The position numbers and the translations under genes are program-made. Below the pieces are notes generated by a model that did not search any database, was not told the origin of the DNA, and saw only the letters and a program-made list of their open reading frames with translations. From positions 1-44,586 of IMG/VR virus record IMGVR_UViG_3300033148_002054: 44,586 bases of DNA; one strand, 5' to 3'. Positions 1-44,586 of the stretch are shown piece by piece. Origin of the DNA: a virus. The stretch's first letter is position 1; every line of letters begins with the position of its first letter.

Positions 1-344
1 CACGTATTGATGTAATCTCGGTCTTTGCCCTTAACATTCTTCATCTTGTTAATTCGGCTCTGGACCAACTCCAGATTTTCAAATCGACTTAGTCCAAATA
101 GGCCATTGTATATCTTGAGCCACTTAACAGTCTCGCCTTTATCCCCCAGGCCAATATTCAGTATCGAATTGACCTGTGGGAGTTCGGCAATGATGTCGCT
201 ATACATCCCAAAGAATGCTGGCCCTTTAGGTTCGCCTCTTTTTGGACTAGGTTCTGGTGGAAACTTCTTTGAATTGTCCCAACACTTACTGAAGATTTGG
301 GACCTGATAAGGATTTTTTTTGCTTCTGGTAGGCTTAACGACAT
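1..344 (-). CDS. Unrecognised protein, 3' end cut by window edge
   Basis: An open frame starts at ATG 344-342 and runs off the left edge without a stop, giving about 114 residues beginning MSLSLPEAKKIL. A GGAG ribosome binding site lies 7 bases upstream of the ATG. The start lies inside the 3' end of the UDP-GlcNAc 2-epimerase gene, with 59 bases of overlap, as is common in this operon. The visible part is mixed and soluble, with a Pro/Lys-rich stretch near residues 27-38 and a segment around LNIGLGDKGETVKWLK. That segment is faintly like the glycine motif of a SAM-dependent methyltransferase, but I cannot assign a family. Its position as the last visible gene of the sugar operon suggests a role in glycan modification, which is inference only. 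A plus-strand reading over the same bases looks like a shadow. Confidence 0.7.
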   Translation of the reverse strand, partial: MSLSLPEAKKILIRSQIFSKCWDNSKKFPPEPSPKRGEPKGPAFFGMYSDIIAELPQVNSILNIGLGDKGETVKWLKIYNGLFGLSRFENLELVQSRINKMKNVKGKDRDYINT

Positions 345-1494
345 TGAAATGCTCCAATATGAATGAGTCAAATCCAACTATAGGGCACCCGATTTCCACC
401 CTATCAAAGTATCTCCGCTTTCCATCAAGACGCTCAACGAGATTCTTGACAATGCGACTTGAACTCTTACCGTCTCCTAGAGAGAAATCCTTGTTGAACG
501 AACCAGATAGCGCCAACCTTGTAGCTTCTGATATCGTGCCATGCGATGGATTACTCATAAAGGTTATGCCAGACTTAAATGTCTCTGGGCGCTCCGTAGC
601 TTCTCTTGTGACGACACACGGAGTTTTCAAAATCGCTGAAACTTCCTGGTTTGTTCCACTATCAGTATACTCGATGAGAGCATTGGCCTCAAGACGAACG
701 AATTCGAAAAAGCTCAATGGCGGGACCACCTGGAAGTGCTCTGGATATTTAATACCCAACTTCTTCAGTCGTGGCATCTCAATTAGTATTACTGGGATAC
801 CTAGTCTTTTAGTCTCTTCGCTAACCTGCCGAATGATGTTTTTGGCAACAGAAGGAGCTATCATGTGCTCGTTCCTATGAAGAGTCATTAGGGCATATTC
901 TTTAGGCTTGTATGGAAGTGGTGGAATTCCCATATACATCCAATCCAGCTTGTCCCTATGCTCATTAACAACATCGACAATTACATTGCCAACGACCTCA
1001 ATCTTAGTTGGGTCTACTCCCTCACGGATTAGATTGATTTTGTAATCAGGCTGATACACATACAGCACATCACTTACTCTATCAATCAAGACCCTATTGC
1101 GTTCTTCTGGCATCTTCCAGTTAAATGAACGCATCCCAGCTTCGATATGAGCAATCGGAATGCCCATCTTTAGTGGCGCAATGCAACCAATGGTCGCATT
1201 CGCATCTCCTAGGAACAAGCAAATGTCTGGCTGTAGCTTTTCAAATTGCTTGCCTAATTGTTCAATGAGTTTGCTATGCTGTCCGCAATGCGTATCTGCC
1301 CTAGTTTGTAACTGAATGTCTGGGCGCGGGACGCCCAACTCATCAAAGAAAACGTCACTCAAATTATAGTCATAGTGCTGACCAGTGTGAAGGAATGTAG
1401 CCTCCACGTCAGGATGCTCCTTGAGCAACCTCAAAACGATTGATGTCCTAATGAAATCTGGACGAATGCCCAGAACTACCGCAACCTTATGCAT
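286..1494 (-). CDS. wecB: UDP-N-acetylglucosamine 2-epimerase (WecB-like)
   Basis: This 402-residue protein matches the non-hydrolysing UDP-GlcNAc 2-epimerase family, which converts UDP-GlcNAc to UDP-ManNAc in the cytoplasm. Family landmarks are visible: an N-terminal VVLGIRPDFIR motif, LHTGQHYD near residue 36, LFLGDANAT and HIEAGMRSF near residue 115, the PEERNR motif, and ESGT-like YTDSGTNQEVS around residue 277 with CVVTREATERPET following. The length is slightly above the family norm of about 370-390 residues. The start ATG at 1494 has a GAGGG ribosome binding site. It lies downstream of the RmlD-like reductase in the same operon and probably supplies an activated sugar to the glycosyltransferases encoded upstream. 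The exact substrate is inferred; LGIRPD replaces the usual GTRPE, so a UDP-sugar other than GlcNAc is possible. Confidence 0.88.
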   Translation of the reverse strand: MHKVAVVLGIRPDFIRTSIVLRLLKEHPDVEATFLHTGQHYDYNLSDVFFDELGVPRPDIQLQTRADTHCGQHSKLIEQLGKQFEKLQPDICLFLGDANATIGCIAPLKMGIPIAHIEAGMRSFNWKMPEERNRVLIDRVSDVLYVYQPDYKINLIREGVDPTKIEVVGNVIVDVVNEHRDKLDWMYMGIPPLPYKPKEYALMTLHRNEHMIAPSVAKNIIRQVSEETKRLGIPVILIEMPRLKKLGIKYPEHFQVVPPLSFFEFVRLEANALIEYTDSGTNQEVSAILKTPCVVTREATERPETFKSGITFMSNPSHGTISEATRLALSGSFNKDFSLGDGKSSSRIVKNLVERLDGKRRYFDRVEIGCPIVGFDSFILEHFNVVKPTRSKKNPYQVPNLQ

Positions 1495-1501
1495 TTAACC
1501 C

Positions 1502-2350
1502 TCAAATTCGGCGCATGCTTCGTTCATATTCCGCCATTTCTTGTATCATACCTTCGAAATCTTGCGGAATAACCAAATCATTCAACCCCATCTCCGTCCT
1601 TAGAGACCTGTTGATACTAACGTCCGTCTCATGACCATTTACTTTGATATCGAACCCATACTGCTCAATGATTTCCGAAACTAACTCGAATTTCGTGACA
1701 TCAGAAGAGAATACGTGAAATAGGCTCGGCTCATACAAATCGTCAAATATGATATCAAAAATAATACGCCCCAACTCAAGTGTAGTCACTCCATTCCAAA
1801 CGTGATTCGTAAATCCGTTTATTTCCTTACCGCATTGACTCTTAAGCCATTCTAGTAGGCTGCGAGTTCTACCACCAAACTCTGGCCCAATGATGCTTGT
1901 CCGCAATACCATGCAGTCATCTGGTTCGCCCAAGCTCTTGGACTTACCATATGAGTCTAGTGCATTGTGTGCATCGCTTTCCTTGTATTCACCCCTCCAG
2001 CCGTCATAGACGCAATCTGTCGTAATGTGAATAACTCTTGTGTTTGTTAGTGTTCCCCACGTTGATAGTTGCCGTGGAAAGATAGCATTTGTATAGATGG
2101 CATTTGGAACATCTATAGGATTAGCAAACATTGGCTTGATAGCACCAATGCAATTGATAACGTAATCAACTCTAAACCCCAATAGTATAGACAACTTAGC
2201 ACCTATTTGATTCAAGGTTCTGGGCTCGACAACAAGGGCCTCTCTGCCATAAGCATTGATGTCCATGTAGGTTCCAACAGACCTTGACTTCAGCATGTAT
2301 TCAACAATGTGTCCCAACATGCCAGTGCGGCCAAGTATCGCTATCTTCAT
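1502..2350 (-). CDS. dTDP-4-dehydrorhamnose reductase-like SDR (RmlD-like)
   Basis: This 282-residue short-chain dehydrogenase has a Rossmann motif at the N terminus (ILGRTGMLG, residues 4-12). It also has VINCIGAIKP around residue 64, THITTDCVYDG-like IHITTDCVYDGWRG near residue 106, and the catalytic YGKSK near residue 134. RmlD enzymes reduce dTDP-4-keto-sugars to the deoxysugar using NAD(P)H, and this protein keeps that general architecture. The start ATG overlaps the stop of the cupin gene (ATGA), indicating translational coupling. With the RmlC-like cupin upstream and the NAD epimerase before it, the set resembles a pathway making a deoxy or epimerised nucleotide sugar. No glucose-1-phosphate thymidylyltransferase (RmlA) or clear RmlB is visible in the window, so substrate supply may come from the host or from genes to the left. 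Confidence 0.83.
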   Translation of the reverse strand: MKIAILGRTGMLGHIVEYMLKSRSVGTYMDINAYGREALVVEPRTLNQIGAKLSILLGFRVDYVINCIGAIKPMFANPIDVPNAIYTNAIFPRQLSTWGTLTNTRVIHITTDCVYDGWRGEYKESDAHNALDSYGKSKSLGEPDDCMVLRTSIIGPEFGGRTRSLLEWLKSQCGKEINGFTNHVWNGVTTLELGRIIFDIIFDDLYEPSLFHVFSSDVTKFELVSEIIEQYGFDIKVNGHETDVSINRSLRTEMGLNDLVIPQDFEGMIQEMAEYERSMRRI

Positions 2351-2796
2351 TTATTGTCAACTCCGAAGATATTGTCGATATCTGCTTCCGACAACTTCAG
2401 CCTGTGGTCATCCTTCTTTACTTCCTCAAAACTATGAGTTGAGTAAACAAGCATTCTAGTATCCTCTTCGAGAGTAACAGAACCGTTATACCATCCTGGC
2501 GGAATCCAGAATATACCAGGTTTTCTGTCGCTAAGTGTAGCAACGACCACCTTGGATGGATTATCCATTTTCATGGCAGCTAGCTTTGCAGTTCCTTTAA
2601 TGACGTGAATTCCGGTCCACCCGCTTTTGTGTCCATGCCATGCACGAATCAACCCGGAATTCCAGTTCTGAATTACGTAAGTTCTTCTGATATCAAACTG
2701 TAACTCGTGGCTACCAATGTTATCAATAGGACAGTAGACGCTTCCTCTATCATCAATATATAGCGGAAAATACGACACCTCTGGAACTCTAGTCAC
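2347..2796 (-). CDS. RmlC-like cupin, dTDP-sugar 3,5-epimerase/isomerase type
   Basis: This 149-residue cupin resembles dTDP-4-dehydrorhamnose 3,5-epimerase (RmlC) or the related sugar isomerases of the FdtA/WxcM group. Visible features are DDRGSVYCP near residue 15, LIRAWHGHKSG near residue 49 carrying the conserved Arg-x-Trp-His-Gly-His, and IFWIPPGWYNGS near residue 95, the usual cupin turn. It starts at GTG 2796 with an AGAGGTG ribosome binding site, overlapping the end of the epimerase gene. At 149 residues it is shorter than classical RmlC (about 180) and closer to the isomerase group. Its stop overlaps the start of the RmlD-like gene. The class is fairly clear; the exact sugar is not. 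Confidence 0.78.
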   Translation of the reverse strand: MTRVPEVSYFPLYIDDRGSVYCPIDNIGSHELQFDIRRTYVIQNWNSGLIRAWHGHKSGWTGIHVIKGTAKLAAMKMDNPSKVVVATLSDRKPGIFWIPPGWYNGSVTLEEDTRMLVYSTHSFEEVKKDDHRLKLSEADIDNIFGVDNK

Positions 2797-3754
2797 GAAT
2801 CACCTCTCCAGCATATTGTGCATTATGGAATCGCTTATCCCACACATCTGCAATGCGACCCTCATGCATGACCTGAATCATTTCAGAAATACCAACATGT
2901 ATTGATATATCTGCCACAAAACCATCTTGCTTTGCTTTACTATTATCAACTCTGTAGTCTCTCAAATCCTCAAACTTCATGTCGGTTTTGACGATATCAC
3001 CAATCCCAGCGCACATAATGATGCGTTCTGCTAGGTCAATAATCCTCATGTTCGACCTTGAGAGCACCCACATTCCATTAAATTCTGGCTGCACTGCCGC
3101 TTGCGCAAATATCTTACCGGCATCGCGGACATGCAATAGCGGCCTCCATTGCTCTCCACCAAAGACAGTCAACGACTTGCCCTGCATTACTCTGTATGTG
3201 AGGATGTTGGCTACGAGGTCACAGCGGATGCGGGCGTGCTCGGTGCTCATGCCAAAGAGAGTGCCAAGACGAAAGATTGCATGAGATGGGACTTTTTTAA
3301 CAGCCGCCTCTGCATTCAGCTTGGTTCCGGCGTAGATACTAAGCGGATTTGTGTCGCTCTCTTCGTCTAGAAGGTCATTATTCGCACCATACACACTGCA
3401 CGTTGATGCAAATACCATTCTGACTCCGAGCTTTGTGCATAGGCGGGCAATTCTATTTGTTGCAATTTCATTCACATTAACAGTATATGTGGGGTTGACT
3501 TGACATGCTCCATCTCCAACAATTCCTGCTAGATGGATAACAGAGGTATACTTTCCTCTTTCCATGCAGACGCGTAAGAATGTATAGTCTGTGACATCAC
3601 CTCGAATAAACTTGACACCACGGCGCATATACATTCCGCCATACATCAGGTTGTCGAAGATTGTAACATCGTGGCCAGAATTAACCAAGTATTCTGCAAC
3701 ACAATCTCCGATGTATCCTGCCCCGCCAGTTATCAATACCTTAGCCATCCGCAT
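2789..3754 (-). CDS. NAD-dependent sugar epimerase/dehydratase
   Basis: This extended short-chain dehydrogenase of about 320 residues acts on nucleotide sugars. The NAD-binding motif GGAGYIG is at residues 10-16. FDNLMYGG follows the second strand, HLAGIVGD is near residue 74, FASTCSVYG near residue 115 and the catalytic YAGTK near residue 141. These are typical of UDP-glucose 4-epimerase and related dehydratases. The start could be ATG 3754 or the second ATG at 3748; both sit behind the same AGGCGG-like sequence. It is the first enzyme gene downstream of the hairpin and promoter at 3798-3874, so it probably heads the nucleotide-sugar transcription unit with the cupin, RmlD-like and WecB-like genes. 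Which sugar it modifies cannot be read from the sequence. Confidence 0.85.
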   Translation of the reverse strand: MRMAKVLITGGAGYIGDCVAEYLVNSGHDVTIFDNLMYGGMYMRRGVKFIRGDVTDYTFLRVCMERGKYTSVIHLAGIVGDGACQVNPTYTVNVNEIATNRIARLCTKLGVRMVFASTCSVYGANNDLLDEESDTNPLSIYAGTKLNAEAAVKKVPSHAIFRLGTLFGMSTEHARIRCDLVANILTYRVMQGKSLTVFGGEQWRPLLHVRDAGKIFAQAAVQPEFNGMWVLSRSNMRIIDLAERIIMCAGIGDIVKTDMKFEDLRDYRVDNSKAKQDGFVADISIHVGISEMIQVMHEGRIADVWDKRFHNAQYAGEVIRD

Positions 3755-3947
3755 CCGCCTTTATATGTTGTAGGAAGTAAAGCATCTTTCTCCCTAGATA
3801 AGAGGTCGAAACCGCCCTTTTGTCAAGGGGCAAACTTATTATGCAAACGGGCCCGCCACAATAGCAGACCCGTTCGGAAAGAGGCATTATCTCTTTGCAG
3901 TTAGCGCACTCTCTAGCCCAGAAGGTGCTTTCTAAAGAACCATGCAC
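3741..3947 (-). CDS. Possible small zinc-ribbon protein
   Basis: A 68-residue frame starts at GTG 3947 with a GGAG about 9 bases upstream, overlapping the end of the protease gene. It carries CANC near residue 14 and a CYCGGPVC cluster near residue 28, a pattern consistent with a zinc-binding ribbon. Against it, the frame runs through a strong hairpin and a promoter with a consensus -35 box. The last 15 residues could instead be a separate 14-codon leader starting at ATG 3785 behind GGGAGAAAG. I keep it as a weak call; function unknown. Confidence 0.35.
   Translation of the reverse strand: MHGSLESTFWARECANCKEIMPLSERVCYCGGPVCIISLPLDKRAVSTSYLGRKMLYFLQHIKADADG
3798..3826 (-). promoter_or_regulatory. 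Sigma70-type promoter before the sugar operon
   Basis: On the minus strand a perfect -35 box TTGACA (3826-3821) is followed by a 17-base spacer and a TCTTAT -10-like box (3803-3798). It lies about 50 bases upstream of the epimerase start, immediately after a strong hairpin at 3846-3874. The -10 box is imperfect (four of six matches, with the important second A missing), so strength is uncertain. Confidence 0.5.
3846..3874 (-). terminator. Strong hairpin, terminator-like
   Basis: Read on the minus strand, AACGGGTCTGC and GCGGGCCCGTT pair over 11 positions (two G-U pairs) around a 7-base loop TATTGTG. The stem can extend by two more pairs. Only a short, broken T-rich stretch follows (GTTTGCATAATAAG), so termination may be partial. 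It lies between the protease gene and the sugar-gene promoter, a sensible boundary, but it also lies inside the doubtful small zinc-ribbon frame. Confidence 0.5.
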
Positions 3948-4782
3948 AAATCAAAACTCCAAGTATCTCAAAAACCATGAGTGGATAATGCGGATTGACA
4001 TTGATTGGTTCCTTCTGTTCTTCATAGACAAACCCAAGCCCCTTGTCATCTAGGCACTCCTTAATGTCTGCCGCAGAAACATACTCACACCAATTTGCCA
4101 ATGGCACGTTAAAGCTTTGCCTCATGTTGATTATCATAAGGCCATTCTCTGTAGGAACAACAAGTTGACCACGAGAATACATCTCACCTAGACCCAATCT
4201 CGTAACTATACCAGCCAATCCTTCATCTTGACTCCAAATTCCTCCTCCGCTATTGCCTCTCCATACGGCCAAGCCTGCTCTAGACAGTCCCTTAACGTCA
4301 GAAGATGCTCTACCTTCAGAAATGTTCGGGTCAGACCCACTGGTGCATCCGATAGCAAAGACCTTTTCGCCAAACTCAACATCAGTTAGATAGACATTGC
4401 TCTCAGGGGGTTCAGGAACTTCTAGGACGGCTATGTCGTAGCCCTCAAATGTCCCACAAAATACCACACTAGCGGATTGAATGCTTGCTACCGAGCCGAA
4501 AAACTCAACGTCCAGGGCTCTTTCGTCTGGGTCTACCCTATCATTCATATTGACATCAACACAATGTGCTGCCGTAAGAATGTAGCCGGTATTTAGCGTA
4601 ACACCAGTTCCTAGTATCTGGCCACGCGCATGATTCATAGTTACACGACACGTTGCGTGATATGAACTCCATACGCTCTCGTTCACATTGACACTCTGTG
4701 GCTGTGGCCAAAAGATGACCAGCGCAGCAATAAGCCATCCTATCACGACAGTTAGAACAGTTAGCGAAATTGTCTTTTTCAT
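3913..4782 (-). CDS. Membrane-anchored trypsin-like serine protease
   Basis: This 289-residue protein has the chymotrypsin-fold catalytic triad in order: His73 in TAAHC, Asp116 in YDIAVL and Ser178 in RGNSGGG. A hydrophobic N-terminal segment (residues 6-25) behind two lysines fits a signal anchor. A second hydrophobic segment (about 268-283) near the C terminus is followed by RKH, so the protein may span the membrane twice with the protease domain outside the cytoplasm. Cysteines at 45, 74, 109 and 146 could form disulphides in that location. Its target is unknown. It lies between the glycosyltransferases and the nucleotide-sugar genes, far from any capsid gene, so a classic capsid maturation role is unlikely. 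Surface remodelling or superinfection exclusion are guesses. The start ATG 4782 follows an AAGG ribosome binding site. Confidence 0.82.
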   Translation of the reverse strand: MKKTISLTVLTVVIGWLIAALVIFWPQPQSVNVNESVWSSYHATCRVTMNHARGQILGTGVTLNTGYILTAAHCVDVNMNDRVDPDERALDVEFFGSVASIQSASVVFCGTFEGYDIAVLEVPEPPESNVYLTDVEFGEKVFAIGCTSGSDPNISEGRASSDVKGLSRAGLAVWRGNSGGGIWSQDEGLAGIVTRLGLGEMYSRGQLVVPTENGLMIINMRQSFNVPLANWCEYVSAADIKECLDDKGLGFVYEEQKEPINVNPHYPLMVFEILGVLICAWFFRKHLLG

Positions 4783-4784
4783 TG

Positions 4785-5525
4785 TTAAACCTTACTAGCT
4801 ATTGGTAGCTTGAAAACATCGTTTGCGGAATGAGGCGGAAGGGTAAAGTCGAACCAGTCCTGTCTTGACCGTGCAACACTTAATCCCCGCTCGTTAACTA
4901 GTCTATCCAGTTTCCATCCGTCTTGGCCATGTTTTTTGTATAGCTGATACTTATACAGAATAGCTTCATCAGAAGCAAATCCATAGTGAAGTAACTCTAG
5001 CTTAGTAAAGCCCTCGTTATCTGTCATACCAATTGGATAATTTGTAAGGTGAAGTCCCTTTTGGATTTGAAACTTCAGTCCTTCCGGCGGAATACGCCAA
5101 AGCCTGTTAAAGACTACATCGTTATATGAATTGTCTAGTCTATAGAAACATGGAGAGCGCCAAAGGTTTACTGTATGAAATGCCCAAGAATCAAACTTGG
5201 CTGTTTCACACAATTCTCTAACACCACCATCTTCACCAGCCTTTTCAACCACTTCGTCACAGTCAATGCGCCAAATCCAATCAGCACCCATGTCACGAAT
5301 TTTGTCTAGTTGTATTTGCTTATGCTCAAGTTCATTTGCAAAGTCATTCACTTCTCCCCATATGACTTTTGCGCCAAACTCGTCATAAACGTCAGCAGAG
5401 CCATCTGTAGAACAATCGTCATAAACACAAATGTCATCACAATAGCGACTCACGCTCTCTAGACATCTACGTAGGTTTCCTTGCTCAAGCTCATTGTATG
5501 CCTGTATCATTGCGATTATTTTCAT
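4785..5525 (-). CDS. GT2-like glycosyltransferase (paralogue 1)
   Basis: This 246-residue protein resembles the GT-A fold family 2 glycosyltransferases. It opens with AMIQAYNELEQGN, has YDDCSTDGS near residue 36 in place of the usual DDGSTD, and DCDEVVE near residue 89 as the likely DxD metal site. It starts at ATG 5525 with a GGAG site 7 bases upstream and overlaps the previous gene by 35 bases. It is clearly related to the next gene upstream (5491-6309): both share VRELCE, NLWR, GLH, HYGF, KY and HGQ motifs in the same order, pointing to tandem duplication. No membrane segment is visible, so it likely acts in the cytoplasm using a nucleotide sugar. Donor and acceptor are unknown. Confidence 0.78.
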   Translation of the reverse strand: MKIIAMIQAYNELEQGNLRRCLESVSRYCDDICVYDDCSTDGSADVYDEFGAKVIWGEVNDFANELEHKQIQLDKIRDMGADWIWRIDCDEVVEKAGEDGGVRELCETAKFDSWAFHTVNLWRSPCFYRLDNSYNDVVFNRLWRIPPEGLKFQIQKGLHLTNYPIGMTDNEGFTKLELLHYGFASDEAILYKYQLYKKHGQDGWKLDRLVNERGLSVARSRQDWFDFTLPPHSANDVFKLPIASKV

Positions 5526-6309
5526 TAACTAACTCCGTCAGTCTCCTGTCATAAACCGTAGTAGTAGGTCCATATGGTCCAGCATCAAACCATATCGAGC
5601 TAATATCGGACAATCGCAACGAATTTTCGTCAATAAGACGAGCAAGCGCTCTGCCCGATTGGCCATGCCTCCTGTAATTGAAATACTTGTCAAGGATGAA
5701 CGAATCCCTAACAAAGCCATAGTGAATTACCTTTAGTTTTGCTGTGTCTCTACCAATTATACCCTTCGGAACAAGGTCTTGGTGCAATCCTTCTTGGGGC
5801 TTGTAGTGTAACTCTGGTGTTAGCCTCCAAATCCTACAAAATAGTCCCTTATTCCACAACTCATCAACGCGATAGTATCTATCCGTCCTCCACAAGTTGA
5901 CGTTGAACAAGTTGATGGCACCACGCCTAGCAGCCTCGCACAATTCACGAACGCTTCCCTTCTCGCCTCTAGCTTCGATGACCTCATCTACATCGAGCCA
6001 CAGAACCCAATCGCTACCGATTTCTCTGCATTTGTCAAGAGCTTCGGCCTTGTGCTCCATCTCACGCTTAAAATCATTCTTCTGTCCATGAATGATGTGA
6101 ATTTCCTTCAACCTCAAACTGCACATACTAAGACTTTTTTTGCACATCTCAAGGTATCCAACGCCACTGTCCGTTGAGGCATCGTCATACATGACAAGAG
6201 CATCACAGTATTTAGCGATGCTCTTCACAAAACGAGTTAGGTTTGTCTGTTTGTCCCACCCGACTTTGGTGTGCTCATTGAACATTTGTGCCATGCACGT
6301 TAGTTTCAT
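5491..6309 (-). CDS. GT2-like glycosyltransferase (paralogue 2)
   Basis: This 272-residue protein is a GT-A type transferase similar to its downstream neighbour. It begins with TCMAQMFNEHTKVG, has YDDASTDSG around residue 41 and LDVDEVIE near residue 104, the probable DxD site. Compared with its paralogue it carries a longer N-terminal loop (residues 12-25) and an extra stretch after the STD motif. ATG 6309 overlaps the stop of the upstream GT4 gene (ATGA), so the two are likely coupled. The shared C-terminal HYGF-KY-HGQ block is conserved between the two paralogues and may contact a common acceptor, which is inference. Sugar specificity cannot be assigned. Confidence 0.76.
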   Translation of the reverse strand: MKLTCMAQMFNEHTKVGWDKQTNLTRFVKSIAKYCDALVMYDDASTDSGVGYLEMCKKSLSMCSLRLKEIHIIHGQKNDFKREMEHKAEALDKCREIGSDWVLWLDVDEVIEARGEKGSVRELCEAARRGAINLFNVNLWRTDRYYRVDELWNKGLFCRIWRLTPELHYKPQEGLHQDLVPKGIIGRDTAKLKVIHYGFVRDSFILDKYFNYRRHGQSGRALARLIDENSLRLSDISSIWFDAGPYGPTTTVYDRRLTELVNENNRNDTGIQ

Positions 6310-7235
6310 CTAACCTCTTCCCCTCTTAGTCTGCCCACAATAGTTGCAAGTTTACGAGCATAGAACTCATAGGAGAGAAAACCTACGCCAGCCCTGCGAT
6401 TAGCGAGCGGCGCCATAATTGTGTGTAGGACACTTGCCAGTTCATCAGCGGCACCTGGCGTAAACAGATATTCAACTGGAAGGTCTGCGCCACACCAGCC
6501 GACATTTGCTGCGATTATCGGAATGCCTTTTGCATTCGCCTCAATCACACTCATTGGGCCACCCTCCCACAACGAAGGAATTAGGAGGTAATCAATCTTA
6601 TCATACTCACGAGCATATCCCTCTGGATATGACAAGTTAGTATCTCCGAGGTCAGTAACATCCATATCAAAGGCTTTCATCTTCTCAATGACCGGACCCC
6701 AGTCATTGCCTACGAAGTGCCATTTGAACGAATCGAGTATCCACATATGCGTGTCGAGCATCTCTAGCATAAAGTGGAAGCCTTTGCCTTCATACTTTCC
6801 ACGCTGGAAAATGCCAATGGTAGGCTTTTTGAGATAGAACCCATCTGGAATCTCCCCAGGATAGATAAGGTCCATCTTTGATTCTGGATAAAACTGCTTG
6901 AACATGTCATAGTATCTAGTGCATTTATGAACTATGAAATCAAGCCTTAGCCAATGTGGCTGAATGTGCTTTTGGTCATTTTCATGTAGATGTGTGAAGT
7001 AGCCGATATCAAGAACCTGGGTGGGTCCTCTATAGCAGTTCTGAATATCAACGTAATAATTAGCCGCACAATCAATCCTGGGAATATGGGACAATCTCCA
7101 ATGGATTTCTTCTTTGATTGTCCCGTTGTGTGGCTGTCTCGTGTGCAAGGTTTGCCTATTCCCGGCTTCTACTATTCGCTCGGCTATCTTCTGAAGAATC
7201 CAGCCCGATGATACTGTAACGACATTGATATGCAT
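6306..7235 (-). CDS. GT4-like glycosyltransferase
   Basis: I place the start at ATG 7235 (MHINVVTV), giving about 309 residues. An in-frame extension to 7295 would overlap the upstream gene and adds an unlikely N terminus. The protein has a GT-B layout: an N-terminal VVTVSSGWILQK strand-loop-helix, PTIGIFQRGKYEGKG around residue 140 at the start of the second domain, DYLLIPSLWEGGPMSVIEANAKGIPIIA-type motif near residues 216-243, and GAADELASVL near the end. The E-x7-E-like EGGPMSVIEA is typical of retaining GT4 enzymes. The gene is followed by an ATGA overlap to the GT2 gene downstream. It is one of eight consecutive transferases; the donor sugar is not known. Confidence 0.8.
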   Translation of the reverse strand: MHINVVTVSSGWILQKIAERIVEAGNRQTLHTRQPHNGTIKEEIHWRLSHIPRIDCAANYYVDIQNCYRGPTQVLDIGYFTHLHENDQKHIQPHWLRLDFIVHKCTRYYDMFKQFYPESKMDLIYPGEIPDGFYLKKPTIGIFQRGKYEGKGFHFMLEMLDTHMWILDSFKWHFVGNDWGPVIEKMKAFDMDVTDLGDTNLSYPEGYAREYDKIDYLLIPSLWEGGPMSVIEANAKGIPIIAANVGWCGADLPVEYLFTPGAADELASVLHTIMAPLANRRAGVGFLSYEFYARKLATIVGRLRGEEVR

Positions 7236-7251
7236 GATAAACCCGCGTGAG

Positions 7252-7983
7252 CTAGTCGTTACCAAAAAGCTCTTTTGCAAGAACCTTACAATCATCGGCA
7301 GCGGACTTCTCTTCTGCTGCTCTACTTCCAGTTATTTGGCCACCATGGACCCTGAACGCTGCAAGAATAGAACCGTTCACAACAGCGAACTGTGTGTGCT
7401 GTGCCGCTCTAACCGTCCAGTGGAAATCCTCACAAATCCTGTCCCAGTATAGTCCAGTCTTGTCCCATAGCGCCTTTGTATACAAAAATGCCATTCCGAC
7501 ATCATATCCCTCTATAAGGTCTTTGCCTGTCTGTGGCTGTGCGTGTGTTACGTCTCGCAGCTTCATGCCATCTTCACGCATGAAACAGAAATCACCATAA
7601 ACAAGCTCGATAGATTCTTCTGCTTGTATCTCTAGTGTTTTCATCGCATCTACTAGGGTAAGTATGAAGTGCGGGAAATAGACATTGTCATCTGAACACC
7701 AGGTGCAATACTTGCCGAGCGCCCTCTCGTGGCCATAATTCAAGGCGCTGCCTGTGCCGCCATTTTCCTTCTTGTAGTAACGCAAGTTGCGGAAGAAAGA
7801 AAAGTGGTCAACAATCTTCTTGGTGTTATCAGTGCTGCCGTCGTCTACGACGATTATCTCTATGTCATTGAATGTCTGCGTTATGAGACTGTTCAGTGCT
7901 TGTGCAAGGAACTTCTCTCCATTATACACTGGCATGACTATGCTTACGAGCGGAGCTTTATTATCAAGTTCTACTATCTTCAT
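7252..7983 (-). CDS. GT2 family glycosyltransferase
   Basis: This is a classic GT-A family 2 enzyme of 243 residues when started at ATG 7983, which has a GAGG site 6 bases upstream; the longer TTG start at 7995 has none. It shows LVSIVMPVYNGEKFL at the N terminus, IIVVDDGSTDNT near residue 46, GGTGSALNYG near residue 76 and CSDDNVYFPHF near residue 94, where the DD pair is the expected metal and nucleotide-sugar site. It is the most typical GT2 protein in the cluster. No transmembrane helix is present. It sits one base downstream of the stop of the preceding transferase gene, so the two are probably co-translated. Acceptor unknown. Confidence 0.88.
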   Translation of the reverse strand: MKIVELDNKAPLVSIVMPVYNGEKFLAQALNSLITQTFNDIEIIVVDDGSTDNTKKIVDHFSFFRNLRYYKKENGGTGSALNYGHERALGKYCTWCSDDNVYFPHFILTLVDAMKTLEIQAEESIELVYGDFCFMREDGMKLRDVTHAQPQTGKDLIEGYDVGMAFLYTKALWDKTGLYWDRICEDFHWTVRAAQHTQFAVVNGSILAAFRVHGGQITGSRAAEEKSAADDCKVLAKELFGND

Positions 7984-7984
7984 A

Positions 7985-9007
7985 TCATACCTCAATCACA
8001 TTGTGGAATGGCTTCATTCTCTGCCATGGACCCATCATAAATAGCACGATAGTAGGTAGCGCTTCCTCAGCATACACAAAGTTAGTCTTCCAGTTGGCAA
8101 ACTCCTTACCCTCATATGTTTCCTCATACTCATCATAGATGGGCAAATCTCCCACTGGTGCAGGATGTAGGTCGGGATAAGCCAAGATTGTATCGCGCTC
8201 CTCTGTATGCTCCATGAACTCTACAAACTTCTCATCAAATTTATCAGACGCGCTGGTTCCGTCCTCTAGTCCGAACTTATCAAGCTCTGACTTGTAGAAG
8301 TCCCTCTTCATCTCATGGAATTTTTTGCCCTTGGCGTGCCCATAATGATAGATATACAGGTCTGGCATCGTAAAGCGCTTTGGCTGATAGCTGGCATCAA
8401 AGTATGTGCATTTACCATCTGGGGCCGTGGCGACTGGATGCGTGTGGTATCTCATGCCTGGCTGATAACGAATGATTCTCTGATGTTGTGGCTGCCACTC
8501 TGGATGTGGAGCCTTTACGTGTCTGATGTCTCTATAGAAATGGAGAAACGTAGGGATAATCTCTGATGCATCTGGACGTGACTTGATTGCTTCACGAACT
8601 CTGGCAATCTCCCCTTCGTGATAAAACTCGTCCGAATCGACGATGAATAGCCACTCCCCTTCTTTGGCGTGGTCTACGAACGTCTGCTTTTGCTCTTCGA
8701 GGCTCTTAAAGAATCTCCCAGCCTGATAAAGCTCAATCTTGCCATCTGGGTCTGGGAAGGACTTGATAAGCTCAAGCGTCCTATCTGTCGAATGGCCATC
8801 ATCTGTGCTATTTGGGCGACCCTTAACTGCTCCCTCAACGACTCGAATGATGTCGAACTCATCATAGTTATTCCTCAGATTGGCTTCAATCCACCCCTCC
8901 TCGTTATGAGCAGCGAGACACTTCACAAGCACGGGCTCATACATCGGCACATTTACTGTGCTTAGTATTTGTGTCATTTGTTTTACTGGAACTTGAGGCA
9001 TGTTCAT
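7985..9007 (-). CDS. GT2-like glycosyltransferase
   Basis: Start chosen at ATG 9007 because a GAGGAGG site lies just upstream and the ATG overlaps the stop of the previous gene (ATGA); this gives about 340 residues. Features are KCLAAHNEEGWIEANL near residue 28, a DDGHSTDRTLEL stretch near residue 69 matching the GT2 D-G-S-x-D-x-T theme, and FIVDSDEFYHEGE near residue 120 as the likely DxD site. The rest contains many His, Tyr and Pro residues (for example HYGHAKGKKFHEMKRDFY), as in glycosyltransferases of the GT2/DUF group that modify surface polymers. Its length exceeds the other GT2-like genes here. The exact reaction is unknown. Confidence 0.72.
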   Translation of the reverse strand: MNMPQVPVKQMTQILSTVNVPMYEPVLVKCLAAHNEEGWIEANLRNNYDEFDIIRVVEGAVKGRPNSTDDGHSTDRTLELIKSFPDPDGKIELYQAGRFFKSLEEQKQTFVDHAKEGEWLFIVDSDEFYHEGEIARVREAIKSRPDASEIIPTFLHFYRDIRHVKAPHPEWQPQHQRIIRYQPGMRYHTHPVATAPDGKCTYFDASYQPKRFTMPDLYIYHYGHAKGKKFHEMKRDFYKSELDKFGLEDGTSASDKFDEKFVEFMEHTEERDTILAYPDLHPAPVGDLPIYDEYEETYEGKEFANWKTNFVYAEEALPTIVLFMMGPWQRMKPFHNVIEV

Positions 9008-10104
9008 AGCGCCTCCTCTATCTTCTTCACTGTGTTCTCCCACGTAAACTTGTTCACAGTCTTGTTCAAATCTGGGAACTCAAGTGCAACACTATCGGAT
9101 TGTTTGACCGTATGTGCTAGGCGCATTGAATGAATTAGTTCATTTATATCAAACTTGCACCAATTGCCATTACCGTGGAACCAAATTCCATCTTGTGCTG
9201 ATTCCATACCATCGGGTTGCACAAGGAATGCATTCCTATTATTCAGGAACTCCGTATGCCCACTGTAATTGGTCGCAATGCTAGGAACGCCACAAGCCAT
9301 CAACTCTAGGATTTCCAGGTTCCAACCCTCAGCATGTGATGGAAAGACACCAAAGTCTACCTGATTAAACAGTGCCCGCAGTTCTGCTTGAGTATTCATC
9401 CTAGACAGAATCTTAATCTTGCTGCCCATCTTTGATGAAATATACTTCCTCTTCCATTCCTCGTTACCGCCATTTGAACGCAAGAACGGATTGTCATTCA
9501 ACATCCATAGCTCAACATCATCATCAGGCTCAAACGCTGCATTAAAAGCTTCAAGCAACTCATTGTGGCCCTTGCGCTTTTCCCACTTGCCGATGTTGAT
9601 GAAAATTGTTGAGTCATTGGTCCAATATGGACGATGCTTGCGAGCTTCCTCGTCACGGTAAAAGATGGTTGGGTCAACTCCTAGAGGAACTACATGAACG
9701 GGAATATCAGACTGAAGCGTCATGCTCGATGATGAGCGGACTACATCTTCCGCCCACTTGGAACAAACAAAAACTGCGTCAAGGTTCTCAAGGTGATGAA
9801 GCTCAATTTCATTGAAAGTATCAAGCTCGAAGATTGGCCAACCAATCCTCTTTCCACGACCGGGAAACATGTCAAGGTGGTTTTGGTGCCAGATACGAAT
9901 TGATGGTGCCTCCACATTATATGTCATGGCGTTCTTGACGGTGTCCTCGATTATCCTTTGAGTCTGCGGGTCTCCGCTCCATTCTGGCTTTCCAATCGGC
10001 CAATAAGACACGGAGTGTCCAGCGTTGTATAGATGCTTGAGTGTATTGTATCCAACTACTCCATATCCTAGAGGGTTAGTCGGAGCTACAAGGTTAACAA
10101 ACAT
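9004..10104 (-). CDS. GT4 family glycosyltransferase
   Basis: This GT-B fold protein of about 366 residues starts at ATG 10104 (MFVNLVAPTNPLGYG), overlapping the stop of the previous gene as TGATG with a GAAGGTG site. Motifs include PLGYGVVGYNTLKHL at the N terminus for the acceptor domain, IFINIGKWEKRKGHNELLEA near residue 175 opening the donor domain, and VFPSHAEGWNLEILELMACG near residues 257-276 with the GT4 E-x7-E pattern. It is related to the next upstream gene in overall plan. GT4 enzymes transfer sugars from nucleotide donors with retention of configuration. The identity of sugar and acceptor is unknown. Confidence 0.86.
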   Translation of the reverse strand: MFVNLVAPTNPLGYGVVGYNTLKHLYNAGHSVSYWPIGKPEWSGDPQTQRIIEDTVKNAMTYNVEAPSIRIWHQNHLDMFPGRGKRIGWPIFELDTFNEIELHHLENLDAVFVCSKWAEDVVRSSSSMTLQSDIPVHVVPLGVDPTIFYRDEEARKHRPYWTNDSTIFINIGKWEKRKGHNELLEAFNAAFEPDDDVELWMLNDNPFLRSNGGNEEWKRKYISSKMGSKIKILSRMNTQAELRALFNQVDFGVFPSHAEGWNLEILELMACGVPSIATNYSGHTEFLNNRNAFLVQPDGMESAQDGIWFHGNGNWCKFDINELIHSMRLAHTVKQSDSVALEFPDLNKTVNKFTWENTVKKIEEAL

Positions 10105-11255
10105 CAGTTCACCTTCTTCCATTGTTCGTAGTATTTCATAATTGCGTCCTTCAGTTTCGGACCAACTATCTCATTGCTGAAGTCCTTGACTCTTTCCCTT
10201 GCCGCGTGCTGCATCTTAGGCCACATAGCCCAATCTCCAACGTCGCGGTGCTTCCATAGGTCAAAAGCACTCCTCATTGCCGCTTTCAACTCACAAACAT
10301 GAGGCTCTCTCCAGTTTTCCACGGCTGTATACATGAACTCATGTGGGTGCGGCATATCACAAACCGGACTACTATTCGAAGCAACCAACCAGCCACACTC
10401 ATGGTTTATGAATGCGTGAGGACCAGTGTGCTCAGTAGCGATTGTAGGTAGTCCATAGCCCAACGCATCAAAGTGCGGAACTCCCCAGCCTTCACCCCTA
10501 GATGGGAGTGCGTAGCAATCCGCCGTAGCATATAGCTTTTCAATGTCTTCGTGCGACATTACTTCGTGAATTAGCTTAATTGGCGGATAGTTCTTGAGAC
10601 GCAATATCCCCTTCATGGCATTGATAATAGACAGAATTCTATTGTTTTCCTGTATGCCATCATTTGGACCCATGTAGACTTTCAGAATCAGAATGACTGG
10701 GTCTTCTCTTGTGAACTCGGTAAAGTATGCCTTTAGAAGTGGGTCCATGCCCTTCTTCTTTGAATACTGCAAGATAGACAGAAACTTAAAACTATTGTCT
10801 GCACCAGGCAAAACAAATGGTTCAACCTTCTTCTCATACTTCTTCATATTGAATGAGTATGGCACCACAACGATGGGCTTAACAACACCACTCTTTTGTG
10901 CAGCAATCCGGTTCTGCTCAATGGGCACAAGAATCAAATCCATTTGGTTCAACATGTCAACCCACTGCTTAGGAATCCTGTCGGTTTCCCAGCAAAATGC
11001 ATTGATATTAAACACACCATCTTTGCGCTCTGTCTCGTTTGGTGTGGTTTGCTGAATAATGATATCTATGTCTTGGGCGCTCCTGTTCGCAAGCTCCTTC
11101 TCTCGTTCACTCCTCTTGTATTCTCCACCATCGTATCTAAGGTCTCTAGTTACAATGTCCATTCCAGCAATATCCAAGGCGCGAACGTAGTTTCTGGCCG
11201 CCTCCGCATATCCACTGAAATCAAGCAGTGGTGCTACATATAGAATTTTAGGCAT
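10104..11255 (-). CDS. GT4 family glycosyltransferase
   Basis: This 383-residue GT-B protein has LYVAPLLDFSGYAEAARNYVRAL-like acceptor-domain features at the N terminus and FKFLSILQYSKKKG near residue 151 at the domain boundary. The GT4 donor-site block CYALPSRGEGWGVPHFDALGYG lies near residues 252-273, where E259 and the DA that follow take the place of the usual E-x7-E pair. Its ATG follows directly after the large 576-residue transferase gene. The C-terminal end is helical and basic. It is part of the eight-gene glycosyltransferase block; substrates are not assignable from sequence. Confidence 0.85.
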   Translation of the reverse strand: MPKILYVAPLLDFSGYAEAARNYVRALDIAGMDIVTRDLRYDGGEYKRSEREKELANRSAQDIDIIIQQTTPNETERKDGVFNINAFCWETDRIPKQWVDMLNQMDLILVPIEQNRIAAQKSGVVKPIVVVPYSFNMKKYEKKVEPFVLPGADNSFKFLSILQYSKKKGMDPLLKAYFTEFTREDPVILILKVYMGPNDGIQENNRILSIINAMKGILRLKNYPPIKLIHEVMSHEDIEKLYATADCYALPSRGEGWGVPHFDALGYGLPTIATEHTGPHAFINHECGWLVASNSSPVCDMPHPHEFMYTAVENWREPHVCELKAAMRSAFDLWKHRDVGDWAMWPKMQHAARERVKDFSNEIVGPKLKDAIMKYYEQWKKVN

Positions 11256-12982
11256 TACACTATCATCCCCGGCATAACGTTCGAAGAAGAAACACCAGCA
11301 GATGTATCAACCTCTATGCCTCTAAGAGCCAAGCTCTTTGTCCATCGAACTTCTTCAAACTTATTTCTGCCGTTAACTTGGTCACGGAAGAATGCCTCAA
11401 CATTGTCCCTAGGTGTGCCCTTCTGCAAACCGGCCATCCAGTCGTTCATTCCCTTTTCTTCAGGTTCACGACCAAGAATGTTCGTGTAGCACCACCTTAC
11501 AAAGAGTTCATCCGAAATGTCCCCAGATGGTCTTTCGGCAGTAACAGTCTCAAACTTCGGAGGCTTATCCCAAGTTCGGCCCCTGTCTTCAACCTCTAGG
11601 TTGTCAAGGATGGTCTCAATCTTTTGTCCGGTTAGGTCCCAGGAGTGCATTCGGACAGCACAGGCTCTAGCGGCCTTAGCCAGCTTCTTGCGCTTATGCT
11701 CGTCAAAGGCCAACATCTCCATCTTGCTTGTGATGTCATCAATATCTGGGAATGACCTAATCGCTTCGGTCTCAGCTTCGTGATATAGGCGCTGAACCTT
11801 AATGGGCAATCCGCCACCATTCTCAACATGGTCTTCCATGGCAGAATAGTTCTGATACATCCCAGCAATACCACAAGCCTTCGACTCCATAATGGGAAGT
11901 CCCCAGCCTTCACAGATTGCAGGGTGGACGTAGATATCAATTAAGTTAAACAACTCAATTAGGTCCTTTTCAGAAACTCCACTGTGCGTTCCAGGCATAT
12001 GTGCGGCCATCTTGCCACACTTGCGACATGCCGTTGCTCCCTGTGGAGTAGAAGGACTGAACCAATGAACATAAACATAGTCACATGCATCACACTTATA
12101 GGTGAAGAGCGTGTGTCTTTGTAGATTGAAATGTTGGACTAGCCCAGGAATATTCCAGCCCATGTCTGGCCAACTGGTGTGGCAGAATAGCGCGCTGTGC
12201 TGGATTCTAAGTGCGTGAAGTTCCTTTTCATCTAGCTTGCCACCAGCTTGGACCTTCTTCTTAATCCTAGCAATCTTCTGTGGTGTGACCCATTTCCTGC
12301 GCAACTGTGCATATGCCTGGAACAAATCAGGATACAGCTTACGCTTCTGGTTCCTCATTACGGTTCCAAAAATAAGCAGCGTTGGTTTGATAATGAACTT
12401 CTCACGAATCTCTTTTCGTGGAATTGGCTTCCATATCTCTAGGTCAACACCTGGAGACGTAACGTCCATTACCTTGACGCCACTAGATTCTAGGACACGT
12501 TTGCCATAGCGGCTATATGTAGTTAGTGCGTCGGCCTTCTTAAAGATTCCTTCTACCCACTGCTTCTTTTGTGGGGCGGAATCTACCGTGGGCATTAAGA
12601 ACAACTTGTAGTTGCCACGGAATCTAGATGCTTGGAGATGTTCGACCATCCAGGGGTCTCTTGGGTCGAAAACGATATCTGGCTGGAAATCTGCCAGTAT
12701 TGCATCAATCTTATACTTGCCAAACTGGTTCTGCGGATGGCTGTCGTATAGCTTCTTCTCTTCTTCGTTGGTTGGAAGAATGCCATAAAACGGCCATGCC
12801 AATTGTTTGCTCTCTGGACATGCTGGTGGTGCATACGAACCTACTTCTGCAAGTTCATATTTCCCGGTTGCATGTAGTCTTTTCAAAAGCTCCCGATTGA
12901 AGTTTGAAAATCCTGTTGATAGAAAACTAGCTTCGCCTGATATTAGAATTCTCTTCTTACGCTCTGTAGGATTCTGGGTCAT
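11255..12982 (-). CDS. GT4-like glycosyltransferase with zinc ribbon and DUF4214-like tail
   Basis: This 575-residue protein is the largest transferase of the cluster. It begins KKRILISGEASFLSTGFSNF (GT-B acceptor side), has TLLIFGTVMRNQKRK near residue 207, and the GT4 motif HPAICEGWGLPIMESKACG near residues 356-374. Two extras stand out. Between the two halves of the donor domain (about residues 240-330) is an insertion with two CxxC pairs (CDAC and CRKC), a likely zinc ribbon. At the C terminus (about 490-550) a segment with TNILGREPEEKGMNDWMAGL resembles DUF4214, a domain linked to bacterial surface and glycan-related proteins. The start is ATG 12982 with GGAG five bases upstream, inside the end of the sigma-like gene. 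This architecture is uncommon. Confidence 0.84.
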   Translation of the reverse strand: MTQNPTERKKRILISGEASFLSTGFSNFNRELLKRLHATGKYELAEVGSYAPPACPESKQLAWPFYGILPTNEEEKKLYDSHPQNQFGKYKIDAILADFQPDIVFDPRDPWMVEHLQASRFRGNYKLFLMPTVDSAPQKKQWVEGIFKKADALTTYSRYGKRVLESSGVKVMDVTSPGVDLEIWKPIPRKEIREKFIIKPTLLIFGTVMRNQKRKLYPDLFQAYAQLRRKWVTPQKIARIKKKVQAGGKLDEKELHALRIQHSALFCHTSWPDMGWNIPGLVQHFNLQRHTLFTYKCDACDYVYVHWFSPSTPQGATACRKCGKMAAHMPGTHSGVSEKDLIELFNLIDIYVHPAICEGWGLPIMESKACGIAGMYQNYSAMEDHVENGGGLPIKVQRLYHEAETEAIRSFPDIDDITSKMEMLAFDEHKRKKLAKAARACAVRMHSWDLTGQKIETILDNLEVEDRGRTWDKPPKFETVTAERPSGDISDELFVRWCYTNILGREPEEKGMNDWMAGLQKGTPRDNVEAFFRDQVNGRNKFEEVRWTKSLALRGIEVDTSAGVSSSNVMPGMIV

Positions 12983-13322
12983 CAATGCTCCATTGCCTTA
13001 TCCTTAGCAACTCCTCAAGCTCATCAACTGTCATTTTGTTACAGCTTAAGAGGTCTTCCCTGCCAAACCTTTTTAATTTTTTATACTTGAGCAACAAGTT
13101 GAATACTTGCGAATTGAGTGCGAAAGGCTTGTGGAGCTTGGCAAGTTCACGAATCATTTCGTTAGTTATGCATCTATATAGATATCCTCTCAGATTACTT
13201 CTTACTGACCTCTTGTTTTTGAGGCCATTAAGTAATCCGATATATCCAGCCTGCCTAGCATCATCCCTGAGTTCTTCAGGCATATGCCTTACAGCGACAC
13301 TGATGATATCTTCGTGGTCCAT
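12957..13322 (-). CDS. Small sigma factor-like protein (region 2 only)
   Basis: This 121-residue protein resembles the core-binding and -10-binding part (region 2) of sigma70-family factors. Residues 20-31 (DDARQAGYIGLL) match the conserved D/E-x2-Q-x-G-x-x-GLL helix of region 2. Residues 44-63 (LRGYLYRCITNEMIRELAKL) match the aromatic-rich Y-x2-x3-I-x2-x-I-x2 helix of 2.3-2.4. HKPFAL near 64-69 resembles the junction after 2.4. The remaining part is basic and helical, with no clear region 4 helix-turn-helix. T4 gp55, a late sigma factor, is a known phage example that lacks a normal region 4. ATG 13322 follows GGAG by six bases. It follows a UUCG hairpin after SSB and precedes the glycosyltransferase block, so it might redirect host RNA polymerase; this is inference. 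Confidence 0.55.
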   Translation of the reverse strand: MDHEDIISVAVRHMPEELRDDARQAGYIGLLNGLKNKRSVRSNLRGYLYRCITNEMIRELAKLHKPFALNSQVFNLLLKYKKLKRFGREDLLSCNKMTVDELEELLRIRQWSIDDPESYRA

Positions 13323-13346
13323 GTGAAGCTCCAGTAAAAGGGATTC

Positions 13347-13366
13347 GGGGCAGCCGAAGCTACCCC
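13347..13366 (-). terminator. UUCG hairpin after SSB
   Basis: On the minus strand GGGGTAGC pairs with GCTGCCCC (one G-U pair) around a TTCG loop closed by C-G, the very stable cUUCGg tetraloop type. It lies 17 bases past the SSB stop and is followed by GAATCCCTTTTA, a weak T stretch. It could terminate SSB transcription partly, or protect the 3' end of the message. Confidence 0.55.
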
Positions 13367-13382
13367 TTATCCCGGCCCTCTC

Positions 13383-13820
13383 TCAGAATGGCAAGTCGCT
13401 GCCACCAGCGTTTGCTGGGGGAGCAGCGGGCTGACTCTGTTGAGTCTGTTGGCCTGCGTCCTGATGAGCGTCAGTTGGTCCAGCCGGGTCCTGTGGTGGA
13501 CGTTCCGCCTGGATTTCACTGGCATAAATCTTCAGCTTACTCCTCTTTTGGCCCTCCTTGGAGGTCCACTCGTCGGTCTCTAGCTGACCTCTGACCATAA
13601 CTACTGTGCCCTTCTTCACATATTGCGAAGCATAGTCGGCTCTCTGATTCCAAACCTCACAGTCGATGTATGTGGCCTTTTCTTCATAGTTACCATCACG
13701 CTTCTTGATTCTCCTATTGGAAACAAGCCTGAATGTGGTAACGCGGGATTCTCCAACGTTCTTCAACTCTGCGTCCTTAACTGAACGGCCTAGGAAACGA
13801 ACTTCATTGAGGTAAAACAT
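13383..13820 (-). CDS. ssb: Single-stranded DNA-binding protein
   Basis: This 145-residue protein is a bacterial-type SSB: an N-terminal OB fold of about 110 residues (FLGRSVKDAEL, FRLVSNRR, TYIDCEVWNQRA, VMVRGQLETDEW) and a Gln/Pro/Ala-rich flexible linker. It ends in the short acidic-hydrophobic tip SDLPF, which in SSBs recruits partner replication proteins. Start ATG 13820 has an AAGGAG site 7 bases upstream; the longer frame to 13859 has none. It has its own promoter at 13868-13895 and is followed by a hairpin, so it can be expressed separately from the polymerase genes. It would coat single strands at the fork built by the phage helicase, primase and polymerase III. Confidence 0.93.
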   Translation of the reverse strand: MFYLNEVRFLGRSVKDAELKNVGESRVTTFRLVSNRRIKKRDGNYEEKATYIDCEVWNQRADYASQYVKKGTVVMVRGQLETDEWTSKEGQKRSKLKIYASEIQAERPPQDPAGPTDAHQDAGQQTQQSQPAAPPANAGGSDLPF

Positions 13821-13867
13821 TACACTTCTCCTTACAAAATTGAACCAACTATGGTCCATGTGGCTTG

Positions 13868-13895
13868 ATTATAGGCTGCTGAAAATCAAAGTAAA
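13868..13895 (-). promoter_or_regulatory. ssb: Sigma70-type promoter before ssb
   Basis: The minus strand carries a perfect TATAAT (13873-13868) with a 16-base spacer to TTTACT (13895-13890), four of six matches to the -35 consensus. It begins directly after the stop of the polymerase C-terminal half, 48 bases upstream of the SSB start. Two copies of CTTTGATTTT, about 15 bases apart start to start, lie over and just upstream of the -35 region and could be a repeated operator. Confidence 0.6.
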
Positions 13896-13903
13896 GCCCA
13901 AAA

Positions 13904-15490
13904 TCAAAGGTGGTCAATTGCCCTGACCAAAAAACTGTCCCGGTCCTTCTTACCAGTAATCAACACAGGCTTGCCTTCTTCGATAATCCAGCCAATCCTG
14001 TTGTAGATACTAGAGAATACCACTACTGAATCAATCATATACGTTTCGTCAGATACGGTCAGGAAGCACATTTCGTTGTGATTCTTGTCCTTAATCCTGC
14101 GAATCTTTTCAATTACAACACCAATGCATCCATCAGTCTTATTACTAAGCCTGCCCATATTCTTGAGCTTAATGTTTACTCTTGGGTTGTAGTGTAGGTC
14201 TACTAGGCTTCCAGATAGTGGAATACCGAGATAATACTTTTCCCACGCAATGCACATCTTCTTTGGTGTGCCACCAAGTTCACGAGCAACCTCTCCAATC
14301 GCTTCTCTGATTCTTGGCTTACGTGACTTATTTGGAACCTTTGAATCCATCAGGTTGTTCAAGGCTTCATTCAATGTTAGGTCCTCGTCTAGCTGCTTGA
14401 ACATGTATTCACGCTCACGCTTAGTCAAAATACCAAACACCTTATACCATGACAACAGTCTAACCCTATGTGGCGTCATGTAGTCTAGCGCACCAGATTT
14501 AATTAGTGCAATGACAACTCCCTTGTTTACTTTAGTTCCTTCACCAAATGCTTTTCTAAGAAAGTCCACATCTCCAGTGGCATCGGCAATCTTTGCCAAC
14601 GCCTTTAATGCACTCTTGCCAACCCCCTTGATATGACCAAGGCCGAAGGCAATCGTAGCTCTATCAACAATATCGAAATCATGGTTGAGTTTCTTAAGGC
14701 ATGGAGGCTGAACATCAATGTTGAACAGCCTAGCCTCATACACAAGCTCTTGGATTTCCTCCAAAGAGTCCTGCTTACTATCAGAGTTCGTCAACATTGC
14801 CTTGAAGAACTGTAGCGGATAGTGACACTTGGCATATGCGGTCTTGTAACCAATCATTGCGTATGAAACGCCATGTGATTTATTAAAGCCATAGCCACTA
14901 AACTTGGAAATCCACCCGAAGATAGTCTCTGCAATCACTGGGTCGTGTCCCCTAGCAGCAGCCCCCTCCATGAAGTTTTTCTTTACCTTCTCCATCACGT
15001 CGGCCTTTTTCTTACCGACAGCTTTACGTGCCACATCAGCTTCTTTCAGCGTAAACCCTGCAAAGTCCGTGCAGATACGCATGATTTGTTCCTGATAAAT
15101 CGGCACCCCATTTGTGTCTCTGAAGATTGGCTCTAGCACTGGATGGATATATTCCGGCTCCCATGTGCCATTACGAACTTTGATGTAGGTGTGGGTGATA
15201 GATGAGAATTCACCAGGTTTGTCTGGCTTCTCTCGATACTCTGCCTCAAGACATCCTGGCCTGATGAGCGACACAACGTCACTTAGTTCCTCAATATCCC
15301 TTGGCTTCACTTCCTTAGCATACCTCTTTCCGAGGTTTCCTTCAAGCTGGAAAACTCCCTTTGTGAGCCCTGTGCTTATTAAGTCCCAGGTTCGCTCATC
15401 GTCGAGAGGAATATTCGAGAAATCCAGCTTCGTCTTCTTTGCCTTGATGGCCAGTATTTTCTCTCTTCTCTCTTCTGCTTCAGTTTTCAT
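13904..15490 (-). CDS. dnaE: DNA polymerase III alpha, C-terminal half (split DnaE)
   Basis: This 528-residue protein is the second half of a bacterial replicative DNA polymerase. After a short basic leader it picks up at SNIPLDDERTWDL, equivalent to the IPLDD segment of E. coli DnaE. It continues through GVFQLEG, SLIRPG, VPIYQEQIMRI, ARKAVGKKKA, SGYGFNKSHGVSYA and GYKTAYAKCHYP: the rest of the palm and the fingers. A helix-hairpin-helix-like FGLGHIKGVGKSALKAL (near residue 282) and a C-terminal OB fold (about 430-528) follow. The catalytic aspartates are in the other half (17531-19327), so it must pair with that protein. Its ATG overlaps the thymidine kinase stop (ATGA). No intein residues are seen. 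A sliding-clamp-binding motif is not obvious. Confidence 0.92.
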   Translation of the reverse strand: MKTEAEERREKILAIKAKKTKLDFSNIPLDDERTWDLISTGLTKGVFQLEGNLGKRYAKEVKPRDIEELSDVVSLIRPGCLEAEYREKPDKPGEFSSITHTYIKVRNGTWEPEYIHPVLEPIFRDTNGVPIYQEQIMRICTDFAGFTLKEADVARKAVGKKKADVMEKVKKNFMEGAAARGHDPVIAETIFGWISKFSGYGFNKSHGVSYAMIGYKTAYAKCHYPLQFFKAMLTNSDSKQDSLEEIQELVYEARLFNIDVQPPCLKKLNHDFDIVDRATIAFGLGHIKGVGKSALKALAKIADATGDVDFLRKAFGEGTKVNKGVVIALIKSGALDYMTPHRVRLLSWYKVFGILTKREREYMFKQLDEDLTLNEALNNLMDSKVPNKSRKPRIREAIGEVARELGGTPKKMCIAWEKYYLGIPLSGSLVDLHYNPRVNIKLKNMGRLSNKTDGCIGVVIEKIRRIKDKNHNEMCFLTVSDETYMIDSVVVFSSIYNRIGWIIEEGKPVLITGKKDRDSFLVRAIDHL

Positions 15491-16047
15491 CTATCTTGCT
15501 CCCAACACTTAAAGCACCTTGGTTCATATAGCTCTGCGCCACCAACGGCAACCTGCTCTGTGCTTCCATCTTTTCTAAATGTTCTTGTTGCCGCATGGAG
15601 TGTTTTGCACTCAGCACACACAGCCTTGAGATTTATTACGCTATCTGCTACTGCTAGGAGAAAAGGCATGGCGCCAAATGGTCTGCCTTCTGAATCCTGG
15701 GATAGTCCTGCGCAAATTACCTCATATCCCCACGAGGTAACCATCTTGGATACAAGCGGCTCAAAACGGTCTTGATTAAGAAATTGCGCCTCATCAAAGA
15801 TAACTACGTCTACTGGCTGTAGCTTCAGAACAACATCCATGCACTTCTGCGGGTTGTCTTTATCTACAATAAACGCCGGGAATTGATGTTTGTCGTGCGT
15901 AAGAATGACTCCATCAGACTCATACCTACTGTCGTTTGATGGCTTGAAACCAACAACCATCTTGCCCGCAACAACATTAGCAAGAGCCAAAGCAATCAGC
16001 CTAGAAGTCTTACCGGCGAACATTGGCCCATTGATAACGGTCAGCAT
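15487..16047 (-). CDS. tdk: Thymidine kinase
   Basis: This 186-residue protein is a type II thymidine kinase, phosphorylating thymidine with ATP. It has the P loop GPMFAGKT at residues 7-14, VIFDEAQFLNQD near residue 83 (Walker B and lasso region), GLSQDSEGRPFGAMP near residue 114, and the structural zinc site formed by CAEC (near 142) and CFKC (near 178). Length is standard. An AGGAGAG site precedes ATG 16047. It lies in the five-gene cassette between the two polymerase halves and complements dUTPase and ThyX in raising the dTTP pool. Confidence 0.95.
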   Translation of the reverse strand: MLTVINGPMFAGKTSRLIALALANVVAGKMVVGFKPSNDSRYESDGVILTHDKHQFPAFIVDKDNPQKCMDVVLKLQPVDVVIFDEAQFLNQDRFEPLVSKMVTSWGYEVICAGLSQDSEGRPFGAMPFLLAVADSVINLKAVCAECKTLHAATRTFRKDGSTEQVAVGGAELYEPRCFKCWEQDR

Positions 16048-16048
16048 A

Positions 16049-16264
16049 CTACTCTCCTAGTTCTTTCCCATACGTCTTCTTGAACCAACTGCCAACCCTA
16101 ACCTTCGGGATGCCGAATACTGCACCTGGAGCTATGATTCTTCTACAGAGACCAGTGCATGTTGGGTCTTCACAGTTATATAGAATCTTCGCATCATGCG
16201 ACATTGGTAGGACTATGCTGTATTTGTTCTCACATGTCTTGCATTTGTATACATAGTTAGGCAT
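16049..16264 (-). CDS. FmdB-like small zinc ribbon protein
   Basis: This 71-residue protein begins MPNYVYKCKTCENKYSI, the pattern of FmdB/CxxC-type regulatory zinc ribbons, with a second cysteine group CEDPTCTGLC near residue 31. The C-terminal part (GIPKVRVGSWFKKTYGKELGE) is basic and aromatic, as in phage homologues of this family. ATG 16264 overlaps the end of the preceding gene and has a GAGGTG site. FmdB-like proteins are often proposed as transcription regulators, but the function is not established. Here it sits within the nucleotide metabolism cassette. Confidence 0.72.
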   Translation of the reverse strand: MPNYVYKCKTCENKYSIVLPMSHDAKILYNCEDPTCTGLCRRIIAPGAVFGIPKVRVGSWFKKTYGKELGE

Positions 16265-16736
16265 CTAGCACCTCTATGCTATATGCAACGTTATCACTAA
16301 CAATCTTATCAACACCAACAAGTGCAAGAGAGAACTTCTTCTTATCTCCACCCATCTTAACTGTTACGTTTGATGGCTCAAGAATATATGTCCGCAAACT
16401 ATCAATCATAAATCGGTAGATTTTCCTTGAGGTTCCATCTGGAACTACATAGTAAACCTCGTTTGCCTTAGTCCCAAGCATCCCGGTGAGCTTCTTTCCA
16501 TTAGATAGCTCAAAGCAGAGGTTGCCTGTCTTCTCGGCCATGACATCAAACTTCACTTCAATATCCACAGGCTCACTGTCAAATCCATTTGGATATGACC
16601 GAATGTCTCCGTGCTCTTGCTCCTTCTTTCCCTCAAGTTCATGACACGAAATGTCGTTGTCTATGAGGTAATTCATCACAAGTTCAACTGCTTCTTGTGA
16701 CATCGCCAAGTCTCTTTTGAATGAATAGTGCGCCAT
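16257..16736 (-). CDS. Putative PD-(D/E)XK-type nuclease
   Basis: I do not recognise the family with certainty. This 159-residue protein has an N-terminal helix followed by EPVDIEVKFDVMAEKTGNLCFEL near residue 55-78. The E/D-I-E-V-K strand followed by a basic/TGN helix region resembles the core of small PD-(D/E)XK nucleases and Holliday junction resolvases of phages, where D...ExK bind metal. The C-terminal half is beta-rich. Position among replication genes fits a repair or recombination nuclease. The alternative is an unrelated phage protein of unknown function. ATG 16736 has AAGGA close upstream. Confidence 0.5.
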   Translation of the reverse strand: MAHYSFKRDLAMSQEAVELVMNYLIDNDISCHELEGKKEQEHGDIRSYPNGFDSEPVDIEVKFDVMAEKTGNLCFELSNGKKLTGMLGTKANEVYYVVPDGTSRKIYRFMIDSLRTYILEPSNVTVKMGGDKKKFSLALVGVDKIVSDNVAYSIEVLDA

Positions 16737-16747
16737 GATTCCTTACC

Positions 16748-17050
16748 TTACTTATATTCCGGCAAATTCGATACTATGTCTGGATTACATTCAGCCAGTT
16801 TCTTTTCATCATCTATTATTGCCAGCAACGCAATTGATAGTGCGGCGTTCTGCAATAGTCTTTTTCTCAACTCAACAATAGCATGCGGATTGTCTGGGTC
16901 TATGTCGTCTATCTTCTGCACACGCTTACGGAACATGCGGCGCCATTCATCAAGTCCCCATTCACCATTACTCTCACCCCACAAGAAATCTTGCACGATT
17001 CTTGCCGATTTGATGACATTGAAAATAAGGATGTCTTCACCGTCTTTCAT
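16748..17050 (-). CDS. Hypothetical protein of 100 residues
   Basis: No family recognised. The protein is acidic and mostly helical, with a Trp-rich part (FLWGESNGEWGLDEWRRMF) near residues 22-42 and a hydrophobic helix NAALSIALLAIIDD near residue 68. The start at ATG 17050 overlaps the dUTPase stop as TGATG, indicating coupling; a one-codon longer GTG start is possible. It lies in the cassette between the polymerase halves, next to dUTPase and the nuclease-like gene, so a role in nucleotide or DNA metabolism is plausible but unsupported. Confidence 0.6.
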   Translation of the reverse strand: MKDGEDILIFNVIKSARIVQDFLWGESNGEWGLDEWRRMFRKRVQKIDDIDPDNPHAIVELRKRLLQNAALSIALLAIIDDEKKLAECNPDIVSNLPEYK

Positions 17051-17547
17051 CACAAACTTCCAGTGCTGCCAAATCCACCATCTCCACGAATCGTTGCATC
17101 AAGGTCATCCACTGCTGCGAACATTGCTTGAGGAGCCTTCTTTAGAACAAACTGAGCAATTCGTTCATTTGCTGCAATTGCGTATGGCTTATCTGTGTTG
17201 TTGTGCAACAGAACCATACATGGCCCACGATACCCTGAATCAATTGTGCCAGGGGAATTAGCAACAACAATGCCGCGCTTTGCTAGTCCACTTCTAGAGC
17301 GAACTTGGACTTCCCAGCCTTCTGGGATTGCCATGCGGAATCCAAGAGACAACATGCGAGTGCCGCCTGGCTCAAGAAAGTATCCATGCTTCTCCACAAC
17401 AACCGACTCACCACTTGACCGACCAGTGTGGCGCCCATGCTCGGACATCGGATTAGGAATAACTCTAACATCTGCGCCAGCATCCCCACTGTGCTTATAT
17501 TCTGGAAGACTTCCACCCTCCAGCTTTACCTTAACTAGTGCTACCAT
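17050..17547 (-). CDS. dut: dUTPase (deoxyuridine triphosphatase)
   Basis: This 165-residue trimeric dUTPase-type enzyme hydrolyses dUTP to dUMP and pyrophosphate, keeping uracil out of DNA and feeding dTMP synthesis by ThyX. The five family motifs are present: SGDAGADVR (near residue 20), LGFRMAIPEGW, RSRSGLAKRG (near 83), GTIDSGYRGPCMVLL (near 99, with the uracil pocket and catalytic Asp), and the C-terminal RGDGGFGSTG. There is an insert after motif 1 (residues 30-50) compared with short phage dUTPases. ATG 17547 has GGAGG six bases upstream and lies inside the 3' end of the polymerase N-terminal gene. Confidence 0.95.
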   Translation of the reverse strand: MVALVKVKLEGGSLPEYKHSGDAGADVRVIPNPMSEHGRHTGRSSGESVVVEKHGYFLEPGGTRMLSLGFRMAIPEGWEVQVRSRSGLAKRGIVVANSPGTIDSGYRGPCMVLLHNNTDKPYAIAANERIAQFVLKKAPQAMFAAVDDLDATIRGDGGFGSTGSL

Positions 17548-19327
17548 TTATTTCCTCCTCCATATCCCCAAGAACATCCATTGTCTTGAGTCCCAAAACA
17601 TCCATCTTGACATAGCCCATGTTATCAAGGGTTTCGCCATCATACTCAGTAATCTTTACCTTGTCCTTAGTGTCCCAGCGTAGCGGAACACCACCATTCT
17701 CAAATGGCTCATCAGAGATGATTAGGCCAGCGGCGTGCTTGCCTCGACTCTTCTGGCAACCCTGTAGTTTTTTCGCAATCTCGAATAGCTTCGGATGCTT
17801 CTTCTCGTATTCCTGTAGTCTCTCAGAGTCCTTTAGTGCTGCTTCAATGGTCTTTGCCTTGAGACCAACTAAACGTGTCATAACGTTGGCGTCATCAAAG
17901 CTCATGCCTCGCTTACCAAGCACTTTAGCTACATCCTTTAAGACGGCCTTGGGCATCAATCGGTTGAACGTTACCATTTGCGCAACTCTATCTTCACCGA
18001 ATCTGTCACGAATATAGTTGATGACCTTCCCGCGATTCCTCTTTGAGAAGTCCATGTCGATATCAGCGAGAGAACCCTTACGGCCAGCATTGTAGAACCT
18101 TTCCCAGATTAAACCAAACTTAATCGGCTCAATCTCAGTAATGTTCAAGCAATAAGACACCAGAGAGCCAGCAGCGCTACCTCTGCCTGGTCCCACCGAA
18201 ATCCCCTCACTGCGAGCCCAACTAACAATGTCCCAAACAATGAGGAAATAGTCGGCCAGCCCCGCGTCCTTGATATCTGCCATTTCCTTGGCGATGCGAG
18301 CCTGATATATTTCTGACGCATCTCCCAGTCTATGTCCGAATTCAGTTTCATATCCATCCTCTACTAGTTTCTCCAGATATTGGAATGAATCGAAGCGAAG
18401 GTCTGGAACAAATGCATACTTAGGTAGATGCATCTTCTTCTCAATCTTTACGTCTCCAATTCTATCTACAACTTCGAGTGTTGCCTCAAGCTCAGACTGA
18501 AGCAGACTGCTCATCCTTTGCTCGTTGTTTTCTGTAGTTAGGTGCTCTCCAAGAATGTGAACACCATCCTTCATCCAATACTCTCTAGTGGAGTAGTATG
18601 GACGAAACCCACGGCCTTTTCCGTATCCAATTGGGGTATCGAACGTATGGCCAGTCCTGATTGCCCAGATGCCCTCGTGAGCCTCAACATCATCTCTGTC
18701 GATGTAGTGGGAATCAACAGTGCCTACACACTTCATCTGCATCTTGCGGGCCATCAGCCGCAAAGCCTGGTTTACCTCTGGCTGAATATCCAGCCCTCCA
18801 TCCTGAACTTCTAGGTAGAGTCTGTCACCGAAGATTCCACGCAACAGCAGGAGATTCTTCATGGCCTCGTCAAAGTCCTTCTCTGCGAGATTCCACGGCA
18901 CAATTCCCTTGAGGCAGCCAGTCAAACAGATGATGCCATTTGAATGGAGCACAAGGTCTTTGTAGTCAATGCGCGGCACGTAGTAGAACTTCTCGTTAGC
19001 CTTAGTAGTGAGTTTTTTGATATTTATCCAGCCCTCGGGGTTCATCGCTAGGAGAACTAGGTGGTGGGCGAGCCTTTTCTTGTCGGCTCGTGATTGCTCT
19101 GCGTCGGCAACCATGTAGAACTCAGATGCGAAGATTGGCTTAATTCCCTGCTTAGTGCATTCTGCATAAAACTCAGGAACACCGGCAATCGTTCCGTGGT
19201 CAGTAAGCGCAACTGCTTTGTGACCAAACTCAATTGCTCGCTTAACAATCTGAGGAATCTTGGCAATAGCATCCAGTTCACTATAAGTGCTGTGGACGTG
19301 GAGGTGGGCCATTTCAACTTTTTTCAT
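17531..19327 (-). CDS. dnaE: DNA polymerase III alpha, N-terminal half (PHP and palm)
   Basis: This 598-residue protein is the first half of a DnaE-type polymerase. Residues 7-220 form a PHP domain with intact metal-site motifs HLHVHSTYS, LTDHGT and DSHYIDRDD, so PHP nuclease or phosphatase activity may be kept. The palm begins around 290; GPGRGSAAGS is at 379-388, and the catalytic aspartates are D424 and D426 (DIDMD) and D576 (VKMDVLGL), equivalent to D401, D403 and D555 in E. coli. The protein stops 22 residues later at a natural linker, and the rest of the polymerase is encoded at 13904-15490. Both halves would add to 1126 residues, close to the usual 1100-1160. The reading is clean on both sides, so this is a gene split and not an indel. 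Confidence 0.93.
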   Translation of the reverse strand: MKKVEMAHLHVHSTYSELDAIAKIPQIVKRAIEFGHKAVALTDHGTIAGVPEFYAECTKQGIKPIFASEFYMVADAEQSRADKKRLAHHLVLLAMNPEGWINIKKLTTKANEKFYYVPRIDYKDLVLHSNGIICLTGCLKGIVPWNLAEKDFDEAMKNLLLLRGIFGDRLYLEVQDGGLDIQPEVNQALRLMARKMQMKCVGTVDSHYIDRDDVEAHEGIWAIRTGHTFDTPIGYGKGRGFRPYYSTREYWMKDGVHILGEHLTTENNEQRMSSLLQSELEATLEVVDRIGDVKIEKKMHLPKYAFVPDLRFDSFQYLEKLVEDGYETEFGHRLGDASEIYQARIAKEMADIKDAGLADYFLIVWDIVSWARSEGISVGPGRGSAAGSLVSYCLNITEIEPIKFGLIWERFYNAGRKGSLADIDMDFSKRNRGKVINYIRDRFGEDRVAQMVTFNRLMPKAVLKDVAKVLGKRGMSFDDANVMTRLVGLKAKTIEAALKDSERLQEYEKKHPKLFEIAKKLQGCQKSRGKHAAGLIISDEPFENGGVPLRWDTKDKVKITEYDGETLDNMGYVKMDVLGLKTMDVLGDMEEEINGSTS

Positions 19328-19550
19328 TCTTCAACACCTTAAATCTTACTTCTATCTCTGAGTCATCCAGAAATAGAGGCTCTGTGTGCCATGCTGGAGT
19401 ATCTATACAATTGGCATAGGTTACGCCAACCAGCTTAAACCCATTGATTATGCGCCTAGCTGAATTGGCGTAAACACAAATGCCTTGCCATTCATTCGTC
19501 AGTTTGAACACATACCTCGGGTTCGTATTCACCGCCTCTGTGGATTTCAT
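19314..19550 (-). CDS. Hypothetical protein of 78 residues
   Basis: No family recognised. This short, mainly beta protein (TNPRYVFKL, GICVYANSARRI, IEVRFKVLKN) starts at ATG 19550 behind a GGGGG stretch and overlaps the nuclease gene upstream by 59 bases and the polymerase gene downstream by 14. Its compact strand-rich composition and position in a continuous gene series suggest it is real. The long overlap lowers certainty. Confidence 0.5.
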   Translation of the reverse strand: MKSTEAVNTNPRYVFKLTNEWQGICVYANSARRIINGFKLVGVTYANCIDTPAWHTEPLFLDDSEIEVRFKVLKNEKS

Positions 19551-20586
19551 TGTGCCCCCTGCAAGCGTAGGTCATTTTGTCTACATTGCTCATTGTCACA
19601 AGCTCTGGATTTTCTACCCGAAGGCCACCGTGGCATGGGTTCTTGTCTCCCTCCATCCTACATGAGATAATAGGCAGACGGAATTCTCTGTCAACGGTGA
19701 ATTTATTACGAATCTGGCCACACACGTCCCACCCAATGCAATAGTTGCAGAGCCAACTCTTTACTCTTGCTGGGTTTACGTTTTGTATGATTTGTCTCCA
19801 GTTGTTCTTGAGACTTTTAACGGTCAGTTCGTTCATCTCCGCTGTGATTGGAACGGTGACTGGACCTTTGCGCAAAAACCACAAGGTGACCAGAACGTAT
19901 TTATATTGAGGAAACAACTGGGAGATAATCTTTCCATACAGCCTGACTTGTGGGTCCTTGTAGGCTGCTGCATAGCTCATTGAGCGGCCTGTCTTGTAGT
20001 CCACAACCTCAACCGTATCGGAGTCTTCCTCTACTGCTAGGTCAAGGAAGGCCCGTAGCGGGATTCCCTCGATTTGTCCGTTGAAGTTCAACTCTACGCC
20101 AAGCATCTTCTTCTTGAAGTTGCCGTCTTTGTCACGCTTGAGCACGGGATAATCACGAGACTTAATGGCTCCCTCAATGAGCGCCAGGTCGTCCTCATAA
20201 TTGATACGTGGGCAGCCATCAACAACTTCTGATGGAATTGACAGAATAGAACAGGTCCTATCCTTTGTCATGTGTTGGCAAAGTTCACAATTCTTCATCT
20301 GAGGATATGGGTCGCCACGTTCGGGCTTGCGGTCATCTAGGAGCCATACGCGATGCTCTACGTAATAATCACGTAGTGTCTTTACGTAATCAATCTCAGC
20401 ATTTTCATCCTTGCCCAGAACTGCATTCACCCACTGTTCAAGTGCCTCGTGAACAACAGAACCCTTGTGGGTATAGATGTTTCCCTTCCTGGTCTCTGGA
20501 ATCTTCAGATGATACTCAAGAAAGTATTTCATCTCGCATTGCTTATTGGTCTTGATTCTAGACGCACTTGCTGCTGACATATCCAT
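19492..20586 (-). CDS. Cas4/AddB-like Fe-S PD-(D/E)XK nuclease
   Basis: This 364-residue protein has the RecB-nuclease core: GSVVHEALEQWV near residue 42 supplies the motif I histidine, RAFLDLAVEE near residue 178 the metal aspartate, and VEVVDYKTGRS near residue 193 the D-x-K motif. The cysteine pattern, one Cys near residue 17 (KQCEM) and a C-terminal C-x2-C-x5-C (CNYC...VCG near residue 290), is that of the 4Fe-4S cluster of Cas4 and AddB. Extra cysteines occur near 98-110 (CELC...C). Such enzymes process DNA ends in recombination. It lies between ThyX and the polymerase genes. AGGAG lies about 10 bases before ATG 20586. Confidence 0.82.
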   Translation of the reverse strand: MDMSAASASRIKTNKQCEMKYFLEYHLKIPETRKGNIYTHKGSVVHEALEQWVNAVLGKDENAEIDYVKTLRDYYVEHRVWLLDDRKPERGDPYPQMKNCELCQHMTKDRTCSILSIPSEVVDGCPRINYEDDLALIEGAIKSRDYPVLKRDKDGNFKKKMLGVELNFNGQIEGIPLRAFLDLAVEEDSDTVEVVDYKTGRSMSYAAAYKDPQVRLYGKIISQLFPQYKYVLVTLWFLRKGPVTVPITAEMNELTVKSLKNNWRQIIQNVNPARVKSWLCNYCIGWDVCGQIRNKFTVDREFRLPIISCRMEGDKNPCHGGLRVENPELVTMSNVDKMTYACRGHNEIHRGGEYEPEVCVQTDE

Positions 20587-20630
20587 TATCGTGTTTCTCC
20601 TAAACTAACCTGCATAGTTCGCCCGCCCGC

Positions 20631-21245
20631 TCAACTATAATTCTCGAAAACCGCAGGACAGTGTGCTACTAATGTGCATTGTGCATCATTCATTATCTCT
20701 TGAATCTGCGGATGTGCCCTTGGGTTCTCGTCTGTCCTAAGTGAAAACACATGCAGCCATTCTCTGAAGTTACAGGTCATGACTATTTCTGACTTGAGAC
20801 AGTTCGGCAAGACTGACCTAGCAATCTGCGGCTTCTCACCTATTTGAATCAACATCAAATAAGCGGCCTCTGCCTGTTCACAGGCTGTTTTCCAAACGCT
20901 TGCGCCATCTTCTGTTTGTAGTGGAGGCTCAATGAACTTAACCTGTCCACCAAACTTGTCTTTGCCATAATTGCAATAGCGAGTGCTCTCTTGGCTATAC
21001 GCCGCCAAACGATGTCTCACCATCTCGTGCGTTACGCCTCTATCACAAACAAATCTAAAGCTGGCTGAACCATGCTCCAAAACGGACCAATGTCCAATCT
21101 TCTTGATTTTCTTAACAAACTTCACAGCAGAACTTGGTGTCATCTTATCTTCAGACTTATAACACGTTCTGCCTGCGGCCTCAATTACCTGCTCTGCGTT
21201 TGGCGTAATCCATAAAAGCTCTGCGCTAGGCTTAACAATTATCAT
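20631..21245 (-). CDS. thyX: Flavin-dependent thymidylate synthase ThyX
   Basis: This protein of 204 residues makes dTMP from dUMP using FAD, NADPH and methylenetetrahydrofolate. The signature RHR-x7-S is present as RHRLAAYSQES near residue 79, with STRYCNYG after it; HWSVLEHGSASFRF near residue 52 and RSVLPNCLKSE near residue 143 are also typical. Start ATG 21245 is preferred because GAGG lies 7 bases upstream, whereas the longer frame to 21311 has a basic, unlikely N terminus overlapping the previous gene. Together with dUTPase and thymidine kinase it forms a dTTP supply set. Confidence 0.93.
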   Translation of the reverse strand: MIIVKPSAELLWITPNAEQVIEAAGRTCYKSEDKMTPSSAVKFVKKIKKIGHWSVLEHGSASFRFVCDRGVTHEMVRHRLAAYSQESTRYCNYGKDKFGGQVKFIEPPLQTEDGASVWKTACEQAEAAYLMLIQIGEKPQIARSVLPNCLKSEIVMTCNFREWLHVFSLRTDENPRAHPQIQEIMNDAQCTLVAHCPAVFENYS

Positions 21246-21849
21246 CTTGTTGCCTCTTCGCATCTTCCTCGACCTTGGTATATGGGTCCTTCGGGTCTGG
21301 ATACTTGTCAATAAGCTCCGACGCCATCTTGTTCAGTAGAGCTAGAAGTTCCTTCGGCAAAGGTGGAGGTCTATCATCAGTCCAGTTATTCATCATCATG
21401 GCATCACGAAGCACCATAAGACTGGCAATTGCTTTTGTGATATGACTCAATCCGCTATCTGGGTCAATGTCCTGACCAAAATCCCACCATGACATCAAAT
21501 GACGCCACGCTGCATCGTGATAGACGGAAGCCCTTACGCCCTTAATCCTATAGTTGTGCCTACCATACTTTCTACCACCCTCTAGCATTGCTATTCCAAG
21601 CTCTGCCATGACACCATGAGACACGGTTGAGATTGGAGCCTTCCTGACGCCAACTGCGTCCTTTGGATTTGTGTCCTTCACGCTTTTGGCTAGCATCTTA
21701 AGTTCTCTCATCTCTTTGATAGTTAGTGTCTTTCTCGGGCCACCAAGACAACTCGGAATAGGATGTTCCTCTTGGTCCTCCTTTTGACCTATCATCTTCT
21801 GCTTCTGCTTCTGCCATCCATACTCTCCATGGGTAATACCGTCTCCCAT
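21232..21849 (-). CDS. MazZ-like dATP/dGTP diphosphohydrolase (DUF5664 type)
   Basis: This 205-residue protein contains the domain known as dATP/dGTP diphosphohydrolase N-terminal (DUF5664). Signs are TNPKDAVGVRKAP near residue 59, MLEGGRKYGRHNYR near residue 88, VRASVYHDAAWRHLMSWWDFG near residue 106, DPDSGLSHITKAIASL near residue 130 and WTDDRPP near residue 155. In cyanophage S-2L the related MazZ removes pyrophosphate from dATP/dGTP and supports the pathway that replaces adenine with 2-aminoadenine, but the domain is also found in phages with normal DNA. No purZ or datZ gene is visible here. The long N terminus is charged and Gln/Lys-rich. The last 14 bases overlap thyX. Confidence 0.82.
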   Translation of the reverse strand: MGDGITHGEYGWQKQKQKMIGQKEDQEEHPIPSCLGGPRKTLTIKEMRELKMLAKSVKDTNPKDAVGVRKAPISTVSHGVMAELGIAMLEGGRKYGRHNYRIKGVRASVYHDAAWRHLMSWWDFGQDIDPDSGLSHITKAIASLMVLRDAMMMNNWTDDRPPPLPKELLALLNKMASELIDKYPDPKDPYTKVEEDAKRQQDDNC

Positions 21850-22430
21850 TATATCAGTCCTTCTGCCTCAAGGAATTCTGACCAATCGCACACCCTGGTA
21901 AACCAACCAAGCGAATCATCGAGTTCCCTGTTGTATGGCGCATCTCTGCAATAAACAGTTGCGCGTGTTCCAGTTGTGATTTGTTCGACAGTCTTCGGGC
22001 TGTCATCAATGAACACATCTACACTAAGCTGTTGAATAATTGGAGCCTTGTTGCCCTTGGCGAAAATTATCTTCGCCTCCTTTGGGAAACCAGCCTCTTC
22101 AATAGCATCAATTGTGTCTTGTCTGGCATACTCTGGCCTATTGGTGATGAACACAATCTCGTGACCAGCAGCAATGATAGTATCTAGGGCCGCGACCGTT
22201 CCTGGGAGGAGTTCAAGATGCCTGTATCCATGACCTTGCATCCCGAACTTATCAAACTCTTTCCAGAACGTAGCCTCGGACAATCCATCAATGCACTCGT
22301 GCCAGTAGTATGACGTAATCTCCTCGTGGGAATATTCCACGTCACATGTTCTCTTTAGCCATGCAGTAAATGCCTTTGTGAAGTTAAAACATACTCCATC
22401 AAGGTCAATTCCATATCTCTTCTTTGACAT
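21849..22430 (-). CDS. HAD-superfamily 5'(3')-nucleotidase-like phosphatase
   Basis: This 193-residue protein, started at ATG 22430 with GAGG six bases upstream, is a HAD hydrolase. Motif I is GIDLDGVCF with the nucleophile Asp9 and general acid Asp11, motif II VFITNRPEY near residue 100, a motif III lysine in FAKGNKAP near residue 129, and motif IV VFIDDSPKT near residue 142. The cap and spacing fit deoxyribonucleotidase-like enzymes that remove phosphate from dNMPs, but substrate is not fixed by sequence. The start lies within the primase gene end. Its neighbours (MazZ-like, ThyX, dUTPase) support a role in nucleotide pool control. Confidence 0.8.
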   Translation of the reverse strand: MSKKRYGIDLDGVCFNFTKAFTAWLKRTCDVEYSHEEITSYYWHECIDGLSEATFWKEFDKFGMQGHGYRHLELLPGTVAALDTIIAAGHEIVFITNRPEYARQDTIDAIEEAGFPKEAKIIFAKGNKAPIIQQLSVDVFIDDSPKTVEQITTGTRATVYCRDAPYNRELDDSLGWFTRVCDWSEFLEAEGLI

Positions 22431-23427
22431 CAAAAGCCTCTCTGATTTCCTCAATCGTCAAATCCCCTATATCATTTCTGCCTTCTGGTAAATTGACGAC
22501 TTCCACATCGAAAAAGTTCTTGGCAGTTTTGACTGCCGCGTGCATCCCGCTGATGCCAGCAGCATCATTATCTAGCGCAAGTCTTAGCTTAAAAGCCTGG
22601 ACGTTCATTAGAATTTGCATCTGCTCATTATACAACGTTTTCCCCAAAACAGCCACAGAGTTCCTAACACCAGCATCTTCTAGGCGCAAGACATCGAGCG
22701 GACCCTCGCAAATGATGGCCTCTCCCAATAGCGTAATTGCGTCCTTCGCCCTGTCTATATTAAACAGGTTGTGCTTTGCGTCGTAGTCCCTGCTGTGCAG
22801 CCACTTAGGTATACTACGAGCTTTCCAGTCATCATGTAGTGTTCTGCCAGTGAACCCCACTATTCCTCCACCTATACTGCGAATTGGGAATACAATCCTA
22901 TCTGACATATACTTCCCAGTGCTTTTACCAACACCGACATGGTATTCTTCGACAATCCTCCTTGAGAATCCTCGCTCTTCTTCAAGATATCCGTGATATT
23001 GTAGCGACGACAAACATGTCTCTGGGAAGATTTTCTTTTTGCTCTTTGTCCTTCGGGCCTTGACGACGAATTCTCGGTTCTGTCTTTCATCTCTAATCTG
23101 CTTCAGTTCTTCTGGGGAGATGTCTAGATTTACAAATCTCTTCACATACTCGATTGCTTCAAGGAATGAATAACTCTTAAGTGCCTTAACGAGGCCAAAG
23201 ATGTCTGCATCATACTTCATGTGACAATTGCGAGAGAAGCATGACCAAATACCACGGTCTACGTGCCAACTCCATGAGTCGTGCCTGCTACTTCCATGGA
23301 CAGGACACGGACCAGTTAAGGAGTGATATCTGTCCCTATACTCAACACCAAGGTCATCTAGAATCTCATGTATTTTGGCCGCTGCCAGGTCTTTGATTAC
23401 TTTAATCGTTTCGCTGTCTTCAAACAT
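22405..23427 (-). CDS. dnaG: DnaG-type DNA primase
   Basis: This 340-residue protein synthesises RNA primers. The N-terminal CHC2-like zinc site is C41-x2-H44...C63-x4-C68, within GPCPVH and WSCFSRNC. The core includes DRIVFPI and VGFTGRTL near residues 170-190. The Toprim catalytic Glu is in AIICEGPLDVLRL near residue 240 and the Asp pair in LALDNDAAG near residue 285. It is shorter than bacterial DnaG (about 580) and lacks the C-terminal helicase-binding domain, as is common for phage primases. I start it at ATG 23427, with GAGG six bases upstream. It directly follows the helicase gene. Confidence 0.9.
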   Translation of the reverse strand: MFEDSETIKVIKDLAAAKIHEILDDLGVEYRDRYHSLTGPCPVHGSSRHDSWSWHVDRGIWSCFSRNCHMKYDADIFGLVKALKSYSFLEAIEYVKRFVNLDISPEELKQIRDERQNREFVVKARRTKSKKKIFPETCLSSLQYHGYLEEERGFSRRIVEEYHVGVGKSTGKYMSDRIVFPIRSIGGGIVGFTGRTLHDDWKARSIPKWLHSRDYDAKHNLFNIDRAKDAITLLGEAIICEGPLDVLRLEDAGVRNSVAVLGKTLYNEQMQILMNVQAFKLRLALDNDAAGISGMHAAVKTAKNFFDVEVVNLPEGRNDIGDLTIEEIREAFDVKEEIWN

Positions 23428-23467
23428 CTTTAGCCTCAAGTTCTCTAGAAGTTAAGTCAATGCCCGA

Positions 23468-24937
23468 CTATTCCTCCCTCGCATCCCCAAGAAGAGTAGG
23501 ACGCTCTTCGTCATTCAGCCTATCACGAATTTGTCTGAGACCTTGAATACTTGCGGTAATCTCAGAGTTTCGCTTGTCTTCCTTCAACCTACACGAGCCT
23601 CGGTCAAAGTGGAAGTTAATCCAATCATCATAGTCATGACCTGGACCATGGCGAGCTAGGATAACCTTTGCCATATGGTCGCCCCTCTGTGTGCCGTCCA
23701 GTTCAATCTCTTCTGGTCTCTTCTTTCTAAAGAGAGTCAGTGAATCAAGGTTATGGCTGATTCTATCTGAACCTGCGATTGTAGATACGCTGTCTACCTT
23801 CAATGCTTCACGGTTCAACTGTCCAAATACCAGAATAGGAATATTCTCTTGAACTGCTAGGTCATGTAGCGCCGAGATTAGAAATCCTAGCATCTGCCAT
23901 TCCGCTGCGTTCTTGAGGTCTTTCGGGTTGGACAGCTTGACATAATCATACACTACCAGGCATTTTGGCGTCGGTCCCTTTGACCTACCAACATTGCGCC
24001 TGACGAATTTGCGAACTACTGGGATGACGTGATTAACACTACGGCCAGCGATGTTCTTGTAGAAGAATGGTGCATCCTTCACTTTCCTAAATGCGGCGTT
24101 TAGTAGTTCAATCTGGTCTGGCTTTGACTTCCAGCTTCCACTCTCGATTATATCGAACGGAATGCCAGTGAGCATGGAGCAAATTCTCATCTGCTGGTCC
24201 CGAAGCAATAGCTCGGAATCCAGATACAAAACTGGCAACCTGCCGAACTCTGCGCTACCCTCTATGGCAACCATAGTTCCAGCGTGCGCAGCGATTTGCG
24301 ACTTGCCAGCTTTGGCTCTAGCAAAGATTCCAGTTACGGTGCCGTTCTTTATTCCACCACAATCCCTCTGCCACCTCTTAAAGCCGATGTCGAGCGACTG
24401 GACGAAGTCACCATCGGCAAAACTCTGGATGGTCTCCTCGAATGTCTCGGATAGATTCTCTACATCTTCCTGTCCCTCGTCAACATACTTGATGGTCTTG
24501 AATACGCTGTCCTCAACCATGTTACGAAGGTCTATAGGGCTACCCTGGAAATTCTCAATGTCATCCTTTAGATAATCAAACGTCCCTATCATCTGTCGCT
24601 TGATTGATGCCATCTTGATTGCGGCTACGTGCTTCATTATCGCTTCAGGATTGATTGAATCCCTTGTGGCCTCAAGTGCCTCAATCAAAGCACCATTCTG
24701 TGTGGCTCCCAAAAACTCCTTTATTCCTTGCTCCTCGGCCTTACTGATTAGGACGTAGCTGTCCAGCTTTGTAGATGGGTCTTCCGTAACAATGTCACGC
24801 ATAAGCCCATAAATCATCTGGTTGCCGCTATTTGTGAAATCATCCACATCGAGTATATCATCTACTAGAAGTAGCGAGTCTGGCTGCTTCAGTAGTATTG
24901 CCAATACCGCTCTCTCAGCCCCTATCGCTTGTAGCAT
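23468..24937 (-). CDS. dnaB: DnaB-type replicative helicase
   Basis: This 489-residue hexameric helicase unwinds the replication fork. The N-terminal domain (EAERAVL-like GAERAVLAILLKQP) matches DnaB. The RecA-like core has Walker A ARAKAGKS at 206-213, LYLDSELLLRDQQMRI near 237 (the usual SLEM region), Walker B LVVYDYVKL with Asp330, the FGQLNRE sensor near residue 363 and AGSDRISHNLDSL near 381. Start at ATG 24937 is supported by GGAGG seven bases before; the longer frame to 24976 lacks one. It overlaps the preceding small gene by 23 bases. No helicase loader is recognised, unless the neighbouring 126-residue protein serves. Confidence 0.92.
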   Translation of the reverse strand: MLQAIGAERAVLAILLKQPDSLLLVDDILDVDDFTNSGNQMIYGLMRDIVTEDPSTKLDSYVLISKAEEQGIKEFLGATQNGALIEALEATRDSINPEAIMKHVAAIKMASIKRQMIGTFDYLKDDIENFQGSPIDLRNMVEDSVFKTIKYVDEGQEDVENLSETFEETIQSFADGDFVQSLDIGFKRWQRDCGGIKNGTVTGIFARAKAGKSQIAAHAGTMVAIEGSAEFGRLPVLYLDSELLLRDQQMRICSMLTGIPFDIIESGSWKSKPDQIELLNAAFRKVKDAPFFYKNIAGRSVNHVIPVVRKFVRRNVGRSKGPTPKCLVVYDYVKLSNPKDLKNAAEWQMLGFLISALHDLAVQENIPILVFGQLNREALKVDSVSTIAGSDRISHNLDSLTLFRKKRPEEIELDGTQRGDHMAKVILARHGPGHDYDDWINFHFDRGSCRLKEDKRNSEITASIQGLRQIRDRLNDEERPTLLGDAREE

Positions 24938-25295
24938 CGTATGCCCTCCATTTGGCTTCCCTGACCTTGCGGTCATAAATCTTCTTGTAAAGGTCTATCT
25001 TGACCTTAACTGCCTCTGTAAATGGTTTGATTTGATTCAACTTAATACGTTCATTCTTGTCTCCATTGAACTGGACACGAGAAAATATCTGCCCCATCTC
25101 GGCATTTAAGAATGTATAGTATCCATCAATAATTACAAGGTGTTCACCAAGCTCGTCAAGCGGCATGCTTCGAATCTCTATACCAGTTAGATTCATTGCC
25201 TTGGCAATTGGGTCATTCTCTGGTCGTGATACGAACTGAAAGCCCACTTTATTTCTCCACGTTGATATATCATTTCTAAGCTCTTCGCTTGTCAT
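24915..25295 (-). CDS. Hypothetical protein between RecA and helicase genes
   Basis: No family recognised. The 126-residue protein begins with a charged helix, has a beta-alpha middle (EHLVIIDGYYTFLNAEMG near residue 50-67) and a long basic, helical C-terminal part (KIDLYKKIYDRKVREAKWRAYD). ATG 25295 has a GGAG site 7 bases upstream. Size, basic helices and position beside RecA and DnaB are reminiscent of small recombination mediators such as T4 UvsY (137 residues) or a helicase loader, but I see no convincing sequence match, so function is left open. Confidence 0.7.
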   Translation of the reverse strand: MTSEELRNDISTWRNKVGFQFVSRPENDPIAKAMNLTGIEIRSMPLDELGEHLVIIDGYYTFLNAEMGQIFSRVQFNGDKNERIKLNQIKPFTEAVKVKIDLYKKIYDRKVREAKWRAYDATSDRG

Positions 25296-25318
25296 GCTTC
25301 ATCTCCCTGCTGCCGTGG

Positions 25319-25347
25319 ATGATTGGCTGTGGACCTAGAGGAGTCAA
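25319..25347 (-). promoter_or_regulatory. Possible weak sigma70-type promoter
   Basis: TTGACT (25347-25342), a 17-base spacer and AATCAT (25324-25319) lie in the small gap upstream of the 126-residue gene. The -35 box has five of six matches, the -10 box only four. It could give extra transcription of the helicase and primase genes. Confidence 0.25.
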
Positions 25348-25742
25348 GGGAGCTTGTTTATTATGTTTTCTGTGCTCTCGCCCCAGTCGATTTCTACGAG
25401 TGTGATTTTGTTTATTTTGCACCACTCAGCCTTCCGCTTGTCTCTTGATTGAGAGGCTCTGAACGCGGCCTTGTCGTTATGGAAGAATGGGTTGAACGAA
25501 TGATGCTGGTCACCCTGCACCTCTATTGCGAGGAGTCTTCTAGGGAGAAAGAAATCTAGCGACAATCCTTCTCCCTTACAGGGAAACTCTTCTAAAATGA
25601 TGTCGGTCGGATATGTTTCATCGAGGATTTCACCAACCTCGCTTTGAAACAGTCCCCGACCTTCACCGACCGCTTTGCGCGGCCACCTTGATGGGCGAAC
25701 ATCTATCTTGTGTTCGCGGCCTTTTGTATCAACGAACTTCAC
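25344..25742 (-). CDS. Vsr/DUF559-like PD-(D/E)XK endonuclease
   Basis: This 132-residue protein has the layout of very-short-patch-repair and DUF559-type endonucleases. SLDFFLPRRLLAIEVQGDQHH near residues 68-88 has the metal Asp, the E-x-Q/K strand and a His pair. RDKRKAEWCKIN near residue 108 is the helix with basic and aromatic residues, and ITLVEIDW is the next strand. It starts at GTG 25742, one base after the RecA stop region. Family members cut or process DNA in repair or as free homing-type nucleases. With RecA upstream it may act in recombination-dependent replication. Specificity is unknown. Confidence 0.7.
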   Translation of the reverse strand: MKFVDTKGREHKIDVRPSRWPRKAVGEGRGLFQSEVGEILDETYPTDIILEEFPCKGEGLSLDFFLPRRLLAIEVQGDQHHSFNPFFHNDKAAFRASQSRDKRKAEWCKINKITLVEIDWGESTENIINKLP

Positions 25743-26777
25743 TTAGTCTTCAAGGAGTTCTTTTGTTTGCTTGATGATTCCATCCCTATACTCTTTGTCG
25801 TTCCTAATCAGGTCAAGCATGAATGCTTCACGCTTCCTTACTCCTTCTGGATTTTCTTCATCAACAAGCGTATACCATCCATTGGCATAGTCTACGATAC
25901 ATAGGTCTCGTGCAAGCTGAAGTAAGTCGAGCGCCTTATCAATACCTTTACCATAGATGATTGGAACAGATACTTCTCTAAATGGCCTTGCCATGTTGTT
26001 CTTCATCACTCTACAAATGGTCATCTGGCCAATAATGTCGCCCTTCCCATCCTTGATAAGGTGAGAATTCAGTCTCTTCAATTTGATAATCTGCGATGCC
26101 ATATCACCAACGGCCTTGCCGCCCTTCTTAGTATCACCAGAAGCATATGGATTTAGATTGGATGTCAGGTGAGAGATGAACAGAATGGTGCAACGATTTC
26201 TCTCCGCTGGGCCGAGTGTCTTTCTAACCATCTTCCAACATAGTCGCGCTACCAATCCCATAGTTTGTTTCTCAGCACCCTCAGCATCTTCTACTTCTGG
26301 GAGCATTGCTGTGATGCTATCAAACACGACTAGACAGCCTGGAACTTCCGTAACGCATTTGTGAACCATGTTTACGGCTTCTTCACCCGTGTCTGGTCTA
26401 ATACGAACGAACAGCTTGCGCGCCTCTGCGTTCAATCCACGAATCATATTGATTTGAGACTCTCGCAACTTACGCTCAACATCAAAGTAGAACACTGGCT
26501 TACCCATCTTAATTGCGTTAGCCGCAACTTCTAGGGCAAATGTGCTCTTTCCTGTTGAGTGGTCTCCATAGATTTCATTAGCGGAGCCCTCTACGAGTGG
26601 AACGCCGAGAGCCCAGTCTAGCTTTACGGAACCAGTCGAAATTGATGCAAGGTCGCCATCTTTGATGTCTGGACCTATACATACTTTTCCGGACCACTCC
26701 TTAATAATATTCTCTTGGAATCCGAGAATGTCTTCGATACTAAGACACTTCTTTCCTTGAGCTTTCTTCTTCGCCAT
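25743..26777 (-). CDS. recA: RecA-family recombinase
   Basis: This 344-residue protein is a full-length RecA-like strand-exchange enzyme. Walker A is GDHSTGKST at 71-79, FYFDVER near residue 97 matches the RecA catalytic Glu region, Walker B is LVVFDSITA with Asp154, and KKGGKAVGDMASQIIKL near residue 215 matches the L2 and following strand. It lacks the long acidic C-terminal tail of E. coli RecA but ends acidic (KELLED). Its ATG overlaps the MazG stop (TAATG). It probably acts with the Fe-S nuclease and Vsr-like nuclease in recombination and replication restart. Confidence 0.93.
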   Translation of the reverse strand: MAKKKAQGKKCLSIEDILGFQENIIKEWSGKVCIGPDIKDGDLASISTGSVKLDWALGVPLVEGSANEIYGDHSTGKSTFALEVAANAIKMGKPVFYFDVERKLRESQINMIRGLNAEARKLFVRIRPDTGEEAVNMVHKCVTEVPGCLVVFDSITAMLPEVEDAEGAEKQTMGLVARLCWKMVRKTLGPAERNRCTILFISHLTSNLNPYASGDTKKGGKAVGDMASQIIKLKRLNSHLIKDGKGDIIGQMTICRVMKNNMARPFREVSVPIIYGKGIDKALDLLQLARDLCIVDYANGWYTLVDEENPEGVRKREAFMLDLIRNDKEYRDGIIKQTKELLED

Positions 26778-27163
26778 TAAGAGCCCTCTCGGGCGTCAAT
26801 CTTAAGCCTCTTGGCTTTCAGCTTTTTGCTGCCTGTATCAAGTAGGGTGGACAGCGGAATATCGAACTGCTCTGCCATTAGGAATGCCACATTGATGACA
26901 TCTCCCAACTCTTCTGTCATGCGGCCTAGTGGACTAGAGCCTGCATCACGCAGCTTCTTAATCTTTCTTCGGCTTCCCTGCTGTGCCAGAATTGCCTCTG
27001 AAAGTTCGCCAACCTCTTCTGCTAGCTTTGCCATGTAATACAGCTTGTTGTTTGGCCTATGGCGGTTCTTCCTGTAGGTCTCAAGCTCATCAATATACGT
27101 GGCCATATGAAGGGCGGTCTTTGTCTTTTCCTCTAGGTTGGGCTTAAATGCTACATCTCTCAT
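26777..27163 (-). CDS. MazG-like nucleoside triphosphate pyrophosphohydrolase
   Basis: This 128-residue protein has the helical MazG core: KLAEEVGELSEAI near residue 46 gives the E-E-x2-E metal site and MTEELGDVINVAFLMAEQF near residue 82 gives the E-E-L-G-D site. MazG enzymes remove pyrophosphate from NTPs or dNTPs; phage versions have been linked to nucleotide pool cleansing and to alarmone effects, though this is debated. The start overlaps the preceding stop as ATGA. It is the second gene after the promoter at 27657-27685, so it is probably expressed early with RecA. Confidence 0.85.
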   Translation of the reverse strand: MRDVAFKPNLEEKTKTALHMATYIDELETYRKNRHRPNNKLYYMAKLAEEVGELSEAILAQQGSRRKIKKLRDAGSSPLGRMTEELGDVINVAFLMAEQFDIPLSTLLDTGSKKLKAKRLKIDAREGS

Positions 27164-27597
27164 TTTGAGAACTCCTCTAACTTTTCAAATAGTCCCAGTG
27201 GTTTCGGGACCTGTTTTCTGTCTACTCTAAGGTCTTCTAGGTCTTCAACTACTTCCGGTTTCACTGAAGACATATCTTTTGGTTCTGCTAGGCGCTCTTT
27301 CCTTTCCTTAATCTGCTGGAGCAAGAACTCCACCTTTGCGTAATCTGTCCAGGTGGTGATATGATTTGCCATTGCGATTAAAAGCACAGCAGGCTCGCCG
27401 TATTTCTTGATGAACTTACGGCAAGCCTGTATTTCTCGACGGTATCTAAATTTGTATCGGTGCTGTTGCCAGAATTTTGCTGGCAGTCTCAGACCATGGT
27501 TGTCTCGCAGGAACGCAAGCTCTACAAGATAATTGGAGCAGTCCTGCTTTGTTCCGGGAGTGCTCAGAGAATTAAACCGGGCTTTTCTTTTTACCAT
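27160..27597 (-). CDS. Hypothetical basic protein, first gene of replication unit
   Basis: No family recognised. This 145-residue protein, started at ATG 27597 with AAGGAG five bases upstream, is basic in its first half (MVKRKARF, QQHRYKFRYRREIQACRKFIKKYG) and has helical segments; the second half is charged and Pro-containing (LAEPKDMSSVKPEVVEDLEDL). It may bind nucleic acid. Being the first gene after the strong promoter suggests early expression. A start at 27618 is possible but lacks a binding site. Confidence 0.7.
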   Translation of the reverse strand: MVKRKARFNSLSTPGTKQDCSNYLVELAFLRDNHGLRLPAKFWQQHRYKFRYRREIQACRKFIKKYGEPAVLLIAMANHITTWTDYAKVEFLLQQIKERKERLAEPKDMSSVKPEVVEDLEDLRVDRKQVPKPLGLFEKLEEFSK

Positions 27598-27656
27598 TGC
27601 TTCTCCTTCAGTTTGCACGCTTTGTTTTCGGCTCTACGCTCTCTCCCACTAGAAGT

Positions 27657-27685
27657 AGTATAGTGGCAAGAGAGCGATTGGTCAA
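27657..27685 (-). promoter_or_regulatory. Sigma70-type promoter of the replication module
   Basis: TTGACC (27685-27680) and TATACT (27662-27657) are separated by exactly 17 bases on the minus strand; both boxes match five of six consensus positions. It lies in the 117-base gap between the last tail gene and the first replication gene, the longest gap in this part. It likely drives the long co-directional replication and nucleotide unit using host RNA polymerase. Confidence 0.72.
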
Positions 27686-27714
27686 GCCCGATTCAATGTC
27701 ACTAGGCTCTTGGA

Positions 27715-30342
27715 TTAAAACAGCCATCCGCCTGCGGTGCCGCCAAGACCAGGACCATTTTCTTCACCACCAGTAAGGCCCGGCTTAGGAGTTGGACCAG
27801 GTTCACCTGTCTTGCCAGATGTCTCACCAGTTTCAGTAGTATCTCCAGCCTTACCTGTGCCATCACCACCAGGGTCACCACCAGACTTACCACCCTTACA
27901 TGAGATGATTTTATGCTTACCACTACATGGGTCCATAAGGTCAATACTTCCGCAATCCGGTGGGTCCGGTGGGGTGACTAGTGGTTCTTTAGGCGGAACA
28001 GGAGGAATTGCACTACCAGGAGGAGGCGGAACAACACTTCCAGGGCCATCTTTACCGCCGTCATCTGGTGGTTTCGGAGTGTCAGTCTCTCCACCATCGG
28101 TTCCTTCTCCTTCATCAGTCTCACCTCCGGTTTCTCCACCCTTGCCAGTTCCACCGCCGCTGCTGGCATCTTGTCCAATAACAGGCGCAGTCGCAGTAGC
28201 AGAATCAACACCAGTTGCACCAAGCTCTTGAAGCTGTTCGTTAATTACACCAACCGTCTCTGCATTGGCGTCATTAAATGCACCAGTCATCTCGCCCATT
28301 GCAGTGTTAGTTTTTTCGTGAGCTTCATCTATTGCCTTGTCCATATCCTCCTGGCTTACACCACCACCACCAGCTACAAATTCCTCCATTCCCTTTTCGC
28401 CGCCAAGGGCAGCTTGCATTTCTTCAATAGCCGCTGCATTCTTCTTGCAACAATCTTCAGGTGACTGCTTCTCACCAGCAGCATTCTCACCAGCATCGGT
28501 GGCCTCATTCGCATCATCAATGGCCTTGTCTGCCTTATCCTTTGCTTCCTTTTCTGCATCAGTTGGGTGTGGAGGTCCGGCCTTTTCAATTGCCTCTTCC
28601 CACTCCTTTTGTGACTCCTCAGCCATATCAGCAGTTTTAGCAGCCTTGTCTGATGCTTTCTTGGCGTCTGTTTTAGCCTTTGCAGCAGCATCACTTGCTT
28701 CTCTAGCAGCTTCTCTAGCTTCTGAGTTTTTACCACCAGCTTCCGCATATTCTCTTTCTGCCTTCTTGAGTGCAGCATCAGCTATAGGTCCAGCACCAGG
28801 CTCCTTTGTTGCTGCTTCAGCAGCATCACGAGCATCACGAGCATCGGCCACATCCTGATTTGTTTGGCTCCATGCTTCATTTGCGGAGTTGGCAGCTTCA
28901 GTAGCTTCTTTAGCGGCATCCATTGATGCAGAAGCAGCTTCCATATCCTGACGTAAGAAATCAAAATCAGCCTTAGCACCACTAGCAGCACTATCAATTG
29001 CATCATTTCCGGTCGCTGGTAAGTCATCAAATGCATTCGATGCGTCTTCAGCAGATTTTCCTCCTGCACCAAATTTCTGAGCGGCACCGGCATAATCTCC
29101 TGGCGTAGTTGGGGCTCCCTTGCTAAATCCATGAAGCTGGAGCATAAGGTCGCATATCTCACAAATTTTACGTGCAAGTGTTATATCATTGATGAATGTG
29201 CGGTCCCAGTATATCTTCTCTCCACCACTACAGATGTCGTGTTGGACAACTGGCATCCAAACGCCCCCACCAAATTTCATCACTCCAACAATGTCATTGT
29301 CTTCGATATCTTCTTTAACAAATGCAATAGGCCCATCCCTTGTCATGTCCATATGGAACCACAACTCAGTTTTCACTTCAATCGTGGACAAGGATGTAGT
29401 TTCCGCCCCACACGTTACCGGACATGTTGGGTCTCTATGAATCAGGAACACTCCATTCATTGGTGCAGCGCACTTATATTCGTCGTCATACCATTTGTGA
29501 AGAATGGTTGTGCAAACTTCTCCAGATGTAACCCTATCTCCATCATCCCCGATAATGCCAGCGTAATCACATGTCTTTCTTACCCACCAGGCTTGCTCTA
29601 GTCGGCCCTTCAAAAATGGGAATCCACATGTAGAATCCTCATTTGTAGCAAAAACGAGCGTTCCTTCATCTTTCCAGCCCAATGGCTGGTCAACAATCAG
29701 TTCATTGAATGTCCTCCAGACACTTCTCTTACTGTCCCAGCGCATATCAACTGGACCGAACTTCCAGCTAGCAGCATCAAGTTTGTGCTCATCATCATTT
29801 TTGCGCTTATCTGCCGGATTCGGGTCAGTAGGGCGTATGCCAATTGTCTTGCCCCAGCCCGCCATTTGAATAGGACCACGAACACCAATGCTTCGCACAT
29901 CGTCGTAATCGGAAACCTTTGTCTCACTCCTAGCAGTCTCTACTTTGTTCTTTGATACCAAAAACTGAATTTGTTGATTACTACCAATGTCCTTATACAT
30001 ATTGAGATTGGAACCATTAGGTATTCCAGCAAATGAATCAGTAGAAGTTGGTCCACCATAAGAAGCCTCTGCGAACTCTGCACCTAGAGTCATAAGCCAG
30101 CCAGGAAGCAGCGTCAAAAATGCATCCATAGACGCACCAAACGTAGCGCCCCATGCGTCGTCGCTGTATCCGAATGCGCCAGGAGGTGTTGGCGTGATGA
30201 GCATAGGAGGGCCATCTAGGGTGTTTTTACCCTTAGAGGTTCCCGTTACTCTACTGGCCTCTTGGCCAGAAAGCGCATATGTTTGAATTGGATAGCTCTT
30301 TTTCTTTAGCCTATCCTTATTCCTTACTTCTTTCCTAGTCAA
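27715..30342 (-). CDS. Fibre-like tail protein with Ala coiled coil and Gly/Pro tail
   Basis: I start this protein at TTG 30342, which overlaps the previous stop (TTGACTAG) and has GGAGGAG about eight bases upstream, giving 875 residues; an ATG at 30468 would put 42 codons over the end of the upstream gene and gives an unlikely N terminus. The N-terminal half (to about 400) looks globular, Trp/Gly/Asp-rich, with several cysteines. Residues about 420-610 are an Ala/Glu/Lys-rich coiled coil. Residues about 715-870 are a low-complexity Gly/Thr/Pro/Glu region with a small Cys cluster (DCGSIDLMDPCSGKHKIISC). The build suggests a trimeric tail fibre or collar-type structural protein. It is the last gene of the tail module. 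The exact role is not known. Confidence 0.72.
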   Translation of the reverse strand: MTRKEVRNKDRLKKKSYPIQTYALSGQEASRVTGTSKGKNTLDGPPMLITPTPPGAFGYSDDAWGATFGASMDAFLTLLPGWLMTLGAEFAEASYGGPTSTDSFAGIPNGSNLNMYKDIGSNQQIQFLVSKNKVETARSETKVSDYDDVRSIGVRGPIQMAGWGKTIGIRPTDPNPADKRKNDDEHKLDAASWKFGPVDMRWDSKRSVWRTFNELIVDQPLGWKDEGTLVFATNEDSTCGFPFLKGRLEQAWWVRKTCDYAGIIGDDGDRVTSGEVCTTILHKWYDDEYKCAAPMNGVFLIHRDPTCPVTCGAETTSLSTIEVKTELWFHMDMTRDGPIAFVKEDIEDNDIVGVMKFGGGVWMPVVQHDICSGGEKIYWDRTFINDITLARKICEICDLMLQLHGFSKGAPTTPGDYAGAAQKFGAGGKSAEDASNAFDDLPATGNDAIDSAASGAKADFDFLRQDMEAASASMDAAKEATEAANSANEAWSQTNQDVADARDARDAAEAATKEPGAGPIADAALKKAEREYAEAGGKNSEAREAAREASDAAAKAKTDAKKASDKAAKTADMAEESQKEWEEAIEKAGPPHPTDAEKEAKDKADKAIDDANEATDAGENAAGEKQSPEDCCKKNAAAIEEMQAALGGEKGMEEFVAGGGGVSQEDMDKAIDEAHEKTNTAMGEMTGAFNDANAETVGVINEQLQELGATGVDSATATAPVIGQDASSGGGTGKGGETGGETDEGEGTDGGETDTPKPPDDGGKDGPGSVVPPPPGSAIPPVPPKEPLVTPPDPPDCGSIDLMDPCSGKHKIISCKGGKSGGDPGGDGTGKAGDTTETGETSGKTGEPGPTPKPGLTGGEENGPGLGGTAGGWLF

Positions 30343-30574
30343 AGCTACCCGCTCCTCCGGAGGTTGCAGAAGTGCTTGAACTTCCGCGACCGCCAAACTG
30401 TCTCGAAATTGTAGTTCTGTGTTTCTCAATAAACTCAATCGTGTTTTGTGGCAAGGTTCTTGCACCACCTCTTCTAGCGAACAGACTGAGTGATGCCAAC
30501 TCTATTCTACTAAGTTCACCGAAGCGCCTCAAGAAGCTAGAAAGCCTATAGGACGTAGTCACTTGGCCCTGCAT
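30335..30574 (-). CDS. C-terminal part of baseplate protein, after frame change
   Basis: This 79-codon frame looks like an independent gene but is the natural end of the 30559-32505 protein. Reading the same frame upstream from its ATG gives a protein-like sequence AEVTIEGFPRYAIGE...NDISINMQGQ up to about 30664, without stops. It has no ribosome binding site of its own. It ends GGRGSSSTSATSGGAGSFD, a Ser/Gly-rich tail. One base missing from the AAA at 30664-30666 would join it to the upstream part, giving about 720 residues in total. Confidence 0.65.
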   Translation of the reverse strand: MQGQVTTSYRLSSFLRRFGELSRIELASLSLFARRGGARTLPQNTIEFIEKHRTTISRQFGGRGSSSTSATSGGAGSFD

Positions 30575-32502
30575 GTTAATCGAGATATCGTTAATGTTTG
30601 AGTTTTGCCCAATTGATTCTCCAATCGCATAACGCGGGAAGCCCTCAATTGTAACCTCTGCGCTTTCTCAATGTTGCTAGCAAATACAGGTCCATACCTG
30701 GAGAACCTGGCCCTTACCGGAACAAAAACATGGGTAGGCTGATATACCATCGCGTGAATCTCTGAATATGCTCCTTCAGTTCCATGCATATGACCACGCA
30801 TTTGTCTAGTAGACTTGGACTCAGCTATGTCATTATTAAACATTCTCTTGTGCGTCGTGCTTCCGGCAGCAGCTTCAATTTCTTCCTGAATTTCCTGTGT
30901 ATCAGGAATGTAGTAGATTACTGGATTATCAATCCTTACTATGTTGCCCTCTTCAATTGTAGCAGATACATACAATTTACTATTCTTGACAATATAGTCG
31001 GCCTTATCGGCCTGAGTTACCTGTTCTTCAATGTTAAACGCGGCCCTTAGTTCAAGCGGTAGTGCCTGTGCAGCATTAGCTCCCTTGCCAAACGCAAAAT
31101 GTCCACCAAACCCCAACACTCCACCAGCAGGAGGTGGTGTCGATGCTCCAGCATACTCATATTGGACATACGCACGAGTTTTTCCTTGGCTGTTTCTAAA
31201 GTATTCATTCGGGTCATTGTTTCCAGAAACAGTATCTACCGTCCATGCTGCTTCAATATAGTCAACATCTACCGCTTGCTGGAACAAGAATCTCTTGCCG
31301 TATGTAGCTTCGGCATGTCCCTTTAGCTTTTCGTATATCTTTCCCTTTTTTGCAAAGTCCTCATCACTCTCTGCGAGCGCATCTGCGTCAATACCATTTT
31401 GAGATTTTACATCAGCACTGCTATCACCAGTAACAGTTGGCTTTGCATTTAAGCTAGATAGACCATAACGTGAAAAATCACCATTTACTTTGACCCAATA
31501 CTGCCAGCCATCCTTGGTTCCTAGCACAATACGCATCTCTGCTTCGGTCATGTAGTATTTTGCAGAGCCACCTTCGTCTGATAGGTCAATTGGGTTGTTG
31601 GCGGCACCAGTAATATTTAGCTGTCTCATTTGCTCTACTGGAGCACCATACAAGACTGAGCACGCTAGTTCATTCCTAAGCTCATACCCTCTTTTGGCAC
31701 TAATAACGTAACCAGAGTGCGCGGCCAAAAAGTCATCTAGGGACAAGTCTACATTGTCTGTTCTGCGGTCAATTACATGAACGACCACATCAATTACATC
31801 ATCTGCGGCCCTACTGGACGTAACATACCAATCAAATGCATAGCGGTTTGCTAGCTCTTGAATGAAGTCAGCGATTGATAGTAGATTTGAGTTAATGCGG
31901 TGACCAGTATCAACCATTGCACTTATCGCATCTAGGTTGAATCTATATAGTTCTCCAAAGGCTTTAGGAACGATTGACGTGACTTTATATTCAAAACCAA
32001 CATCTGTAACTATACCACCAGTAAGTGTTAGCGCAATTCTATCATATGTCATGCCAGCCTGGTTCCACCCAGATAGGTTGATGCCAGTGTTGTCGTAATC
32101 ATCGTAGGCACCATAGACATCAGCAAGCGAACATCCAGTATCTTCGATACCATCTACGGCATTTCTGAATCCAGGGGCGAGAATCATTGGAATGCTTTGC
32201 ATTATCTCTCGTGGGTCAGAGATGTTTACCGTAATCACTCTACCGGAAATATTCCTAATGTCTTCCTCATACCTGGTCACAATTCCGGTAAACCTAAACT
32301 TTGAACCAACAATAACTGTAGTATACTCACCCATCTCTGGAGGAGAGAATGTTATCTGTGGTGTTGAGTTCAAGTCTTCTACTAGAGTGACCTGACATGT
32401 GCTAGGAGACTGCTGTAGTCCCAAACTTGATGATACGTTTATGACATATGCTCCGTAGAGCGTTACCGGATTGCCGCCCAATCCTAAACTAGTAGCCGTC
32501 AT
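30559..32502 (-). CDS. Baseplate hub/tail-tip-like protein, frame broken near its end
   Basis: This frame of 647 residues starts at ATG 32502 with GGGGG just upstream. The N terminus (NPVTLYGAYVINVSSSLG, then EMGEYTTVIVGSKFRFTGIVTRYEEDIRN and VITVNISDPREIM) resembles hub or late-control-D-like baseplate proteins, whose beta barrels bind the tail tube end. The middle holds acidic and Tyr-rich segments and a Pro/Gly loop (TPPPAGGVLGFGG). After about residue 610 the reading becomes unnatural (AQRLQLRASRVMRLEN), while the neighbouring frame continues smoothly into the 79-codon frame at 30335. Probably one gene with a single-base deletion at 30664-30666. The hub assignment is tentative. Confidence 0.7.
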   Translation of the reverse strand: MTATSLGLGGNPVTLYGAYVINVSSSLGLQQSPSTCQVTLVEDLNSTPQITFSPPEMGEYTTVIVGSKFRFTGIVTRYEEDIRNISGRVITVNISDPREIMQSIPMILAPGFRNAVDGIEDTGCSLADVYGAYDDYDNTGINLSGWNQAGMTYDRIALTLTGGIVTDVGFEYKVTSIVPKAFGELYRFNLDAISAMVDTGHRINSNLLSIADFIQELANRYAFDWYVTSSRAADDVIDVVVHVIDRRTDNVDLSLDDFLAAHSGYVISAKRGYELRNELACSVLYGAPVEQMRQLNITGAANNPIDLSDEGGSAKYYMTEAEMRIVLGTKDGWQYWVKVNGDFSRYGLSSLNAKPTVTGDSSADVKSQNGIDADALAESDEDFAKKGKIYEKLKGHAEATYGKRFLFQQAVDVDYIEAAWTVDTVSGNNDPNEYFRNSQGKTRAYVQYEYAGASTPPPAGGVLGFGGHFAFGKGANAAQALPLELRAAFNIEEQVTQADKADYIVKNSKLYVSATIEEGNIVRIDNPVIYYIPDTQEIQEEIEAAAGSTTHKRMFNNDIAESKSTRQMRGHMHGTEGAYSEIHAMVYQPTHVFVPVRARFSRYGPVFASNIEKAQRLQLRASRVMRLENQLGKTQTLTISRLTCRAK

Positions 32503-32511
32503 CAATTCCCC

Positions 32512-34470
32512 CTATAGGTATTGCCACGTCACATTGCGTGTGAATACGTTACTTTGCCTATTGAAACCATAGGTGTCGGCAATTTTGAATACCGCCGATG
32601 ATTCTGGCTTTTCACCTCTAGAATCTTGTGTTGGTGTCTTGCTGATAATAATTTCTGATTCAGCCAAGCCTATATCTCTTAACAAATTACTACTGGTTGT
32701 GCTTCGCGTGCATACATTCGGCTGTGTCTTCATGGTGAAGTTTATTGTAAGCTGCTTCTGCTTTCCAGTTACGGTTTCCTGGTCCTGCAAAATCGGGCCA
32801 CTTGGTTTGCCTGGAATCTGCATAACAGCAATCACATCTGCTGGAAGCGTATAGCTAACATCAATTTCCTCTTTAACAATATTTTCGTTCTGTGTAAGGA
32901 ACCTGCTCGTATAAGTTCTGCCATATGTAATCGTTCCACCGAACTGAGTAAATCCAAACGACCTTGTTATTGGTTCACTCAAAACACATGTGCCAGTTGG
33001 AACAATTTGGGCAACACGAGATGCAATTAGTGGTTCAACTGTCCCGTAATATGCCCCAGACGCATTCGCAAATCTGACACTACTCTTTGTCCCAGTTTCC
33101 ACTCCATGACCCTGAACTGTTCCATTTATGGAAACCGTGGTCTCAGATGAATCAGTCTGCTGTTGTCTCGATACCTCATACGTCTCCGTCCAGAGCGCTG
33201 TCGTCTGGTCCACGAATCCACGAGTTAGACTAAAGCTCTTAACTGCATCATCCCTTTGTGTGCTCACGCTCATCAGGTTGCCGGACAAAGCAGCAGAGAA
33301 TTCCGGTATTGCTGAACTGACTGGATAGTTATTGGAGAAGCAGTATTTAACAGCCTCATCAATAGTGGCTGTGCTTCCACGTCTAATCTGCGCGGATGTA
33401 GTTACAGTTTGAACAACACTACCATCATCCCTACGCTCGATTGACCTTTGAATGGAGCGGCTTTCTACATCATCACCTGATGGAATTGTAGTGATTGTGT
33501 ATTGGATTGTTCCAGCAAATCTATTGTCCGTTCTATTCTTACTTGTGATACCGGAAGTCGCACTAAACCCAATAGCTGGACTAACTACACTATTGAATGC
33601 ATTTACTGCATTAGTATACTTGTCGAATGTAGTATCGCCATAGCCTTGAATGGCCCCATTGATATTCAGGGTCTCTACTAGGGCCTCATTTGCATCAAGC
33701 TCCCAAGCGTGCTCAATGGTTCTGTCATCTTTATAGTTACCAGAAGCGAGAATCCACGTTTCAGTTACATCATACGAACCAGCAGTAAGGTCACTATTCT
33801 CTTGCAGCACATGGTTGTAATGTAACAGCGTATTAACATCTACCATTGCTTGGACATACGGCGCAACAATAAATGCTGATTGGGTTTTATCAAGCCCGAC
33901 CTTGGTTAGAACAAAGTCACGCGCATTCTGAACAGCCGTCTTACTAAGTGAAGGCTCGCTAAAGCCAACGGCATTAACTACATGAGAAACCGAAACTGTA
34001 TCATCCTGTTCCTGATTGAATGTCCATGTTTCGTTGTATTCTCTAACCTTCTGGCCTGCCGCAAAGTCCTCTTCAAACTCAAAAACTACGGTATACTTCC
34101 TGTGATGAACTATTTGACTTTCCTCAAAACTTAACGATGTGACCTTTGGCTTTGCAACTACAACAGGATAGCCGCTCGCATCAACAATCAGTAGGTCGCC
34201 GTAGTCTTCAGACAGCGCAGAATTAAGCTGGTCGCTCTTTCTATCTAGAAGTTCAATACACGAAGCCGCAGAGTCAACGCCTGATAGCGCTGGAAGGTCT
34301 GGTAGCAAATAGCCATTGAAAGTCAGCGCTGTAACAGTTCCAAGCCTTGTATCAGCAGTCCTCAGATATTCCTTGGACTCTGCTAGGAGAGGAACTGGTT
34401 CAAAGCAGTATGTAGCGCCATCGGATGCTCTTGTGTAGAACATCCTTGTGCCTGAGTTGAAATCAACCAC
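32512..34470 (-). CDS. Tail/baseplate protein with internal repeats
   Basis: This 652-residue protein, started at GTG 34470 with AGGAG seven bases upstream, is beta-rich with many Thr/Ser/Val residues and no recognised family. Related blocks recur along it: NETWTFNQEQ (about 165), TETWILASGNYKDDRTIEH (about 240) and TETYEVSRQQQTD (about 440). Two blocks are followed by NING-x-x-QG-x-G (NINGAIQGYG, SINGTVQGHG). This suggests duplicated domains. It lies between the large receptor-binding-like gene and the hub-like gene, so it is most likely a structural part of the tail tip. Confidence 0.72.
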   Translation of the reverse strand: MVDFNSGTRMFYTRASDGATYCFEPVPLLAESKEYLRTADTRLGTVTALTFNGYLLPDLPALSGVDSAASCIELLDRKSDQLNSALSEDYGDLLIVDASGYPVVVAKPKVTSLSFEESQIVHHRKYTVVFEFEEDFAAGQKVREYNETWTFNQEQDDTVSVSHVVNAVGFSEPSLSKTAVQNARDFVLTKVGLDKTQSAFIVAPYVQAMVDVNTLLHYNHVLQENSDLTAGSYDVTETWILASGNYKDDRTIEHAWELDANEALVETLNINGAIQGYGDTTFDKYTNAVNAFNSVVSPAIGFSATSGITSKNRTDNRFAGTIQYTITTIPSGDDVESRSIQRSIERRDDGSVVQTVTTSAQIRRGSTATIDEAVKYCFSNNYPVSSAIPEFSAALSGNLMSVSTQRDDAVKSFSLTRGFVDQTTALWTETYEVSRQQQTDSSETTVSINGTVQGHGVETGTKSSVRFANASGAYYGTVEPLIASRVAQIVPTGTCVLSEPITRSFGFTQFGGTITYGRTYTSRFLTQNENIVKEEIDVSYTLPADVIAVMQIPGKPSGPILQDQETVTGKQKQLTINFTMKTQPNVCTRSTTSSNLLRDIGLAESEIIISKTPTQDSRGEKPESSAVFKIADTYGFNRQSNVFTRNVTWQYL

Positions 34471-34481
34471 TTTATCTCTCC

Positions 34482-37400
34482 TTAAATCTCATCGTTGAAA
34501 CAACTGGTTGGGAGCGTATACGCTGGAATTGAAACTAGCGGAACACTTCCATGGCTATCACAGATGTTGTCTTGTGTCGCCACTAGGCATCCATTTATAC
34601 TTCCATCAGATGTTTGTGCGCCAACAATGAATGAGTTAATACTTCCAGAACCAATTCCGCTGATTCCAGCAATGTATCCGTTAATCTCTTCTGTGGCAAA
34701 GCCTTGAATGTATCCGTTTATGTTTCCAGAACCAAACTCTGCACCTTGTAGATATGCGAAGACCTGTGTCAGTTCCTTACTATTCATATACCCATTTATT
34801 GAACCACTAACTCCGGTGTTGAGTAGGTATCCTTGAATATATCCACTTGGTCTTCCTTGACAAACTGCCATGTATGCATTTATCGAACTTGTGCCATCAA
34901 CTCCGCTCAAGTATGCATGGATGATTCCAGTAACACCTGCGAATGACTTCATATATCCGAGAATGTTACCGGAGCCATGATAGCCTTGGACATAAGCATT
35001 GATTCGTTCAGATGACCCAGGTGGACCATAGACGTATGCGTTAATTGTTCCGCTGGCCGCCCCTCCGTTCAGGAACCCGTTAATTACGCCACTATCGGTT
35101 ACCCAACCTCCAGCTAGATAACCATCAATACTTCCAGTTATTGAGCCAGAGCTATATGCGCCAACATATCCATGGATTTGTGATTGCCTATTGCCAAGCA
35201 CATATGCACAAATCGAAGAGATGTCTCCTGACTGAACCGCAACATAGGCGCCAATAGAGCCAGTTGGATACGAGAATAGACCCGAGCCACCCATGGCATA
35301 GCCTTGAATTCTTGCTTCTGTGTTTCCATACAAGTATCCATGCATGCGTGACTCTGCGTTAGGACCACCTTCTACATATCCATGCCTAGGCCAGAAATCC
35401 ATAGCGCCCCACGCATATCCGCGAATGTGCTGATATACTGCCTTATGAAGAACTCCATAGATACCAGTTGGTGTCGTGTATGAGTTTTCTCCAATGATAA
35501 ATCCCTTGATAGTTGGAGTAGTAGGAGCATCCATTCCTCGGACATTATCAATCCATACAATTCCTCTTTCTCCAGCACTAAAGTAAGTAGGATTTACTGT
35601 TCCTCTTTTGTATACCCACTTGATGGTATTGAGACCAGTAGGAACGGCAAAACTGACGTTATACCAATCGCACTTGCTCATAAAGCAATTGCCCTGAGCC
35701 CAATAGTTAGTCACTTCCGTTTCTGCGCCGGTGTAATCTGTATGGAAAATCTTGAAATAGTCGTCCTCTGGTCCTCCCATAATTCCAGAGCCCAGCATGT
35801 CATATCTTACATCAAATCCAATTGTTCTTCCTAGGTCTCCATTTTCGTTGAATTCATCTGCTCCAACGTGAACATCCACTTCTAGGATACCTGATGTCCC
35901 TAGCGGCGCACCAACTGTTCTGCCATTTATGCCCCACCCTGGGACACGATAGCCAGATTCCATAGTTCGCATAACAAAGCCATCATAGCGACCCTGCTTT
36001 GCTTGGTTAAATACTCCACCTTCTTGAAGTCCATTTTGAGGAGCCAACGGTGTTAGCCTACTTGTGCGAGACATATCTCCGCTCGCACGAACAAACCAAT
36101 CCCAATCCCCAGAAGTTCTCCATCCATGTGGCCTTTCGCCTTCTCTGCATGAACGGAAGTCTTCAGTAATAGTCTTTACAATTGGGTCGGCGTAATCAAA
36201 TCTTCGCCCAAAAGCGGAATAGCCAGTTCCGGCGTCAAATCCTGTAGCCCATTCGCCCCTAGTAGCATGTGGACTATATACTCTGATTTGTCTAACAGCA
36301 TGACCAAATATGCTAGTGAACTGGAACTTTAGGAACTTCGCAACAAACGCATCCATGTGCCAGTTTTGGTGCTTACTGTGGTCCCTAAGTGGCAAACTTC
36401 TGTCTGCTGTTATCTTAGATATTGTCTGGTCATTCTTAACACCAGTGTCGTCGTCAATCTGAGCAAATACTTTTCTAAAGTCCCCATCTTCCAGTCCAGC
36501 AAGGAGATGATAGTCACCAATATTTGGTTGCAAATTGCCTCTTGTAATCAGTATTTCAGTTCTAGTGATGACAGTTGGCTTTGAGAATTCAAGAATCAAC
36601 CAGTCATCTGTGTTGAGAGCAAGTGCTGTTGATAGTTTGTCATCAAATAATGGACCTGGGTCAATATCATCAGAGGCTCCAAGGCCATGTCTGGCAACAC
36701 CAGTAAACAGTGGGTTAGTTCCAGATGGCGGCTGAGTGGCCATGAACTCATATGAAGGAAGGGCGAATGGTCCTGTGGCCCTAACGGATTTGTCAAAGTC
36801 CCACGCAACAAGTTTCGTTGTTCCTGACGGCTGGATTGAGTCACCTACTGTAACGACCAACTCTGGCTTAGGACAACCTTGCGTTTGGTCTACGGGATGA
36901 CGCAGTGCCTTGAATCCTCTCCAAAACAAGTGGTGACGAGCGCCTATTTCCCTAACATCCTGACCACAGTAGTCAGTCCAAGCCATTGCTTCGGACACAA
37001 GACCTGATACTGGTTGAGTTAACTCGGAGAACCTCCATCCAGTAAACGAGCTTGTATTTGTCGTAACACCTTTTAGGTTTTGATATTCTGGTGTGCCCTT
37101 TAGTCTAGATATCCTTTGGATTCCATTACCGTCGATATCCTGAAAGTAGAACAACATCGTTCCACGTTCGTTTGTCCAAGTAATATCTACGTTCGTTCCT
37201 CCAATACACCTACCTCTATTGTTTACTGTGCCTTGTGCTGCTCCATGAATACCAGAGGCAACACCCCACAGTGGCCAACCTTCTGGCGACCTCCTTCTAG
37301 CTCCATTTGTTCCAACATAGGTGCTATCCATGCGGGCGAAGAACGAGCCATTACCCATAGGTTCACTACCCATGCAGTAACACTCAATTCCACTTTCTGT

Positions 37401-38273
37401 AGAAACAACTACAGGCCAGTTATTTCCAACGTGCGGGTCTGGCCCAATTGTTCCGCTAGCAAACGCCATATTAGGACCGAATGGATAGAGCCCACTTCCT
37501 TGATTGACGCCATTGTTGACTCCCTCAAGTCCGGTCTTTGTTTCGTTCCATCCGCCCCAGAAGCCCCAGCCACGAGTAGCGTAGGCAATCGTTCCACTAG
37601 TAGATGACCATGCAAGCGAAACTGCTCTGTTTGTTGGGAACGATGCGTGTGTAATGGCCCAGATTGGATATCCACCATTGACGCCAGGTTGCGGAACGCC
37701 AAATGCAGAATCAACACCGCTATCTTCTTTGGGTGCAATCTTATATTTATTGCTACCACCCTGAACATAGAAACACTTTATTGTATTACTAATTGTCTTG
37801 GTAGCTATACGAACAAGTGGATAGCTTGCTGAAATATCGCTTCCAAGTGGACCCGGACTATACATCAACGAACCCTGCATACCACTAGGGCCAACTGCTG
37901 CGGCGGCTACAAATGCAACGCGACCATCGCCAGAAGCAGTAGTCCAGTCTCCAGCGTCCTTTTGAACGAACTTGTAGCAGCCAGAGTTTGCATACTGGAA
38001 TAGGCAATGGATGTTTCCAGCTATGTCCATAACGGTGTCGAAGTTATCAGCTTGCGAGAAATCATCACAGGAGAATAGGAATTTGGGCGTTCCCCACGTA
38101 ACGCCAGAGTCAGCAGACGTTATGTAGTCAACTTCTTTATTTCCAGAAGCGTATGCAAGGAACACCTTGCCATCGTTTGGGTCTTGCCAAAATGAGCGAC
38201 CCCATGATGGTAGACTTATACCGGGAACTGTTCCCACGCTTGCTGTTGATTTAACGACTGTTGAATAAGCCAT
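34482..38273 (-). CDS. Large receptor-binding-like tail protein with short repeats
   Basis: This 1263-residue protein follows the tape measure gene with a TAATG overlap. The N-terminal 400 residues look like a beta-propeller: SADSGVTWG near residue 68 is an exact Asp-box (S-x-D-x-G-x-T-W), as in sialidases and other BNR proteins. Around 540-670 a discoidin/F5-8-type segment is likely (DDWLILEFSKPTVITRTEI, FVAKFLKFQFTS, RQIRVYSP), a fold that binds sugars. Around 770-905 is another jelly-roll-like part. Residues about 915-1235 consist of about 22 short repeats on the theme I-x-G/A-Y-h-x-G. It likely recognises host surface glycans. Catalytic residues of a sialidase are not evident. Confidence 0.78.
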   Translation of the reverse strand: MAYSTVVKSTASVGTVPGISLPSWGRSFWQDPNDGKVFLAYASGNKEVDYITSADSGVTWGTPKFLFSCDDFSQADNFDTVMDIAGNIHCLFQYANSGCYKFVQKDAGDWTTASGDGRVAFVAAAAVGPSGMQGSLMYSPGPLGSDISASYPLVRIATKTISNTIKCFYVQGGSNKYKIAPKEDSGVDSAFGVPQPGVNGGYPIWAITHASFPTNRAVSLAWSSTSGTIAYATRGWGFWGGWNETKTGLEGVNNGVNQGSGLYPFGPNMAFASGTIGPDPHVGNNWPVVVSTESGIECYCMGSEPMGNGSFFARMDSTYVGTNGARRRSPEGWPLWGVASGIHGAAQGTVNNRGRCIGGTNVDITWTNERGTMLFYFQDIDGNGIQRISRLKGTPEYQNLKGVTTNTSSFTGWRFSELTQPVSGLVSEAMAWTDYCGQDVREIGARHHLFWRGFKALRHPVDQTQGCPKPELVVTVGDSIQPSGTTKLVAWDFDKSVRATGPFALPSYEFMATQPPSGTNPLFTGVARHGLGASDDIDPGPLFDDKLSTALALNTDDWLILEFSKPTVITRTEILITRGNLQPNIGDYHLLAGLEDGDFRKVFAQIDDDTGVKNDQTISKITADRSLPLRDHSKHQNWHMDAFVAKFLKFQFTSIFGHAVRQIRVYSPHATRGEWATGFDAGTGYSAFGRRFDYADPIVKTITEDFRSCREGERPHGWRTSGDWDWFVRASGDMSRTSRLTPLAPQNGLQEGGVFNQAKQGRYDGFVMRTMESGYRVPGWGINGRTVGAPLGTSGILEVDVHVGADEFNENGDLGRTIGFDVRYDMLGSGIMGGPEDDYFKIFHTDYTGAETEVTNYWAQGNCFMSKCDWYNVSFAVPTGLNTIKWVYKRGTVNPTYFSAGERGIVWIDNVRGMDAPTTPTIKGFIIGENSYTTPTGIYGVLHKAVYQHIRGYAWGAMDFWPRHGYVEGGPNAESRMHGYLYGNTEARIQGYAMGGSGLFSYPTGSIGAYVAVQSGDISSICAYVLGNRQSQIHGYVGAYSSGSITGSIDGYLAGGWVTDSGVINGFLNGGAASGTINAYVYGPPGSSERINAYVQGYHGSGNILGYMKSFAGVTGIIHAYLSGVDGTSSINAYMAVCQGRPSGYIQGYLLNTGVSGSINGYMNSKELTQVFAYLQGAEFGSGNINGYIQGFATEEINGYIAGISGIGSGSINSFIVGAQTSDGSINGCLVATQDNICDSHGSVPLVSIPAYTLPTSCFNDEI
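34570..35525 (-). repeat. About 22 coding repeats, theme I-x-G-Y-h-x-G
   Basis: The C-terminal third of the large tail protein is made of units of about 11-27 residues (mostly 12-17), each with a core such as INGYIQG, IHGYVGA, INAYVYG, IQGYLLN or INSFIVG, followed by a variable Gly/Ser-rich loop. The regular core and variable loop suggest a beta-solenoid or stacked strand structure. The DNA is diverged between units, so the repeat is old and selected at protein level. Confidence 0.8.
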
Positions 38274-38731
38274 TAGCGGCCTCCGCTACCACCTGTGTTA
38301 GGGAAATCACCAGGAGAAATCATTCCTGCCTTGATAAGAGGTGCTGCTATCTTCATAATTTGTTGCTTAATCATTTCCACTGTGTTCTTGTCATCAAAAT
38401 GCTTCGCCAACTGTTCAGTCAACTGCCTTGCAAATTCACCACCAGTGATTGCATTCGCTACGTCGATTGTAACATCGTGATGCATCTTAGGCACGTCAAC
38501 ATAAATCTTCGAACCCTCTAGTTCTGCGTTAATTCTTTCTCCAAATACTGTTCCCCAGTTACTTATGTCCTTGAATGTTATTGCATTCGCTTCTTTCCAT
38601 GCTTCCCTAATCGTAGTATTGAGTCTCTCTACAGACTCAGGACTAAATAGGTCGAAGTTTTTTGTTATTGCATCAATTTTCTCTACAATTTGCTTGTTAG
38701 TATCCTGACCACGACTGATTCCTTCATTCAA
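38273..38731 (-). CDS. Tape measure protein, C-terminal end (after frame change)
   Basis: This 152-codon frame is the end of the tape measure gene and not a separate gene. Its first start is a TTG without a ribosome binding site, and the same frame reads back naturally (KGIGRILTEGFAESISRLNEG) to the AAA at 38780-38782, where the preceding frame ends 20 bases later. It is helical (EKIDAITKNFDL, EFARQLTEQLAKHF) and ends PGDFPNTGGSGGR. Its stop overlaps the start of the next tail gene as TAATG. Confidence 0.7.
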   Translation of the reverse strand: MNEGISRGQDTNKQIVEKIDAITKNFDLFSPESVERLNTTIREAWKEANAITFKDISNWGTVFGERINAELEGSKIYVDVPKMHHDVTIDVANAITGGEFARQLTEQLAKHFDDKNTVEMIKQQIMKIAAPLIKAGMISPGDFPNTGGSGGR

Positions 38732-38760
38732 TCTGCTGATTGATTCAGCAAATCCCTCTG

Positions 38761-41700
38761 TTAGTATCCTTCCGATACCTTTGTGGTGTTTTTACTTAGC
38801 TGTTCAGAAAGCTTCAAGAACTTGTCAATCGCATCAGCAGCTTGACCCTTTGTCTTGATGCCTCTAGCAACGTCACCAAATCCCTGTGAACCTAGAAGCT
38901 GTCTTGTTCTTCCAACATCAATACGCTTACGTCCACGAGCACCCTCTCCACGAATGTTTTTTAGATTCTCAACAAACGAAGTATCTCTTCCACCTCTTCG
39001 TTGTAGAAGTCCTCTAAAACTACCCTCGACAGCCTCACGGCCACCTTCCTGTGCCATTAGGTGCTTGTAAATTGCGCGCCCCTGTCCCTTTCTTCCGCCG
39101 CCATGAATCTTTCGACTCTGACGCTTCAGTCTTCTTAGTTGATTACGCTGCTCTCTAGTTCCTCCGCTTGCTTCGACTTGACGTTCAAGTGTCTTTATGC
39201 GTGGGTCAACTAGCCTAATTCCAGTGCCTCTAACAGTAGGACGAATAGACTGTTGTAGTTTTGATAGAACTCCACCCATGCCTTGCTTAAACTGGCCACC
39301 GCCACCAAATCCACCAGCAGTAGTCAAGCCGCCAATTCCACTTGGTCTCTTGCCCATTCCAGTAATTTCTTCAAGAACTCTTGCAAACTCCTTAATCTTT
39401 GGAGTAGCTTCGTCCATGCTACCAGCTAGCTTATCAGTGGAGCCCTTTAGCTTCTCCTTCTTGGTATCAACTACAGGAATGTCTCCAATTTTACCACTAG
39501 AGATGACACCCTGAATATAGTCGATGGTTTCCTTCGTGGCAGTTTTATTCCTGATATCGCTCATCATCTTCTTGATGGCAGTGACGGTTTCACCTTCCTT
39601 CCTGCGGATTTCCTGCCTCTTTTTATCCCTCTCTGGGTCACTCTTATAACCAGACTTCTTCCACTCCTCTTGCAATACGCCTCTCTTGTCCCACATCTTA
39701 TTCCTGAAGCCCTTGAGTGCATCCCATACCTTTTCTCCCCCCTTTACTCCACCCTTCGGGTCAAGGATTTTGCCATACGCTTCAGTAGTTAGTCTGGCAC
39801 GATTCAATGCATCTATGCCAGCCTTGAGCTTATCCATATCTGTCGTGAGTTGAGTTCTTGAATCACCAAGGGCCTTAATGATGTCACTTCTCTGCTGCAT
39901 TGCAATCTGGGCATCTAGGGAAGCAACCCTCAATAGCTGTTGTTGAATCTTCGCGTCAAACTCATCTAGCGCGACAATTCTATCCTGCTTTTGCTTAATC
40001 TGCTTTTGGATTTCTGCGATGCGGGCAGCATCTTGCTCTCTTTGCTTCCCGACCTTCTCTGGTGAGAATACCTGAAGTTGACTGAATAGCTGTAGTAGTT
40101 CCTTGTTGCCAACTCCACCGATTAGTTCTGGTCCACCGAATCTGTCTTGTGACTGCATACCCTGAAGGACACGTAGGAGAACCTGACTACCACCCTGCTC
40201 CCTTACGCGCTTGATTCGTCCACTTAGCTGCCCAAGTCCTTCTTTACCAACTCCGCTAATACCACTGACAAAAGCCTTGGCAAGATTCATGTCTCGGATA
40301 GCCTGACGGAATTGGTCTGGACTCTCAAGTAGCAAGCGGCCAAACTCAGCCTGCTGGCTACGTCTCTGGGCATATAGCTGATTCTCTTGCTGCATACGAG
40401 TTTGGAGGAAACCAACCTGCTGTTGCAACGCGGCCTTTCTAATCTCGATTTCGCGTTGAGTGCTCCTTACTCGAAGCTCTACATCTGCACGCAGTTCGGC
40501 TGCGGCTTGACGTTCATTAGCAAGCTTAAATCTGATAAGTCCAGTTTCTTCATCGAGTATCTCTTTATTTGCACCAACTCCTGCGGTTCTAATTGCTCTA
40601 GTGAGCGAATCTATCATATTGCCCAAACCAGCAGCACTACCAACGCCAGGACCAACTGTTCCTAGTTGTCTACCGGCACCTTGTTGGGTCGCTGCCAAAC
40701 CTTGCGCAGCACCACGTCTAATTTCAGTCAATCTACGCTCTAGGCTTGCACCACTAGTCTCAAGTAGCTGTAGTTGGTTCTTCGACATGTCAGAGATTTT
40801 CTTAACAAGAGTATTGCCAATGGTGGCAAATACTGAAGCTAGTTTTTCTTGTGCGCCTATAACATTTCCGAAAGCATTAGATACGTTACTGGCGGCTTGC
40901 TCCCATGCCTCAATTTGGGAAAGTGTCTTTCTTTTGGACTGCTCAACCACATCTATTTGCATTTGCATTTCTGCTTCTAACGCACGATGCTTTAGGTCTG
41001 CAATGTCTTGAGCCATCTTCTTAGATTTTTGTTCGATACGCTTTCTTTCGGCAGGGTTTTCCGCCAAGATATTGTCAAGTAGGCCCCTCTGGACAGTTAG
41101 AGTATCTATCTGTCTTTGAAGTTCATTCTTATTAAACTCAAAACCAACCTTAATTGCCTTTCTTCCACCAAGGCCAGCCATAAGTCCCTTTTGAATTAGA
41201 GCCCTTTGCTTCGTCAAAGTGTTTTCTTGTTCTTGAATATATAGAATTTTCTCTAGAGCAATAAGCCTCTCTTGCTCTACTTCTGCCATCCTTCCAACGG
41301 TTTCGAATCCGAGAGTTTTTAGACGAGCATACTTAGATTCTACAGCCCCCCTAAGAACAACTTGATGTGTAGCGTCGGCTTCGCCAGAAGCAATTTGCTT
41401 GGTTATTTTCGCTATATCCTTAAGAAGAATAGCCCTTTGAGCCTGCGCATCTATCGCAGCAGCATCTCTTTCTGCTTGGTTTTTCTCTTCCTTTCTAACC
41501 TGTTGTCTCGTCGTAATCTCAGCCTTAAGTTCCTCTAGTCTTTGCTTTTGAGCACCAGTCAGGCGGTCACCCTCTTTTACCTGGGCATTCATCCACTTAA
41601 ATAGGTTTCTTGCCTTCTTGACGCCTGGGTCCTTATTCTCAATTGCGGTAAGTTTGTCCAACTGTTCTTGTGTAGCGTTACCACTGGCTTCCAATACCTT

Positions 41701-41904
41701 CAGTCTTTTGATTTCAGCAGTTGGCTTAATCATCCTTCTAGATTGCTTAACAAGTTGTAGTGACTCACCTAGCTTCTTAAGGTCATTGGCCTTCTTGGTT
41801 GCTTCATCATACTGCTCTTCATACTTACCAATGGCAAATCCAAAGCCTGCGCCAACAGCGGCACCAACGATGGCTCCAATAGGACCACCTAGCATAGCAC
41901 CCAT
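38761..41904 (-). CDS. Tape measure protein, C-terminal major part
   Basis: This 1047-residue frame is the long helical body of the tail tape measure protein. It begins with a Gly-rich hydrophobic segment (GAMLGGPIGAIVGAAVGAGFGFAIG), a likely membrane-interacting part, then long Lys/Glu/Gln-rich coiled coils through about residue 700 (KRKTLSQIEAWEQAA, RRSQQAEFGRLL). A basic Arg/Gly-rich part follows near 850-1000. Reading in the same frame continues upstream of the ATG (EAGPLEETVSKAAGKGLG) to about 41991, showing it joins the preceding frame (41960-43771) after a +1 shift. It runs to 38761 but should switch frame at 38780. Tape measure proteins set tail length and enter the host during injection. 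Confidence 0.85.
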   Translation of the reverse strand: MGAMLGGPIGAIVGAAVGAGFGFAIGKYEEQYDEATKKANDLKKLGESLQLVKQSRRMIKPTAEIKRLKVLEASGNATQEQLDKLTAIENKDPGVKKARNLFKWMNAQVKEGDRLTGAQKQRLEELKAEITTRQQVRKEEKNQAERDAAAIDAQAQRAILLKDIAKITKQIASGEADATHQVVLRGAVESKYARLKTLGFETVGRMAEVEQERLIALEKILYIQEQENTLTKQRALIQKGLMAGLGGRKAIKVGFEFNKNELQRQIDTLTVQRGLLDNILAENPAERKRIEQKSKKMAQDIADLKHRALEAEMQMQIDVVEQSKRKTLSQIEAWEQAASNVSNAFGNVIGAQEKLASVFATIGNTLVKKISDMSKNQLQLLETSGASLERRLTEIRRGAAQGLAATQQGAGRQLGTVGPGVGSAAGLGNMIDSLTRAIRTAGVGANKEILDEETGLIRFKLANERQAAAELRADVELRVRSTQREIEIRKAALQQQVGFLQTRMQQENQLYAQRRSQQAEFGRLLLESPDQFRQAIRDMNLAKAFVSGISGVGKEGLGQLSGRIKRVREQGGSQVLLRVLQGMQSQDRFGGPELIGGVGNKELLQLFSQLQVFSPEKVGKQREQDAARIAEIQKQIKQKQDRIVALDEFDAKIQQQLLRVASLDAQIAMQQRSDIIKALGDSRTQLTTDMDKLKAGIDALNRARLTTEAYGKILDPKGGVKGGEKVWDALKGFRNKMWDKRGVLQEEWKKSGYKSDPERDKKRQEIRRKEGETVTAIKKMMSDIRNKTATKETIDYIQGVISSGKIGDIPVVDTKKEKLKGSTDKLAGSMDEATPKIKEFARVLEEITGMGKRPSGIGGLTTAGGFGGGGQFKQGMGGVLSKLQQSIRPTVRGTGIRLVDPRIKTLERQVEASGGTREQRNQLRRLKRQSRKIHGGGRKGQGRAIYKHLMAQEGGREAVEGSFRGLLQRRGGRDTSFVENLKNIRGEGARGRKRIDVGRTRQLLGSQGFGDVARGIKTKGQAADAIDKFLKLSEQLSKNTTKVSEGY

Positions 41905-41959
41905 ACCAGCGCCTCTAGCGGCTTCTCCTAATCCCTTGCCTAGTCCCTTACCTGCTGCC

Positions 41960-43771
41960 TTAGATACAGTTTCTTCTAGAGGACCAGCTTCCCATACCTG
42001 GACCCATTCTGCCCATGCCTTTACCTACGCCGGTAAAACGACCCATGGTTTGTCTCTTTATTCCAGCGCCAGCACCACCTAGAATACTGCGTTGTCTTTG
42101 TCTCGCACCAAGCCCCGTTTCTGCAAATCCTCCTCTAAATAGATTGGCACGAGGGGCTCTTTGAGGAGCGACAGGAGGAGGCAATAGATGTCCTCTTGCT
42201 GGTCGTGCAGTTGTTGTTCCAAATGGTCCAACATCAAATTTCTGTTCAGCACGAACTGCTCGCAATGCTGATGCCTTGTCACCTATTCCCATCCCCGTTT
42301 CTCTAAATGCTCCTCTACCTGGGCCAAGACGAGAGGATAGCGGACCCGGACCTGCTGCTGCAATTGCGCCAGGTGGAACAACGCCTCCACCTCTGTATCC
42401 TGGGATTTGCCCAGCACCAAATGCCAATTTGCCTTGAGCTTGTGTAATTCCACGAGCGCCTAGAATTCCAGGAATTGGAACATGACCAAGTGGTCCAGCT
42501 AGTTGCGTAGGCATCCTAAAGCCAGCACGGCTTGGACCTCTACCTGGAATGGTAGTTGGTGCTCTTTGTCCTGGCAACACACCCATGATTGGTGGCTGAC
42601 GTATTGGAAGTGGAGCCAAAGGAGGAGCAGGAGGTGGAAGTATTCCTGCCATTCTTGTTGGTTGACGAGCGCCCAGCATCGTTGGTGCTCTTGCAGAAAT
42701 TGCCGTTGCTGTTCTTTGTGCAATTGGAGGCTGACGTATTGGTAGCGGAGCCAATGGTGGTGCCATAGGTGGAACTAGTTGTCCTCGCGCCAATGTGGTT
42801 GGTTGTCTAGCACCCAATACTGTTGCTTCTCTTTGACCAGGAAGAATGCGTGGAATCAGTCCTGGCTCTATTGGTGCTCTAGCAGCCCTGGCTCTACCAA
42901 ATCCTCTTCTAGCGATTTGTGATTGTATTTGTCCACGAGATGCTCCAATTGGAACACCAGCCATACCTGGACGGCTAGCTATTGCAGCGGCAACAGACGG
43001 ACTTAGTGCTCCACCGCCACCAAGTGCTCTACGAGTTGCAGCCCCTACGGCACCTGTTTGTGCTCCACCAATTTGTGCCATTCCTCCACGACCAAACGCA
43101 GTGGCGCGGCCTGGGCCTCCCATTTCTCTTAGTCTTTTTGTAGCAGCGTGGTGCTGAACTTGTGCTAACGAAGGATAGGTTAGAGGAACTTGTCGTGGGT
43201 CTCCTCCTTTAATCGGAAAAACTTGTGCCAAGCGTTGTGCTTTCGATGGAGTAACGGGACCGGCCATTCCTGCGCCTGGACCTCGACCACCGATGTTTCC
43301 ACCATACATTATAGGCATTCCGCCTCTAATGTCGCTTATACCGCCACTAGTTCCAGATGGCCTTCTGCCACCACCTCTACCGCCGACGCCGAGCATACCA
43401 CCAGCAGGCCCTCCTGCGGCGGCTATTCTTCTAGAGCCAGATTCAATTACTCTTTGCTGTCCAATGATTTGTGTAAGTGCTGCTGAGACTTCCTTAACTG
43501 ACCTTACTGAGTCTCTCAATCCTGCAACGAAATTCCATACAGCCTTAACAATTGTTACGCCGATAGCCACTCCTATTGCAGCTAGTATTGTTGCATTGTC
43601 AGAAATAAGAGATATTGTAGTTTTGAATCCATCAACCATGCTGGTTACGCCAGTAAGCACCATCTTCAAGAAGCTGCGTGTTTCATCAGAATCTACTAGG
43701 CCAACAAACGCTGCCTTTAGCTTGTTAATAGAACCCTGAAGACTATCGGCCAAGTCCTCATTCTTGCGCAT
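41960..43771 (-). CDS. Tape measure protein, middle part with Pro/Arg-rich insert
   Basis: This frame has 603 codons from its first ATG, but the coherent reading begins further upstream near 43831 (YRGNEEERVKFAVESTIAVM). The first 110 residues match the tape measure core after the channel of TP901-like proteins: LQGSINKLKAAFVGLVDS, SFLKMVLTGVTSMVDG and a membrane helix AAIGVAIGVTIVKAVWNFVAG. Then follow about 450 residues unusually rich in Gly, Pro, Ala, Arg and Gln, with repeats such as LAPLPIRQPPI. Helices are not expected there, which is odd for a tape measure. The end is spoiled by a frame change near 41991 where the next frame takes over. Confidence 0.78.
   Translation of the reverse strand: MRKNEDLADSLQGSINKLKAAFVGLVDSDETRSFLKMVLTGVTSMVDGFKTTISLISDNATILAAIGVAIGVTIVKAVWNFVAGLRDSVRSVKEVSAALTQIIGQQRVIESGSRRIAAAGGPAGGMLGVGGRGGGRRPSGTSGGISDIRGGMPIMYGGNIGGRGPGAGMAGPVTPSKAQRLAQVFPIKGGDPRQVPLTYPSLAQVQHHAATKRLREMGGPGRATAFGRGGMAQIGGAQTGAVGAATRRALGGGGALSPSVAAAIASRPGMAGVPIGASRGQIQSQIARRGFGRARAARAPIEPGLIPRILPGQREATVLGARQPTTLARGQLVPPMAPPLAPLPIRQPPIAQRTATAISARAPTMLGARQPTRMAGILPPPAPPLAPLPIRQPPIMGVLPGQRAPTTIPGRGPSRAGFRMPTQLAGPLGHVPIPGILGARGITQAQGKLAFGAGQIPGYRGGGVVPPGAIAAAGPGPLSSRLGPGRGAFRETGMGIGDKASALRAVRAEQKFDVGPFGTTTARPARGHLLPPPVAPQRAPRANLFRGGFAETGLGARQRQRSILGGAGAGIKRQTMGRFTGVGKGMGRMGPGMGSWSSRRNCI
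42588..42825 (-). repeat. Two direct repeats, period 135 bases, in tape measure gene
   Basis: Copies starting at about 42588 and 42723 share a 32-base core with three mismatches and encode APPLAPLPIRQPPI in both, with GARQPT before each. Divergence is higher outside the core. It suggests a recent 45-codon duplication inside the low-complexity part of the tape measure protein. Confidence 0.75.
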
Positions 43772-43788
43772 TACAGCAATCGTGCTCT

Positions 43789-44253
43789 CTACGGCGAACT
43801 TAACTCTCTCCTCTTCGTTGCCACGATATTTAGAGCATAGGCAAGTGTTTGTTCAATGTTTCGGCCACCAAAAGCTCGCGCTAGTTCTTCAGAGATAGCA
43901 GTTCCAGCGGTATCACGAATTCTCTCTAGAACATCAAGAACGACCCTTAGTCCCTTAATTTGACCAGTAGTTGGGTCGATAATCTCAATGCCGCTGATTT
44001 CCTTAATCAACTTTTGGTTCTTTGCGGCGAATGTAATCATTCTTCTCAAGCCAGTTGATAGACGACTTACGCTAGCACCAGTAACGTTGAAACCAGTGGC
44101 GATAAAGGCCATGGTCTGGTCTAGGTTGATATTCTGAACGTTTCTGAACGCCGAACCAACCCTACGCGTTGCCTCCATCAATTCCTTGACGTTAGCAATG
44201 GTCTTACTGGACGTTGCGGCAAGTTGACTGGAAATCTTCGTAAAGATGCCCAT
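43789..44253 (-). CDS. Tape measure protein, segment between two frame changes
   Basis: A 154-codon frame that reads as the conserved N-terminal tape measure core: TKISSQLAATSSKTIANVKEL, DQTMAFIATGFNVTGAS, LSTGLRRMI and RIRDTAGTAISEELARAFGGRNIEQTLAYAL. It has no own ribosome binding site: its ATG at 44253 lies inside a longer reading that arrives in another frame from the right. It ends after KRRELSSP, which looks unnatural; the true continuation is in the frame of 41960-43771 from about 43831. So it is an internal part of one protein. Confidence 0.75.
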   Translation of the reverse strand: MGIFTKISSQLAATSSKTIANVKELMEATRRVGSAFRNVQNINLDQTMAFIATGFNVTGASVSRLSTGLRRMITFAAKNQKLIKEISGIEIIDPTTGQIKGLRVVLDVLERIRDTAGTAISEELARAFGGRNIEQTLAYALNIVATKRRELSSP

Positions 44254-44586
44254 TTCTGTGGAGGCGCATCCTTACTTACGCCGATGAACTGTAGCTTAAT
44301 GGCAGTAAGGCTTCTTACGGCATCGGTAGCACTCAATAGTCCATCCTCAAGACGGACGAGTGTTGTTACGGCTGTAAGGAATTCGCTACTTGCTGTCGCT
44401 GTCGCAGAACCGAGCTTTGTTGTTACGCCAATTAGGTCTTGACCAACACGAGCGGTCGTTAGAATGGCATCGGTAACATCTTCTAGCGAAAGACCAAGTT
44501 TCCTAGCAGTATTGACAATTAGGTTAATGCCTGCCGAAGTTCTCCTGGCCTCAGACCCAAGCTTTTGGAAGGCTTTTGCTGTGGTT
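44178..44586 (-). CDS. Tape measure protein, segment at right edge (partial)
   Basis: An open frame enters from the right edge of the window and reads TTAKAFQKLGSEARRTSAG, ARKLGLSLEDVTDAILTT, SATDAVRSLTAIKLQ and IGVSKDAPPQK down to about 44255. These are typical helical tape measure sequences with the start outside the window. After the AAA at 44253-44255 the frame becomes unnatural and stops at 44178; the sensible reading continues in the frame of 43789-44253. Adding all segments, at least 2100 residues of tape measure protein are encoded in this window. Confidence 0.65.
   Translation of the reverse strand, partial: TTAKAFQKLGSEARRTSAGINLIVNTARKLGLSLEDVTDAILTTARVGQDLIGVTTKLGSATATASSEFLTAVTTLVRLEDGLLSATDAVRSLTAIKLQFIGVSKDAPPQKWASLRRFPVNLPQRPVRPLLTSRN

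Follow-up and report, generated by a model that had tools for sequence, protein, structure and literature searches.

Replicative DNA polymerases are as a rule single-chain enzymes with tightly integrated parts. Within the 44,586 nt virus sequence analysed here (IMG/VR record IMGVR_UViG_3300033148_002054, hereafter the window), the DnaE-type replicative polymerase is instead found as two separate ORFs on the minus strand, here termed polN and polC, which raises the questions of whether they make one enzyme and how they came to be apart. The explanation that we hold, as a whole with considerable confidence, is that the two chains would assemble without splicing into one polymerase and that the split probably originated in the invasion of a linker.

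Gene order, domains and constraint

An earlier note, made from the sequence alone, described two complete polymerase genes with five genes between them, and the ORF positions agree with that description (Table 1). The dUTPase, the 101-aa ORF, the putative nuclease c3, the zinc ribbon and thymidine kinase separate polN from polC, and genes in this interval overlap or abut. The dUTPase start lies 17 nt inside the 3' end of polN, preceded by a GGAGGA ribosome-binding site, and the polC start overlaps the thymidine kinase stop by 4 nt. The polymerase halves lie in one tightly packed gene block, probably with translational coupling.

Table 1. Features of the split polymerase locus in the window
Feature	Position	Strand	Description
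SSB	13383..13859	-	single-strand binding protein; conserved neighbour downstream of polC or fused dnaE
polC	13904..15490	-	528 aa; fingers, HhH, OB (predicted) of DnaE-type Pol III alpha
thymidine kinase	15487..16047	-	186 aa
FmdB-like zinc ribbon	16049..16264	-	71 aa; Pfam Zn_ribbon_8, below cut-off
c3, PD-(D/E)XK-like nuclease	16257..16736	-	159 aa; invariant D44, E60-x-K62
101-aa ORF	16748..17053	-	GTG start; no assigned function
dUTPase	17050..17547	-	165 aa
polN	17531..19327	-	598 aa; PHP domain and palm/thumb of DnaE-type Pol III alpha
PD-(D/E)XK exonuclease	19492..20586	-	Cas4/RecB-like; conserved neighbour upstream of polN or fused dnaE

Pfam matches were obtained to PHP and DNA_pol3_alpha for polN and to DNA_pol3_finger and HHH_6 for polC, in which the OB domain is sub-threshold (tRNA_anti-codon at 24.7 bits, below the cut-off of 27). 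The C-terminus of polC forms beta strands in its AlphaFold2 model, with weak Foldseek matches to OB folds. Across the 1190 positions of PHROG 405, polN covers 40-616 and polC 618-1081, so that the halves meet without overlap. All nine metal ligands of the PHP domain, D19 and D205 among them, are present, and, as the earlier note had it, the three catalytic aspartates (D424, D426, D576) are in polN while the IPLDD segment belongs to polC, where it starts at residue 27. The features of a C-family polymerase are thus found, namely PHP followed by a Pol beta-type palm with three catalytic aspartates, then fingers and HhH; the usual single-chain state of that family is not, there being two ORFs with other genes between. 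The break had been placed inside the palm, but it is located after it, where palm and fingers adjoin (about residues 573-581 in E. coli alpha).

Modelled alone with AlphaFold2, polN reached a pLDDT of 89.5 and a pTM of 0.89, and polC 89.5 and 0.83. Foldseek comparison with DnaE-type Pol III alpha gave TM scores of 0.82-0.87 for the polN model and about 0.5-0.7 for the polC model, and each half is predicted by these models to be a stable fold like its portion of DNA polymerase III alpha. A beta-clamp gene (PF00712) was not found in the four records searched. Both halves are under strong purifying selection, and equally so, with dN/dS values against the relative L002 of 0.042 for polN and 0.051 for polC (dS about 1). 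In-frame inteins interrupt the halves of some relatives (polN of L004 and L095, polC of L004 and L101); that they need to splice out of each half suggests that each half is expressed and needed.

Recurrence of the split and contents of the gap

The same arrangement recurs in further IMG/VR contigs: one matches at 100% identity, another at 93%, and eight more also show it. All 10 IMG/VR contigs of the window clade are split, each member carrying both polN and polC. A larger clade, here called the DnaQ clade, holds 121 loci (counted without deduplication) in which the break falls at the same linker and a DnaQ-like exonuclease gene lies between the halves, and the cultured Rossellomorea phage phiT1 (PV767480) is split there as well, as gp20 and gp18. 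The split, which had appeared peculiar to this phage, is old and widespread. No near-identical named phage was found in the phage collection searched. The search for related phages with fused or split dnaE, proposed earlier, returned both forms in one syntenic slot, in the order Cas4-like exonuclease, dnaE, SSB, glycosyltransferase. The fused genes of L015, L016 and L019 occupy this slot, and the two ORFs of the window correspond to one ORF in these relatives with DNA inserted between, as in genes-in-pieces. Among cellular dnaE genes 78 of 80 are fused, while GTDB genomes gave only distant matches (28-38% identity), nearly all to fused dnaE; one MAG dnaE (L327) has an overlap-type break with no insert.

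In AU tests on a 32-row set under LG+G4, with groups named after the tree was seen, a single origin of all splits was rejected (p = 2e-5), and the window clade and DnaQ clade as one clade were not (p 0.198). The split of phiT1 is independent by the tree. The phylogeny thus indicates that the split has arisen at least twice, at one linker.

What lies between the halves differs between lineages. The zinc ribbon gene is kept across the window clade, and the slot of the 101-aa ORF varies among close relatives, being absent in L002, filled by a 69-aa ORF in L004 and, in L010, by an ORF that looks MazG-like by eye. In other split relatives the gap is occupied by a DnaQ exonuclease, by a single PD-(D/E)XK-like gene or by a very small ORF; that of phiT1 contains only a 49-aa ORF and that of L030 is about 250 bp. 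The earlier note had offered selection for co-expressing nucleotide enzymes with the polymerase as one reason for the inserted genes. With such varied contents the nucleotide cassette does not define the split, and co-expression would explain at most the cargo of the window clade.

The other reason that had been offered, a replaced mobile element, fared better in the relatives than in the window. Endonuclease genes of homing type are attracted to the gap in relatives, with a GIY-YIG gene with NUMOD3 in L010 and a LAGLIDADG gene in L101, and an Endonuclease_7 gene lies in the gap of L012; no homing endonuclease was recognised in the window's own gap. A repeated gap occupant in other split lineages is c3, which in L194 lies alone between the halves. 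It gave no match in Pfam, PHROG or PDB, is PD-(D/E)XK-like by motif only, and may instead be a resolvase or an accessory replication protein. In the c3 tree, dnaE-linked and unlinked copies are separated weakly (support 68), and c3 is therefore not proven to be the original invader.

Gap contents also follow a pattern with respect to proofreading, DnaQ in the gap accompanying change or decay of PHP as against intact PHP without DnaQ. A search for DnaQ (PF00929) gave no match in the window record or in five clade records, which are possibly incomplete. Since PHP keeps its nine metal ligands and no DnaQ was found in clade records, PHP probably supplies proofreading here.

A probable two-chain enzyme without splicing, and possible origins of the break

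Were a split intein or trans-splicing intron to join the halves, one normal polypeptide would result. Related phage DnaE genes seem to contain split inteins: in L006 and L007, translations inspected by eye show a break at the FNK site with intein-like halves. The same site holds a whole intein in L004 and L101, and close relatives have inteins at other places in their halves. At the break itself, neither an intein motif nor a splice residue was found at the polN end or polC start in the window and seventeen other split loci, which supports the earlier claim of association without splicing; no Rfam intron match was found in the window or in L004, L010, L101, L012 and L174, and relatives differ freely in sequence where polN ends and polC starts. 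We regard joining by splicing as very improbable. It is scarcely more credible that one half is a decaying remnant, or that the proteins act apart, polN serving as a PHP exonuclease alongside a polymerase of the host or another phage polymerase. Against this stand the equal constraint on the halves, the retained catalytic residues, the presence of both halves throughout the clade and the in-frame inteins kept in each. A pseudogene reading was likewise rejected on the low dN/dS of both halves and the persistence of the split in clade contigs. Although all window-clade sequences are uncultured virus contigs, the occurrence of the arrangement in ten of them, on which assembly error or chance was rejected, and of a split in an isolate of another clade (phiT1) leaves an assembly or sequencing artefact a negligible probability. 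The searches thus revealed neither an intein at the split, nor a reading error joining the halves, nor relatives with a non-functional second half, the outcomes that the earlier note had named as contrary to its reading.

The split, its conservation, the constraint on the halves, their modelled folds, the recurrence and the synteny with fused relatives were established computationally; assembly, activity and insertion as the cause of the split are inferred. One chain would contribute PHP, palm and thumb, including all three catalytic aspartates, and the other fingers, HhH and OB, and the two would bind each other non-covalently at the natural palm/fingers junction to give one active enzyme. 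The split would be an old genes-in-pieces state that probably began when a gene for a nuclease or homing endonuclease inserted into the linker codons of a dnaE that was until then fused. The polymerase halves would have stayed functional after insertion, and the gap would later have gained and swapped cargo, here dUTPase, the PD-(D/E)XK-like gene, the zinc ribbon and thymidine kinase.

A serious competitor, to which we give somewhat less than an even chance, accepts the two-chain enzyme and attributes the split to a simple frameshift or stop codon, translation restarting from a new ribosome start in a permissive linker, no mobile element being involved and nucleases and cargo arriving later. 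Because it contests only the origin, confidence in it overlaps with that in the preferred explanation. The near-empty gaps of phiT1 and L030 and the insert-free break of L327 are in its favour, as is the recurrence of splits at one linker, which is expected if the linker tolerates breaks. However, several lineages have nuclease or endonuclease genes in their gaps, and c3 by itself separates the halves in L194. The likeliest origin is that nuclease or homing-endonuclease genes invaded the linker, yet by analogy the endonucleases could instead have invaded an already split gene, a possibility noted for phage 25 (PMC2988022).

Known split enzymes and significance

In cyanobacterial split DnaE, the intein parts lie at the FNK site in the fingers and the halves are ligated. 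The window break is about 200 residues upstream of that site, with no intein. Cyanobacterial DnaE is also encoded by two genes, but with the DnaE split intein (Caspi 2003, in the account given by PMC3919608). In fractured genes with split inteins (Dassa 2009, as cited in PMC6892783) and in the interrupted PolB gene of phage MIJ3 (PMC6892783), an endonuclease gene lies between parts that are joined by a split intein; L007 looks like that type and the window does not.

Genes-in-pieces parallels are the T4-type family B polymerase gp43A/gp43B of Aeromonas phages 25 and 44RR and NrdA of phage Aeh1, where, as in the window, an essential replication enzyme is encoded by two genes with DNA between (PMC2988022). 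The gp43 halves co-purify and show activity, and NrdA too is active in its split form (PMC2988022). Their halves assemble without splicing, which for the window would hold by analogy, and homing endonucleases are located at or near their breaks, whereas in the DnaE case these are seen in the gaps of relatives. They further differ in being a family B polymerase or RNR of few phages, while the window type is family C, widespread and old, and has metabolic or proofreading genes in the gap. In group 2.2 jumbo phages a minimal Pol III alpha is split into two stand-alone proteins proposed to reconstitute (Iyer et al. 2021, PMC7824862). That is a minimal core without other Pol III domains, its genes distant and beside a family B polymerase (PMC7824862), whereas the window has PHP and HhH, likely OB, and one gene block. 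The phiT1 genes, annotated as two for DnaE, with chains of about 573 and 469 aa, and split at the same linker, provide a case in a cultured phage. The genes-in-pieces state is known for T4-type gp43; for a full DnaE, the literature searched contained no description as genes-in-pieces or as an intein-free two-chain enzyme.

A wider reading, which we consider doubtful and advance only tentatively, is that this is a large phage group with an obligate two-subunit C-family replicase and that the gap is a standing site for polymerase-partner enzymes. These would be a DnaQ proofreader where PHP has changed or decayed and, in other lineages, dNTP enzymes and a nuclease of PD-(D/E)XK-like type, and the proteins encoded there would be physical partners of the split enzyme. 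The split has persisted through deep divergence. With its recurrence in more than a hundred related phage loci and at least two origins, it looks like an enzyme stably made of two chains and not like a gene that has broken. A conditional Pol III alpha could be divided naturally at this linker, and the pairing of DnaQ in the gap versus intact PHP means that the evolution of proofreading in C-family polymerases can be tested. With fused and split forms in one syntenic slot, these phages may allow the study of gene fission settling into permanent subunits.

Two genes for one polymerase

ORF calling on the window bore out the two polymerase genes described in the earlier note, their sizes (598 and 528 residues) and the five genes between them. 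The longer product (polN) matches the Pfam families PHP and DNA_pol3_alpha, and the shorter (polC) matches DNA_pol3_finger and HHH_6, with a sub-threshold match to the OB domain. On the phage DNA polymerase profile PHROG 405, which has 1190 positions, polN covers 40-616 and polC 618-1081. Because polN aligns to residues 5-573 of E. coli alpha and polC to 581-900 in the PDB comparison, the break, which had been placed inside the palm, falls instead in a linker past the third catalytic aspartate (D576), at the palm/fingers junction. The domain borders of E. coli alpha used for this placement are those of the 2006 structures.

Each half was modelled alone with AlphaFold2 from alignments of split relatives, giving confident models with a pLDDT of 89.5 for both and a pTM of 0.89 for polN and 0.83 for polC, and in Foldseek searches each matched its own part of the Taq, Mtb and E. 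coli Pol III alpha. Comparison with the 93%-identical locus L002 gives polN a dN/dS of 0.042 and polC one of 0.051 (dS about 1), the lowest values in the gene block except for that of the sigma factor, whose dS is nearly saturated. From polN to polC the genes overlap or abut (-17 to +11 nt), and their translation is therefore probably coupled. These genes are a real, conserved two-gene DnaE. The products would most likely form a non-covalent two-chain replicase, in the manner of other genes in pieces; in T4-like phages the split gp43A/43B and split NrdA are active two-chain enzymes (PMC2988022).

Iyer et al. described a minimal Pol III alpha whose two genes lie far apart, in phages that also encode a family B polymerase (PMC7824862). 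The passages found of a bacterial survey mention intein-split and fragmented genes, and contain no natural intein-free DnaE split (PMC3919608). We found no literature report of a full PHP-to-OB DnaE as two intein-free genes in a search that covered subscription journals poorly, and the arrangement may be known; it is annotated in the record of the cultured Rossellomorea phage phiT1 (PV767480).

Coordinates of DnaE-associated and other features
Feature	Record	Position	Strand
polN	window	17531-19327	-
polC	window	13904-15490	-
c3, PD-(D/E)XK-like gene	window	16257-16736	-
101-residue gene slot	window	16748-17053	
HNH/homing endonuclease gene	window	25344-25742	
Sugar-nucleotide cassette	window	286-3754	
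DnaQ-like exonuclease gene between polN and polC	L012	5015-5710	
c3 relative between family A polymerase (PolA) and endonuclease VII	L205	3832-4284	
Intein-bearing DnaE halves	L004	2027-5200; 7221-9689	
Intein-bearing DnaE half	L095	676-3954	
Intein-bearing DnaE half	L101	5965-8355	
DnaE apparently split at FNK site by intein halves	L006	7959-11746	
DnaE apparently split at FNK site by intein halves	L007	7977-12668	

Split and fused relatives

IMG/VR scans yielded more than 150 loci, including repeats of single contigs, which ORF classification sorted into four states: the window clade, a DnaQ clade, smaller split lineages and fused genes. All ten contigs of the window clade are split and carry c3 in the gap. 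Among the window and eight relatives examined for neighbours, the dUTPase and zinc ribbon are always in the gap, and thymidine kinase is missing from just one. The slot of the 101-residue gene is variable, being empty in L002 and holding another small ORF in L004 and a MazG-like ORF in L010. The DnaQ clade (121 loci, not deduplicated) is broken at the window's linker, with a DnaQ-like DEDD exonuclease between the halves. The smaller lineages are L017/L194 (with c3), L099 and phiT1/L030. Fused L015, L016 and L019 share a syntenic slot with the split forms, in the order DnaB, DnaG, Cas4-like exonuclease, dnaE, then SSB and/or glycosyltransferase; the open frame of L016 has 1127 residues versus 598+528 in the window. 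Of 80 cellular dnaE loci taken as a control 78 were fused, the exceptions being one MAG with an overlapping ORF pair and no insert and one incomplete locus.

In the tree the window clade (7 loci) and the DnaQ clade (18 representatives) each form one fully supported branch, and phiT1 pairs with L030 apart from both. A single clade of all splits was rejected (AU test, p 2e-5, 32-row set); accordingly, either splitting took place on two or more occasions or a single gain was followed by repeated loss through fusion. The window and DnaQ clades may or may not share one split (p 0.198 and 0.346). A c3 gene in matching positions in the two clades would be consistent with a single origin, and in the c3 tree the dnaE-linked copies cluster, weakly.

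Inteins and the contents of the gap

Neither intein residues nor Rfam introns were found at the polN/polC break. Complete inteins do occur within the halves of close relatives, in polN between GPGRG and SAAG in the palm (L004, L095) and in polC between FNK and SH, the region of the cyanobacterial DnaE intein (L004, L101), with matches to Intein_splicing and LAGLIDADG or HNH, some below the Pfam cut-off. Since relatives carry inteins elsewhere in their halves, dnaE is a preferred target of self-splicing elements; the palm/fingers break is a separate event. In L006 and L007, which are less closely related, the FNK site seems to hold a split intein, and a 324-residue putative endonuclease lies between the L007 halves, resembling published fractured genes. 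In Alicyclobacillus phage KKP_3916 (L180) dnaE is apparently spread over four or more ORFs; the breaks, possibly introns or inteins, are close to the DIDMD motif, the palm/fingers linker and the FNK site.

A mobile-element origin of the split is likely. A GIY-YIG and NUMOD3 gene directly overlaps the polN end in L010, LAGLIDADG_3 is found in the L101 gap, and in L012 Endonuclease_7 and the start of polC overlap. Gap ORFs of L037 and L050 look HNH-like by eye; the L050 ORF gave no HNH match when scanned. Invariant in c3 is D44...E60-x-K62, a pattern typical of PD-(D/E)XK nucleases; the window copy has no Pfam or PHROG match. Wherever c3 is listed as linked to dnaE, its place is between the two halves, and in L194 it is the sole gene recognised there. 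Its unlinked relatives occur in other phages, next to other genes of replication or recombination. c3 may have been the first element to enter, or it may act as a resolvase or an accessory nuclease.

Elsewhere in the window an HNH gene lies between RecA and the DnaB region, with similar genes near DnaB in five loci (L015, L016, L018, L019 and L042), and a cassette encodes UDP-GlcNAc 2-epimerase, RmlD-like, FdtA-like and NAD-dependent epimerase proteins.

Proofreading

The PHP exonuclease of Mtb DnaE1 has nine metal ligands (PMC5636811), to which positions were matched by motif. The window clade keeps all nine, and no DnaQ was found in six of its records. Inspected DnaQ-clade loci with a recognisable PHP have His for Cys at one ligand, and all 26 loci of that clade with fewer than five ligands have DnaQ in the gap. 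These ligand patterns suggest that proofreading passed from PHP to DnaQ in the DnaQ clade, and that the window enzyme would proofread through its PHP domain.
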